From a virus, in IMG/VR virus record IMGVR_UViG_3300028581_004272, positions 1 to 49,825 of that record: a DNA stretch of 49,825 nucleotides; one strand, given 5' to 3'. Of this stretch, positions 1 through 49,825 are shown in pieces. Numbering within the stretch: position 1 is the first letter of the stretch; each line of letters starts with the position of its first letter. Under the pieces are notes generated by a model. The model did not search any database. It worked only from the letters and a program-made list of their open reading frames with translations, and was not told the origin of the DNA. Position numbers and translations under genes: made by a program.

Positions 1-372
1 TTAAACATTTTTTGCGTTCATATATGCTTCGAGAAACAAAGCAAATTCGTCCAATTCTTCTTTTGGTTTGTCTTTTGCTCTAAATAAAGTAGCTATCAAC
101 TTTTCGGATGTTGATAATGCTTCAAGCAATTCTGAACCGCTTGATTTAGCTGCGTCAACTAAATCTTCTGGTGATGCTGTTTCTCTTAAAAAGTCAACTG
201 TTGTCATGCTAAAAGCTTTAGCTATTCTTTCGACTGTTTCGAAAGAAGGATTTTTAATGCCTCTTTCTAGGTCATTTAAAGTTGTTTTTGATAGTGCGGT
301 AATCTCAGCTAATCTGCGTAATGAGATGTTACGCTTTTCACGAAGTATTTTTAGTTTCTCACCTATAGTCAT
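1..372 (-). CDS. XRE-family HTH repressor (phage CI-like)
   Basis: A 123-residue DNA-binding regulator, probably the prophage repressor that holds the lytic promoters shut. Residues about 3-58 form a classic Cro/CI helix-turn-helix (LAEITALSKTTLNDLERG is the second and third helices). The acidic, helical C-terminal half has no LexA-type Ser-Lys protease signature, so induction by RecA self-cleavage is not indicated. The start is set by a good ribosome site, GAAGGAGG, upstream of the ATG. It is transcribed away from the early operon, the usual arrangement for a lysogeny switch. The stop codon lies at the window edge, so the gene is complete. Family assignment is secure; the phage-repressor role is inferred from position. 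Confidence 0.88.
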   Translation of the reverse strand: MTIGEKLKILREKRNISLRRLAEITALSKTTLNDLERGIKNPSFETVERIAKAFSMTTVDFLRETASPEDLVDAAKSSGSELLEALSTSEKLIATLFRAKDKPKEELDEFALFLEAYMNAKNV

Positions 373-406
373 AGGAATACCTCCTTCTAAATATTTTGTT
401 ACTCTA

Positions 407-435
407 ATTATACAACGCTTGTCCGCTTTTGTAAA
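407..435 (-). promoter_or_regulatory. Leftward promoter of the XRE repressor
   Basis: On the minus strand there is TTTACA (435-430), a 17-bp spacer and TATAAT (412-407), a near-consensus sigma-A promoter ending about 35 bp before the repressor start. A GTCCGC hexamer (421-426) lies inside the spacer, where a bound repressor would block polymerase, suggesting autoregulation. Confidence 0.75.
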
Positions 436-559
436 GACTTTTACGAAAAAACATTTATAAACGGACTAAAAGTGGAGTAAAAGGAAGAAATGCTTAGCTT
501 TTTAAAGAAAAACCATAAAAGCGGACAGTTTTTCAGCGAATACAACCTGTCCGCAGTGT

Positions 560-588
560 TTGCAATTTGTCCATAATAGTAGTACAAT
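560..588 (+). promoter_or_regulatory. Probable rightward early promoter
   Basis: TTGCAA (560-565), a 17-bp spacer and TACAAT (583-588) lie 25 bp before the 613 start codon. A GTCCA element sits in the spacer and a GTCCGC just upstream at 549, so this looks like the second half of the divergent switch. Confidence 0.5.
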
Positions 589-612
589 GTTAAACATAGG
601 AGGCGGACAAAT

Positions 613-747
613 ATGAATAACATAAGAGAAATGGTTAATGTAAAGCCCGTGAAATTTGCAAGAATGATTAAGGACCATCTCTACGACATTATCGATGGTA
701 CAAAGCATGCAAATATCAGTAGTACACTAAAAATTTCTGTGCCTTAA
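613..747 (+). CDS. Small early phage protein, 44 aa
   Basis: A 44-residue basic ORF beginning MNNIREMVNVKPVKFARMIK, with a strong AGGAGG site 8 bp before the ATG. It is the first gene rightward of the switch, where Cro-like or excision proteins usually lie. No family is recognised and it is too short for a full HTH. A CGGAC element overlaps its ribosome site, so it is likely repressed in the lysogen. Confidence 0.5.
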   Translation: MNNIREMVNVKPVKFARMIKDHLYDIIDGTKHANISSTLKISVP

Positions 748-920
748 GAAGTAATCATTGGCTATTAACAATTTATTCTCCGCTAAAACGGACACAACCC
801 CCCTCGCCCCCTCGCACTTATTGTAGTCGAAACATAGTTCCATAAAACGGACTTTCGAGAAAAGATGGAGTTTTATGCAAAAAAATTATACAGAAATTAA
901 ATAATTACTTAGAGCAGAGC

Positions 921-985
921 GCGTTGCAAATGCAACATACGAGTCTGACAAGTAGCTTTAAAGCTATGCGTCGGGCTATTTTTTT
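921..985 (+). terminator. Two-hairpin structured leader ending in an intrinsic terminator
   Basis: A small hairpin (GTTGCA-AA-TGCAAC, 923-936) is followed by a long one from 942 to 977 (AGTCTGAC and GTAGCTTT pair with AAAGCTAT and GTCGGGCT, allowing G-U pairs and one 2x2 internal loop). A T run follows at 979-985. It stands between the first early gene and the sigma-like gene, so it could be a plain terminator, an attenuator or a processed small RNA. Confidence 0.6.
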
Positions 986-1037
986 AACCTTTTTTACAAA
1001 GTAGTAAGCATTTTTCAAAAATTAGGAGGGTGTCAAA

Positions 1038-1475
1038 ATGGAAAGATTTATTAGAATTGGCAAGGAATTAGTACCTGTAAGTGAAGAGGTATACAAAGAG
1101 TATTACATAATGGCAAGGCGTAAGAAGTATTTGGAAAATGATATAAAGGTTGGTCGAATTGATGTTGATGTGGAAAACGAGACAGTGACATTTGTGGATA
1201 GCAAAGAGGATTCTTTGCAACGTTTAATGGAACAAGGTGCAGATTTTACGGAGGATAAAAGTATTGAGGACATAGTTTGTGATAAAGCTATGCTTGTTAT
1301 TTTGCAAGCTGCAATGACGGAACTGGACCACGAGGAGAAGGAATTAATTCAGGCTTTATATTATAAAAACCTTACATTAAGAGAATATGCAGAACAGAAA
1401 AATGTATCACACACGGCAATAAAGAATAGAAGAAATAAAATTTTAGATAAATTTAAAAATTTATTTAACAAATAG
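1038..1475 (+). CDS. Sigma-70 region-4-like regulator
   Basis: A 145-residue protein with a sigma-70 region-4-type helix-turn-helix at about residues 95-142 (LREYAEQKNVSHTAIKNRR). The acidic N-terminal half lacks sigma region 2, so it probably acts as an accessory transcription regulator and not as a full sigma factor. It starts at an ATG 8 bp behind AGGAGGG. Such short region-4 proteins are common in clostridial phages and conjugative elements, often as the first gene behind a terminator. Its target promoters are not known from the sequence. Confidence 0.7.
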   Translation: MERFIRIGKELVPVSEEVYKEYYIMARRKKYLENDIKVGRIDVDVENETVTFVDSKEDSLQRLMEQGADFTEDKSIEDIVCDKAMLVILQAAMTELDHEEKELIQALYYKNLTLREYAEQKNVSHTAIKNRRNKILDKFKNLFNK

Positions 1476-1551
1476 GTTTCCAAACTACCTCGCCCATTGG
1501 CTAATAAGTGAAGGGATAAATTCTCTACAAAAAAATGAGGAGGTAAACACA

Positions 1552-1704
1552 TTGAATGTAAAAGTAGTAGACCAAGAAATGCAGGATGAAATGGTAGGCG
1601 TGCTTACAGCTATAAGCATTGTTTCAAAAAGACTGGCTAAGAGAATGTTAGAGCTTAATGAGCAAAAAAGCGAGTCACCACAGGCGAGTGAGGTGAAAAC
1701 TTAA
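1552..1704 (+). CDS. Small early protein, 50 aa, TTG start
   Basis: A 50-residue ORF opened by TTG behind GAGGAGGT at 1537-1544. Its TAA shares a base with the ATG of the next gene, which argues for translational coupling and hence a real gene. The product is mostly one predicted helix (VLTAISIVSKRLAKRMLELN) with a charged tail. No family is recognised. It resembles the small phage proteins often found ahead of DUF4406 genes. Confidence 0.6.
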   Translation: MNVKVVDQEMQDEMVGVLTAISIVSKRLAKRMLELNEQKSESPQASEVKT

Positions 1705-2033
1705 TGCAATTAGTATTCATATGCTCACCCTTCAGTGGCGACATTAGGCGTAATACGAAAAAGGCAGCAGGGTATTGCAGGTTTGCATATTTTAAAGGTT
1801 TCGTGCCGTATGCACCCCATCTTCACAATCCGAATTTTCTTTTTGAGGACATACCTGAGGAGCGTGAGGCAGGTATTGCATTGGGAATAGAAATATTGAA
1901 ACGGTGCAATCAGCTTTGGTTATTTGGTGACAAGTTGACTGGTGGTATGAGGTTAGAGCTAAAAGCAGTACAGCAAATGAAAATTCAGGTTAGATATTTC
2001 ACAGATAAATGTGAAGAAAGAGAGGTTAATTAG
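1704..2033 (+). CDS. DUF4406/DUF7768 nucleoside 2-deoxyribosyltransferase-like protein
   Basis: A 109-residue protein beginning MQLVFICSPFSGDIRRNTKK, the hallmark of the DUF4406-type, deoxyribosyltransferase-like fold. The N-terminal SPFSGD loop follows the first strand, and the later WLFGDKLTGGMRLEL segment matches the conserved G-x-T-x-G-M region with a catalytic-type Glu. Family members may handle nucleotides or nucleotide derivatives, but the substrate of the phage versions is not established. It overlaps the preceding stop by one base and sits at the head of the replication module. Confidence 0.75.
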   Translation: MQLVFICSPFSGDIRRNTKKAAGYCRFAYFKGFVPYAPHLHNPNFLFEDIPEEREAGIALGIEILKRCNQLWLFGDKLTGGMRLELKAVQQMKIQVRYFTDKCEEREVN

Positions 2034-2034
2034 G

Positions 2035-2781
2035 ATGAATGAATTACAGATTATAACAGAGCGTGAAATATTAGGGCAAGCTTTAAAAATTTACGGAAAT
2101 GAAGAGAACCCTTTGTTTTTAGCTAAGGACGTAGCAACGAGGATTGAGCACAGCGATGTTTCAACAATGTTGAGGGCGGTTAATGATGATGAAAAGCTGA
2201 CCCAAACAATGTTTGTATCAGGTCAAAATCGTGAATGTTGCTTTTTAACAGAAGATGGTTTATACGAAGTACTGATGCAAAGTAGAAAGCCTATTGCAAA
2301 AGAATTCAAAAAACATATCAAACAGATTTTAAAGGACATCCGCAGGCATGATATTTATGTAGCACCACAGACACTTGATGCAATGCTAAACGATCCAGAC
2401 ACGATGATAAAAACATTGCAGGCGTTGAAAACGGAACGTGATAAGGTTGCGACATTAAAGTTAGTTAATGCTGAAATGCAACCTAAGGTAGATTACTTTG
2501 ATGCAATGGTAGACAAAAATTTGCTTACTAATTTCAGAGATACTGCGAAAGAGCTTAAGGTTGGTGAAAGAGCTTTTGTTAAGTTTCTGATTGACAAAAG
2601 ATATATTTATCGTGATTTTAGAGGTGTTATAAAGCCTTATGCTGACAAAAATAACGGATTATTTGAAATGAAGGAAGTGGCAAGTGTAAATTTTGAGTGG
2701 GCAGGAGTTCAAACATTTATAACGCCAAAGGGCAGAGAAACTTTTAGACTTTTACTAATTAAGGGGGCATCAGTACAATGA
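2035..2781 (+). CDS. Phage antirepressor, Bro-N plus KilA-C
   Basis: A 248-residue two-domain protein. Residues about 10-105 are a Bro-N domain (FLAKDVATRIEHSDVSTML, then FLTEDGLYEVLMQSRKP and FKKHIKQILKDIR). Residues about 140-245 are a KilA-C/ANT domain (KVDYFDAMVDKNLL... KELKVGERAFVKFLIDKRYIYRD). Proteins of this type bind DNA or repressors and promote the lytic switch. The ATG at 2035 is one base after the previous stop. A GTG at 2011 would add eight residues but overlaps the upstream gene, so I prefer 2035. Confidence 0.88.
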   Translation: MNELQIITEREILGQALKIYGNEENPLFLAKDVATRIEHSDVSTMLRAVNDDEKLTQTMFVSGQNRECCFLTEDGLYEVLMQSRKPIAKEFKKHIKQILKDIRRHDIYVAPQTLDAMLNDPDTMIKTLQALKTERDKVATLKLVNAEMQPKVDYFDAMVDKNLLTNFRDTAKELKVGERAFVKFLIDKRYIYRDFRGVIKPYADKNNGLFEMKEVASVNFEWAGVQTFITPKGRETFRLLLIKGASVQ

Positions 2782-3065
2782 GCAAAATTAAATTAGCTTT
2801 ATCAGTAGTAGAGGATTTGAGAACACTTGCAATAAGTATTGAAACGTTAGCAAAAGCTCTGTTAGAGGGTGAAATGCCTGTAGCAGCAGTAGTAGTAACA
2901 AAGCCGAAAGAAGTAACCCTTGAGGATGTTAGGGCGCTGCTTACAGCAAAAAAACGCGAGGGAAAGTCTGTTACAGAGCTACTTAATAAATTTGGTGCAA
3001 GCAAACTAACTGATATTGACCCTGTAAGATATTCGGATCTTCTGGAAGCAGCGGGTGAAATATAA
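2778..3065 (+). CDS. Conserved small phage replication-module protein
   Basis: A 95-residue protein with a helical N-terminal half and a C-terminal block (VRALLTAKKREGKSVTELL then KLTDIDPVRYSDLL). I recognise this block from small phage proteins that sit directly upstream of DUF2800 nucleases in Bacillota phages, sometimes mislabelled as an rRNA biogenesis protein. Four-base overlaps at the 5' side and a one-base overlap at the 3' side make it part of one translationally coupled operon. A role in recombination or replication is inferred from position only. Confidence 0.65.
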   Translation: MSKIKLALSVVEDLRTLAISIETLAKALLEGEMPVAAVVVTKPKEVTLEDVRALLTAKKREGKSVTELLNKFGASKLTDIDPVRYSDLLEAAGEI

Positions 3066-4204
3066 TGGGCAAACATGCACTGCTTAGTGCTTCATCAGCT
3101 CATAGATGGATAAATTGCAGTCCATCTGCAAGGTTAGAGGAGCAGTTTGAAAACACTACAAGCGTTTATGCTGAGGAAGGAACAGCGGCGCATAGCTTAT
3201 CAGAACATAAACTGCGTGAATTTTTAGGAATCAAATCTAAACGTCCTGAAAGCCAGTTTGACTGTGAGGATATGGAGCGTTATACCAATGATTATATACA
3301 GTTTGCGGTTGACCTAATAGCACAGGCAAGGCACCGTTGCAATGACGCAATCGTGCTAATTGAGCAGAGGCTAGATTACACCCAGTATTGCAGTGAAGGC
3401 TTCGGTACAGGTGATTTAGTTATTATTGCTGATGGAGTACTTGATATAGCGGATCTTAAATACGGCCTAGGGAATGCGGTATATGCACAAAACAATCCGC
3501 AAATGAGGTTATACGCACTCGGTGCATTGGCACTTTTTGATGACCTTTATGATATTCAAACTATAAGGATGAGCATCTGCCAGCCACGACTTGAAAATAT
3601 CTCTATTGATGAAATGAGCGTGGCAGAGCTTAAAGACTGGGCGGAAAATATACTTAGGCCTGCTGCAGAGCTTGCCTATGCTGGCGAGGGTGAATTTGCT
3701 CCATGTGAATATACATGTAAGTTTTGCAGGGCAAAGGCTACATGCAGGGCAAGAAGTGAAAAAAGCTTAGAACTTGCAAAGTTGGACTTTGCTATATCCC
3801 CAACTCTCTCAGATGATGAGGTGCAGGAAATACTGCCAATGCTAAATAGCTTAATTAACTGGGCAAATGATGTATATACCTATGCGCAGGAAAAAGCTAT
3901 AAACGAAGGTAAAGAGTGGACGGGATTCAAGGTCGTGTCTGGTCGAAGCAATCGTAAATATACAGATAGGCAGGCGGTGCTTGAAGTTTGCATTGCTTAT
4001 GGTAAAACTGATAAGGAGCTTCATACTCATGAACTTATTGGTATAACAGATATGGAAAAACTGCTGGGCAAGAAAACATTTAATGATCTACTGTCAGATT
4101 TAGTGGAGAAGCCACAAGGGAAATTATGTTTAGCGTCAGATAATGATAAACGAACTGCTGTAAATTTTAATGCGGCAGGAGAAGAATTTAAGGAGGAAAT
4201 GTAA
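3065..4204 (+). CDS. DUF2800 Cas4/RecB-like PD-(D/E)XK nuclease
   Basis: A 379-residue DUF2800 protein. Visible motifs are an N-terminal LSASSAHRWINCSPSARLE with EEGTAAH, the nuclease core GTGDLVIIADGVLDIADLKYG (a G-x-x-D then D-x-K arrangement), and a C-terminal cysteine cluster C-x3-C-x2-C...C (CEYTCKFCRAKATC) like the iron-sulfur cysteines of Cas4 and AddB. It is probably the phage recombination exonuclease. The next gene encodes the DUF2815 ssDNA-binding protein, the usual partner pair in this phage group. The C-terminal third is less conserved and unassigned. Confidence 0.85.
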   Translation: MGKHALLSASSAHRWINCSPSARLEEQFENTTSVYAEEGTAAHSLSEHKLREFLGIKSKRPESQFDCEDMERYTNDYIQFAVDLIAQARHRCNDAIVLIEQRLDYTQYCSEGFGTGDLVIIADGVLDIADLKYGLGNAVYAQNNPQMRLYALGALALFDDLYDIQTIRMSICQPRLENISIDEMSVAELKDWAENILRPAAELAYAGEGEFAPCEYTCKFCRAKATCRARSEKSLELAKLDFAISPTLSDDEVQEILPMLNSLINWANDVYTYAQEKAINEGKEWTGFKVVSGRSNRKYTDRQAVLEVCIAYGKTDKELHTHELIGITDMEKLLGKKTFNDLLSDLVEKPQGKLCLASDNDKRTAVNFNAAGEEFKEEM

Positions 4205-4756
4205 ATGAAAAAAGAGACTGCAGCAACAAAAGTGGTAACAGGCAAAGTTAGGTTTAGCTATGCAAATATATGGGAACCTAAGAGTATCAATGGTGGGGAG
4301 CCTAAATATAGTGTTTCTCTTGTCATTCCAAAAAGCGATAAAAAAACATTAGCTGATATTAACGCCGCTATTGAAGCAGCAAAAGAGGAAGGCAAAAGCA
4401 AGTTTGGTGGCAAAATACCTGCGAACTTAAAACTTCCACTTCGTGATGGTGATGTTGATAGGCCTGATGATGACGCTTATGCTAACAGCTATTTTATAAA
4501 TGCGAATAGCAAGGACCGACCAGGCGTTGTTGATAAAGCAGTAAAGACTATACTTGACCAAGATGAGGTTTACAGCGGTTGTTATGGGCGAGCTTCAATT
4601 ACATTCTATGCTTTTAATTCTAATGGGAACAGAGGAATAGCTTGTGGATTGCAAAATTTGCAAAAAATAACAGACGGTGAGCCCCTAAGTGGTCGCAGTA
4701 GAGCAGAGAATGATTTTGATAGCTATGAGAACGTAGAGGATGATGAGCTTTGCTAA
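4205..4756 (+). CDS. DUF2815 phage ssDNA-binding protein
   Basis: A 183-residue DUF2815 protein, a T7 gp2.5-like OB-fold family. Typical features are TGKVRFSYANIWEPKSINGGEPKYSVSLVIPK at the N-terminus, a central YANSYFINANSKDRPGVVD, then YSGCYGRASITFYAFNSNGNRGIACGLQNLQK. The tail is acidic (EDDEL), as expected for ssDNA-binding proteins that contact polymerase or helicase. It directly follows the nuclease gene and overlaps the polymerase start by 7 bases. It should coat single-stranded DNA during phage replication and recombination. Confidence 0.85.
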   Translation: MKKETAATKVVTGKVRFSYANIWEPKSINGGEPKYSVSLVIPKSDKKTLADINAAIEAAKEEGKSKFGGKIPANLKLPLRDGDVDRPDDDAYANSYFINANSKDRPGVVDKAVKTILDQDEVYSGCYGRASITFYAFNSNGNRGIACGLQNLQKITDGEPLSGRSRAENDFDSYENVEDDELC

Positions 4757-7614
4757 TTTCACTGGACATTGAAACATATAGCAGTGTGGATTTAATTAGT
4801 TGCGGTGTATATAAATATGTGCAAGCACACGACTTTGAAATATTGCTTCTAGCTTATGCTTTTGATGACGAAGAAGTACATATTCTTGATCTTGTAGTTG
4901 GTGAGGAAATACCAACAATAGTTTTGCAGGCTTTAAGTGATGATCGTATTACGAAGTCAGCATATAACGCAATGTTTGAGAGAATTTGTATAAGCAAGCA
5001 TTTAGGTATTCACCTATCACCACTATCGTGGGAATGTACAGCTGTTAAGGCGGCAACGTTATCACTTCCAGCTTCTCTTGCAAATGTAGCAAATGTATTA
5101 AAACTTGAACAAGGCAAAATGGGTGAAGGAAAAGATTTAATAAAATATTTCTGCATTCCATGTTCACCAACAAAGGTAAATGGTGGTAGGTGTAAAAACC
5201 TACCTTGCCATGCACCTGATAAGTGGGATTTGTTTAAAGAATATTGTATTCGTGATGTTGAAGTTGAGCGAAATGTTAGAAAAAAGCTATTAGAATTCAA
5301 GTATGATGAACAATCGTTATATTGTCTTGACCAGAAAATCAATGACACAGGGGTTTCGGTAGATATGGAACTTGTGGAAAATGCTATTGCTTTTGATGCG
5401 CTGTCTAAAGATGATATGTTATCTCAAGCCAAGAAACTAACGGGACTTGACAATCCAAATAGTGTTGCCCAATTAAAACAGTGGCTGCTAGATAATGGTC
5501 TTGAGGTAGATAGTTTATCAAAGAAAACAGTTGTGGAATTGGCAAAGGAAAATGACGGTGATATTGAGGAGCTATTGAATTTAAGGCTTCGAATGTCAAA
5601 AACATCAACTAAGAAATATGAAGCCATAAAGCGTAGTGTTTGTGATGATGGTAGAGTGAAAGGATTGTTTCAATTCTGCGGTGCAAATAGGACGGGTAGG
5701 TGGTGTTTGACTGGCGACCACGAGGTGCTGACGAAAAATGGCTGGAAGCGTTTGGATGAATGGAACGGCGGTGAAATAGCATGTTGGACTGCCAAAGGTG
5801 AAATGGTATCATTTCAAAAAGCAGAGCAAGTTCAGTTTGATTATAACGGAGATATGTACATTTATTCAGACAAGCGGATATCTCAAATCAGTACACCTGA
5901 CCACAAAATGTATGTTAAACGTAGATACGGTGCTCCGTGGCAAACGGATGTTGTTGAAAATATGCAGTATTACCGACCGAGTATTCCGTTTACGGGGTTT
6001 CGTACCATCAACTCCAATCTCGAACACAGTCAATTGAGAGTTCTTGTGATGGTTCAAGCTGACGGTCATTATGTTTCGGATGGAGGAATAAGATTAAAAT
6101 TCGTAAAACAAAGAAAAATTGAACGATGCCGCTATCTGCTTAGGAAAGCAGATATTACATATTTGGAAACAGAGCAAAAAGCCGGTAATAAGGTAGCAGC
6201 TATGTTTACTATAACTGCAAGACATGTACCGTTATGGTTAAGGCTATTTAGGGAAAAAACTTTTGGTTCGTGGTTGTTTGACGAAAGTGCGGATGTGTTC
6301 TTTGATGAAATTGTACACTGGGATGGGTATCAAAGTGCTAAAAACAGTATTCAATATTGTACTTGTAATAAACAAAATGCTGATATTGTACAGGCATTTG
6401 CCCACATAAGCGGTAGGAGTGCATTAATAAGGGTGAAATGCAGAAGCGAAGAACACCCCAACTGGAGTGATGCTTATGTCGTTGATATTTGGTTGACGCC
6501 GAAAAACTGTCACGAAATAAGAACTAAACCACTGAAGTACCATTATTCTGGCAAGGTTTATTGTGCAGCTACCTCAACTGGGTACTTTTTAATCCGACGC
6601 AATGGTAGAGTATGGGTAACTGGTAACTCGGGACGCTTGGTTCAGGTGCAAAATTTACCACAAAATCATCTAAAAGACTTAGAACTGGCAAGGCAGATTG
6701 TAAAGAATGGTGATTTTAATCTATTAGAGCAAATGTATGATAGTGTGCCATCGGTGCTGTCTGAACTTATCCGAACTGCGTTTATTCCGCAAGAGGGTAG
6801 TAGGTTTATTGTAGCAGACTTTAGTGCAATTGAAGCTCGTGTTATAGCCTGGTTTGCAGGTGAGCAGTGGAGACTTGATGTTTTTAACTCGCACGGCAAA
6901 ATATATGAGGCCTCAGCATCTGCAATGTTCCACGTACCAATTGGTCAGATAGATAAAACATCACCCCTAAGGCAAAAAGGTAAAATAGCTGAACTCGCTC
7001 TTGGTTATGGCGGCTCTGTTGGGGCTTTAAAAGCTATGGGAGCATTAGAAATGGGTGTGGCTGAAAACGAGCTGAAAGGACTGGTTAATGCTTGGCGAAA
7101 TGCAAATCCTGCGATTGTTAAGTTTTGGTGGGATGTAGGAAACGCTGCAGAACTTGCAGTAACAAAAGGAAAAGCAACAACTATTGGTAGAATAAAAATA
7201 GGTTGTGGGAAAGTCGGTGGAGATAGATATTTGATGTGTATTTTACCTTCGGGACGCCGTTTATGCTATTTTCACCCATCAATGCAGTTAGGAAAGTTTG
7301 ATCGAATGAACGTTACTTATGAAGGTATTGGAACATCTAAAAGATGGGGTCGACTTGACTCATATGGACCAAAGTTTGTGGAAAATATTGTACAGGCAAC
7401 CGCAAGGGATTTACTTGCCGAGGCTATGATAAGGCTAGATATAGCAGGTTACAAAATAGTTATGCATGTGCATGATGAAGCTGTGGCTGAGGCACCAATG
7501 GGTTTTAGAAGTGTCAAGGAAATGTGCGACATAATGGCAATAAATCCAGTTTGGGCAGATGGTTTGCCACTTAAAGCAGATGGGTATGAATGTAAATTCT
7601 ATAAAAAGGAATGA
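4750..7614 (+). CDS. Family A DNA polymerase (phage type) containing an intein
   Basis: A 954-residue precursor. The spliced enzyme would be 646 residues, normal for this phage family. The N-terminal 3'-5' exonuclease has LISLDIETYS (motif I D-x-E) and YCIRDVEVER (motif III). The polymerase part has RTGRW/SGRLVQVQNLPQN, motif A (IVADFSAIEARVIAWFAG), motif B (RQKGKIAELALGYGG) and motif C (MHVHDEAVAEAP). The intein occupies residues 319-626. The only usable initiator in frame is TTG 4750, overlapping the DUF2815 gene and 9 bp after GAGGA. No 5'-nuclease domain is present. It should be the replicative polymerase of the phage. Confidence 0.92.
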   Translation: MLISLDIETYSSVDLISCGVYKYVQAHDFEILLLAYAFDDEEVHILDLVVGEEIPTIVLQALSDDRITKSAYNAMFERICISKHLGIHLSPLSWECTAVKAATLSLPASLANVANVLKLEQGKMGEGKDLIKYFCIPCSPTKVNGGRCKNLPCHAPDKWDLFKEYCIRDVEVERNVRKKLLEFKYDEQSLYCLDQKINDTGVSVDMELVENAIAFDALSKDDMLSQAKKLTGLDNPNSVAQLKQWLLDNGLEVDSLSKKTVVELAKENDGDIEELLNLRLRMSKTSTKKYEAIKRSVCDDGRVKGLFQFCGANRTGRWCLTGDHEVLTKNGWKRLDEWNGGEIACWTAKGEMVSFQKAEQVQFDYNGDMYIYSDKRISQISTPDHKMYVKRRYGAPWQTDVVENMQYYRPSIPFTGFRTINSNLEHSQLRVLVMVQADGHYVSDGGIRLKFVKQRKIERCRYLLRKADITYLETEQKAGNKVAAMFTITARHVPLWLRLFREKTFGSWLFDESADVFFDEIVHWDGYQSAKNSIQYCTCNKQNADIVQAFAHISGRSALIRVKCRSEEHPNWSDAYVVDIWLTPKNCHEIRTKPLKYHYSGKVYCAATSTGYFLIRRNGRVWVTGNSGRLVQVQNLPQNHLKDLELARQIVKNGDFNLLEQMYDSVPSVLSELIRTAFIPQEGSRFIVADFSAIEARVIAWFAGEQWRLDVFNSHGKIYEASASAMFHVPIGQIDKTSPLRQKGKIAELALGYGGSVGALKAMGALEMGVAENELKGLVNAWRNANPAIVKFWWDVGNAAELAVTKGKATTIGRIKIGCGKVGGDRYLMCILPSGRRLCYFHPSMQLGKFDRMNVTYEGIGTSKRWGRLDSYGPKFVENIVQATARDLLAEAMIRLDIAGYKIVMHVHDEAVAEAPMGFRSVKEMCDIMAINPVWADGLPLKADGYECKFYKKE
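5704..6627 (+). other. Intein with LAGLIDADG-like endonuclease region in the polymerase
   Basis: A 308-residue in-frame insertion between Trp and Ser of the conserved RTGRW-SGRLVQVQNLP motif. It begins with Cys1 in CLTGDHEVLT (block A), has TPDHKMYV (block B) and ends with YHYSGKVYCAATSTGYFLIRRNG...VTGN before the +1 Ser (blocks F and G). The residue before the terminal Asn is Gly, not the usual His. The central part has two LAGLIDADG-like helices with acidic residues (VLVMVQADGHY and FFDEIVHWDGY), so a homing endonuclease is likely, perhaps weakened. Splicing is needed to restore the polymerase. Confidence 0.9.
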
Positions 7615-7618
7615 GAAT

Positions 7619-9976
7619 ATGATTATTTCAGTAGCAAATTCACGTAAAACAAAGACGTGGAAAAATATAGAACTATCATGGGAGCAGTTTTTAGAAAAAG
7701 TAAAAGTTACAAGGCACACTGCCGAGAGTATGGCAGAATATAGGAAAATGAGCAAGTTGCAGCAAGATGATCTTAAGGATATTGGTGGTTATTTAGGTGG
7801 TTCGCTTAAAGATGGTAAAAGACGTGGTGCGAATGTAGAGTACAGAAGTTTGTTGACACTGGATTTGGACTATGCACCAGTTGACTTTTGGGAGGATTTT
7901 ACCTGTCTATTTGATTATAAGGCATGCATTTATTCAACACATAAACACACCCCCGACAAGCCACGCTTACGGCTTATATTGCCACTTGCGAGGAATGTTT
8001 CTTGTGATGAATATGTGGCTATTTCAAGGCTTATAGCAAAGGATATTGACATTGAGTATTTTGATGACACAACATATCAACCTCAAAGGTTAATGTACTG
8101 GCCCAGTACTTCTTGTGATGCTGAGTTCATATTTGAGCACCAAGACGGGCCCATTATTGATCCGGATTACCTATTGTCGAGATATAAAGATTGGCATGAT
8201 ACAAGGGAGTACCCTGTTAGCAGTAGGCAGTCAGTGATAATTAATAAAGCAATTGCCAAGCAGTCTGACCCATTGGCAAAAGAGGGTATGGTCGGTAGCT
8301 TTTGTAGGGCTTATGGCATAGAGGTGGCAATATCAGAGTTCCTATCAGACATATATGAACCAAGCACAATGGAAGGTCGCTATGATTATATACCAGCTGA
8401 TAGCAGTTCTGGTGTTGTTGTTTATGATGATAAGTTTTGCTTTTCGAACCATGCAACTGACCCTGCTTGTGGTAAGCTCTGCAATGCGTTTGATTTGGTT
8501 CGAATACATAAGTTTGGGGATTTGGATATTAAAATAGACGATGAGACCTCACCTGGTAAACGACCATCTTTTCAAGCAATGCAAGAATTATGTATTAAAG
8601 ACGATGGTGTTAAAAAGCAACTGGCTATAGAGAGAACTGCTCAAGCAAATGAGGACTTTATAACCGTTGATGAGGATTGGCAAACTATGCTTGCTGTCAA
8701 TAAAAAAGGCGATGTTGAAAATACGTTAAAGAACTTGATTGTAATACTTGAAAATGATGAATTTATGAAAAACATTGTATTTAATCAACTGCTCGATGGA
8801 ATGGAAATTAAAGGTAGCATTCCATGGCAACACCCAAGTAAATATTGGCGTGATGCAGATGATGCACAGCTAACTGCATATATTGACAGTAAATATGGAA
8901 CATTCTCAAAACAAAATTACTTAACCGCTATCACAAAAGTTACTGATGACCGCAGTTATCATCCTGTTAAAAAATATTTAGATGCACTGCCTGAGTGGGA
9001 TAATGTTCAACGATTGGAGATCTTGCTTATTGAATATTTAGGTGCAAATGACAACGATTATACAAGGCAGGTTACCAGAAAGGTTATATGTGCAGCGGTA
9101 GCAAGGATATATAAGCCTGGAATTAAGTTTGACCCGATGCTTGTTTTGGTTGGTGCGCAAGGTATCGGTAAAAGCACACTATTTGCAAAATTGGGTAGGG
9201 ATTGGTACTCCGACAGCTTATCAATTGCCGATATGAAGGATAAAACTGGTGCTGAAAAGTTGCAGGGTTGCTGGCTTGTTGAGGTGTCAGAGCTTGCGGG
9301 CATTCGTAAGGTGGAAAGCGAAACAGTGCGTTCTTTTGTTAGTCGTCAGGATGATAAATACAGAGCAAGTTACGGTAGGCGAGTAGAGCCACATCCCCGT
9401 CAGTGTATTTTAGTGGGTAGTACCAATGCTCAAGCAGGTTTTCTACGCGATTTAACAGGAAATAGGCGTTTTCTACCTGTTAATGTTGGTGTTGGTAATA
9501 AAAAGGTATGGGATATGACCAGTGATGATGTAGATTTAATATGGTCAGAAGTCTTGCATTATGTCAAAGCTGGTGAATCGCTTGACATTCCTGATTCAAT
9601 TAAGGAAATTGCAGTTGAGGAGCAACGTAAAGCCCTTGAATCGGACGACAGGGAAGGCTTAATAATTGAGTATATGAATATGCTTTTGCCTGATAACTGG
9701 GATAGTTTAAGCCTTATGGATAGACGAAACTTTATACACAATAAAGACTTTGGAACACCTGTGCAAGGTACTCTAAGGCGTCAAAGAGTTTGCCCAATGG
9801 AAATATGGTCTGAACTGTTTTGCAAGGATGCAGCTAATCTAAAAAAGATTGATTCCTACGAAATTAATGCAATGCTTTCAAAGATAGATGGTTGGGAAAA
9901 GGCAGAAAAGCTCATAACTTTTCCACTTTATGGGCGACAAAGAGGGTATATATTGGAACAAGACGAACAAGTTTAA
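7619..9976 (+). CDS. VapE-family primase-helicase
   Basis: A 785-residue virulence-associated-protein-E-type protein. The N-terminus has a primase-like core with an acidic D-x-D (RSLLTLDLDYAP, about residue 80) and a later zinc-less AEP-type region. The C-terminal SF3/AAA-like ATPase has Walker A GAQGIGKST (residues 512-520) and a Walker-B-like WLVEVSELAG, then VSRQDDKYRASYGR and a GSTNAQAGFLRD-type sensor. It should prime and unwind DNA at the phage origin. ATG 7619 lies 5 bases after the polymerase stop, with AAGGA 8 bp upstream. An earlier in-frame start would overlap the polymerase and is less likely. Confidence 0.88.
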   Translation: MIISVANSRKTKTWKNIELSWEQFLEKVKVTRHTAESMAEYRKMSKLQQDDLKDIGGYLGGSLKDGKRRGANVEYRSLLTLDLDYAPVDFWEDFTCLFDYKACIYSTHKHTPDKPRLRLILPLARNVSCDEYVAISRLIAKDIDIEYFDDTTYQPQRLMYWPSTSCDAEFIFEHQDGPIIDPDYLLSRYKDWHDTREYPVSSRQSVIINKAIAKQSDPLAKEGMVGSFCRAYGIEVAISEFLSDIYEPSTMEGRYDYIPADSSSGVVVYDDKFCFSNHATDPACGKLCNAFDLVRIHKFGDLDIKIDDETSPGKRPSFQAMQELCIKDDGVKKQLAIERTAQANEDFITVDEDWQTMLAVNKKGDVENTLKNLIVILENDEFMKNIVFNQLLDGMEIKGSIPWQHPSKYWRDADDAQLTAYIDSKYGTFSKQNYLTAITKVTDDRSYHPVKKYLDALPEWDNVQRLEILLIEYLGANDNDYTRQVTRKVICAAVARIYKPGIKFDPMLVLVGAQGIGKSTLFAKLGRDWYSDSLSIADMKDKTGAEKLQGCWLVEVSELAGIRKVESETVRSFVSRQDDKYRASYGRRVEPHPRQCILVGSTNAQAGFLRDLTGNRRFLPVNVGVGNKKVWDMTSDDVDLIWSEVLHYVKAGESLDIPDSIKEIAVEEQRKALESDDREGLIIEYMNMLLPDNWDSLSLMDRRNFIHNKDFGTPVQGTLRRQRVCPMEIWSELFCKDAANLKKIDSYEINAMLSKIDGWEKAEKLITFPLYGRQRGYILEQDEQV

Positions 9977-10158
9977 ATTGTTGTTCTAAGCTTTGTTCGT
10001 GCAAAAAACCCTTATGAATAGCAATGGATTTTGAAAAACGAACAAGTGAACAAGATTATATATATAGAGATAATATATTTATATAATAGTAGTAAATATA
10101 ACACGTATAAAACGTGCACGCACGTATAGGGAATAACTGTTCACTTGTTCACTTGTTC
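9956..10158. repeat. GAACAAG iteron-like repeats flanking an AT-rich core: candidate origin
   Basis: GAACAAG occurs as direct repeats at 9956, 9965, 10040 and 10048, and in inverted orientation (CTTGTTC) at 10144 and 10152, with 8-9 bp spacing inside each pair. Between the inner pairs lies an almost pure A/T stretch (about 10054-10105) and a small ACGTGCACGCACGT palindrome. The segment follows the primase-helicase gene. This combination of iterons and an AT-rich melting region resembles a replication origin; it could alternatively be an operator for the following nuclease-helicase operon. Confidence 0.5.
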
Positions 10159-10179
10159 ATCAAAAAAATGGAGGAAAAA

Positions 10180-10470
10180 ATGTTAGAAAAGCAGATAGAA
10201 AGCCACTTGAGGTGCAAAATAAAGAGTATCGGTGGTCTGGCATTAAAATTTATATCACCAAATTACAGTGGTATGCCGGACCGCATTGTATTACTTTCAC
10301 ATTGTAGGATTTACTTTGTGGAATTAAAGAGCAAAGGAAAAAAGGCTTCGCTCAAGCAGGCGAAAGTGCATGGTATGCTCAGGGATTTAGGGTTTGAAGT
10401 GTTAGTGCTTGATAGCAAGGTGGCTGTTGATGAATTTGTAGATGGGGTGAAACATTGTGACCAAAGATGA
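10180..10470 (+). CDS. VRR-NUC domain nuclease
   Basis: A 96-residue stand-alone VRR-NUC domain of the PD-(D/E)XK superfamily. The signature residues are GMPDRIVLL (the PD) and YFVELKSKGKKASLKQ (E-x-K followed by the conserved Gln). The C-terminus has the usual GFEVLVLDS strand. Phage VRR-NUC proteins are thought to act as structure-specific nucleases in replication or recombination. The start at 10180 follows GGAGG by 5 bases; upstream in-frame ATGs lie within the repeat region. It overlaps the helicase gene by 14 bases. Confidence 0.88.
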   Translation: MLEKQIESHLRCKIKSIGGLALKFISPNYSGMPDRIVLLSHCRIYFVELKSKGKKASLKQAKVHGMLRDLGFEVLVLDSKVAVDEFVDGVKHCDQR

Positions 10471-11815
10471 TATGCACGAGTACCAAAATTATTGTGTAGA
10501 ATTTATTATAAAAAATAATGCTTGTGGTCTGCTTTTAGACTGTGGATTAGGAAAAAGTGTAATAACACTTACTGCCATTGTTGAACTTTTGCACAATACT
10601 TTTGAAGTAGGAAAAGTGTTAGTGGTAGCCCCTCTACGTGTAGCAAAGGACACTTGGTCAAATGAATGCGCTAAGTGGGAGCATTTAAAGCATATAAAAA
10701 TTTCAAAAATACTCGGGAATAAGGATGAACGCATAAGAGCGATTAACCGCAAAGCTGATATTTATATAATAAATCGTGAAAATGTAGCTTGGCTTGTGGG
10801 TCATTACAAAAAGAGTTTCCCATACGATATGGTGGTACTTGATGAACTATCAAGTTTTAAAAGCTCAAAGGCAGAAAGGTTTAAGGCTATAAAGTTAGTT
10901 AGGCCATACATAAAACGAATTGTAGGACTTACTGGAACCCCAGCACCCAATGGTCTTCAAGATTTATGGGCGCAAATATATTTGTTAGATAAAGGTGAAC
11001 GGCTTGGTAGGTTTATAGGGAAATACAGGAGAGATTACTTTTCATGCTTTAGACTACCAAATACTAACATTGATATAAAATTTACCCCAATAGCTGGGGC
11101 TGAACAAGCAATATATGACAAGTTAAGTGACATCTGCGTTAGTATGAAAGCGGTTGATTATATAACAATGCCTGAGAGAATTGATAACTTTGTAGAGGTA
11201 ATCCTTGATGATAAAGAGCAGAAACTCTACACACAATTAGAACGTGATGCACTTTTGCCATTTGCAACTGGTGATATTGATGCAGTTAATGCAGCAGTAC
11301 TTGCAGGCAAACTCCTGCAAATGGCTAATGGTACGGTTTATGATGAGAATAAAAAAGCGAAATACATTCATGATAGAAAGCTTGATGCCTTAGAGGATTT
11401 AATTGAAAGTGCAAATGGTAAGCCTGTACTTATATTTTATAACTTTAAACACGATAAAGAGCGAATTGCAACAAGATTTAATGCAATTGACTTGAAAGAT
11501 AGCTGTGATGCTTGGAATAGAGGGGAAATACAGGTTGCGATGGCTCAACCGGCAAGTGTAGGTCATGGGCTTAATCTTCAAGATGGTGGTAGCATTATAA
11601 TCTGGTTCGGTCTTAATTGGAGTTTAGAACTGTACTTGCAAGCCAATGCAAGATTGTGGCGACAAGGTCAGAAAAACACAGTGGTCGTTCACCATATTGT
11701 AACAAAAGGCACAATGGACGAGAGTGTTATTGCAGCTATCAGAAAAAAAGAAAAAGGACAAGCAGAGCTTATGCAGGCTTTGAAAGCTAAAATTGGAGGT
11801 GTAAAATGCAATTAA
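10457..11815 (+). CDS. SNF2-family DEAD/DEAH-box helicase
   Basis: A 452-residue SF2 helicase of the phage SNF2-like type. Seen in order are a Q-like N-terminus (YQNYCVEFI), motif I LLLDCGLGKSVIT, Ia VVAPLRVAKDTW, motif II VVLDELSSFK, motif III GLTGTPAPNG, motif V-like GHGLNLQDGGSIIIWFG and motif VI QANARLWRQGQ. It lacks the C-terminal insertions of chromatin remodellers. Initiation is probably GTG 10457 behind GGGGTGA. Its overlap with VRR-NUC, and frequent pairing of these two in phages, suggests they process replication or recombination intermediates together. Confidence 0.9.
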   Translation: MTKDDMHEYQNYCVEFIIKNNACGLLLDCGLGKSVITLTAIVELLHNTFEVGKVLVVAPLRVAKDTWSNECAKWEHLKHIKISKILGNKDERIRAINRKADIYIINRENVAWLVGHYKKSFPYDMVVLDELSSFKSSKAERFKAIKLVRPYIKRIVGLTGTPAPNGLQDLWAQIYLLDKGERLGRFIGKYRRDYFSCFRLPNTNIDIKFTPIAGAEQAIYDKLSDICVSMKAVDYITMPERIDNFVEVILDDKEQKLYTQLERDALLPFATGDIDAVNAAVLAGKLLQMANGTVYDENKKAKYIHDRKLDALEDLIESANGKPVLIFYNFKHDKERIATRFNAIDLKDSCDAWNRGEIQVAMAQPASVGHGLNLQDGGSIIIWFGLNWSLELYLQANARLWRQGQKNTVVVHHIVTKGTMDESVIAAIRKKEKGQAELMQALKAKIGGVKCN

Positions 11816-12039
11816 GAAGATTCACTAAAATAGTTATACGCAAAGAAACAGCGATTGATGACCCAGTATTACCAAATTATTTAGGTCTGTTAGCTTGCAT
11901 ATTACATAAAAAACTGACGGTGGCAAAGGCTTTAACACTTATGGAGCTAAGTTCCCATATGGAATCAGAGACCATGGGAGAACAGGTTAAAGCAAAACGG
12001 CAAACAGGAAGACATGAGCTTGGAGGTGTAAAATGTTGA
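11806..12039 (+). CDS. Hypothetical protein, 77 aa
   Basis: A 77-residue basic protein of no recognised family. It overlaps the helicase gene by 10 bases and the next gene by 7, with a ribosome site (TTGGAGGTGTAAAATG) duplicated exactly before the following gene. Coupling to both neighbours supports it being real. A moderately hydrophobic helix lies in the middle (YLGLLACILHKKL). Confidence 0.55.
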   Translation: MQLRRFTKIVIRKETAIDDPVLPNYLGLLACILHKKLTVAKALTLMELSSHMESETMGEQVKAKRQTGRHELGGVKC

Positions 12040-12758
12040 TTAGCTGTTGGATTTGCGGAGAGCCAGTTGAAATTCTTGAAGAAAAATATCATAATCCTTA
12101 TAATTTATCAGTAATAAAAAATGCTTGGGTAAAAAGGAAAAATCTGCACAAACGTATATTTTGTGAAAAATGCAAAGTTCAGCATATCAAATTAAAAAAT
12201 GAAAGAGCACAGTTATATAAAAAGATTACTTCGCAGATAATGATTGAACATGCAATAGCCTCGTTAGAAATTCAAAATGTTAATGTTTACAAATATCGCC
12301 AATCAATTAACACTATTATCGACATTATAGAGAAAAACATTTATAAATTTAAAAGTTCACATGAAATTGTTTTAACAACAATTTTCATCTATCATCAAAT
12401 AGAGTATAGTGTGAATTTTAAGATTGGTAAATATACGGTTGATTTTTATCTACCAACATTCAAAGTTATTTTAGAGGTTGATGGTCATTTGCATAATTTG
12501 GATATAAACAAAGTATTTGATGCAAATAGAGACATTGAGTTAAGGAATCTTTTGGGCAGCGACTGGGAGGTGTTGCATATACCAACAAAATATGTTGATA
12601 GCGATGCTGAAAAAATACCATTTATCATAACTAAAATGAAAAGTGCTATACAAAAAGCTCGTAGTGAAAACAGTGGTATTTTGCCAGAAACATTTGCTAA
12701 AAGATATAAATCCTATTACTGCAAGGTGTTAAGGGATAAAGGTGGTGTGAAACAATGA
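12033..12758 (+). CDS. DUF559-type endonuclease with N-terminal zinc ribbon
   Basis: A 241-residue protein. Residues 5-48 contain CWIC...CEKC, a likely treble-clef or zinc ribbon. The C-terminal half carries the DUF559/Vsr-like nuclease core GKYTVDFYLPTFKVILEVDGHLHN (acidic pair D...E-x-D plus His) and RDIELRNLLG...WEVLHIP. Such nucleases nick or cut DNA in a mismatch-repair-like way, and phage copies may be homing-type or involved in replication. It shares the same ribosome-site sequence as the previous gene, and its TGA overlaps the next ATG. Confidence 0.75.
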   Translation: MLISCWICGEPVEILEEKYHNPYNLSVIKNAWVKRKNLHKRIFCEKCKVQHIKLKNERAQLYKKITSQIMIEHAIASLEIQNVNVYKYRQSINTIIDIIEKNIYKFKSSHEIVLTTIFIYHQIEYSVNFKIGKYTVDFYLPTFKVILEVDGHLHNLDINKVFDANRDIELRNLLGSDWEVLHIPTKYVDSDAEKIPFIITKMKSAIQKARSENSGILPETFAKRYKSYYCKVLRDKGGVKQ

Positions 12759-13207
12759 TAGCTTGGAAATACTTAGATAAACAGACGGCAACAGTAAGTG
12801 TATTAAACGATTTTGAGAATATGACTTGTATTATTAGCCTAACACCTGATGGGATAAAAGCTGTCGAAGATGATATGGTAAGTCCAAGAGGTAGTAGCGT
12901 TGATGATATGCCACACGCTCGTAATCTGCACAGCCACGAAGATAAGGTGCTTAACAGCATTAACAAGATCGATGTGCTTAAAGAACGATATAAACAAGCA
13001 CTTGAATTTATGAATTGGTTCAAACCTGCATGGGATACTCTAAGTGAAGAAGAACAAATAATTCTTAGCGAGTTTTATTTGGTGACAGGAAGTAAGACGG
13101 GTGTAGTGGGGAATTTAAGCGAGAAGTTGTATATAGATCGCTCTAATGTATACAGAAGAAAAGAAAAAGCCTTGGAGCATTTAACAGTTTTATTATACGG
13201 TTATTAA
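12755..13207 (+). CDS. Late-gene regulator, sigma region-4-like (ArpU/RinA type)
   Basis: A 150-residue protein ending in a helix-turn-helix (ILSEFYLVTGSKTGVVGNLSEKLYIDRSNVYRRKEKALEHL) that resembles the sigma-like late regulators at the end of the early operon in Bacillota phages. Its location, just before the HNH-terminase module, fits that role. It probably activates the promoter elements located directly downstream (13210-13254 and 14165-14209). The last 51 codons are duplicated 955 bp downstream, beyond an inserted toxin-antitoxin cassette. The start ATG overlaps the previous TGA. Confidence 0.7.
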   Translation: MIAWKYLDKQTATVSVLNDFENMTCIISLTPDGIKAVEDDMVSPRGSSVDDMPHARNLHSHEDKVLNSINKIDVLKERYKQALEFMNWFKPAWDTLSEEEQIILSEFYLVTGSKTGVVGNLSEKLYIDRSNVYRRKEKALEHLTVLLYGY

Positions 13208-13233
13208 CAGCGCGATTTTTGTGCGACGACTTT
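13055..13233 (+). repeat. Copy 1 of a 179-bp direct repeat (regulator 3' end)
   Basis: This 179-bp segment recurs at 14010-14188 with four mismatches and no gaps. It begins exactly on a codon boundary (CAA) of the regulator gene and runs past its stop into the promoter region. The two copies bracket the PIN toxin-antitoxin cassette, so they mark the ends of a cargo insertion. Confidence 0.95.
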
Positions 13234-13254
13234 AGCTGATACATGTGTTATAAT
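13210..13254 (+). promoter_or_regulatory. Late-type promoter, copy 1
   Basis: A direct repeat GCGCGA (13210) and GTGCGA (13221), 11 bp apart on one DNA face, lies 18 bp upstream of an extended -10 TGTTATAAT (13246-13254). No good -35 is present, so activator-dependent transcription is likely. It now drives the PIN toxin-antitoxin genes. Confidence 0.5.
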
Positions 13255-13360
13255 AATAGAGTCGAAAAATATATAAAACATATAGCTATTAAAATTTCCC
13301 AAAACACTTTTAATTTTTAAATTAATGTGTTAAAATATAGGTAGAGAGTAGGTGTTGAGT

Positions 13361-13840
13361 ATGCGCATCCCGAAGATATATCTTGAAACAACAATTTTTA
13401 ACTTTGTATTTGCTGATGATGCCCCTGATAAGAAAGAGGCAACCATAAAGCTGTTTGAGGAAATTGCAAAAGGTAAGTATGAGGCATACACTTCGTATTA
13501 TGTTGTGGAGGAACTTGAAAAGGCCTTTGAACCTAAAAGGAGCAATATGTTAGAACTAATAAAGCAATACAACGTTAGCATATTGGAGGTAAGCCCTGAA
13601 GCGGAAAGATTGGCAGATATTTATGGAAAGAATGGCATAATACCTGAAAAATATCATACGGATGGCATTCATATAGCGGTTGCAACTGTAAACAATATGA
13701 ATTATATTATAAGCCTTAATTTTAAACACATTGTGAAGGTTAAAACAATTGAAACAACAAAAGCTATAAATATTCTTGAAGGCTATAGAGAGATAAGCAT
13801 TTATTCCCCAATGGAGGTGATTGATTATGATGAGAACTGA
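13361..13840 (+). CDS. PIN-domain toxin (VapC-like)
   Basis: A 159-residue PIN-domain protein, an Mg-dependent RNase fold used by type II toxins. The N-terminal strand is KIYLETTIFNF (Glu takes the first acidic position, as in a known PIN subgroup), followed by SYYVVEELEKA and DGIHIAVATVNNMNYIISLNFKHI with the conserved Asp. ATG 13361 is chosen over upstream GTG/TTG because of the AGTAGGTG site about 8 bp before it. Its end overlaps the start of the small partner gene. Together they form a cassette inserted behind the regulator gene. Confidence 0.82.
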   Translation: MRIPKIYLETTIFNFVFADDAPDKKEATIKLFEEIAKGKYEAYTSYYVVEELEKAFEPKRSNMLELIKQYNVSILEVSPEAERLADIYGKNGIIPEKYHTDGIHIAVATVNNMNYIISLNFKHIVKVKTIETTKAINILEGYREISIYSPMEVIDYDEN

Positions 13841-13997
13841 GCCAAAAGCTTTGCAGGAAGTACACGAAATAAGGGCTAAAATGTGGGAAGAATTAAAAAA
13901 TTACACCCCCGAGCAGAGGTCGGAACTTATTAACAAGCGTGGAAGTGAGATTGCAGAAAAATATGGTTTTAAAATGGCGAATAAGGTTAAATCCTAA
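13827..13997 (+). CDS. Antitoxin partner of the PIN toxin
   Basis: A 56-residue acidic-basic helical protein (KALQEVHEIRAKMWEEL then TPEQRSELINKRGSEIAEKYG). It overlaps the PIN gene by 14 bases and has a strong GGAGGTGA site. Small helical proteins of this shape commonly lie next to this PIN subgroup and are presumed antitoxins. Toxin-first order is unusual compared with classic vapBC but known for this type. Too short for a DNA-binding domain of standard size. Confidence 0.65.
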   Translation: MMRTEPKALQEVHEIRAKMWEELKNYTPEQRSELINKRGSEIAEKYGFKMANKVKS

Positions 13998-14009
13998 ACC
14001 TATTAAAAT

Positions 14010-14162
14010 CAAATAATTCTTAGTGAGTTTTATTTGGTGGCAGGAAGTAAGACGGGTGTAGTGGGGAATTTAAGCGAGAAGTTGTATATAGATCGCTCTA
14101 ACGTATACAGAAGAAAAGAAAAAGCTTTGGAGCATTTAACAGTTTTATTATACGGTTATTAA
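14010..14162 (+). pseudogene. Truncated duplicate of the late regulator 3' end (repeat copy 2)
   Basis: This stretch encodes the last 50 residues of the 12755-13207 regulator plus the stop, but has no start codon. It is copy 2 of the 179-bp repeat (14010-14188) and differs at four positions, one of which changes Thr to Ala. The duplicated block keeps the natural junction between the regulator end and the HNH module intact downstream of the inserted cassette. Confidence 0.9.
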
Positions 14163-14164
14163 CA

Positions 14165-14209
14165 GCGCGATTTTTGTGCGACGACTTTTCATTAAAACTG
14201 TGTTATGAT
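14165..14209 (+). promoter_or_regulatory. Late promoter, copy 2, driving HNH/terminase module
   Basis: GCGCGA (14165) and GTGCGA (14176) with the extended -10 TGTTATGAT at 14201-14209 keep exactly the same spacing as copy 1. The sequence between the box and the -10 has diverged, so the conserved parts are probably the functional ones: an activator site and an extended -10. It lies upstream of the packaging and morphogenesis genes. Confidence 0.55.
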
Positions 14210-14236
14210 GTTATTATAGAAAAACATATAAACGTT

Positions 14237-14272
14237 AAAGCCTTTGGAGGACTACCTCTAATGGCTTTTTTT
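14237..14272 (+). terminator. Leader hairpin with T run before the HNH gene
   Basis: AAAGCC-TTTGGAGG-ACTA-CCTCTAAT-GGCTTT pairs nearly fully and is followed by a T run to 14272. Placed between the late promoter and the first late gene, it could be a partial terminator or an attenuation point subject to phage antitermination. Confidence 0.65.
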
Positions 14273-14299
14273 GTTACCCTTTTTTAGGAGGTGGTTAAA

Positions 14300-14641
14300 A
14301 TGCCAATAAGTCCAAAGAAACCTTGCAGACACCCTGGGTGTCCAGAGCTAACCGACAAAAGCTACTGTCCGCAGCACAGCAAGTTATACGAAAAACAACG
14401 TGGCTACCCAAATGAACGTGGCTATGACGGAAAGTGGCGTGCAATACGTAGACGATATTTGATAGCATATCCGTTGTGCTTAGAATGTATGCGAACAGGT
14501 GGGTTGGAAACAGCAACAGAGGTTCACCACATTGTTGCAATTCGAAATGGTGGAACGAATGATTATGGTAATCTTGTGTCACTCTGCAAATCTTGTCACA
14601 GTAAAATAACTAGGAAACATCAACGTGAGTATATTTATTAA
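14300..14641 (+). CDS. HNH endonuclease (packaging-associated)
   Basis: A 113-residue HNH nuclease. The core is TEVHHIVAIRNGGTNDYGNLVSLCKSCHSKIT, with His-His, Asn and two CxxC cysteine pairs that hold the structural zinc; a further cysteine cluster (CRHPGCPELTDKSYC) is at the N-terminus. HNH proteins directly upstream of TerS/TerL/portal are needed for cohesive-end DNA packaging in HK97-like phages such as HK97 itself. The ATG at 14300 follows AGGAGGTGG by 5 bases. Confidence 0.9.
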   Translation: MPISPKKPCRHPGCPELTDKSYCPQHSKLYEKQRGYPNERGYDGKWRAIRRRYLIAYPLCLECMRTGGLETATEVHHIVAIRNGGTNDYGNLVSLCKSCHSKITRKHQREYIY

Positions 14642-14850
14642 AACAGTTGAAACCTGCTAAGCGTTTAAATAATAGGTGTAGGACCCACTAGGGCGGGGTC
14701 TATTACCTACAATTCAGATATGAAATGACCGCAGCCCAGGGCCACGCAAAAAATCGCAGTTTCAAGAAGGGGAATAGGGCTCGTTTCAAGTTGCCGATTA
14801 ACCCAGTGTTTATGCAGGCTGTGGGTGTTTACAAAAAATACCAATATGAA
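14642..14850. other. Non-coding gap before TerS, possible cos region
   Basis: About 210 bp with no supportable gene, more GC-rich than its surroundings. It contains a GTAGGacccactagggcggggtCTATTACCTAC-like imperfect inverted repeat near 14678-14711. With the repeats that follow and the HNH and TerS genes on either side, it is a reasonable place for the packaging start site, but no cut site can be read directly. Confidence 0.4.
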
Positions 14851-14894
14851 TTTTAATCAAGTTTTAATCAAGTTTTCAACAAATTTTAATCAAG
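14851..14894. repeat. Four tandem 11-bp repeats upstream of TerS
   Basis: TTTTAATCAAG stands at 14851, 14862 and 14884, with a diverged unit TTTTCAACAAA at 14873, in exact 11-bp register over 44 bp. One-helical-turn phasing next to the small terminase gene suggests a multimeric protein-binding array, most simply the TerS recognition site. Confidence 0.7.
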
Positions 14895-14951
14895 TTTAAC
14901 TTTATTTTTGGCTTTTTTTATTTTATTTATAATTTTATGGGGGTGATAATT

Positions 14952-15494
14952 GTGGCAAACGGACACGGAGGAGCAAGGGCAGGTTCGGGCAATAAAAAGA
15001 AAGCGTTAGCAGATAAACTTTTAGAAGGCAATCTAGGCAGGCGAAAAATAAAGGTGATAGATTTTGGTGAGATAACTGATATACAAGGCGTAACGATGCC
15101 AAAGCCTAAAGATTATCTATCGGCACAACAAAGAGATGGCAAAGAGCTAATTGCAAAGGAAATATATGAGGCTACATGGGAGTGGGTAAATGAAAGGGGT
15201 TGTGCAAATTTAATTAACCCACAAATTATCGAGCAATATTCTGTGGCGGTGGCAAGAGCGGTTCAGTGTGAAGAGGCAATATCAACTTATGGATTTTTAA
15301 GTAAGCACCCAACATCTGGCAATCCAATTCAGTCACCGTATGTACCAATAGCGCAGAGCTATTTAAAACAGGCAAATAGTATTTGGTTTTTAATTTACCA
15401 AGTGGTTAAGGAAAACTGCTCGTCAGATTATAAGGGCGGATCGCCTGCTGATGATGATCCTATGGAACGCTTGCTTAGATCTAGGGGGCTTTGA
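14952..15494 (+). CDS. terS: Terminase small subunit, P27 family
   Basis: A 180-residue P27-family small terminase. The N-terminal glycine/basic stretch (ANGHGGARAGSGNKKK) and the helical core (QQRDGKELIAKEIYEATWEWVNERG, then EQYSVAVARAVQCEEAI) with the terminal SPADDDPMERLLRSRGL are typical. It binds the packaging site and loads TerL. I choose GTG 14952 because GGGGGTGA lies just before it; an ATG at 14937 would add five residues but overlaps that ribosome site. TerL is not adjacent: methyltransferases and small genes intervene. Confidence 0.82.
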   Translation: MANGHGGARAGSGNKKKALADKLLEGNLGRRKIKVIDFGEITDIQGVTMPKPKDYLSAQQRDGKELIAKEIYEATWEWVNERGCANLINPQIIEQYSVAVARAVQCEEAISTYGFLSKHPTSGNPIQSPYVPIAQSYLKQANSIWFLIYQVVKENCSSDYKGGSPADDDPMERLLRSRGL

Positions 15495-15499
15495 TAAAC

Positions 15500-16822
15500 A
15501 TGATAATACAAAAAATAAAGTCAGAAATGTTAAACCCAGCCGAGTACAATCCACGTAAGAATTTAAAGCCTGGTGACAAAGAGTATGAAAAATTAAAAAA
15601 ATCAATTGAGACCTTTGGATACATAGAATTAGTGGTATGGAATAAACGCACTGGTAATGTTGTATCAGGACATCAAAGGTTAAAGATATTGCAGGAATTA
15701 GGTTATTCAGAAATTGAGTGCATAATTATTGATGTCGATAGTGATAACGAAAAGGCTCTCAATATAGCAATGAATAAAATTGGCGGTGAATGGGACGAAG
15801 ACAAGCTCGCTTCACTTATTGCAGACCTTGACAGCAATGCATTTGATGTTTCAGTTACTGGTTTTGATGCCGCCGAGGTTGAAGAGCTTATGGATAAATT
15901 TTATTCCAAAGATGCAGTTCAAGATGAGTTTGATGTTGATAAGGTTAAAGAGAATATTGAAGCCACAGGTGCTATTACTCAAAAGGGAGATATATGGCTC
16001 CTTGGAAATCACAGGCTTATGTGCGGAGATAGTGGATCGGCAGAGGATTTAACAAAGCTAATGAGTGGCAAGCATGCACAATGTGCTATAACATCTCCAC
16101 CTGATGAGGTTGGTAAGAATTATGAAAAAGATGGCATTGAGCCTTGGCTTGAAACAATGAGGGTCGTTATAAAAAATATAACAAAGCACGCTGATGTTAT
16201 CTGCTGGCAGATGGTGGATTTGTTATGTACCGGCACACAGTTTATTGAGCCGACTGGTTTTTATAGTATTCAGATGTTTGCGGATAATGGATTTAGACCT
16301 ATTTGGATAAGGATTTGGAAAAAACAAAGCATGAGTTCAGGTGTTGCACCATACCACTTGGCAACAAATAAACCTGCTCCGCAATATGAATATATTACAG
16401 CTTTTGCAGGAAAAGAAATAGAAGAATATAACGACCAAGAGTATGTTTGGCTATCAGCTTTTGCTGGGCACAGCTATAAATTTGCAAAACGTCTCACAAA
16501 AGATGAACGAAAAAAATGGGGCTATGCAGGCATATGGGAAATGACAGCTGTAAGGACAAAGAAACAGCACCCAGCCATGTTTCCAGTTGAGCTTCCTTGG
16601 CGTTGTATTAAAATGCACAGTGATAGAGATGGCATTGTACTAGAGCCATTTAGTGGAAGTGGTACTACAATTATAGCAGCAGAACAAACCGATAGATGCT
16701 GTTATGCAATGGAAGTATCCCCTGTTTATTGTGATTTAGCAATTAAGCGTTGGGAAGAATTTACAGGCGAAAAGGCTGTAAGAATGGAGGGAAAAAATGA
16801 ACATACAAAAAATATTGATTAG
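15500..16822 (+). CDS. ParB-domain-fused DNA methyltransferase (amino-methylase, SPPD variant)
   Basis: A 440-residue fusion. Residues about 1-105 are a ParB/Srx-like domain (NPAEYNPRKNL...GNVVSGHQRLKIL). The rest is a beta-class N4-cytosine or N6-adenine methyltransferase, with the catalytic motif at AITSPPDEVGKNY and the AdoMet-binding motif EPFSGSGTTIIAAE near the end. The usual aromatic after SPP is replaced by Asp, which may reflect subfamily or altered activity. Probably an orphan anti-restriction methylase. ATG 15500 is preferred. The end overlaps the next, related gene by 26 bases. Confidence 0.82.
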   Translation: MIIQKIKSEMLNPAEYNPRKNLKPGDKEYEKLKKSIETFGYIELVVWNKRTGNVVSGHQRLKILQELGYSEIECIIIDVDSDNEKALNIAMNKIGGEWDEDKLASLIADLDSNAFDVSVTGFDAAEVEELMDKFYSKDAVQDEFDVDKVKENIEATGAITQKGDIWLLGNHRLMCGDSGSAEDLTKLMSGKHAQCAITSPPDEVGKNYEKDGIEPWLETMRVVIKNITKHADVICWQMVDLLCTGTQFIEPTGFYSIQMFADNGFRPIWIRIWKKQSMSSGVAPYHLATNKPAPQYEYITAFAGKEIEEYNDQEYVWLSAFAGHSYKFAKRLTKDERKKWGYAGIWEMTAVRTKKQHPAMFPVELPWRCIKMHSDRDGIVLEPFSGSGTTIIAAEQTDRCCYAMEVSPVYCDLAIKRWEEFTGEKAVRMEGKNEHTKNID

Positions 16823-18038
16823 TAAACTTAACCCTGCAAAATATAATCCTCGTAAAGATTTAAAGCCGGGAGATGCAGAATACGAGAAGTTGAAAAGGTC
16901 TATTTTGGAGTTTGGATTTGTAGAACCTGTAATTTGGAATAAGGCTACAGGCAATATAGTAGGCGGTCATCAGAGATATAAGGTGCTAAAAGGACTTGGC
17001 TATAACGATATAGAATGTGTGGTGCTTGATATTGATGAGCAAAAGGAAAAAGCATTAAATATAGCTCTTAATAAAGTAAGCGGTGATTGGGATAAGCCTC
17101 TTCTAACTGATTTACTTAAAGAACTAGACACTGTAGGTTTTGATGTATCACTAACGGGTTTTGATATTGCAGAATTGAACGAACTTTTTGGTGAGCCTTA
17201 CACAAAAGAAGATGATTTTGATGCAGAAGCAGTAGCATCAGAAATAAAAACACCAATTACACAGCCAGGTGATGTTTGGCGTTTGGGTAAGCACCGCTTA
17301 ATTTGTGGTGACAGCACTAAAACTGATGATGTTGCTAAACTTATGAATGGGATTGAAGCTGATTTAGTTTTAACCGATCCCCCATATAATGTTGACTACC
17401 AAGGAGGAACGGTTGAAAAACTAAAAATTCAAAATGACAAAATGTCTGATGAACAATTTTTGCAGTTCTTGATAGATGCATTTGCGAGAATGTATGAGTT
17501 TTCTAAAAAGGGTGCGGCAATCTATGTCTTTCATGCAGACAGCGAGGGGTATAATTTTAGGACAGCTTTTAAACTTGCAGGGTATCAGCTTAGACAGTGT
17601 TTGATATGGGCTAAAAATGCTTTTGTTCCGGGCAGGCAAGATTACCAGTGGCAACACGAACCAATACTTTATGGCTGGAAAGATGGAGCCAGTCATTCAT
17701 GGTACGGTGGACGCAACCAAGCAACAGTTGTTAAGTTTGATAAACCAAGTCGCAATGGTGAACACCCAACGATGAAACCGCTTGCACTTTGTGGACAGTT
17801 AATTATGAACTCAAGCAAAGAGGGGGATATTGTTCTCGATACATTTGGTGGTAGCGGTTCTACACTTATTGCCAGCGACCAGACAGGCAGAACATGTTAC
17901 ATGGCTGAGCTTGACCCAAAATACTGTGATGTTATAGTAAAAAGGTATATAGCTCAGGTTGAAACGGATAAGGAAGTGTTTCTTATTAGGGGCGAAAACA
18001 AAACAAAGTATATTGATATACCAAAGGAAGGTGCTTAA
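16797..18038 (+). CDS. ParB-domain-fused DNA methyltransferase (DPPY, adenine type)
   Basis: A 413-residue paralogue of the preceding gene. The ParB-like N-terminus is plainly related (LNPAKYNPRKDLKPGDAEYEKLKRS, GGHQRYKVL). The catalytic half has the N6-adenine-type motif LVLTDPPYNVDYQGG and a C-terminal DTFGGSGSTLIASDQTGR AdoMet site. Canonical motifs suggest an active enzyme. No restriction nuclease accompanies it, so protection of phage DNA is the likely role. The two genes look like an old tandem duplication, with the methylase halves diverging far more than the ParB halves. Confidence 0.88.
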   Translation: MNIQKILISKLNPAKYNPRKDLKPGDAEYEKLKRSILEFGFVEPVIWNKATGNIVGGHQRYKVLKGLGYNDIECVVLDIDEQKEKALNIALNKVSGDWDKPLLTDLLKELDTVGFDVSLTGFDIAELNELFGEPYTKEDDFDAEAVASEIKTPITQPGDVWRLGKHRLICGDSTKTDDVAKLMNGIEADLVLTDPPYNVDYQGGTVEKLKIQNDKMSDEQFLQFLIDAFARMYEFSKKGAAIYVFHADSEGYNFRTAFKLAGYQLRQCLIWAKNAFVPGRQDYQWQHEPILYGWKDGASHSWYGGRNQATVVKFDKPSRNGEHPTMKPLALCGQLIMNSSKEGDIVLDTFGGSGSTLIASDQTGRTCYMAELDPKYCDVIVKRYIAQVETDKEVFLIRGENKTKYIDIPKEGA

Positions 18039-18040
18039 TT

Positions 18041-19351
18041 ATGACCTTCCTTGATTTTTTTGCTGGTATAGGTGGTATGAGAAGTGGTTTAGAGCTTGCA
18101 GGTCATAAATGCATTGGATTTTGCGAAAAAGATAAATATGCTATTTTAGCATATAACGCTATGTATAATACAGATGGAGAGTGGTTTGAAAATGACATCA
18201 CAAAAATTAACACCGATAAAATCCCCAAAGCAGACATATGGACAGGAGGTTTTCCATGCCAAGGGGTTTCAGCCGCGGGGCTTGGCAGAGGGCTTAGAGA
18301 CGAGCGAAGTGGATTATATTTTGAATTTATTAAACTCATCAAAAGTGTCAAAGAAGAAAATAAACCCCGATGGGTTATCATTGAAAACGTTAAGAATTTA
18401 TTGTCAATTAATGTCGGAATTGACTACCTTGATGTTCTGTGTGAGTTGGACGAAGCAGGGTACGATGCGTCTTGGCAAGTTATCAACACCAAAGATTATC
18501 TACCCCAAAACAGAGAACGGATATTCATTGTCGCTGAAAGACGTGTTGCTGGAAGAAGTCCCATCGAAATATTACCTATCACAAGAAAAGGCACAAATGC
18601 TAATATCAAGGTTATAGGGGATATTGCAGAGCCGTCTTGGATAGAGCATATGCGCAGGGTGTATTCAGAGGACGGTATTTCACCATGCCTTAGCACTTGC
18701 TCTGGTGGCAATTTACAACCTAAAATACTAATTGACGGTTGTCAGGGTAACAAGGTTTATGATACAGATGGTATTGCTACCTGTATCACAAGTCAAGGTG
18801 GTGGTTTAGGAAGGCATACTAATTTATATTGCATAGACCAATCTACAGTTAAATCAAAAATAACAGATACAGCAAGGTGTATTACAGCAAGGCTAACCGC
18901 AGGGATAGTAAACAGAACTGCACAAAACAGCGGTGTTATTGAGGTAATGCCTGTTTTAACTCCTGATAGAGTGAATAAACGTCAAAATGGTAGACGTATA
19001 AATGATGATAAAAATGCACCAAGTTACTGTATCACAGCTTCAGACCAACACGGCATTGCAATTATAAATGACCGTGGTACATATGGCGAAGAGCTAAAAA
19101 CTAATGAAATTTGCCCTGCAATTCTTGCAACAGATTTCAAGGGCCCAAAAAAAGTTATTGATATGAATAATTGTAGAATAAGAAGGCTTGTACCACAAGA
19201 ATGCTATCGCCTCCAGGGATTTTCAGACGAACAATTTTTCGAAGCACAATCCGTGCTATCTGATGCCCAATTATATAAGACCGCGGGCAATGCTATAAGC
19301 GTTCCAGTAGCATATGGGATAGGCAAAAAGCTTGCTGAAATAGATAGCTGA
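18041..19351 (+). CDS. C5-cytosine DNA methyltransferase (Dcm-like)
   Basis: A 436-residue C5 methyltransferase. Motif I is FFAGIGG (residues 6-12), motif IV GGFPCQGVSAAG with catalytic Cys73, motif VI WVIIENVKN, motif VIII QNRERIF and motifs IX-X RRLVPQECYRLQGFSDEQF...GNAISVPV. The region between VIII and IX holds about five C-I/L-T-containing segments (SPCLSTCSGG, ATCITSQGGG, ARCITARLTAG, PSYCITASDQ, CPAILATDFKG), a repeat-rich target-recognition region common in phage enzymes. It lies 2 bases after the previous methylase and completes a three-enzyme anti-restriction block. Confidence 0.92.
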   Translation: MTFLDFFAGIGGMRSGLELAGHKCIGFCEKDKYAILAYNAMYNTDGEWFENDITKINTDKIPKADIWTGGFPCQGVSAAGLGRGLRDERSGLYFEFIKLIKSVKEENKPRWVIIENVKNLLSINVGIDYLDVLCELDEAGYDASWQVINTKDYLPQNRERIFIVAERRVAGRSPIEILPITRKGTNANIKVIGDIAEPSWIEHMRRVYSEDGISPCLSTCSGGNLQPKILIDGCQGNKVYDTDGIATCITSQGGGLGRHTNLYCIDQSTVKSKITDTARCITARLTAGIVNRTAQNSGVIEVMPVLTPDRVNKRQNGRRINDDKNAPSYCITASDQHGIAIINDRGTYGEELKTNEICPAILATDFKGPKKVIDMNNCRIRRLVPQECYRLQGFSDEQFFEAQSVLSDAQLYKTAGNAISVPVAYGIGKKLAEIDS

Positions 19352-19389
19352 TATGAACAATAGTATGTTGTATTTTTTGTGTAGTTTAC

Positions 19390-19441
19390 AGTTATATATA
19401 ACTGGCTATGACCTTTAATTAACGCTAATATACCCATAGCC
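19390..19441. promoter_or_regulatory. Palindromes in the gap after the C5 methyltransferase
   Basis: A perfect 14-bp palindrome AGTTATATATAACT (19390-19403) is followed by a 7-bp inverted repeat GGCTATG (19404) and CATAGCC (19435). They precede the run of small genes and may be operator or RNA structure. A TATAAT-like hexamer at about 19459 lacks a good -35. Confidence 0.4.
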
Positions 19442-19480
19442 TTGTAAAATCAGGGTAATATAATAATGGGAGTGTTAGCA

Positions 19481-19822
19481 ATGGACGAAAAATTATCAGG
19501 AATTGCATACTTTTTGAGAGATGCAAGAAGGATTGATGAACTTGAGAAATTGAGGGAGGAGAAGGTTCGGCAGAGAATAAGTGCTAAACAGTACATAGTA
19601 GAAAAAGTTATAGAGTTAAGTAAAATAGATTTCGAGAACTTTTCCACGGATTTATTAGCAGAAAGGCAGTTTATTACAGATAATCTTAATCTAATGTTTG
19701 TGGACGATGATAAAACCTGGCATTGTCTGTATGTGGTTCAAATAGGGAGCGGAAATTCAGGGATATTAGTTCAAAGCAAAAAATGTGAATTTCCCAAATA
19801 TACTGCGTTGTATCAAAGATAA
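19481..19822 (+). CDS. Conserved phage hypothetical protein, 113 aa
   Basis: A 113-residue protein with a charged helical N-terminus (ARRIDELEKLREEKVRQRI) and a mixed C-terminal part with a strand pair (WHCLYVVQIGSGNSGILVQS). It resembles small conserved proteins found ahead of TerL in clostridial siphoviruses, but no function is known. ATG 19481 lies 8 bp behind GGGAG. First of eight small genes between the methylases and TerL. Confidence 0.6.
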   Translation: MDEKLSGIAYFLRDARRIDELEKLREEKVRQRISAKQYIVEKVIELSKIDFENFSTDLLAERQFITDNLNLMFVDDDKTWHCLYVVQIGSGNSGILVQSKKCEFPKYTALYQR

Positions 19823-19851
19823 CGAAAATAAAGTCGAAGGGGAAATTAGAA

Positions 19852-20073
19852 TTGAACGATATAACTATGATAGCAACAGCCAGAGGCTTAACGCAAACAG
19901 CTATTGAGAAAATTTTAGTATTAGGGCAGGAAGATTCAAAACCACACATTGAAAAGCTAAGGGAAGTCTTGGAAGATATGATTGGCTTTTGGGATTTTGA
20001 TAAGGGGCTGCTTAATGATTTTGATTCAACGATAGCTGAGGTCTTGATGGACAAACACGTTCAGGACAATTGA
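19852..20073 (+). CDS. Hypothetical protein, 73 aa
   Basis: A 73-residue acidic helical protein opening at TTG 19852 behind AAGGGG. Nothing in it is recognisable. Its spacing in the small-gene run and lack of competing frames support translation. Confidence 0.5.
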   Translation: MNDITMIATARGLTQTAIEKILVLGQEDSKPHIEKLREVLEDMIGFWDFDKGLLNDFDSTIAEVLMDKHVQDN

Positions 20074-20107
20074 ACGGTGGCGTTAGATATTTGAAGGGAG
20101 CCATGTA

Positions 20108-20335
20108 ATGAAAGCAATTACTGTAAGGGAGCTTATTATAGCTTTAAAAGCACTAAATAAGCCAAATGCACTGGTAGCAATATCCATTGACAGCGAGGGG
20201 AATGGTCAGTCACATATTGCAAATGAGCAATTTTTATCCGAAGGGTATATGACCCCTAAACTTGGATACAATGAATTTTATGATACGCAAAAAGAAGGCA
20301 CTAAGCCTACTATTTTGCTATTCGGAACTAATTAA
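20108..20335 (+). CDS. Hypothetical protein, 75 aa
   Basis: A 75-residue protein with an ITVRELIIALKALNKPNALVAISID start that resembles small conserved phage proteins with an alpha-beta fold (helix then D-x-E-G-N loop). No function known. It has a GAAGGGAG ribosome site. Confidence 0.55.
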   Translation: MKAITVRELIIALKALNKPNALVAISIDSEGNGQSHIANEQFLSEGYMTPKLGYNEFYDTQKEGTKPTILLFGTN

Positions 20336-20350
20336 TGGGGGGCAGCGATA

Positions 20351-20686
20351 ATGGATAAAAAAGTAGAAATAAGCTCGGACGGAGAGTGCGTATGTTTTGC
20401 ATTTGTGCCTTCGGAAGAAATAATCAGCGAATTGACAAATTTGGTTAAAAAGGAATGGGGCAAAAAGGATACCGATATTTTAAAAACAGAAATATTCGTT
20501 AATTTTAATACATCTATTGACGATGACACTGGCATTTTTGATATTTGGTTTTCTTTTGATGAATATAGCAATTTGTATGTAATAGACCGCAAAGTACACA
20601 ATGAGCTTTACACCAAAGTTATTGTTGAAATGCTAATGGTGCAAAAAGAGTTATACGAGGAAGGGACAATGAATAATAATGGATGA
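20351..20686 (+). CDS. Hypothetical protein, 111 aa
   Basis: A 111-residue acidic protein with alternating strand-like segments (EIFVNFNTSIDDDTGIFDIWFSFDEYSNLYVID). Unrecognised. It overlaps the following zinc-ribbon gene by 8 bases and follows GGGGGGCAGCG at the ribosome site position. Confidence 0.55.
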   Translation: MDKKVEISSDGECVCFAFVPSEEIISELTNLVKKEWGKKDTDILKTEIFVNFNTSIDDDTGIFDIWFSFDEYSNLYVIDRKVHNELYTKVIVEMLMVQKELYEEGTMNNNG

Positions 20687-20897
20687 TTTTTTTAACCGAA
20701 CTACTTGCACTCATTGTGGTGGCCCACTTACTAATGGGAGAATTTGTTCAATGTTTAGTACTGACTGCATTTGTATTTCGTGCTCTGACAAAGAAAGACA
20801 AGACCCAGACTACAAAAAAGCAGTTGAGGCTGACCACGAACAGATAAGGAAAGGTAATTATAATTATGCAGGTCTGCGAGGTGGCAAGGTAAAATGA
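20679..20897 (+). CDS. Small zinc-ribbon phage protein
   Basis: A 72-residue protein with CTHCGGPL...CICISC, two CxxC pairs forming a zinc ribbon, and a conserved tail (AVEADHEQIRKGNYNYAGL). This exact layout is widespread in gut Firmicutes phages and mobile elements, with unknown function. Its end overlaps the next start by four bases. Confidence 0.7.
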   Translation: MDDFFNRTTCTHCGGPLTNGRICSMFSTDCICISCSDKERQDPDYKKAVEADHEQIRKGNYNYAGLRGGKVK

Positions 20898-21142
20898 CAA
20901 ATTACGAATTATTAAAAAAATACGACACTTTAGACGATTTTCATAACTGGATTTATGTGGAATGCAAAAAGACTGGCGAAAGGTATATCGCATCGTTTAA
21001 TTTCAAAGGTCAAATTGCATTAACCCACTCAGACCCTCGCCTTACCATTATTGCACAAGAAAAACAATTTGATAGTGATTATATAATTGAACGCATAACA
21101 AACCATTTTGGTGATAAATGTTACTATGAGGCGGTGCTGTAA
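20894..21142 (+). CDS. Hypothetical protein, 82 aa
   Basis: An 82-residue protein of no recognised family, with a short beta-rich middle (ERYIASFNFKGQIALTHSDPRLTII). Coupled by ATGA overlap to the zinc-ribbon gene and followed after one base by the next ATG. Confidence 0.5.
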   Translation: MTNYELLKKYDTLDDFHNWIYVECKKTGERYIASFNFKGQIALTHSDPRLTIIAQEKQFDSDYIIERITNHFGDKCYYEAVL

Positions 21143-21143
21143 A

Positions 21144-21551
21144 ATGACAAAAAATGAAATATCCGCAAGAGCTGAGGCGGTACTTATGGGTTTGTTTATA
21201 CCAGTAAAAGGTGATGCTGTGGCAATCAAAGGCATATTAAACTATTTAGATATATTTTTCAAAAATACTAATAATGCAGGAATAGATGCCGATGAGGTAT
21301 TAAGGTTAGCATTTAGGTATGTGGAAGATAAAACAACAGTTATAACGCACATTGGTGTTAACACCTTAGACGATATGGTTCTAATTACAATGCCACTTAA
21401 AACATCAGAGGAAATAGCACAATGTGGCTATACGTTGGATTCGAAAGATGGTGAGTTCTGCTATTGCTATAATGTTACATACCCTGACTGCTCTGAACTC
21501 GGATATAGCTATTTTAATAAAGATGATTTAGGATACAGAAGGGTGGGGTAA
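21144..21551 (+). CDS. Hypothetical protein, 135 aa
   Basis: A 135-residue acidic protein with several strand-helix segments and a C-terminal YCYNVTYPDCSELGYSYF aromatic stretch. No family recognised. ATG 21144 is preferred because it lies one base after the previous stop; an upstream start at 21108 would run inside that gene. Confidence 0.5.
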   Translation: MTKNEISARAEAVLMGLFIPVKGDAVAIKGILNYLDIFFKNTNNAGIDADEVLRLAFRYVEDKTTVITHIGVNTLDDMVLITMPLKTSEEIAQCGYTLDSKDGEFCYCYNVTYPDCSELGYSYFNKDDLGYRRVG

Positions 21552-21556
21552 AAATT

Positions 21557-21745
21557 ATGAGCAATATCTTATCAGACAAGGTAATCGAACAAATTATTGT
21601 TATAAAAAATGAAGGTAAGTTCAATATGTTCTTGGCGGCAGAAGTACAACATGAGGCACACCTTAAAAACTTTGATGAACTATACTTTCTGATTGAATAC
21701 CATAAAAAGGAATATTCGAGATTTATACTTACTGGGGAAAGATAA
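21557..21745 (+). CDS. DUF5049-like small protein
   Basis: A 62-residue protein whose pattern (KVIEQIIVIKNEGKFNMFLAAEVQ then ELYFLIEYHKKEYSRFILTGE) matches DUF5049, a small conserved family found just upstream of TerL in many Firmicutes phages. Function unknown. It is the last gene before the pre-TerL terminator. Confidence 0.7.
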   Translation: MSNILSDKVIEQIIVIKNEGKFNMFLAAEVQHEAHLKNFDELYFLIEYHKKEYSRFILTGER

Positions 21746-21763
21746 CAAAAAGCAATACTTTTT

Positions 21764-21798
21764 AAAAGGCACTCAATTTTAAGTTGGGGGCCTTTTTT
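21764..21798 (+). terminator. Terminator before TerL
   Basis: AAAAGGC...CTCAATTTTAAGTTGG...GGCC with six T residues forms a stable hairpin ending at 21798, 30 bases before the large terminase start. Confidence 0.75.
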
Positions 21799-21830
21799 GT
21801 TGCTCATTTTACTCGAAGGAGGCGATTGTT

Positions 21831-23432
21831 ATTGCGAAAAGAAAGAACGAAATCTTTACTCCTACAAAATTTGCACTGCCAACATCAACCTATGATAACA
21901 ATAAAGCTGAATATGCAATCGCTTTCATTGAAAGTTTAAGGCACACCAAGGGCGAGTGGTACAATAAGCCTTTCAAACTACTGCCTTGGCAAAAAGAAAT
22001 TGTTCGTAATGTATTTGGGGTGATAAAACCTAACGGATATAGGCAATTTACTACTGCATATGTCGAAGTGGCTAAGAAACAAGGTAAAACAGAGCTTGGA
22101 GCAGCACTTGCGCTGTATATGTTAATGGCTGACGGTGAATACGGTGCGGAAATATACTCGTGTGCAGCTGATAGAGCACAGGCAAGCTTAATATATACTG
22201 TTGCGGTTGATATGATTAGCTTATCTACAGCACTGAGTAAAAGGCTCAAGGTTATGGCATCACAAAAGCGTATCGCCTGCGCAGATACGAATAGTTTTTA
22301 TCAGGTTCTATCAAGCGAGGCGTATTCAAAGCACGGCATAAATCCTCATGCGGTTTTATATGATGAGCTTCATGTTGCAAACAGGGAGATGGCAAGGGTT
22401 ATGCTTCATGGTGCATCTGATGCAAGAAGGCAACCTCTAAATTTCCTTATTACTACTGCTGGTAATGATATGCATAGTATTGGGTATGAAATGCATTCTA
22501 AAGCGGTGGATATTTTAAAAGGCAGAAAGACTGACTATACGTTTTTCCCCACCATTTATGCTGCTGATGAAAATGATGATTGGACAAAACTTGCAACATG
22601 GAAAAAGGCTAATCCAAGCCTTGGAGTTACTGTTGATGCTGAAAAGTTGGCTATTGCCTGTGAAAATGCAAGGCAAAATCCATCTGAGGAAAACTCATTT
22701 AAACAGCTAAGATTGTGCCTTTGGGTGAAGCAATCTGTACGTTGGATGCCGATGCATGTTTGGGATAAATGCAATTTTACAGTAGATGCAGAAAGCCTAA
22801 GAGGTCGTGAGTGCTATGCAGGGCTTGATTTGTCAAGTACAACAGATATAACAGCATTGGTATTAGTATTTCCGCCACTTGATGATGATGATAAATATCA
22901 AATTCTACCATTCTTTTGGCTGCCAGAAGAAACAATACCTTTAAGAGTAAGACGTGACCATGTTAATTATGATGCTTGGGAAAAACAAGGTTATATAAAG
23001 TCTACTGAAGGGAATGTTGTTCATTATGGTTTTATTGAAGCTTTTATTGAGGAGCTCAATACAAAATATAATATAAAGGAAATTGCATTTGACCGTTGGA
23101 ACGCAACCCAAATGACACAAAACCTTGATGATTTCGGCTTTACGGTTGTGCCATTCGGGCAAGGCTACAAGGATATGAATGGACCAACAAAGGATCTTAT
23201 GCGACTAACTCTATCAGAAAAAATAGCTCACGGTGGACAGCCTGTACTTAGGTGGAATATGGATAATATTTTTATTAAAACAGACCCAGCAGGTAATATT
23301 AAGCCTGATAAAGAAAAAAGTACCGAGAAAATTGATGGTGCGGTGGCACTAATAATGGCTTTGGATAGGGCTATAAAATGTGAGAACACAGGTGGTTCAG
23401 TTTATGATACACGAGGTATTTTAAGTATTTAG
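21831..23432 (+). CDS. terL: Terminase large subunit (TerL), apparent ATT start
   Basis: A 533-residue large terminase that pumps DNA into the prohead and cuts it. The N-terminus (FTPTKFALPTSTYDNNKAEYA, LRHTKGEWYNKPFKLLPWQ) is typical. Walker A is KKQGKT (residues 82-87), Walker B AVLYDELHVA; the nuclease has CYAGLDLSSTTDITAL, EIAFDRWNATQM and IDGAVALIMALDRA. The conserved N-terminus has no ATG, GTG or TTG in frame back to the stop at 21780. The best initiator is ATT 21831, 8 bp after AAGGAGG. The first conventional in-frame start (GTG 22020) would remove 63 conserved residues. Confidence 0.88.
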   Translation: MAKRKNEIFTPTKFALPTSTYDNNKAEYAIAFIESLRHTKGEWYNKPFKLLPWQKEIVRNVFGVIKPNGYRQFTTAYVEVAKKQGKTELGAALALYMLMADGEYGAEIYSCAADRAQASLIYTVAVDMISLSTALSKRLKVMASQKRIACADTNSFYQVLSSEAYSKHGINPHAVLYDELHVANREMARVMLHGASDARRQPLNFLITTAGNDMHSIGYEMHSKAVDILKGRKTDYTFFPTIYAADENDDWTKLATWKKANPSLGVTVDAEKLAIACENARQNPSEENSFKQLRLCLWVKQSVRWMPMHVWDKCNFTVDAESLRGRECYAGLDLSSTTDITALVLVFPPLDDDDKYQILPFFWLPEETIPLRVRRDHVNYDAWEKQGYIKSTEGNVVHYGFIEAFIEELNTKYNIKEIAFDRWNATQMTQNLDDFGFTVVPFGQGYKDMNGPTKDLMRLTLSEKIAHGGQPVLRWNMDNIFIKTDPAGNIKPDKEKSTEKIDGAVALIMALDRAIKCENTGGSVYDTRGILSI

Positions 23433-23472
23433 AATTATTTAAAATTTTTTCAGTAATAATTCAAAAATCCGT

Positions 23473-23501
23473 TTGACATTCTATCATAATTATGATAGAA
23501 T
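23473..23501 (+). promoter_or_regulatory. Toxin-antitoxin promoter with 24-bp palindromic operator
   Basis: TTGACA (23473-23478), 17-bp spacer and TAGAAT (23496-23501) form a near-perfect promoter. The spacer and parts of both hexamers are a perfect 24-bp palindrome (half-site ATTCTATCATAA, 23478-23501). This is the classic layout for autorepression by an antitoxin or toxin-antitoxin complex. Confidence 0.88.
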
Positions 23502-23535
23502 TACAGCGTAATAATATTTTTATGGAGGTTTTTTT

Positions 23536-23811
23536 ATGCCAGTTATAAGACCACTTACGGATTTGAGAAACAAATTTACTGAACTATCTAATATTGTCCA
23601 TGCTAAACAAGAACCAATATTTCTAACAAAAAACGGCACAGGAGATATGGTTGTAATGAGCATTGAGTATTATGATAAGCAAATGGCATTAAATGAAATA
23701 CGCACCAAATTGGCTGAAGCTGAGGCGGAGATAGCAAACGGAGTCGAATTAATACCTCATAAGGAAGCAATGCAGAATTTAAGGGAGCGTATTAATGGAA
23801 AGTCAGTATAA
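23536..23811 (+). CDS. YefM/Phd-family antitoxin
   Basis: A 91-residue Phd/YefM-type antitoxin. The N-terminal fold (VIRPLTDLRNKFTELSNIVHAKQEPIFLTKNGTGDMVVMSIEYYD) matches the family closely; the C-terminal helical tail should wrap the toxin. It binds the palindrome in its own promoter (inferred). It overlaps the toxin gene by 17 bases. The module interrupts the usual TerL-portal neighbourhood, marking it as cargo gained by the phage. Confidence 0.9.
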   Translation: MPVIRPLTDLRNKFTELSNIVHAKQEPIFLTKNGTGDMVVMSIEYYDKQMALNEIRTKLAEAEAEIANGVELIPHKEAMQNLRERINGKSV

Positions 23812-24100
23812 AATAAAATATACGCCAATATCACTTAATGATTTAAAAGAAATAATTGATTATATAATGCTTGATTCACCGACTGCTGCTAATAAAATGC
23901 TAGATAAAATAGAAGAAGCTATTTCTAAACTTGCATTGTTTCCTAATATGTGTCCATATTTTGAAGATTCTGCATCAGAGAAAAAATACAGATGTTTAGC
24001 AATAGGGAATTACAATGTTTTCTATGTAGTATTAGGTGATACAGTGCAAATAATGCGTATCCTTCATGGCAAAAGACAAATTGAAGCTTTATTGCAATAA
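23795..24100 (+). CDS. RelE/ParE-family toxin
   Basis: A 101-residue RelE/ParE superfamily toxin (YKIKYTPISLNDLKEIIDYIM at the N-terminus, FPNMCPYFEDSASEKKYRCLAIGNYNVFYVV, then VQIMRILHGKRQIEALL). The YRCLAIGNYNVFYVV and RILHGKRQ segments are the family core. Whether it cleaves mRNA (RelE) or poisons gyrase (ParE) cannot be read from sequence. It is translated from an ATG inside the antitoxin gene and followed by a terminator. Confidence 0.9.
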   Translation: MESQYKIKYTPISLNDLKEIIDYIMLDSPTAANKMLDKIEEAISKLALFPNMCPYFEDSASEKKYRCLAIGNYNVFYVVLGDTVQIMRILHGKRQIEALLQ

Positions 24101-24114
24101 TTTAATAAACCAGA

Positions 24115-24145
24115 AGCATCTTCAAAATAATTGAAGGTGCTTTTT
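24115..24145 (+). terminator. Terminator after the RelE-type toxin
   Basis: AGCATCTTCAA-AATAA-TTGAAGGTGCT with following T residues gives an 11-bp stem with one G-U pair. It separates the toxin-antitoxin unit from the head genes. Confidence 0.82.
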
Positions 24146-24173
24146 ATTACCCATTTTTAAGGATGTGATGCGC

Positions 24174-25427
24174 TTGAAAGTACCATTTTTACAACGTTTT
24201 TTTAATTCAAGAGCAAGCCCCACTAATGATTTCTTTAGTGGGTTTCTTTATGCCTGTGGTATGTCAGGATCGGGCAAAGCGGTAAATGAACGAACTGCAA
24301 TGCAAACAACGGCTGTAAACGCCTGTGTCCGCATACTTTCAGAAACTATCGCAAGCTTACCACTACATACATATAATTACACAGATACTGGCAAGGAAAA
24401 GGCATATAAACATTCGCTATATTATCTGCTCCACGATGCACCAAACCCTGAAATGACTTCATTTGTGTTTAGAGAAACACTTGTGAGTCATCTTTTATTA
24501 TGGGGTAATGCCTACACATATATTGTGCGTGACGGCAGAGGCAATGTTATAGAGTTATGGCCACTACTCCCAGACCGTATGCGAGTAGGCAGAATTGGTG
24601 ATAGTGGCGAGATATATTACTGCTACCAAACAAGTAGTGGTGAACTTAACCTTCGTAAGGACGAGGTTATGCACATACCAGCCCTTGGTTTTGACGGTCT
24701 TATCGGCTACTCACCAATATCTATGGCAAAAGAAGCAATAGGACTTTCACTTTCAACAGAGGAATTCGGTGCTAAGTTTTTTGCAAATGGAGCTAACCCA
24801 GGAGGTGTGCTTGAGCATCCAGGTGTTGTAAAAGACCCAGCAAGGGTACGTGATTCTTGGAACGCCGTTTATCAAGGGAGCAATAATGCCCATAAGGTAG
24901 CAGTTTTAGAGGAAGGTATGTCATATAAACCTATTGGTATACCGCCTGATGCCGCACAGTTCTTGGAAACAAGGAAGTTCCAAATTGCTGAAATATGCAG
25001 AATGTTTAGAGTTCCCGCTCACATGGTGGGTGATTTAGAGCGTAGCACTTTTTCTAATATAGAAAACCAATCATTGGAATTTGTTATATATACTATTCGC
25101 CCTTGGCTAATTCGCTTGGAGCAAGCAATGGCAAAAAGCCTCTTGCTTCCAAACGAAAGAGGTGTATATTTTCCTAAATTTGCGGTTGAAGGGCTACTTC
25201 GTGGCGATTTCAAAACACGAATGGAAGGCTACGCTGTTGCAAGGCAGAACGGTTGGATGAGCGTAAATAACATCAGGGAGCTTGAGGACATGAACCTTAT
25301 TCCAACGGCAGATGGTGGGGACGATTTTCACGTTAACGGTAATTTTGCAAAATTATCGCAAGCTGGCATGTGGACACAAAAGTATGATGGAAATAATTCG
25401 ATGAAGGGAGGAACGGGCAATGAATAA
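24174..25427 (+). CDS. Portal protein, HK97 family
   Basis: A 417-residue HK97-type portal, the dodecameric ring through which DNA enters and leaves the capsid. Recognisable stretches are AMQTTAVNACVRILSETIASLPLHTY, HLLLWGNAYTYIVRDGRGNVIELWPL, GLIGYSPISMAKEAIGLS and FRVPAHMVGDLERSTFSNIENQSLEFV. The likely start is TTG 24174, spaced from AAGGATGTGAT like its neighbours' starts; GTG 24165 and ATG 24168 are alternatives inside that ribosome site. It overlaps the protease gene by 8 bases. Confidence 0.9.
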   Translation: MKVPFLQRFFNSRASPTNDFFSGFLYACGMSGSGKAVNERTAMQTTAVNACVRILSETIASLPLHTYNYTDTGKEKAYKHSLYYLLHDAPNPEMTSFVFRETLVSHLLLWGNAYTYIVRDGRGNVIELWPLLPDRMRVGRIGDSGEIYYCYQTSSGELNLRKDEVMHIPALGFDGLIGYSPISMAKEAIGLSLSTEEFGAKFFANGANPGGVLEHPGVVKDPARVRDSWNAVYQGSNNAHKVAVLEEGMSYKPIGIPPDAAQFLETRKFQIAEICRMFRVPAHMVGDLERSTFSNIENQSLEFVIYTIRPWLIRLEQAMAKSLLLPNERGVYFPKFAVEGLLRGDFKTRMEGYAVARQNGWMSVNNIRELEDMNLIPTADGGDDFHVNGNFAKLSQAGMWTQKYDGNNSMKGGTGNE

Positions 25428-26130
25428 TAAATTTTGGAACTGGGTAAAATGCGAAGAAAACACACTGCGAATTGACGGTATTATTGCTGAAGAAAGCTGG
25501 TGGGGCGATGAAGTTACTCCGAAGCAATTCAAAAGTGAATTGCTTCTTCGCAGTGGGAATATTACAGTATGGATTAATAGTCCGGGCGGCGATGTTTTTG
25601 CAGGGTCGCAGATTTATACTATGCTAAAAGAGCATGATGGCAATATAACGGTCAAGGTTGATGGGCTTGCAGCAAGTGCAGCTTCGGTTATAGCTATGGC
25701 AGGTGATAGTGTAGAAATGTCACCAAGTGCAATGCTAATGATTCATAATCCTGCAACAATGGTATTTGGTGAAACAGGTGATTTTGAGGGTGCAATTGCT
25801 ATGCTAAATGAGGTAAAGGAATCAATAATTAATGTTTATGAGCTGAAAACTGGCATGTCAAGGCTAAAGATTTCTAATATGATGGATGCCGAAACGTGGC
25901 TCAGTGCAAAAAGGGCTGTTGAAATGGGCTTTGCAGATAAAATGTTATACAAGCCTGAACAGGCTTATGAACAGGCTGATTTTGCTTTCAATTCATTTAT
26001 GTTTGACAAGCGAACGGTTGTAGCAAGCCTTGCAAACAAGCTGATTAAAAAGAAAGCACCAGAGCAAATACCGCAAAACAGCGATTCGGATTACAAGCAG
26101 TTAATGAAAAGGTTAGAACTAATAAAATAA
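25420..26130 (+). CDS. ClpP-like prohead maturation protease
   Basis: A 236-residue ClpP-fold serine protease that trims the capsid precursor. It shows WINSPGGDVFAGSQIY (oxyanion region), DGLAASAASVIAMAG with nucleophile Ser86 and SAMLMIHNP with His109; the third acid should lie near residue 160. Position between portal and capsid genes is standard for HK97-like phages. The C-terminal 45 residues are charged and variable. Confidence 0.92.
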   Translation: MNNKFWNWVKCEENTLRIDGIIAEESWWGDEVTPKQFKSELLLRSGNITVWINSPGGDVFAGSQIYTMLKEHDGNITVKVDGLAASAASVIAMAGDSVEMSPSAMLMIHNPATMVFGETGDFEGAIAMLNEVKESIINVYELKTGMSRLKISNMMDAETWLSAKRAVEMGFADKMLYKPEQAYEQADFAFNSFMFDKRTVVASLANKLIKKKAPEQIPQNSDSDYKQLMKRLELIK

Positions 26131-26146
26131 GAGGGGGATTTATATT

Positions 26147-27340
26147 ATGTCAAAAGTTTTAGAAATGAGACAAAACAGAGCCAAGCTTTGGGAGAATACC
26201 AAGGCATTTTTAGATGGTAAAAAAGTTGATAATGCACAGCTTTCAGCAGAGGATATGGCTACATACGAAAAAATGGAGGGAGATATTGTTGCAATGGGGC
26301 GTGAAATTGACCTTTTAGAGCGCCAAGCAACAATGGAAATGGAACTAAATAAGCCTATAAATCAAGCTATAAAGCCAAATCCAATGGATCACTTGAACAA
26401 TGAAACCAAAACAGGCAGGGCGACTAATCAATACAAAGATGCATTTTGGAAGAATATGCGTAGCAAGGGTACTAACGGCGAGGTATATAATGCTTTGCAA
26501 ATAGGGTCTGATGCAGAGGGCGGCTACCTTGTTCCTGATGAATTTGAAAGGACTTTAATAGCATCGCTTGTTGATAATAACATTATGCGTTCCCTTGCAA
26601 AGACCATAACCACATCATTCGGCGATAAGATTATTCCTGTGGTTGCGTCCCGTGGTACTGCAACTTGGACTGCTGAGGAAGCTCCAATAGCAGAAAGTGA
26701 TGATGCATTTGGGCAGATTACCTTGGGCGCTCATAAGTTAGTTACAATGATAAAGATTTCAGAGGAACTATTAAATGACAGTGTTTTCGGCTTAGAATCA
26801 TATATTGCAAAGGAATTTGCAAGACGTATTGGTTCTGCTGAGGAGGAAGCCTTTATTGTAGGAAATGGTACAGGCAAGCCAACAGGTATAGTAAATATGG
26901 CAGAGCTTGGTGTAACAACAGCTGTAAATAATGCTATTACCTTTGACGAAATTATAGATTTGTACTATTCGCTAAGAGAGCCGTACAGAAATAATTCAGC
27001 TTGGTTATTAAATGACAGCACTGTTAAGGTTATTCGCAAGCTTAAAGATAGCACAGGGCAATATTTATGGCAACCATCTGTTCAGGCAGGGCAACCTGAC
27101 ACTATATTAAATAGACCAGTAAAAACATCAGTGTTTATGCCAACAATTGCTACTACTGCAAAGGTAATAGCTTTTGGTGACTTCTCAAATTATTGGATTG
27201 CAGACCGTCAAGGCAGAGCTTTCCAAAGGTTAAATGAGCTATATGCTGTTAATGGTCAGGTAGGTTTCAAAGCATCAGAGCGTGTAGACGGTAAACTTAC
27301 CCTTGCTGAATCAGTAAAAGTAATGGCTATGAAGGTGTAG
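26147..27340 (+). CDS. Major capsid protein, HK97 fold
   Basis: A 397-residue HK97-family capsid protein. Residues 1-75 are a charged coiled-coil delta (scaffold) domain (EMRQNRAKLWENTKAFLDGK, then EREIDLLERQ-like), expected to be removed by the ClpP-like protease. The shell domain starts near residue 100 (GGYLVPDEFERTLIASLVDNNIMRSLAKTI) and includes EEAPIAESDDAFGQITL, EEEAFIVGNGTGKPTGI and YWIADRQGRAFQRLNE. It is the most abundant virion protein. Confidence 0.93.
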   Translation: MSKVLEMRQNRAKLWENTKAFLDGKKVDNAQLSAEDMATYEKMEGDIVAMGREIDLLERQATMEMELNKPINQAIKPNPMDHLNNETKTGRATNQYKDAFWKNMRSKGTNGEVYNALQIGSDAEGGYLVPDEFERTLIASLVDNNIMRSLAKTITTSFGDKIIPVVASRGTATWTAEEAPIAESDDAFGQITLGAHKLVTMIKISEELLNDSVFGLESYIAKEFARRIGSAEEEAFIVGNGTGKPTGIVNMAELGVTTAVNNAITFDEIIDLYYSLREPYRNNSAWLLNDSTVKVIRKLKDSTGQYLWQPSVQAGQPDTILNRPVKTSVFMPTIATTAKVIAFGDFSNYWIADRQGRAFQRLNELYAVNGQVGFKASERVDGKLTLAESVKVMAMKV

Positions 27341-27341
27341 T

Positions 27342-27512
27342 ATGAAAATATTGCTTAAAGTATCATTATCGGGTGTTGATTTTAGTTATTATGCAGGGGA
27401 AGAAGCTGATGTTGATGAGGTTGTTGCAAAGCAGTGGATAGATGCAGGTTATGCTGAAACTATAACTGCAACTCCTGCTACAAAAGCTGCTTTAACAAAC
27501 AAACAAAAATAG
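27342..27512 (+). CDS. Small protein after capsid gene, 56 aa
   Basis: A 56-residue protein one base after the capsid stop. The middle (YYAGEEADVDEVVAKQWIDAGYAE) resembles the small conserved proteins that often follow capsid genes and look like a shortened DUF7210/HeH-like module. The tail is Thr/Ala-rich. Translational coupling to the capsid gene is likely. Function unknown. Confidence 0.6.
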   Translation: MKILLKVSLSGVDFSYYAGEEADVDEVVAKQWIDAGYAETITATPATKAALTNKQK

Positions 27513-27537
27513 AAGATAAAGAATGAGGTGATAAGCT

Positions 27538-27810
27538 ATGAGTCTGCCGATATTGCTTGATGAGGCAAAGTTATTTTTGCGAGTGGATATAACTGATGAC
27601 GATACATATATCGGCAGCCTTATACCACTTGCCGAGGAATACTGTGAGAATTATATTAGAAAACTTATTCCCGATGAAGTACCACCAAGCATAAAACAGG
27701 CGGAACTTCTTCTTATTGGATATTTTTATGAAAACAGGAATGCAACAACCGAGGGTGTGCCAGAGGTGGTACACTCTCTGCTTGCACCATATAGGGAGGC
27801 TGTTTGGTGA
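27538..27810 (+). CDS. Head-tail connector, gp6-like
   Basis: A 90-residue HK97 gp6-like adaptor (LLDEAKLFLRVDITDDDTYIGSLIPLAEEYCENYI, then IKQAELLLIGYFYENRNATTE). It forms the ring below the portal. It directly follows the small post-capsid protein and shares a base with the next start (TGATG). Confidence 0.85.
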   Translation: MSLPILLDEAKLFLRVDITDDDTYIGSLIPLAEEYCENYIRKLIPDEVPPSIKQAELLLIGYFYENRNATTEGVPEVVHSLLAPYREAVW

Positions 27811-28124
27811 TGTTTAGTAAGCTACGACATAGAGTTATAATACAACAAAATCAGCCAACGATTAATGCATTTGGTGAGGAAACGGAGCAATGGGCAGATA
27901 TTGCTACGGTTTGGGCAGCGGTTGAGCCAATAAAGGGCAGAGAGTTTTTTGCCGCACAAAAGGAAAATGCAGAAACAACAGTAAGGATTACAATAAGGTA
28001 TAGAACAAGTATTACAGCAGATATGCGAATCCTGTATGGCAATAAAAATTATGAAATTAATGCCATTATTGACGTGGAAGAAAGGCATGTTGAACTACAA
28101 TTAATGTGTCAGGAGTTGTTGTGA
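27810..28124 (+). CDS. Head closure / head-tail adaptor protein (SPP1 gp16-like)
   Basis: A 104-residue beta-barrel-type head-tail joining protein (LRHRVIIQQNQPTINAFGEETEQWADIATVWAAVEPIKGREFFAAQ...ETTVRITIRYR). It plugs the connector until the tail docks. ATG 27810 overlaps the previous TGA; its own TGA overlaps the next ATG. Confidence 0.85.
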   Translation: MFSKLRHRVIIQQNQPTINAFGEETEQWADIATVWAAVEPIKGREFFAAQKENAETTVRITIRYRTSITADMRILYGNKNYEINAIIDVEERHVELQLMCQELL

Positions 28125-28501
28125 TGCATATAGAAGAAGCATTGGTAAGTCATATTAAGGCAAATGGCATAAGTAGAATATATCCACTGGTACTGCCACA
28201 GAAAGTTATATACCCTGCTGTAACATATCAGAAAATTGCAGGAACATTTGAGCATAGCATGGGTGGAGATACTGGTTTTGCATACCCTGATTATCAATTT
28301 GTATGTTATGCAAAAACATATACCGAAGTTAAAGAAACAGCAAAAATATTAAGGTTGTTATTGCAAAATCTCTCTGCTGTTATTGGTGAAATAAATATAC
28401 AAGCAGTATTAATAGAAAATGAGATAGATGATTATGAGTATGAAACTGAACTTTACAGTGTGCTGTTGGAGTTTAGGATATTTTATACAGATAAAATTTA
28501 A
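28124..28501 (+). CDS. Tail terminator-like protein (DUF3168)
   Basis: A 125-residue DUF3168-like protein (IEEALVSHIKANGISRIYPLVLPQKVIYPAVTYQKI, then YPDYQFVCYAKTYTEVKETAKILRLLL). Members cap the tail tube and join it to the head. An HK97 gp10-like gene usually sits just before it but is missing here and appears at 30122 instead. Confidence 0.8.
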   Translation: MHIEEALVSHIKANGISRIYPLVLPQKVIYPAVTYQKIAGTFEHSMGGDTGFAYPDYQFVCYAKTYTEVKETAKILRLLLQNLSAVIGEINIQAVLIENEIDDYEYETELYSVLLEFRIFYTDKI

Positions 28502-28513
28502 GGGGGGTTGGCT

Positions 28514-28924
28514 ATGTCGGAATTAGCAGGCAAATTAAACGAGGTATGGGTTCATACAGCCCAAATGACAGGCAGTACGGGGCATAAAATAAATGGTGTA
28601 AATGATGCAGGTTATAACAAACTTTGCGAAATATTAGAAATAACACAATTTGGTGATGACTATAAACGCAGAATGGGTGGCATTAAAGACAGTGATGTTT
28701 CGCTTAGTGGGCATTATGACCCAGAGGATACAACAGGGCAGGTGTTGTTAGAACCAGGTGATACAGTATATATTGGCATATATCCACAAGGTACAACTGT
28801 TGCAGGCACACAAATTCCTGTTATTATAGAAAGCTTTGATTGGAAAGCAGATATTTCAAAGCAGTCATTCTCTGCAAAATTAAGTGGAAACGGTGCTCCA
28901 GTAGCACTTCCAGCAAGGGTGTGA
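28514..28924 (+). CDS. Tail tube protein
   Basis: A 136-residue major tail protein of the TP901-1/lambda-V-like fold (GHKINGVNDAGYNKLCEILEITQFGDDYKRRMGGIKDSDVSLSGHYDPED, then IPVIIESFDWKADISKQSFSAKLSGNG). It polymerises into the flexible tail tube. The start ATG follows GGGGGG by 6 bases. Confidence 0.82.
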   Translation: MSELAGKLNEVWVHTAQMTGSTGHKINGVNDAGYNKLCEILEITQFGDDYKRRMGGIKDSDVSLSGHYDPEDTTGQVLLEPGDTVYIGIYPQGTTVAGTQIPVIIESFDWKADISKQSFSAKLSGNGAPVALPARV

Positions 28925-28930
28925 TGAATT

Positions 28931-29524
28931 ATGGTAGCAGGAAAACAGGCTTCTGTTTATGTAACTGGCGAGCCAATTACAATGACTGACGAAAATACAA
29001 TGACTGAAGACCATAAAACCTATCAAATATATAATGAAACAAAACGGCTTCTTGACTGCGAAAGCGCTATTGTTGTTAAGGTAAATGGTGTCCAAGGTAG
29101 CAGTGGTTTTAAAGTCAATTATCTACTTGGTAAGGTTATATTTACAACTGCAAGAAATGAAGATGTTGTTACAATAAGCGGAAAATATATACCGAAATCA
29201 TTAGCCGTTACAGCACATGAGTTTAGTTTTGGAAAAGGTGTTGATGTTGGTGATGTTACAAGGTTTGGTGATACGCATAAACGAAAGCTACCAATGCAAA
29301 AGTATGCGTATGGCACAATATCGAAGTGGGATGTGACTGATACATTCTTTACAGATGCACTTTTGTCCGCTACACCAAAATATATAATATTTGATAGCGG
29401 TACGGTGGGAACAGAGCCAAAAATAGTATTAGCACTTTTTGAGAAGGAAGAAATAAAGGCAGCCGTTGGTAACCCACAGGATGCGACAGTCGGATTTATT
29501 TCGGCAAATGAACAAATATCATAA
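28931..29524 (+). CDS. Probable second tail protein, 197 aa
   Basis: A 197-residue beta-rich protein between the tail tube and the chaperones. Segments such as SAIVVKVNGVQGSSGFKVNYLLGKVIFTTARNEDVVTISGKY look like a beta-sandwich or immunoglobulin-like fold, and the rest resembles a minor tail-tube paralogue. I do not recognise a named family. Position argues strongly for a virion tail component. Confidence 0.65.
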   Translation: MVAGKQASVYVTGEPITMTDENTMTEDHKTYQIYNETKRLLDCESAIVVKVNGVQGSSGFKVNYLLGKVIFTTARNEDVVTISGKYIPKSLAVTAHEFSFGKGVDVGDVTRFGDTHKRKLPMQKYAYGTISKWDVTDTFFTDALLSATPKYIIFDSGTVGTEPKIVLALFEKEEIKAAVGNPQDATVGFISANEQIS

Positions 29525-29541
29525 ATTGGAGGGAAAATATA

Positions 29542-29928
29542 ATGGGTAAAGATTTAAGAGGGTTGATTCTTGGCACACAAGATATTACAAAGGAAAAGGT
29601 GCATATTACAGAGTGGGATGTTGATGTTTTTGTAAAAGGTCTAACAGGAGCAGAGCGTGATTCATACGAACAGTCGCTATTTATTGTTAGTGAACATGGG
29701 AAAAAAGTCGATGTTAAAATGAACCGTGCAAACCTTAGGGCAAAGCTACTGGTAAAAACAATCTGTGATGAAGATGGAAACCGCATATTTGCTGATGGCG
29801 ATGTTGAAGTCTTGGGTGCAAAATCTGCATCTGCGCTTGATAAATTGTTTGAAGTGGCTCAAAGGCTGTCAGGACTTTCGGACAAAGATGTGGAGGAATT
29901 AGAAAAAAACTCCAACAGCGAGGCATAA
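29542..29928 (+). CDS. Tail assembly chaperone, gpG-like
   Basis: A 128-residue protein equivalent to lambda gpG/XkdN-type chaperones (VHITEWDVDVFVKGLTGAERDSYEQSL, then RAKLLVKTICDEDGNRIF and SALDKLFEVAQRLSGLSDKDVEELEK). It coats the tape measure protein during tail assembly. Its 3' end carries a heptamer A-AAA-AAC in frame, so some ribosomes should shift to make a longer protein. Its location right before gp10 and the tape measure gene fits. Confidence 0.82.
   Translation: MGKDLRGLILGTQDITKEKVHITEWDVDVFVKGLTGAERDSYEQSLFIVSEHGKKVDVKMNRANLRAKLLVKTICDEDGNRIFADGDVEVLGAKSASALDKLFEVAQRLSGLSDKDVEELEKNSNSEA
29904..29910 (+). promoter_or_regulatory. Programmed -1 frameshift site AAAAAAC
   Basis: A-AAA-AAC in the chaperone frame (codons GAA AAA AAC) is a strong slippery heptamer. 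A -1 shift continues reading at CTC 29910 into an open frame of 70 codons that ends at 30122. Pairs of tail chaperones joined this way are known from lambda (G and GT) and many siphoviruses. Confidence 0.82.
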
Positions 29929-30122
29929 GGTTTTTTGCATATAGCCTCGCTGAAGCATTGCATATTCTTGATGTTGATGATGTGCTTGCCTTGCCATCTT
30001 GGAAATTAGAGGAATGGAAAGCGTACTTTCGTATATGTGAGCGTATGCGTGATGAGGAAACCCAGCAGGACGATAAATATGATAAGGCTAAAAACGCTGC
30101 TAAAAATGGGGGTTGGAATTAA
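29910..30122 (+). CDS. Frameshift extension of tail chaperone (gpGT-like T part)
   Basis: This is the part read only after the -1 shift. It has no start codon of its own. The 70 added residues (RFFAYSLAEALHILDVDDVLALPSWKLEEWKAYFRICERMRDEE) resemble the T domain that recruits tape measure and tube proteins; the fused protein would be 193 residues. The stop TAA overlaps the ATG of the next gene. Confidence 0.8.
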   Translation, partial: LQQRGIRFFAYSLAEALHILDVDDVLALPSWKLEEWKAYFRICERMRDEETQQDDKYDKAKNAAKNGGWN

Positions 30123-30526
30123 TGTCAAAAGATAATCAAGCCCAAATTGATGCAACTATAAAAACTCTTAAAAAGCTTGGTGAAAAGGCTGATGTGGCAA
30201 TTGATACATACCTTGTAAAAGGTGCAAAGGTTTTGCAGGATGAATCTAAAGCCAATGTTTATCGTGTGCTTAAAAGGCGTTCTGGTAAATTGCAGGAAAA
30301 TATTAAAATTGGTGATATTCGTGATAGTAGCAAGGGTAAGTCTATTGTCGTGGGTACAGATAAGGGTGATAGGTCTGAAAGCTTTTATGGTAAGTTTGCA
30401 GAGTATGGAACTTCGAGGCAAAAGGCTAAGCCGTGGCTTCGCCCTGCTATGATAGCTAAAGAAAATGAACTTGAAAAAATGTTCTATGATGAAATTGATA
30501 AGGCAATAAAAGAGTGGGGTGACTAA
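30122..30526 (+). CDS. HK97 gp10-like protein
   Basis: A 134-residue HK97-gp10-family protein (VAIDTYLVKGAKVLQDESKANVYRVLKRRSGKLQENIKI, then FYGKFAEYGTSRQKAKPWLRPAMIAKENE). The phrase YGKFAEYGT..KAKPWLRPA is the family signature. The family acts at the head-tail junction, so its place after the tail chaperones, and not before the DUF3168 gene, is unusual. ATG 30122 overlaps the preceding stop. Confidence 0.85.
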   Translation: MSKDNQAQIDATIKTLKKLGEKADVAIDTYLVKGAKVLQDESKANVYRVLKRRSGKLQENIKIGDIRDSSKGKSIVVGTDKGDRSESFYGKFAEYGTSRQKAKPWLRPAMIAKENELEKMFYDEIDKAIKEWGD

Positions 30527-30531
30527 CTATT

Positions 30532-33396
30532 ATGGCGGTAGCAAGGACGATGCTTCTTCGGCTTCAAGCTGATGCAAGCCAATATACAAAAACTATGCAG
30601 ATGGCAACTAAGGAACAACAAATATTGCGTAAGGAATTAGATTTATGGTCAGTACAGAGTAAAAAAGCTGTAGGGAGTGCTACTTATCTTAAAAAAGAAC
30701 TTGAGATGCAAAAACAGCAACAACAGCTTTTACAGGTACAGGTTAAAAAGACCACAGCCGAATTGGACACCCAAGCCAAGAAATATGGTGAGGATAGTAG
30801 ACAGGCACAGAACCTTCGTGGTAGGCTTGTGGATTTACAACTACAACAGGAAAAATTAAATAAGTCTATAAAGGATGCACCTAAGCAGATATTCAAACAA
30901 CAGACTGCACAAATTGGTGGTGCAATTAAAAATGTTGGCATTGGAGCTACTGCTGCTATAACAGCGCCAATTGTTGCAACAGGAACAGGTATATATAAAA
31001 CGGGTGAGATGTATGAGCAATCATATAATACTATTCGTAGTAAAACAGGTTCAAGTAGTGGGCAATTTCAACAGCTAAAAAGTGATTTTAAAGAAGTATA
31101 TGCCTCGGTTTCATCGGGAGCTGATGTTGTAAGCTCTGCTGTTGCTCAGTTATATCAGCGTACCAATTTAACAAGTACAGCCTTGCAGGAACTTGCAAAG
31201 TCAGAATTACGCTTTGCCAAATTAACTGGAAGTGATGTTAATGAAACCATACGCTCATCCACAAGATTATTTGGTGATTGGAGTATTCCCGTTGCAGAGC
31301 AGACAAAAACACTAGATAAATTATATAAGGTAACACAATTAACTGGTGTAAGCTCACAACAATTAATGGAACAACTTGTATACTTCGGGGCTCCGCTTAG
31401 GTCTATGGGTATAAACTTTGGTGAGGCGGCAGCCTTGATTGGTAAGTTTGAAAAAGAAGGTGTTAATGCTGAACTAGTACTTACTTCTATGCGTAGGGCT
31501 GCTGTTAATATGTCCAAGGCAGGTGTTAAGGATATTGCAGGTGGATTTGTAGGTTCAATACAAAACATTAAAAACGCACCAAACGATGCTGAGGCAATGA
31601 AAACAGCTATTGATATTTTTGGTGCTCGCTCAGCTAATGATATGATGCGTGCAATTAGGGAAAATAGATTCGAATTAACAGAATTATTTAAGGCACTTAA
31701 TGATAACAGTGACAGCCTTTCACTTGCGGCGGCGGATGTTGCAACAGCAGGATCACAATTTGAGAAGTTAAAGCATCAGATTCAAAATGCAATAGAACCA
31801 CTCGGCATTTCATTTGTTGAGGCAGTAAAAGCATCAATGCCAATGATTAAGGCAGGTGCGGAAAGGTTAAGGGCATTAATTGATAGCTTTGTAGCACTAC
31901 CCGATGCAACTAAGAGTGGCATAATTGGTATTGTAATGTTTGCAGCTGTAATTGGCCCGATGTTAACATCACTAGGATATATGGTAATAGGGCTTGGGGC
32001 ATTGCCTGGTATATTTGCAACAGTGCAAGTTGCAATTACTGCTACAATTGGATTTATAAAAACTGCTGTACTTGCATTTCAAATGTGGCAATTTGGGTTA
32101 TATACATTTGGTGAGGCAGCACTTGCTGTAATGGGACCAGCTGGGTGGATAGCACTTGGCATTGGTGTTGTAATTGCACTTACTGCTGCAATATGGCAAA
32201 ATAAACAGGCGCAAGGTGATTTAAGTGCTGAATATATAAAACAATCACAACAGGCAGAGCAAAACCGAAAACAGGCAGATGACCTTGCTAATGCACAGCT
32301 TGGGCAGGTGTATCTTGTAGAAAGACTTATTCCAGAGCTTGAATCACTATCAAATAATACTAGGAAATCAGTTGTAGAAAAACAACGTATGCAACAAATA
32401 GTGAGTCAGCTAAATCAAGTTATTCCAAATTTATCACTTGAAATTAACAATGAAACAGGTGCACTTTCAAAACAGGTTTCAGTTGTTTATGATGCAATTA
32501 GTGCTTACAAGCAATTAATATTAGTTAAAGCCTCAGAGAAAAAGGCAGAGGCGGCAGCAAGCAGGCTCCTCGATGCACAAAAAAAGATTGATGGTGAGAA
32601 TAGTAAAAGCCGTGAAATGAGTTATACTCCAAATGGTGTGCCAGTATTTTATAGTGCCTCCACTGATTATAACTCCGTTGTTAAGGAAAATCAGCGTATT
32701 GTGGATGATGCAAATAAGGAAATAGAGGATGCGTATAATATTCGTAAACAGTATAATGATAAATTTGGCAACAGTACATACAAACCTGAAAATACATATA
32801 AGCCAGCTTTTTCAGGCAGTAATATTGCACCAGTTGATATTGGTAATAGCTTTGCTGATAAAAATAATAAAGTGGCAGATGCAATAAAAAACGTTCGTGA
32901 TGCGGTTGTTTCATATATGGAAAAGCTAAAACAGGCAACAGATACAACACAACAATTTGTTGGGTTATTTGATAGGTTTGAGCGTAAAACAATAAGCCTA
33001 TCAAGGTTAATTAAAAATATGAGTATTAACCGAGATGTAATGATAAGTTGGCAGGGTAATATTTCTACACTACAAAATAACGGTCTTGATTCTGCATTTT
33101 TGCAAGAATTAATAAAAAAAGGTGTGTCTGGCTACAACGAGGCTAAGGCACTTGCTAAGTCAACACCCGAGCAGATTGCACAGCTTAATTCCCTTTGGGC
33201 AGACCAAAGATGGAATGCAGGTAATGTTGCAACAATGCAATTATCTAATGACCCTGTAATTACTCGCCAAACTGTTAATCAAACTGTAAAAGTTGATATA
33301 CATGGCAATGAAATTAGGGATGAAAATGATATAGATTCACTTGTGGATAGAATTGTTGAGGCACTCAGCCGAAAAGGGGTGCTTGTGAATGGTTAA
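30532..33396 (+). CDS. Tail tape measure protein
   Basis: A 954-residue TP901-type tape measure protein. Residues 30-130 are a coiled coil (LRKELDLWSVQSKKAVGSATYLKKELEMQKQQQQLL). A PhageMin_Tail domain follows at about 165-400 (SGADVVSSAVAQLYQRTNLTSTALQEL, SSTRLFGDWSIPVAEQTKTL). Hydrophobic segments at 465-555 could insert into the host membrane, and a second coiled coil runs to the end. Using about 1.5 angstrom per residue, the tail would be near 140 nm long. It sets tail length and exits into the host at infection. Confidence 0.9.
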   Translation: MAVARTMLLRLQADASQYTKTMQMATKEQQILRKELDLWSVQSKKAVGSATYLKKELEMQKQQQQLLQVQVKKTTAELDTQAKKYGEDSRQAQNLRGRLVDLQLQQEKLNKSIKDAPKQIFKQQTAQIGGAIKNVGIGATAAITAPIVATGTGIYKTGEMYEQSYNTIRSKTGSSSGQFQQLKSDFKEVYASVSSGADVVSSAVAQLYQRTNLTSTALQELAKSELRFAKLTGSDVNETIRSSTRLFGDWSIPVAEQTKTLDKLYKVTQLTGVSSQQLMEQLVYFGAPLRSMGINFGEAAALIGKFEKEGVNAELVLTSMRRAAVNMSKAGVKDIAGGFVGSIQNIKNAPNDAEAMKTAIDIFGARSANDMMRAIRENRFELTELFKALNDNSDSLSLAAADVATAGSQFEKLKHQIQNAIEPLGISFVEAVKASMPMIKAGAERLRALIDSFVALPDATKSGIIGIVMFAAVIGPMLTSLGYMVIGLGALPGIFATVQVAITATIGFIKTAVLAFQMWQFGLYTFGEAALAVMGPAGWIALGIGVVIALTAAIWQNKQAQGDLSAEYIKQSQQAEQNRKQADDLANAQLGQVYLVERLIPELESLSNNTRKSVVEKQRMQQIVSQLNQVIPNLSLEINNETGALSKQVSVVYDAISAYKQLILVKASEKKAEAAASRLLDAQKKIDGENSKSREMSYTPNGVPVFYSASTDYNSVVKENQRIVDDANKEIEDAYNIRKQYNDKFGNSTYKPENTYKPAFSGSNIAPVDIGNSFADKNNKVADAIKNVRDAVVSYMEKLKQATDTTQQFVGLFDRFERKTISLSRLIKNMSINRDVMISWQGNISTLQNNGLDSAFLQELIKKGVSGYNEAKALAKSTPEQIAQLNSLWADQRWNAGNVATMQLSNDPVITRQTVNQTVKVDIHGNEIRDENDIDSLVDRIVEALSRKGVLVNG

Positions 33397-34759
33397 AATA
33401 TCACTTGGTGGAATTGATAAAACGCAGTATTGTAAACCCAAAAGCTTAAAGATTGATATGGATTCAAGCCATTACAAAACGTGCTCTGTAACATTATATA
33501 ATATGAAAATAACAGACGGTGTCCCAGAAGAAGGGGAAATTATAAAGGTTGATTTAATAAGCAGTAATGGTACACCTATTATGCTATTTGAGGGGCATAT
33601 TGATAGCAAACCTAGTATTAAGCAGATGTCCCCTAATAGTGATAAGTTAGAAGTGCAGATTTCCTCTAACGGATATAGATTTATACCATATCGTAGAACC
33701 GTTACAGAAACATATGATATTCCTGATGGGGCTGAATATATAACTGCAAAGCAAATAATTCAGCACCTTATTACTACGTATTTAGCAGTAGAGGGTGTTC
33801 AGTTTGTAGAAATAGGTGTAATTGATGGTAAACACTATGATGACACTCAAGAGTTTATTTGTATGTCCATTGGTGATATATTTGATAAATTGGCACAGGA
33901 CAGTAATGCAAATTGGTATATAAATCAGCTTAAAGTTCTGTATTTTGATGAGGAATATTACAGTTATAACGGTCTTGATATGTATGACATAGATACAGAT
34001 TACCAAATGATTGTAGATTTCCGCAACCCAGAGGTATCAACGAGTTTGCAAAACTATGCAAATAAGGTATTTTTTAAAGGTGATATTGGGGAAGAAACAT
34101 CTGTATTTAAACAGGATGATGCTGAGATTGCACATATGGCAAGCCTTGATGGTGGTAGTGGTGTATACGGTTGCAGCGTTGATAACCCAAGTATTACAAC
34201 AAAAGTTGAGGCTGAGGCATATTGCCAAAAGATACTGGATAAACGTAAGGCTAAGCCTAAGACATTAAAGTTTGATACCTTTAATGTGCTTGATTATCAG
34301 GTGGGGCAAATGCAAACTATTAATATCCCCTGTATTGGAATTACAAAACCAGGAGGCGGAGTTCGTAATTATATAGTTGAGCGAATAAGCTTATCTGACT
34401 TTGATGGCAAACGGCTAACTAAAAATGTAGAAATGAAACAGCTATTTCCAAACGGCATGGGTGGTATAACATGGTCGAAATCGGCTCAAGGTGTGGATTT
34501 CTTTAAAAAGCTTGTGCAAATGGCAAACAATCAAGAATCTTTAATTAAAAGTATAATCAAAAACAATCCATCAGGAGCAACCGAAACTAAGGTATTAACA
34601 GATTTAAAGTTATACGAAAATGGTATGACAACAACATATGCAGATGGCAGTGTAAATGATTATACATTTGCAAAGGACACAAACGGTATGATAACAACTA
34701 TGACTAATACCACAACAGGGCAAAGTTTCAATGTTGCGTATTTTAATAATCCAAAGTAG
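33389..34759 (+). CDS. Baseplate hub / tail endopeptidase-like protein
   Basis: A 456-residue tail protein in the position of the hub (gp27/Tal-like). The N-terminal part (ISLGGIDKTQYCKPKSLKIDMDSSHYKTCSVTLYNM) is a beta-barrel and the middle contains FICMSIGDIFDKLAQDSNANWYINQLKVLYF, similar to hub domains of siphovirus and contractile tails. A C-terminal domain after residue 400 is shorter and repeat-like. No clear peptidase catalytic set is visible. No separate distal-tail (Dit) gene is seen between it and the tape measure. Confidence 0.7.
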   Translation: MVKISLGGIDKTQYCKPKSLKIDMDSSHYKTCSVTLYNMKITDGVPEEGEIIKVDLISSNGTPIMLFEGHIDSKPSIKQMSPNSDKLEVQISSNGYRFIPYRRTVTETYDIPDGAEYITAKQIIQHLITTYLAVEGVQFVEIGVIDGKHYDDTQEFICMSIGDIFDKLAQDSNANWYINQLKVLYFDEEYYSYNGLDMYDIDTDYQMIVDFRNPEVSTSLQNYANKVFFKGDIGEETSVFKQDDAEIAHMASLDGGSGVYGCSVDNPSITTKVEAEAYCQKILDKRKAKPKTLKFDTFNVLDYQVGQMQTINIPCIGITKPGGGVRNYIVERISLSDFDGKRLTKNVEMKQLFPNGMGGITWSKSAQGVDFFKKLVQMANNQESLIKSIIKNNPSGATETKVLTDLKLYENGMTTTYADGSVNDYTFAKDTNGMITTMTNTTTGQSFNVAYFNNPK

Positions 34760-35050
34760 GTGATTTATATAGATGATTTTGAAAGAGGTTTTGTACTTGG
34801 ACTAAACATCGGGCAACAAAACAGCCCATATTTTAGAATGATTATTTTATCAGATAATTATGTTCCAACAGCAATTAATCCTAATAATTTAACTGTTATA
34901 TTACCCACTTTATTTGAAGAATTATCAGCCGTGCCATCAGGATATATGGATGATGGGGTAAGTGAAACATATACCCCGCAATCACTCACACCTAATTTAA
35001 ACATTAATATTAAAAGCATTGTTGGGACAGTAACAGCTGTACCAAAATAG
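34760..35050 (+). CDS. Small tail-region protein, 96 aa
   Basis: A 96-residue beta-rich protein starting at GTG directly after the hub stop. It contains short repeats of Asn, Thr and Pro (VPTAINPNNLTVILPTLFEELSAVPSGYMD) resembling tail fibre adaptor modules. No family recognised. Probably a minor baseplate component. Confidence 0.55.
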   Translation: MIYIDDFERGFVLGLNIGQQNSPYFRMIILSDNYVPTAINPNNLTVILPTLFEELSAVPSGYMDDGVSETYTPQSLTPNLNINIKSIVGTVTAVPK

Positions 35051-35066
35051 AAATGGGGAATGGCTT

Positions 35067-36407
35067 ATAAATTTAAAAGGTACTACAAAGATACAATTAT
35101 TCGAACAGGGCAAGGAAATATATAACGCTGAAGAAACAAATATAATTACCAACGCTTATAAAAACTTTATGGAGCAGGTAATAGGGAATTATAGTTTTCC
35201 GCCTATTGCAAGTAATATTGGTAATGTTGCAAGAGATTACTCGCCATCTATTTTTGGAAAAGGTGTAATTCTTTTTGATACACCTCAAACAGAAAGTGTT
35301 GATACCACTTTTATCACAGGTGGCAACTGTATCGGTCATGCAGGAACATCGTATGCAGGAGCAGATACAACAAGGGGGAACTACAATATAACTGAAAGTG
35401 GTAGCATTACTAATGGGTATAAGCGTGTTTGGGACTTTGCTACAAATCAAGCTAATGGAACAATCAACAGCATTTGCCTTACAACTGATAGAGGTGGCAA
35501 CTATGGATATAACAATACTACTACGTATCAATCCTTAAGTGAATATGCAAGCTTTCAATTAGATTCAATTACAGGTTCACAATTAGTAATGTATGGGGCT
35601 ACTGATTTCTATGGTTTTACGAACACTAATAAAATTTATATGGCGGGATTTTCAACAGATGCTAAAAAGATATATTTTCAAGATGGGTACAATGGTACAA
35701 TGCTACTTAGAATATTTGAAGCGCCAAATAACGGAGCTTTAGGCTTTCTGCAAACACCACAAATGCCAACAAGTGCTGCTACAAACTCATATTCAAAAAC
35801 GTTACTCACAAATGAATACCTATGGCTTTGTGTTATAAATGGCACAATTTATGGTGTTCTGTATAACAATTCTACAAAGGCTGCATATCTAAAAACTTAT
35901 AGTGAAACCTTTGTAGAGTTAACATCTATAACTTTAACAGGTAGCAAAACACTTGATACAAATCCACGGTTTGGCATTGTAAATGGCTATCTTTTTATAT
36001 ATTCGGGGACAACAAATGTTATACGGAAGTATAACGCCTCAACAGGAGCATATGTTGAAGATTATACTGTTCCAAGTGGGAGTGTTCAACGTATACAACA
36101 GTTTAATAACCAGTTTATTATGTTTTGGTACAATTCAAACCCCACCAGTGTTGCATTATATGACGGCGTTAACCTATATAAGTGGTATTTATTGGGTGGC
36201 AACGGTTTAACTTATCAGATGGACAGTGTATGTGCGTTGTATCCTGAAAAAAGCGCAATACTAATGGCTTTCATCTCAAATATAGGGGCAGCAAGGCTTG
36301 GTGCTAACTTATTTGCACCATTATTATTTTCGGTAAATAACCTCGCTACACCTGTGGCAAAAATGAGTTCTCAAACAATGAAGGTAACATATACAATAAC
36401 GTGGTAA
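35067..36407 (+). CDS. Tail fibre / receptor-binding protein with missing canonical start
   Basis: Open reading from 35052 onward encodes a fibre-like protein. The region NLKGTTKIQLFEQGKEIYNAEETNIITNAYKNF resembles the conserved N-terminus of clostridial phage fibres, yet no ATG, GTG or TTG lies in frame before ATG 35169. A correctly placed ATG at 35060 is one frame off. Either a one-base change has shifted the true start or a non-standard codon (ATA 35067) is used. The rest is beta-rich with a possible propeller (KRVWDFATNQANGTINSICLTTDRGG). Minimum product from 35169 is 412 residues. Confidence 0.72.
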   Translation: MNLKGTTKIQLFEQGKEIYNAEETNIITNAYKNFMEQVIGNYSFPPIASNIGNVARDYSPSIFGKGVILFDTPQTESVDTTFITGGNCIGHAGTSYAGADTTRGNYNITESGSITNGYKRVWDFATNQANGTINSICLTTDRGGNYGYNNTTTYQSLSEYASFQLDSITGSQLVMYGATDFYGFTNTNKIYMAGFSTDAKKIYFQDGYNGTMLLRIFEAPNNGALGFLQTPQMPTSAATNSYSKTLLTNEYLWLCVINGTIYGVLYNNSTKAAYLKTYSETFVELTSITLTGSKTLDTNPRFGIVNGYLFIYSGTTNVIRKYNASTGAYVEDYTVPSGSVQRIQQFNNQFIMFWYNSNPTSVALYDGVNLYKWYLLGGNGLTYQMDSVCALYPEKSAILMAFISNIGAARLGANLFAPLLFSVNNLATPVAKMSSQTMKVTYTITW

Positions 36408-36443
36408 TGAAATATATAATATAGAAGAAAAGAGGTTTGGAAT

Positions 36444-36860
36444 ATGGATAATTTAAAAACAATAATTTTAGCATTAAAGTGCGTAGGTGCAGCTATCGGC
36501 TCGGTAGCTGTATATTTTTTGGGTGGATGGGATTTGCTGCTTGAAATCCTTATAACACTTACGATAATTGATTTTATAACGGGTGTCCTATCGGCTGGCT
36601 ATAACAAAAAGCTATCGTCGGACATAGGTTATAAGGGCATTGTGCGTAAAATCGGAATCTACATAATAGTAGCTGTTGCGTGTTTGCTTGATAGATTGAT
36701 GAACACAGGTTTAGTGCTACGTGGCGCAACAATCGGTTTTTACATTGTAATTGAAGCAACAAGCATAATAGAAAATTGGGCGAGCATGGATTTGCCATTA
36801 CCAAAATCCATACGAGATGCGCTAAAACAATTAAGAGATAAAATGGAGGATGATGAGTAA
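36444..36860 (+). CDS. Phage holin, toxin-secretion/lysis family
   Basis: A 138-residue holin (phage_holin_4/TIGR01593 type). Three or four membrane segments are visible: IILALKCVGAAIGSVAVYFLGGW, LLLEILITLTIIDFITGVLSA, VRKIGIYIIVAVACLLDRLM, and a less hydrophobic GATIGFYIVIEATSIIENWA. It forms lesions at lysis time. The next gene encodes the amidase and begins at the following base. Confidence 0.88.
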   Translation: MDNLKTIILALKCVGAAIGSVAVYFLGGWDLLLEILITLTIIDFITGVLSAGYNKKLSSDIGYKGIVRKIGIYIIVAVACLLDRLMNTGLVLRGATIGFYIVIEATSIIENWASMDLPLPKSIRDALKQLRDKMEDDE

Positions 36861-37529
36861 ATGAATTATACAGTAAAACTTATTAAATTCAACCGCCCTG
36901 GAACAAAACTTAAACCCAAGGGCGTTGTTGTACATGAAACAGGCAACCCAGGAGGAACGGCACAAAACCACTTTGACTATTGGAACGCTAAAAATAGAGG
37001 CTCATCAGTTCAAGCGGTGGTTGACTGGGACGAGGTAATTCAGCTTATTCCATACAATGAGGTTTCATGGCACGCAGGAAGAACTGCAAATCTAAGTATG
37101 ATTGGTGTTGAGCTGTGTAGACCAAAAGAATATGATGAAGATAAATTTAACTCCGTATGGGATTCAGGTGTAAAACTATTTGCGGATATTTTCATAGAGC
37201 AGATAGGTGTAACTATAGTTACTAATGATAACCTTATGTCCCATGCCGATGTTTCGGATAAATGGCATGAAACAAATCACACTGACCCTGTATCCTACTT
37301 TGCTGAATATGGTAAAACGGTTGATGATTTCAGATGGGCTGTGCAACAGAGAATAAATGAACTCACAAAACCACAACTTATGTCACTTGCTGATGCTGTT
37401 AATGTTCTTGTTGCAAAGGGCATTATAAATACTCCTGATTATTGGGTGCAAAATGCTGTAAATGGTAAGTCGGTAAATGGTGAATATACAGAGCTGTTAA
37501 TTCAGAGAGTTGCAGAAAAGCTTAAATAA
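36861..37529 (+). CDS. Endolysin, N-acetylmuramoyl-L-alanine amidase (Amidase_2)
   Basis: A 222-residue endolysin. The N-terminal Amidase_2/PGRP domain shows KGVVVHETGNPGG with zinc-ligand His25, SWHAGR, MIGVELCRP and MSHADVSDKWHETNHTDPV with further zinc ligands. The C-terminal 45 residues (LADAVNVLVAKGIINTPDYWVQNAVNGKSVNGEYTELLIQRVAEKL) look like the small cell-wall-binding or dimerisation module seen at clostridial lysin ends. It cuts the stem peptide from the glycan. Its last codons are duplicated 300 bp downstream. Confidence 0.92.
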   Translation: MNYTVKLIKFNRPGTKLKPKGVVVHETGNPGGTAQNHFDYWNAKNRGSSVQAVVDWDEVIQLIPYNEVSWHAGRTANLSMIGVELCRPKEYDEDKFNSVWDSGVKLFADIFIEQIGVTIVTNDNLMSHADVSDKWHETNHTDPVSYFAEYGKTVDDFRWAVQQRINELTKPQLMSLADAVNVLVAKGIINTPDYWVQNAVNGKSVNGEYTELLIQRVAEKLK

Positions 37530-37565
37530 TGTATGTGCATTTTAGGTGTTTCACTGTATAATATC
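37482..37565 (+). repeat. Copy 1 of endolysin 3'-end repeat (84 bp)
   Basis: The endolysin 3' end, its stop and a downstream -10 (TATAAT, 37557) recur at exactly 300 bp distance (37782-37865) with about 90 percent identity. In copy 1 the -35 position reads TGTGCA, a poor match. Confidence 0.92.
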
Positions 37566-37569
37566 GCTA

Positions 37570-37629
37570 AAATGAACATTGCAACATTGCAACATTGCAA
37601 ATGAGGGACACCCCTTGCAATGTTCATTT
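37570..37629. other. Long hairpin 1 with CATTGCAA tandem repeats
   Basis: AAATGAACATTGCAA (37570-37584) is the perfect reverse complement of TTGCAATGTTCATTT (37615-37629), a 15-bp stem. Three perfect tandem copies of CATTGCAA lie at 37577-37600. Alternative pairings within the repeats are possible. It has no downstream T run, so it is not a standard terminator. Confidence 0.8.
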
Positions 37630-37681
37630 AGATTACCTGAAACCCCAGTATTTATTGGATAAATCAAATATTGCCAATGAC

Positions 37682-37722
37682 AAATGAAGATTGCAAAAAA
37701 CACTATTTTGCAATCTTCATTT
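37682..37722. other. Long hairpin 2, related stem
   Basis: AAATGAAGATTGCAA (37682-37696) pairs perfectly with TTGCAATCTTCATTT (37708-37722). The stem differs from hairpin 1 at a single base (C to G), with the compensating change on the other arm, which suggests that the structure itself is selected or that both came from one repeat family. Confidence 0.82.
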
Positions 37723-37781
37723 TCTATATATCCATATTGGGTACCTTTTCTGTATACATAAACAGTAAGGAAGTCAGCGAC

Positions 37782-37865
37782 GAATATACAGGGCTGTTAA
37801 TTCAAAAGGTGGCAGAAAAGCTTAAATAATGTATGGACATTTTAGGTGTTTCACTGTATAATATC
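37782..37865 (+). repeat. Copy 2 of endolysin 3'-end repeat with an improved promoter
   Basis: This relic still spells the lysin tail (EYTGLLIQKVAEKLK and stop). Its promoter part reads TGGACA (37834-37839), 17 bp, TATAAT (37857-37862), much better than in copy 1, and it should drive the zinc-ribbon gene at 37896. Confidence 0.85.
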
Positions 37866-37895
37866 ATAGAAAGATTTGCTAATGGAGGATAAATA

Positions 37896-38039
37896 ATGAT
37901 ATATGTATGTGATAATTGCAAGTTTTGCTTTGAAAGGTTATCTGATGTAGAGCAATGTCCAGACTGTGGCAAGTTTACCGTTAGAACTGCCAATGATGAT
38001 GAAAAAGTTAATTATATTAAAAACAAAGATGAAAATTAA
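37896..38039 (+). CDS. Small rubredoxin-like zinc-ribbon protein, 47 aa
   Basis: A 47-residue protein with CDNC at residues 5-8 and CPDC at 21-24, a minimal zinc ribbon, and a lysine/acid tail. A GGAGG site precedes the ATG, and the promoter in repeat copy 2 lies 34 bp upstream. A terminator follows, so it is a self-contained single-gene cargo. Function unknown. Confidence 0.7.
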   Translation: MIYVCDNCKFCFERLSDVEQCPDCGKFTVRTANDDEKVNYIKNKDEN

Positions 38040-38050
38040 AATAATTATAT

Positions 38051-38096
38051 AAAAACACTGTTTCGAGATAAATTCTTGGGGCGGTGTTTTCTTTTG
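38051..38096 (+). terminator. Terminator after the zinc-ribbon gene
   Basis: AAAAACACTG...CGGTGTTTT pairs around an imperfect inner stem (TTCGAGA with TCTTGG), followed by CTTTTG. It ends the cargo transcription unit. Confidence 0.72.
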
Positions 38097-38181
38097 TAAA
38101 AAAATGACTTATATCAAAAAGCTACTCCAATGGTTTATGGATTAAGAAGTTGGAGAGTGTAATTAATATTTCAATAAAATT

Positions 38182-38221
38182 ATCCTCATGAGGTTATTAC
38201 AACTTTATGAGGATTGTTTTT
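38182..38221 (+). terminator. Second terminator before the integration module
   Basis: ATCCTCAT (38182-38189) pairs with ATGAGGAT (38207-38214), and the inner AGGTT with AACTT. A T run follows. It insulates the recombinase operon from upstream reading. Confidence 0.72.
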
Positions 38222-38305
38222 GCAAAAAAAATGCTTACATTTACCCTCTGTCGTGGCTATACATTGAAGGCTTTGTTTTGCTTTCAGAAAGCATAGGTGA
38301 ATTAG

Positions 38306-38713
38306 ATGAATAAAGAACAACGAGAACAGATTTCAAAACTTCGCTGTGAAGGTGTGAGTTACTCCAAAATATCAGAGTTGCTTGGTTTGTCTATAAATAC
38401 AATTAAGTCATTTTGTAGACGAAATAACCTGGGTGGTATTGGTACTAATGCAAATAACAAGAGCTACTCGTTTTGTCACAAGTGCGGTAAACAGCTTGAG
38501 ATAATGCCTAAATCAAAACCACGTAAATTTTGCTCGGATAATTGCCGTATGACTTGGTGGAATGCCCATTCGGAAAATGTAAACCGAAAAGCCGTCTACA
38601 ATTTCACTTGTGGTTACTGTGGCATCGAATTTGAAAGCTATGGAAATTCAAGGCGTAAGTTTTGCAATAGGTTTTGCTATGGCAAACACAAATCTATGGC
38701 GGTGAAGTTATGA
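38306..38713 (+). CDS. HTH plus zinc-finger protein of the recombinase operon
   Basis: A 135-residue protein. Residues 1-42 form a Hin/sigma-like HTH (EQREQISKLRCEGVSYSKISELLGLSINTIKSFCRRNN). The remainder holds two CxxC...C-x3-C clusters (CHKCGKQ...CSDNCRM and CGYCGIE...CNRFCYG). Such genes regularly lie at the head of clostridial serine-recombinase operons and may steer excision or control expression. Its end overlaps the next start (TTATGA). Confidence 0.75.
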   Translation: MNKEQREQISKLRCEGVSYSKISELLGLSINTIKSFCRRNNLGGIGTNANNKSYSFCHKCGKQLEIMPKSKPRKFCSDNCRMTWWNAHSENVNRKAVYNFTCGYCGIEFESYGNSRRKFCNRFCYGKHKSMAVKL

Positions 38714-38892
38714 GTGACGTTTTATTTAAGAATGTACTGGCTTATAAAACCACAGTATCACTGTTTGAAAAAATGGTAGCTGAGGGCATTATTAATAAGG
38801 AAGAATACACTGAAATTGATACAATTATAGCCGAAAAATACAGCATATCTTCGTGTAGTATATATCGCTCAAATTGCTTGATAGATACTTAA
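38710..38892 (+). CDS. SHOCT-like small protein
   Basis: A 60-residue protein containing the SHOCT-type helix pair FEKMVAEGIINKEEYTEIDTIIAEKY, a short oligomerisation module. It lies between the HTH protein and the first recombinase, the standard order in this family of integration modules. Start overlaps the preceding stop. Confidence 0.7.
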   Translation: MSDVLFKNVLAYKTTVSLFEKMVAEGIINKEEYTEIDTIIAEKYSISSCSIYRSNCLIDT

Positions 38893-38931
38893 AATGTATG
38901 GTAACATGTGTGATACGAGGAGGTGTTTGCA

Positions 38932-40260
38932 TTGGAGAGAGTTGTTAAAAAGGTTTATTTTCCTGCACTTTCTGTGCCTAAGCTGATAAGGGTTGCTGCC
39001 TATGCAAGAGTATCGAGTGGTAAAGTTGATATGCTTCATTCGCTTTCTGCCCAAGTCAGCTTTTACAGTGACTATATTCAAAAACATAAAGGTTGGATAT
39101 ATGTCGGTGTTTATGCAGATGAGGCACTTACAGGAACAAAAGATAACCGTAAGGAGTTTTGCAGATTGCTGGGGGATTGCCGTAACGGTAAGATTGATTT
39201 GGTTGTAACAAAGTCAATATCCCGTTTTGCAAGGAACACAGTTACACTGCTTGAAACCGTAAGGGAATTAAAAGCCTTGGGAATTGATGTATTTTTTGAA
39301 GAGCAAAACATACATACCTTAAGTAATGACGGTGAATTAATGCTTTCGATTTTAGCATCCTATGCTCAGGAAGAAAGCCTATCGGTAAGCGAAAATTGCA
39401 AGTGGCGTATTCGTAAAAATTTCAAGGAAGGAATTCCTACCTTCTTCAGAATTTATGGCTACAGATTTGTTAATTCTAAATTAGAATTAGTGCCAGAAGA
39501 AGCTGAAATTGTAAGGATGATATTTGCAGATTACCTTTTGGGAATGGGCAAAAATGCAATAGTGAGAAAACTTAATTCCTTATGTATAAAGGCTTACAAT
39601 GGTGGAAGGTGGAGTGATTCAACAATTGCAGATATGCTTAGAAATGAAAAATATACTGGCAACCTGCTACTTCAGAAATCCTATGTTAAAGATCATTTAA
39701 CAAAAACGCAGGTTGATAACAATGGTGAACTGCCTATGTATTCAGTCTCCGACACCCATGAACCAATAATTGATACGAAAACTTTTGAAATGGTTCGAAA
39801 AGAGTTGAAAGCTCGTGCTGATAAATATTGCAACAACAAAGCTAACGGCAATTCATATCCATTTACAGGAAAGCTTAGGTGTGGTATTTGTAATTCAATT
39901 TTTTGCAGGCGAGCAAGTAGTGCTGGTACAAAGTATAAACGGTATATTTGGATGTGTCCCACTTTCAATAAACAGGGCAAAGCGTACTGCCAGTCTAAAC
40001 AAATACCTGAAACCATTCTTTTTGATATTTCTGCCGAAGTTTTAGGGATAGACCAATTTGATGAGAATATCTTTGAAAGAATGGTTGATTATATTGATGT
40101 TCCACTGAATAATATCCTCATTTTCCACCTCAAAGGTGGCACTGAAATTACACGCACTTGGGAAAATAATTCAAGGCGAGAGAGTTGGAATGGGGCATCC
40201 AGGCAAAAGGCCCGAGAAAAAGCACTAAACAAGGGAGGTTTTTATAGTGAGCGTAGCTAG
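38932..40260 (+). CDS. Large serine recombinase 1
   Basis: A 442-residue large serine recombinase. The catalytic domain (residues about 20-165) has AAYARVSSGKVDM with the nucleophile Ser, VVTKSISRFARN and LASYAQEESLSVSEN. It is followed by the recombinase domain (IYGYRFVNSKLELVPEEAEIVRMIFADYL) and a zinc ribbon (LRCGICNSIF... MCPTFN...C). The coiled coil usual in phage integrases is very short. TTG 38932 follows GAGGAGGTG. Probably acts with recombinase 2. Confidence 0.9.
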   Translation: MERVVKKVYFPALSVPKLIRVAAYARVSSGKVDMLHSLSAQVSFYSDYIQKHKGWIYVGVYADEALTGTKDNRKEFCRLLGDCRNGKIDLVVTKSISRFARNTVTLLETVRELKALGIDVFFEEQNIHTLSNDGELMLSILASYAQEESLSVSENCKWRIRKNFKEGIPTFFRIYGYRFVNSKLELVPEEAEIVRMIFADYLLGMGKNAIVRKLNSLCIKAYNGGRWSDSTIADMLRNEKYTGNLLLQKSYVKDHLTKTQVDNNGELPMYSVSDTHEPIIDTKTFEMVRKELKARADKYCNNKANGNSYPFTGKLRCGICNSIFCRRASSAGTKYKRYIWMCPTFNKQGKAYCQSKQIPETILFDISAEVLGIDQFDENIFERMVDYIDVPLNNILIFHLKGGTEITRTWENNSRRESWNGASRQKAREKALNKGGFYSERS

Positions 40261-41827
40261 AGTTGTCACAGTTATACCAGCATCTATAAATAAATTTACG
40301 CATATGCAGAATATATCGCTTGCCAAAAAGAGAGTGGCAGCCTACGCCAGGGTTTCGACCGATAGCGAAGAACAGCTTACAAGCTATGAGGCACAGGTTG
40401 ATTACTATACTCGCTATATAAAGGAAAAGCCTGAATGGGAGTTTATTGATGTATACACTGACGAGGGCATTTCAGCAACCAATACAAAAAAGCGTGACGG
40501 TTTTAAGCGGATGATTGCCGATGCCTTGAATGGCAAGATAGACCTTATCGTTACAAAATCGGTCAGCAGATTTGCAAGGAATACGGTAGATTCTTTGGTC
40601 ACTGTTAGGCAGTTAAAGGAAAAAGGTGTTGAGATTTATTTCGAGAAAGAAAATATTTATACGCTCGACAGCAAAGGTGAACTGCTTATTACAATTATGT
40701 CATCACTTGCTCAGGAAGAAAGCCGTTCAATCAGTGAAAATGTAACCTGGGGTCAACGAAAACGCTTTGCAGACGGTAAGGTTTCAATGCCTTATAAGCG
40801 GTTCCTTGGTTTTAAAAAGGGTGAAAACGGGCTGCCAGAGATTGTTGAAGAAGAAGCAAAATTTATACGGCTTATTTACAAGCTTTTTATTGAAGGCAAA
40901 ACCTCATCAGCAATTGCAACCCACTTAACAGCAGTGGAAATACCTACCCCTACTGGTAAGTTAAACTGGCATAAAAGCACGGTTGATAGTATTTTAACCA
41001 ATGAAAAATACAGAGGCTCAGCAATTTTGCAAAAAACCTACACAGTTGATTTTCTTACAAAGAAGAAAAAAGTGAATGAGGGTGAAATTCCTCAATATTA
41101 TGTTGAGCGGAGCCATGACTTCATCATTGAACCAATAGAATTTGAGTTGGTTCAGGCAGAGATTGCAAGGCGAAAACAGTTAGGGATGCAATATAGCTGT
41201 AATAACATTTTTTCTACTAAGCTGGTATGCGGAGAGTGTGGTGGGTATTATGGTTCAAAGGTGTGGCACAGTACAAGCAAATACAAACGCACTATTTGGC
41301 AATGCAACATGAAATTCAAAAACGATGAAAAATGCTCCACTCCCCATATTACGGAGGAAGAAATCAAGAATAAATTTCTGCTTGCATTTAATGAGATTTT
41401 TGAAAGCAGAGATGAAATTATCGAAAACTGTAGACTGGTTCAGAAGGCATTAACCGATTGCTCGGCACTTGATGCCGAACTTGCTAAAAGGCAGCAGGAG
41501 CTTGAGGTTGTTGCAGAGCTTACTAGAAAGTATATTGATGAAAATGCCCACTCACCTATTAGCCAGGAAGAATATATGGGGAAATATAAAGGGTTTGCTG
41601 AAAGGTATGAAAAAGTAAAGGCTTGTATTGCTGATATTGAGTTGAGACGTGAGGAACGCATATCTAAGAGAAAGCTTATTGATGTGTTTATAAGGGATTT
41701 GGCAAAGCAAAAAACAATTCTGACGGAGTTTGATGAGGGGGTGTGGGTTTCATTGGTTGAAAAAGTAAGGATACTTGATGATAAAATTGTGTTTGCATTT
41801 AAGAATGGAATGGAAATTGAAAAGTAG
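40247..41827 (+). CDS. Large serine recombinase 2
   Basis: A 526-residue large serine recombinase with all parts: AAYARVSTDSEEQLTSYEAQ catalytic motif, VTKSVSRFARNTVDSL, a recombinase domain (FLGFKKGENGLPEIVEEEAKFIRLIY), a zinc ribbon (LVCGECGGYYG...WQCNMKFKNDEKC) and a long C-terminal coiled coil (LDAELAKRQQELEVVAEL...ADIELRREERISKRK). It overlaps gene 1 by 14 bases and begins with GTG behind GGGAGG. As the complete enzyme of the pair, it is the more likely integrase. Confidence 0.92.
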   Translation: MSVARVVTVIPASINKFTHMQNISLAKKRVAAYARVSTDSEEQLTSYEAQVDYYTRYIKEKPEWEFIDVYTDEGISATNTKKRDGFKRMIADALNGKIDLIVTKSVSRFARNTVDSLVTVRQLKEKGVEIYFEKENIYTLDSKGELLITIMSSLAQEESRSISENVTWGQRKRFADGKVSMPYKRFLGFKKGENGLPEIVEEEAKFIRLIYKLFIEGKTSSAIATHLTAVEIPTPTGKLNWHKSTVDSILTNEKYRGSAILQKTYTVDFLTKKKKVNEGEIPQYYVERSHDFIIEPIEFELVQAEIARRKQLGMQYSCNNIFSTKLVCGECGGYYGSKVWHSTSKYKRTIWQCNMKFKNDEKCSTPHITEEEIKNKFLLAFNEIFESRDEIIENCRLVQKALTDCSALDAELAKRQQELEVVAELTRKYIDENAHSPISQEEYMGKYKGFAERYEKVKACIADIELRREERISKRKLIDVFIRDLAKQKTILTEFDEGVWVSLVEKVRILDDKIVFAFKNGMEIEK

Positions 41828-41843
41828 CGATATTAATATTATT

Positions 41844-41891
41844 CACCCACCTTGGACTAAAGTTTTTAGTCCAAGGTGGGTGTTTTTTTTT
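41844..41891 (+). terminator. Strong terminator at the end of the recombinase operon
   Basis: An 18-bp perfect stem (CACCCACCTTGGACTAAA at 41844-41861 with its complement at 41865-41882) followed by nine T residues. It marks the end of the phage-like gene set. Confidence 0.95.
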
Positions 41892-42022
41892 GTTGCTCCA
41901 AAATATATTTGTATAAGCATAATTATAGTTTTTCTACTTATGCAAATGTGGCTCTTAATTTGCGAACAAGTTAAGATTAGTAGAAATATCAAATATAATA
42001 GCAAAAAATGGTATAATTTATG

Positions 42023-42051
42023 TTGTAATTTAGTGAAATTATTGTTATACT
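42023..42051 (+). promoter_or_regulatory. Probable promoter of the TIR-TPR relic
   Basis: TTGTAA (42023-42028), 17 bp and TATACT (42046-42051), 76 bp before the ATG at 42127. A GGGGGG ribosome site follows at about 42115. Confidence 0.5.
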
Positions 42052-42126
42052 GTGAATAGATTATATAGAAAATTTAGCACTATGTCAAACAAAAAAGGAA
42101 ACAATATTATTTTTGGGGGGAATATT

Positions 42127-43355
42127 ATGAGTAATTCAATTACAAATGAACAAACAACTATTTTCATTTCCTATTCTTCAACAGATATTGAAATTGTTGA
42201 AATTGTTGAAGATACCTTATCATCCTATTTTAAAGATCGAGTAAAATTCTAAAGATATGACCGAGATGTTAAATATAAGGAAAGTTTTAAAGAATTCATG
42301 AAAACTTTAAAGAATCATGATTTTGTTTTGGCCATTATAAGCGACAGCTATTTGAAGTCCTCTAACTGTATGTTTGAAGTTGGAGAAATTCTAAGAGATG
42401 ACTCATATCTTAACAACCTCCTTTTCATAGTTTTACATGACAGTGACATAAAACACTATAAAAACCATATCAATTCTATAGTAGGCGCTTCGATATATAG
42501 CCCAACTGGGAAGTACTTATATATTGAATATTGGCAACAACAAAAAGAACATATTAATTCACTTATAACTAATATTCAAGGTAACTCAACCAATACGGCA
42601 GGTTTGAGGGATGAACTTAAACTTGTTGAGAAAATTCTTCAAAACGATATCGGCGTTTTTTACATTATTTAAGTGATGCAAGAGGTATTTCATTTTCAGA
42701 ACTTTTAAAAAATAATTTTTCTGACATAATTCAACAAATAGATACTTCTGATACAACGGAACTGTTTACCATTGACGATTATACAATATCTGATGAAGAA
42801 AAAGCACAAAAATATTATAATTTAGCCCGAAAATGCAAAAATCGCTATGAAAAAATCATATATTTGACAAACGCAATATCTTTAGTACCAAATAACCCCG
42901 TTTACTTTAATTCACGAGGTATTCAATTTAGTAAAATCGACAACTTTAGTTCGGCAATTGAAGATAAAACAAAAGCTATTGAATTAGATCCAGAAAACGC
43001 TCGGTATTATTCGAGCAGAGGTTCAACCTATCGTTTATCAGGTGCTGATAAATATGCAGATGCTTTGAATGACCATTCAAAAGCGGTTAGTTTGCAACCA
43101 GATTATCCACCATATCAATATCGTTTGAGTGTAACTTATTACTCGCTTGAAGAATACGAAAATGCAATTGAACCAATGATGAAAGCAATTTCACTTAACC
43201 AAACTAATATGGGATATTATCACAATCTTTCCGTCCTATACTATAAATTAGGGTGGCTAAATAAAGCGAATGAAGTGCGTCTTGTTCTTAATGAAAAAAC
43301 GCCCAGTATGATAGATTATTATGATGAGATTTACCCTGACTGGATTTCACTATAA
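42127..43355 (+). pseudogene. TIR-domain plus TPR protein, broken by a stop and a frameshift
   Basis: Read through, this is a TIR protein of about 409 residues. The TIR part starts TTIFISYSSTDIEIVEIVEDTL and continues SFKEFMKTLKNHDFVLAIISDSYLKSSNCMFEVGEIL, with the conserved SSxC-x-E helix. After a linker, tetratricopeptide repeats follow (AIELDPENARYYSSRGSTYRLSG, AVSLQPDYPPYQYRLSVTYYSLEEYENAIE). A TAA at 42250-42252 interrupts strand B. A second break occurs at T6 (about 42656-42661), where one more T would join TIR to the TPR frame. TIR-TPR proteins are candidate NAD-depleting defence genes; this copy is inactive unless read through. Confidence 0.85.
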
Positions 43356-44095
43356 ACATCACCTGTTATTTCTGAGAAATATTTGATTATATTTCTGTAA
43401 AAATATTCCTTATCCGTCGGCAAATCATTTTTTATGGCACCGTCAATGATTGGCGAAAGGGAAACAAGCTTATTGTACATTTTTTTATCGATACATTTTG
43501 CGTTGAATAAGTTTTTCGCAGTATACCTACTTGCATCAAAATTACGATATGCGATTTTGTTTTCAGCATATTTTTTGAGGAATTTATTGTACAAGTATTT
43601 TATTCTTTTTTGTGCATTGTTTCCGATATATACACTTTTTGGCACGGAAGAATCAAGTAGTGGCTCGATTTTTTCTGAAAGAGGCGGCTGTGTGATGCTA
43701 AAAACATATGCCAGAACCTTTTTTGGCGGTGTTGAAAAACGTTGCTTGGAAATCCGTCTCCAGCAATCGTATGTCCTTGCCCCGTCAATTAGCAAAAACG
43801 TATTATTGCTTTTTTCCACAGTGATTGGAAACGCACGATAGCAATCTTCACGACAATTTTTTATGCTTTCATAACGCTCAATATAGCGGGTGTTTTCGTT
43901 GTTTAATTCTATATTACTGTAAAAGTCGGCATCAATATCCTCAAAGCTTATTTCTATCGGCGTTACGCTGTCAGAAAGGTTGTGCATATCATCGCTTGCA
44001 AATCTATATTCTAACCAATCAGGGAAGGTTTGTGATTTGACAATGCTTTCAATAAAGTTAAAATAATCCTCGCATTTGTATTTAGAGCAAAACAT
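43331..44095 (-). CDS. C-terminal ORF of large helical protein; ParB/Srx-like domain possible
   Basis: A 254-residue ORF if started at ATG 44095, but the ribosome site is weak and the frame stays open and protein-like upstream to 44182 (CAYLIAQLSYEKIINFSQETQEMFC). I judge it to be the distal part of the gene to its right, separated by a one-base shift at A7 (44183-44189). Residues about 90-135 (AFPITVEKSNNTFLLIDGARTYDCWRRISKQ...KVLAYVF) resemble a ParB/sulfiredoxin-like fold, with IDGARTY in place of the usual DGxHR. The final 100 residues are lysine-rich and helical. It overlaps the TIR-TPR relic tail to tail by 25 bp. Confidence 0.6.
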   Translation of the reverse strand: MFCSKYKCEDYFNFIESIVKSQTFPDWLEYRFASDDMHNLSDSVTPIEISFEDIDADFYSNIELNNENTRYIERYESIKNCREDCYRAFPITVEKSNNTFLLIDGARTYDCWRRISKQRFSTPPKKVLAYVFSITQPPLSEKIEPLLDSSVPKSVYIGNNAQKRIKYLYNKFLKKYAENKIAYRNFDASRYTAKNLFNAKCIDKKMYNKLVSLSPIIDGAIKNDLPTDKEYFYRNIIKYFSEITGDVYSEIQSG

Positions 44096-47000
44096 TTCTT
44101 GTGTTTCTTGGCTGAAGTTTATAATCTTTTCGTAAGATAATTGTGCAATTAAATAAGCACATTGCCTTATGCATGGATTTGCAAAAAAAGGTTTTTAATT
44201 CAAAATCCGTTCTTAACGGAAAGGTGTTGCCATGATTCATTTCATCCAATGACGAAAAAACCTCGGATAACACAAAGCAGCATAGACGTGCACTTTGTAT
44301 AGGATTATGTCTGTTCACGCTAATCAAGTGGTAATAGAGATTGCGAACCTTATATCCATATGTATTTTCCAAAATTGATTTATTGGGCTTTTTTGTATTC
44401 AGATTGCCAAGCGTGAATGCCGCATAGTCCTTTACGCATGGGTGCGAATCCAAAAACGCATCACTCGCCCTTGAAATTATGGCCATCCGAATGCTATCCT
44501 CCAAATCGGACCAAACCTCGGGGGATGACAAATAATCTTCAACCGTTCTATACTCTGACACAAACTCCGGCAATTTCTTTGCGTAATGAATCAGTTGATT
44601 TCTAAGGCTTAAGGAGAGAGTTATGAACCTTTCGTGAAACAACAGATGCGAAACCAATTTTTCCATATATATTTGAAGACTTTGCAGATTAATGTGTTCA
44701 TATAAATGCTTGCATAATTTTTTAATTCCATTTTCATATTTCATGCTGGCGTCGCTATTTGCAATCAGTTCACAATATACATTGTCAAGCCCTATTTTCT
44801 TGTTGAACAAATAACAGAGTACAAAAAACATATTTTCGGGGTCAAGATTCTCAATAGAAACAGCCTGCTGTATCGAAAAATATAATAGCTCATTTAGATA
44901 CGCTGCGAATTCCTCCCTGCTGCTTATCTGTTCTATATGTTCTATTAATGATTTATAATGTTCGCTTTTTAATTTTTCTTTAACCGATGGGTTCACTGAT
45001 AATTGCTTAATTTTTTCGACAAAGTCTTTCCAAATATCAAAAAACGCCTTATCGGTTTGTTTGATGATTGCATAATCAAACCACATTGTAATTAAATCGC
45101 TGATTTCATAGTAATTCTCTTGGGTTGCTAAAAATTGAATGCACAGCTTTCTTGCAGCATTGTTATGAACAACGCCATTTTTGTACGCCACTAGCTTTTT
45201 CTTCAAGTTGCTTCTGAAATAATTATTACTGAATAAGGCTTTGTCTTTTTCAACCTTATCCTGCAAAAGACGAAAGCGGAAGGTTTTGGGTGCAAAAAGG
45301 GTATCAATTTCTTTTTTCTCAATCGATATGGTAGGTAGAACGGTTTCTTCCCCTAAATATCGCAAAAAGTCGTCTGGGAAATTCTTGTTTTTGTCAAGCC
45401 TTCGATCCTTCAGTAATTTTTTGATTTTTTCAGGTGTTTCAACAACTTTCAATAGGTCGATTGTTTTTTTTGCTTGATTCCTGTTAATTTCCTTTTCACA
45501 TATAATAATCTTTTTCAAAAATCTTATTAAGTTGATATTATAATTACTGTCATATGAATCAAAAATATACTTATAGTATTCTTGTTTGTCAAAAAAACAC
45601 AGGGTCGTTATTAGCTTGTCGGCTTTGTGCTTTTCAATACATTTTGAAATAAGAAATCTTATATTTCCTGCATTTTTAGCTGGGAACTTTGATAGATAGG
45701 TTGACCAAACGAAGCCGTCCATGCAACAGCCGGCAATTAGTTTTTGCAATGCAGTGCTTGGTTTTTCATGTGTTTTATTTAAATACTCGACTGTTTTTTG
45801 CCAAAACCCGGAGATGTAGCTATCCGATTCGTCCTCAAACATAAGACTTGCTACTTGGCATATTATTTTCAAGCGATCTTCCTCATATTCAAAGTGGAGA
45901 ATTAATTCATCTGTGCCCAGCCGGAATTCAACAAGTATCATAAAATAACTTTGATGATAATTTCGTTTAAGAAGCATAGTTTGAATGCCGTCTATAACCA
46001 TTGCCTTGTTTTCTGGGTTGGTTTTTGGAAACTCGTCAAAGGATATTGCATACAAGTATTTGGACAAGGTGGAGTTGAGTTCAAACTTGTAAATATCGTT
46101 GCAATTGTGGAATTCGTCCTTGCAATTATGAAATATGTCAAGCAAAACAGTCCACACCTTTTTCTGCGTGGCTGTTTTTTTATCCAATATAACATCGTTA
46201 TCGGAAAAATCAAACATATCGCTCATTTTTCGATATTCCATCTCTTGTTTCAACAAAGCGAAGGTTTCCAATGGATTATTAAAAATGAAATGAAAGGTTT
46301 GGTGTCTATTAAAACCGTCAATATTAATCTCAATCTGTTTTAAAAACAAATTCTTAATAGATTTGTTGCTGCATTCGCTGATATTTTGCATAATAGCTTT
46401 TGTATCTGCCATCAAATAGGCTTTGATGTCGTTGGAGGCATCAAAATAGTCACAGGCAGCAATAAACGCATAGCGTGAAAAAGTACAGTTGACAAACTCA
46501 ACATTTCCGCCCAATTTAAGCTCCTTTTTTGATGGAGCTTGTTGCTGCGTAACGTAGAACATCAAATGAAGTGTATTTAACAGATAGTCTGGAAGCAAAT
46601 TAAATTCAGTAGCAGATATTTTCGACTTGCTTTCTATTTCATAGCTATCACTACTGTTTTCGCCATTTTCCTGCTGCATTTCTGAAGAGATATCAGCTTT
46701 GGTGGCATTATTATCCGTGTTTTGTGCGGCGGGGGAATCCCAATCAAGCGGAAACTCATTGATAATTGCAAAATAAACTAAATTAGCAATAAACTTTTTC
46801 AATCCGAGTTGAGACAAATCGTCATCTTCTGTAAGACGATTGCAATGATGAAGCAATAAACAATTTTGTTCTTTGTCAAAAGAGTTTTTGGTATTTAAAA
46901 ATGTGTTGCATAATTCTTTGGCGTTATTTTTCAGGGATATTCCCATTATAAAGTTTTCAAGATATTGTGGATAATCACTCTTGAATTTAGATATTACAGC

Positions 47001-47186
47001 ATTCCCAACTACTCTTGTTCCATTTATAAATCCGCTGTCTTCGTTATTTTCCATTCTATAAAATGCCCAAGTTTCTCCGGCATCCTCTCTCAATTTAAAA
47101 AAATCAAAAGCACATTTAAATAATTGACGCTTTAGTCCTGTTGTTGTTTCAATAACAAATTTAATTATTTCTTGGTTAACTCTCAC
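44082..47186 (-). CDS. Large helical protein of unknown family, 1,034 aa
   Basis: A 1,034-residue, almost wholly alpha-helical cytoplasmic protein with no signal peptide, membrane segment, Walker motif or cysteine cluster. An acidic, low-complexity linker lies at about residues 150-185 (SSEMQQENGENSSDSYE). The rest has the look of a long helical-repeat or sensor scaffold, as in large defence proteins, but I recognise no family. It starts at GTG behind AGGAGG from a good leftward promoter. Its last 30 residues (after residue 1001) look non-coding, while the +1 frame continues naturally into the 43331 ORF. Confidence 0.7.
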   Translation of the reverse strand: MRVNQEIIKFVIETTTGLKRQLFKCAFDFFKLREDAGETWAFYRMENNEDSGFINGTRVVGNAVISKFKSDYPQYLENFIMGISLKNNAKELCNTFLNTKNSFDKEQNCLLLHHCNRLTEDDDLSQLGLKKFIANLVYFAIINEFPLDWDSPAAQNTDNNATKADISSEMQQENGENSSDSYEIESKSKISATEFNLLPDYLLNTLHLMFYVTQQQAPSKKELKLGGNVEFVNCTFSRYAFIAACDYFDASNDIKAYLMADTKAIMQNISECSNKSIKNLFLKQIEINIDGFNRHQTFHFIFNNPLETFALLKQEMEYRKMSDMFDFSDNDVILDKKTATQKKVWTVLLDIFHNCKDEFHNCNDIYKFELNSTLSKYLYAISFDEFPKTNPENKAMVIDGIQTMLLKRNYHQSYFMILVEFRLGTDELILHFEYEEDRLKIICQVASLMFEDESDSYISGFWQKTVEYLNKTHEKPSTALQKLIAGCCMDGFVWSTYLSKFPAKNAGNIRFLISKCIEKHKADKLITTLCFFDKQEYYKYIFDSYDSNYNINLIRFLKKIIICEKEINRNQAKKTIDLLKVVETPEKIKKLLKDRRLDKNKNFPDDFLRYLGEETVLPTISIEKKEIDTLFAPKTFRFRLLQDKVEKDKALFSNNYFRSNLKKKLVAYKNGVVHNNAARKLCIQFLATQENYYEISDLITMWFDYAIIKQTDKAFFDIWKDFVEKIKQLSVNPSVKEKLKSEHYKSLIEHIEQISSREEFAAYLNELLYFSIQQAVSIENLDPENMFFVLCYLFNKKIGLDNVYCELIANSDASMKYENGIKKLCKHLYEHINLQSLQIYMEKLVSHLLFHERFITLSLSLRNQLIHYAKKLPEFVSEYRTVEDYLSSPEVWSDLEDSIRMAIISRASDAFLDSHPCVKDYAAFTLGNLNTKKPNKSILENTYGYKVRNLYYHLISVNRHNPIQSARLCCFVLSEVFSSLDEMNHGNTFPLRTDFELKTFFCKSMHKAMCLFNCTIILRKDYKLQPRNTRNVLL

Positions 47187-47221
47187 TTTTATAATGCCTC
47201 CTACGTGAAAAATTATTGCTT

Positions 47222-47263
47222 CCTAAAACAAACCTAAAACAAACCTAAAACAAACCTAAAAAG
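47222..47263. repeat. Tandem 11-bp repeat in the leader of the large gene
   Basis: CCTAAAACAAA is repeated three times perfectly (47222-47254), followed by CCTAAAAAG. It lies in the untranslated leader of the leftward large gene, between its promoter (47330-47358) and ribosome site. Changes in copy number could affect expression. Confidence 0.9.
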
Positions 47264-47268
47264 AACCG

Positions 47269-47297
47269 TTGTTAATGATTTCTTATTTTGTTAGAAT
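47269..47297 (+). promoter_or_regulatory. Possible rightward promoter of the RelE-like gene
   Basis: TTGTTA (47269-47274), 17 bp and TAGAAT (47292-47297), 124 bp before ATG 47421. It overlaps the leader of the opposite gene, so the two units may interfere. Confidence 0.4.
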
Positions 47298-47329
47298 TAA
47301 GCTATAAAAAAGAATATCGAGTGATTGAA

Positions 47330-47358
47330 ATTATATCACACCTGCTCACTGATTTCAA
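47330..47358 (-). promoter_or_regulatory. Leftward promoter of the large helical gene
   Basis: On the minus strand TTGAAA (47358-47353), an exact 17-bp spacer and TATAAT (47335-47330), giving a leader of about 135 bases that contains the tandem repeats. Confidence 0.75.
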
Positions 47359-47420
47359 GCTCATGTCGCACATAAGATTTAATCAAAGAAATTGCAAATT
47401 TGAAAGGTTGTGAAATAATT

Positions 47421-47825
47421 ATGAAAAACTGCGAAATAAGCATACAGGTAGCAAATTCCTGCAAGACTTATTTTAAATGTGAAAGAACAATAAAACAATC
47501 TATTAACAAAAGCTTAGACACTTTAAAAACACGCATCAGATCATACGAAGAAAGCGGCACGCAGTTTGGGAAAATTTTCAATGATGAAACTGTAAAATAT
47601 GATGTTTACAAAAACAACCTTTATGCTTTCAAAGCAAGAGATAATAAATTACAGATTCGGCTGTTATATACAGTTGAAATTACCACAACAGGCTTAACGA
47701 TAATTTTAATTGATTTTGCATTAAAGAAAACCAGCGACAAAAGCTACATAACAAAGTTTACTGAATTAGCCCGCAACTTTGCATTAAATAATATTGAGCT
47801 AATACCAGTTGCTATATACTGTTAA
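47421..47825 (+). CDS. RelE/HigB-like (Gp49-type) protein
   Basis: A 134-residue protein whose C-terminal half matches the phage-derived Gp49/HigB toxin pattern: YDVYKNNLYAFKARDNKLQIRLLYTVE (strand-turn-strand with basic residues), then GLTIILIDFALKKTSDKSYITKFTELARNF, comparable to the family's hydrophobic strand, KKT and following helix. An alternative TTG start at 47400 would add seven residues. The gene 19 bp downstream encodes a small S1/OB protein and is probably its partner. Toxin function is inferred. Confidence 0.6.
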   Translation: MKNCEISIQVANSCKTYFKCERTIKQSINKSLDTLKTRIRSYEESGTQFGKIFNDETVKYDVYKNNLYAFKARDNKLQIRLLYTVEITTTGLTIILIDFALKKTSDKSYITKFTELARNFALNNIELIPVAIYC

Positions 47826-47844
47826 TAGAAAGGAGGTGTGCACA

Positions 47845-48087
47845 ATGGGATTTGAAAGAGGCGATTCAGTAAGAGCAAAGGTGATAAAGAAATTAACAAC
47901 CGGAGTTATCTTGAAGGTAAGTGAATCAATAGACAGTTATTTTCCTTCCTTATTTAATATTGGGGCTGAACTTTTAGTTACCGTTCAGAGGATAAGAGAT
48001 GACGGCAAAATGTTACTGACATTAGATACTGTAATTGATTATGCATACTCAGAAGTTACCTCAGGCGAGATAGTAGTCGCTGCATAA
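47845..48087 (+). CDS. Small S1/OB-fold RNA-binding-like protein
   Basis: An 80-residue protein almost entirely made of an S1-like OB fold (GDSVRAKVIKKLTTGVILKVSESIDSYFPSLF, then GAELLVTVQRIRDDGKMLLTLD). The last strand MLLTLD is the usual end of an S1 domain. A strong AAAGGAGGTG site precedes the ATG. It follows the RelE-like gene closely, suggesting a two-gene unit in which this protein replaces the usual HTH antitoxin. That role is a hypothesis. Confidence 0.65.
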   Translation: MGFERGDSVRAKVIKKLTTGVILKVSESIDSYFPSLFNIGAELLVTVQRIRDDGKMLLTLDTVIDYAYSEVTSGEIVVAA

Positions 48088-48132
48088 GAGATGTCAAATA
48101 AAACAAAGGAATAATAATAGCGTGTTTTGCTT

Positions 48133-48162
48133 TTGAGATATACAGAGTATGAAGGTATATAA
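48133..48162 (+). promoter_or_regulatory. Promoter ahead of the small-peptide region
   Basis: TTGAGA (48133-48138), 18 bp and TATAAT (48157-48162), 34 bp upstream of a 26-residue ORF. Confidence 0.6.
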
Positions 48163-48195
48163 TCATAGTATAAAAAATTTTAGGAGGCGTGCAAA

Positions 48196-48276
48196 ATGAA
48201 AATAGCAGTGTTTAAAGGGGTGAGGGTGGCTAGGCGGGTTTTAGCGGAGCTGATAAAAAAGAAGTCAGCCCGCTAA
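48196..48276 (+). CDS. Tiny basic peptide, 26 aa
   Basis: A 26-residue, strongly cationic amphipathic peptide (MKIAVFKGVRVARRVLAELI, then KKKSAR) with TAGGAGGCG 6-8 bases before its ATG and a promoter close upstream. No double-glycine leader. It could be a leaderless peptide, a signal, or a leader ORF controlling downstream genes. Confidence 0.5.
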   Translation: MKIAVFKGVRVARRVLAELIKKKSAR

Positions 48277-48313
48277 CTAAGTCACCAACATTTTGGAAGG
48301 AGGAAACCAAATA

Positions 48314-48404
48314 ATGAAGTATTTTACTGGGTTCGTTTAATGCTATTGTAAAGGCATTTGTAATAACATCGCAAGACATCGGCTATGTTCCGGGGGTGGT
48401 TTAA
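48314..48404 (+). pseudogene. Frameshifted small peptide gene
   Basis: ATG 48314 with AAGGAGG reads only MKYFTGFV before a stop. Removing one G from GGG 48329-48331 restores a 29-residue frame (MKYFTG then SFNAIVKAFVITSQDIGYVP and GVV) that ends in TAA 48404. A relic of a small peptide gene; it could be a sequencing slip. Confidence 0.45.
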
Positions 48405-48536
48405 AATTTTAATTAAACTTGTTAGTCCCCCAAAAGAAAGGCTTTAATGATGGAAAAAACAGAAAATAGATATTGAACTGGCTCTCTACTATGTAATCAC
48501 AAACAATCAACATTAACAAACAAGGAGGTGTTAAAA

Positions 48537-48668
48537 ATGGAAAAGAATAATGGCATATTCGGTGATTTTTTAGACTTTGATAAGCCTATTGGCGATTTTT
48601 TAATTGACGTAGCTATTGTTGCAGCATTGGAAGAAGATGAAGTTGTAGATGAATCATACGACAATTGA
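48537..48668 (+). CDS. Small acidic peptide, 43 aa
   Basis: A 43-residue highly acidic peptide (NGIFGDFLDFDKPIGDFLID, then VAIVAALEEDEVVDE) with an internal near-repeat GDFLDFD/GDFLIDV and a strong AAGGAGGTG site. No double-glycine motif. In a bacteriocin neighbourhood it may be an immunity-like or regulatory peptide, or a precursor of a modified peptide whose enzyme lies outside the window. Confidence 0.6.
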   Translation: MEKNNGIFGDFLDFDKPIGDFLIDVAIVAALEEDEVVDESYDN

Positions 48669-48802
48669 CATTTGCAAAAAATATTATATCAATGGTTGTT
48701 TTAACAATAAACTAATATATTCAAAATCAAGCACCTTGTAAACTATAAAAAACGGAGCATGTAAGAAAATATGTGATAATATAAAAAATGGGGGTATTAA
48801 CC

Positions 48803-49054
48803 GTGTACAAAGAAATTATTCAAAACTGTCGAGGTCGGCCTAAATATTAGTTTTGGAATTGGATAAAAAGTATTGACAATACTGGTGTTTATGAAAATAA
48901 TCAAAGGCATGGTATAACACTTTTAGTGGTGCGAAACTCAAGCAGTAACATTGCCTACAAAGGAAATTGACAACAAAAGAAAACGGATAATAAATCTACC
49001 ACTGATGAGCAGGAGAATGAGATAAATACATTAGTTTTACAGAGAAGGAGTTAA
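48803..49054 (+). pseudogene. Decayed ORF with two internal stops
   Basis: From GTG 48803 one frame stays protein-like for 83 codons, apart from TAG at 48848 and TGA at 48968. It spells IIQNCRGRPKY, FWNWIKSIDNTGVYENNQRH and TTDEQENEINTLVLQRRS. The stops and lack of other signals suggest a gene remnant. I do not recognise the parent. Confidence 0.4.
48873..48901 (+). promoter_or_regulatory. Promoter ahead of the bacteriocin gene
   Basis: TTGACA (48873-48878), 17 bp and AATAAT (48896-48901). The -35 lies inside an inverted repeat AGTATTG-A-CAATACT (48869-48883), a possible regulator site. It is 215 bp before the bacteriocin ATG. Confidence 0.5.
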
Positions 49055-49116
49055 CCCAGAAACATGGATTTTTTGATTGAAATTTTTAAAAAATAATTTT
49101 TGGAAGGAGGTAAAAC

Positions 49117-49281
49117 ATGAATAAATTCAAAGTACTTAGTAATACAGAAGCACGTAATATAAACGGTGGCGCTATTATTGAGGCATTTGCATTAACTGGT
49201 GCCGCTGTTTGGACTGCACAATATGCATGGGAAATCGGTCAAAAGTTAGGTAAATTTATCGTTAAGAATAGAAGAAAATAA
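49117..49281 (+). CDS. Double-glycine class II bacteriocin precursor
   Basis: A 54-residue precursor. The 18-residue leader (MNKFKVLSNTEARNINGG) matches the LSxxELxxIxGG rule except Ala for the second Leu. Cleavage after Gly18 would release a 36-residue cationic, amphipathic core (AIIEAFALTGAAVWTAQYAW, then EIGQKLGKFIVKNRRK) with no cysteines. A very strong GGAAGGAGG site precedes the ATG. The peptidase-C39 exporter gene begins 275 bp downstream, as expected. Possibly one peptide of a two-peptide bacteriocin, or a quorum peptide; no clear partner with GG leader is seen. Confidence 0.88.
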   Translation: MNKFKVLSNTEARNINGGAIIEAFALTGAAVWTAQYAWEIGQKLGKFIVKNRRK

Positions 49282-49555
49282 TAAAACCAAGTGCAGTATT
49301 AAATTATCGTCAACAAACGAGGACTTAACAAGCCAATCATCAGGTTCATAACATTTAATGTCGTAAGGTTCTCAACAAATTAGAAGGATGTATCAATACT
49401 GAATTTCAATCAATACTTAAAATGATCTGTCTTAACTCTTTCTCTGTGAAAATAATGTAAAATCAATGTTTAATATTAAAAGTTTATAAGAATTATATGT
49501 AAAATTTAGCATGCCAGCATTTTATAAAATAACTCAAGCAAAGAGAGGTGGAATT
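49282..49555. other. Gap between bacteriocin and exporter genes
   Basis: AT-rich 274 bp with stops in all forward frames. I see no gene with a ribosome site, no strong terminator and no consensus promoter. An immunity gene would be expected nearby but is not here. Confidence 0.5.
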
Positions 49556-49825
49556 ATGAAATATCCATGTGTAAAGCAAAAAGATTTGACTGATTGTGGC
49601 GTAGCTTGTTTAGCAACTATAAGTCGTTTCTATGGTTCGCATATCCCTCTTAATAAAATTAGAGAATATGCAAAGACTGATAAACTCGGGAATAGCGCAG
49701 ATAGCTTGACAATTGCTTCTAAAAAGCTCAATATGGATGCCGTTGTTAAAAAAACTGAAGATAAGACTGCTATAATTGAATATAAACACCTACCAGTTAT
49801 TGCACATTTAATAACAAAAACCATG
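49556..49825 (+). CDS. Peptidase-C39 ABC exporter, N-terminal fragment
   Basis: The first 90 residues of a bacteriocin-processing ABC transporter, cut by the window end. The C39 cysteine protease domain shows the catalytic start VKQKDLTDCGVACLATISRFYG, with Gln8 and Cys14, and the region leading to LPVIAHLI where the catalytic His is the H in IAH. It should remove double-glycine leaders and export the mature peptide. GAGAGGTGG precedes the ATG. The membrane and ATPase domains lie outside. Confidence 0.93.
   Translation, partial: MKYPCVKQKDLTDCGVACLATISRFYGSHIPLNKIREYAKTDKLGNSADSLTIASKKLNMDAVVKKTEDKTAIIEYKHLPVIAHLITKTM

Follow-up and report, generated by a model that had tools for sequence, protein, structure and literature searches.

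Near the right end of IMG/VR virus record IMGVR_UViG_3300028581_004272, a stretch of 49,825 bases that was analysed whole and is called the window here, two overlapping minus-strand open reading frames (ORFs) lie beside the relic of a TIR-TPR gene, which raises the question of whether they are one interrupted gene or two, and of what their product might do. The first-pass annotation had proposed a single large helical protein interrupted at a T7 run. Both ORFs are present on the minus strand exactly where it had placed them (47186-44082 and 44095-43331), and five features bear on how they are read.

47197..47202, minus strand: perfect Shine-Dalgarno sequence AGGAGG, 10 nt ahead of the GTG at which the long ORF begins
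44082..47186, minus strand: long ORF of 1,034 codons that opens with GTG; it is coding as far as codon ~1000, and its last ~33 codons are probably not coding
44183..44189, minus strand: T7 run (A7 on the plus strand), a candidate frame-change site
44082..44194, minus strand: stretch left open by both frames, which must contain the frame change if this is one gene
43331..44095, minus strand: downstream ORF of 254 codons from its ATG, its frame open upstream to 44194

An open frame of 1,034 codons is far beyond chance, as 200 shuffles of the gene gave a longest open frame of 158 codons. The two ORFs overlap by 14 nt (stop/start), and the downstream ATG at 44095 is without a clear Shine-Dalgarno sequence. 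The proposed joined reading of 1,284 residues does exist, since no stop interrupts the downstream frame from a point just above the T7 run onward; its junction reads KTFF followed by ANPCIRQ. Upstream of the start of the long ORF, at 47222-47265, an 11-base unit (CCTAAAACAAA) recurs in tandem as four short copies.

Codon scoring, in which windows were compared against off-frame DNA of the same gene, bore out the earlier suggestion that the last 30 residues of the long ORF are non-coding: the frame-0 tail (33 codons) scored -4.2 bits and resembles off-frame DNA, just 0.09% of in-frame 30-codon windows being that low. The head of the +1 frame scored -1.4 bits, and +1 windows were positive from about codon 1010 on. 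A change-point model run against a composition null preferred one shifted gene over two overlapping genes by 2.9 nats at best and 1.4 nats marginally. Its posterior for the position of the shift was flat across codons ~999-1029 and did not single out the T7 run, to which the shift had been assigned; a TAA at 44195-44197 bounds the +1 frame, which leaves all of 44082-44194 as possible sites of the shift. On the codon scores, a single interrupted gene of 1,284 codons is favoured, though not proven, with two genes only slightly disfavoured.

Two separate, translationally coupled genes, encoding a 1,034-residue helical protein and a 254-residue protein, for example as a two-component accessory system, form a serious rival that we consider somewhat unlikely. 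The stop/start overlap has a geometry typical of coupling, the frame model's penalty of 1.4-2.9 nats is small, and the authors of GeneTack expect gene overlaps to account for ~33% of orphan frame-transition genes and errors or indels for the remaining ~2/3 (PMC3711429), an expectation close to the odds that we assign to one versus two genes. Coupling is countered by the non-coding score of the frame-0 tail, by a second ATG that lacks a clear ribosome-binding signal and by the +1 frame, which is open already 33 codons upstream of that ATG.

Five further features matter in the surroundings of the ORF pair.

38923..41827, plus strand: two overlapping, differing large serine recombinases (38923-40260 and 40247-41827), the presumed right end of a prophage
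41844..41882, plus strand: terminator 3' of the second recombinase, a perfect 18-bp hairpin followed by T-rich DNA
42130..43355, plus strand: TIR-TPR pseudogene convergent with the ORF pair, TIR in the 5' part and TPR in the 3' part, in different frames
42250..42252, plus strand: in-frame TAA stop in the TIR domain, where the homologue is open
42656..42661, plus strand: T6 run close to the point where the TIR frame gives way to the TPR frame

From position 1 to ~41.9 kb the window reads as a Clostridia temperate phage, encoding an HTH repressor, a family A DNA polymerase, a portal, a ClpP-like protease, an HK97-type capsid, a holin and an amidase. Its recombinases and capsids are closest (~60-67% identity) to those of Acutalibacteraceae, Oscillospiraceae, Monoglobales and Syntrophomonadaceae phages, and the host of the ORF pair is a gut-type member of the Clostridia, probably of the order Oscillospirales. 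To the right of the hairpin follow the TIR-TPR relic, the ORF pair, small genes including one for a bacteriocin-like peptide, and the start of a Peptidase_C39 gene. All of the DNA to the right of ~41.9 kb is probably host chromosome, which fits with the recombinases and terminator stopping there and with bacteriocin and Peptidase_C39 genes lying at 49.1-49.8 kb; the left end of the prophage and its attachment sites fall outside the window, so that the chromosomal position is an inference. The ORF pair is absent from the records of two phage relatives (L086 and L087) whose capsids are 90-91% identical.

The description of the neighbour as a tail-to-tail TIR-TPR relic held up. It is convergent with the ORF pair, its 3' end, with the stop at 43355, runs 25 bp into the 254-codon ORF, which ends at 43331, and it carries both a nonsense codon and a frameshift. 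A TIR protein from an intact chromosome in another genome (L199), 39% identical to the TIR of the relic, is open through both lesion sites, and by comparison with this homologue the neighbour is a pseudogene; a scan with a TIR pattern found nothing. The two lesions indicate that this flank is decaying, which makes a recent inactivation of the ORF pair plausible too.

The gene could instead be intact in the organism, with the frame change a homopolymer base-calling or assembly error. The T7 run offers a candidate site, an error would belong to the larger class of orphan frame transitions expected by the GeneTack authors (errors or indels, PMC3711429), and there is a single lesion across 1,284 codons; but the nonsense codon in the TIR gene is no homopolymer error and thus points to real decay at the locus, and the phage genes that were inspected (e.g. 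terminase large subunit and portal) are lesion-free despite 22 runs of at least 7 in the phage part. We rate an error as rather unlikely.

The T7 run is indeed present, within the stretch open in both frames, and this location could be taken to favour programmed transcriptional slippage or phase variation, toggling between a 1,034- and a 1,284-residue product, as had been suggested. At 7 nt, however, the run falls short of the usual threshold for the slippage or phase-variable class: a large share of bacterial genomes shows selection against slippery A/T runs once these reach 9 nt (PMC1088944). The gene contains six runs of 7 or more, the other five being 7-8 long, so that a run within the 113-nt overlap is unremarkable. 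The neighbouring gene, moreover, is plainly decaying, and a run-length-tolerant DNA pattern scan recovered no second allele in IMG/VR. Slippage or phase variation at T7 is unlikely, and we hold the programmed switch to be the least probable of the readings considered here.

No homologue, and thus no continuous one spanning the junction, was recovered in any collection, within the limits set on the searches. As the annotation had supposed, no known family was recognized: neither ORF had a match in Pfam, NCBIfam, PADLOC 2.0 (0 families) or PHROGs, nor among PDB sequences, and tblastn of the ORFs against phages and plasmids found nothing. Pattern scans with different segments of the ORFs through GTDB genome contigs and IMG/VR viral contigs gave no relative. 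Genome searches, which as a control recovered the query in its own record, gave no true match among 394 genomes from the order of a Ruminococcaceae metagenome-assembled genome (MAG) and 398 from its phylum, 392 from the order of a Lachnospiraceae MAG and 295 from the order of a Bacteroidota-labelled MAG; these draws overlap in part and cover over 1,000 Clostridia and Bacteroidota-labelled genomes in all. Searching 147 genomes with the C-terminal 283 residues likewise gave no match. Weak genome matches (L082, L084 and L085) contain stops within the matched frame and were taken as chance; that of L082 is antisense to an unrelated gene, and that of L084 mainly overlaps the ORF of an unrelated repeat protein. 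The ORF pair is an ORFan within the collections searched.

A single-sequence AlphaFold model (no alignment) of the long ORF is all helix, which suggests that this part could be entirely helical; its confidence is low (pLDDT 38). The model of the C-terminal part has mixed secondary structure (pLDDT 41), and with such values we take the models to be insufficient for fold assignment of either part. Self-BLAST revealed no internal repeats in the ORFan. A HEPN reading, raised by the RNxxxH motifs RNQLIH at 862 and RNLYYH at 948, was rejected, as RX4-6H occurs at about chance frequency here (hand estimate).

The C-terminal part does contain the IDGARTY stretch that had been called ParB/sulfiredoxin-like.

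43682..43957, minus strand: stretch colinear with ParB_N, IDGARTY at 43769-43789; not statistically significant

Residues 76-167 of the C-terminal part are colinear with ParB_N (PF02195), with a strand, a helix and 'PITVEKSNNTFLLIDGARTYDCW' opposite 'PlvVrr..yeivaGerRlrA'. The order of strands and helices in the AlphaFold model of this part would be compatible with the fold, but at a pLDDT of only 41. The hhalign score of 10.4, however, was beaten by 2/60 shuffles, and against ParB_N a segment of the helical ORF also scored higher than the ParB-like stretch (12.8). The isolated stretch had no Pfam match up to E 10, hmmsearch --max against a home-made profile gave 2.9 bits, and a window-wide ParB_N search matched two phage methylases only. 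A ParB-like identity is thus a suggestive lead, not a finding.

Support for a defence setting is indirect, the sole indications being the adjacent TIR-TPR relic and the island of its TIR relative. In L199 (8650-11716), PDC-M14A, a PDC-M14B-TIR fusion and the Drt4 reverse transcriptase lie side by side with Fic-like genes nearby; since the TIR relative sits between PDC-M14A and Drt4, the TIR type of the relic occurs in a defence island elsewhere. The L199 protein resembles the relic in its TIR and not the ORFan, and has a PDC-M14B N-terminal domain where the relic has TPRs. No homologue of the ORFan was found near the L199 locus. With Avs/NLR-like STAND proteins, which are large helical-repeat defence sensors, the ORFan shares size and helical content only; no NTPase, NACHT or nuclease domain was detected in it (Pfam, NCBIfam and PADLOC). 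The ORFan itself has no tie to defence: neither ORF was assigned to a system among the PADLOC 2.0 defence models, and no partner came to light. That it is a new defence effector is possible, as a guess that draws on a single damaged neighbour.

Our preferred, still tentative, reading is an accessory chromosomal gene beyond the right end of the prophage, encoding a protein of ~1,284 residues, interrupted by a frame change and acting as a defence-type sensor or scaffold. The intact protein would comprise ~1,000 residues of helical, solenoid-like sequence and then a smaller mixed alpha/beta C-terminal domain. The frame change, whether a genuine indel or an error in base calling, would lie ~280 codons before the end of the gene and would leave a product that lacks the C-terminal domain and is no longer than 1,034 residues. 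When intact, we infer, the protein would be a large cytoplasmic sensor or scaffold in a locus of defence-island type, in which the helical part may recognize a partner or trigger, on which the C-terminal domain may then act. A bolder version makes the joined protein, carried beside a TIR-TPR defence gene at a hot spot of prophage insertion, the founder of a rare family: very large defence sensors whose C-terminal effector domain is divergent and ParB/Srx-like. It seems to us very doubtful.

Proteins longer than 1,000 residues for which no relative can be detected are uncommon, and accessory genes that neighbour prophages and TIR genes have been fertile ground for finding new defence systems. 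As it stands, the present case adds another lineage-restricted gene (ORFan), probably carrying an indel; its significance would be greater if homologues with conserved defence neighbours exist.

Several other parts of the window deserve mention. The phage family A DNA polymerase (4750-7614) has an apparent intein-like insert (CLTGDHEVLTKNGWKRL ... WVTGNSGRL), and its Pfam match is in two pieces. At 15491-19351, directly ahead of the phage structural module, two ParB_N-methylase genes stand in tandem and a C5 cytosine methyltransferase gene comes after them; a PIN-domain gene (13352-13840) and a ParE-like toxin gene (23795-24100) also lie within the phage. At the far right, 49117-49825 encodes a bacteriocin-like peptide with a double-glycine leader (Bacteriocin_IIc, E 0.002, under the cut-off) and then the start of a Peptidase_C39 exporter, which is likely a bacteriocin locus of the host.
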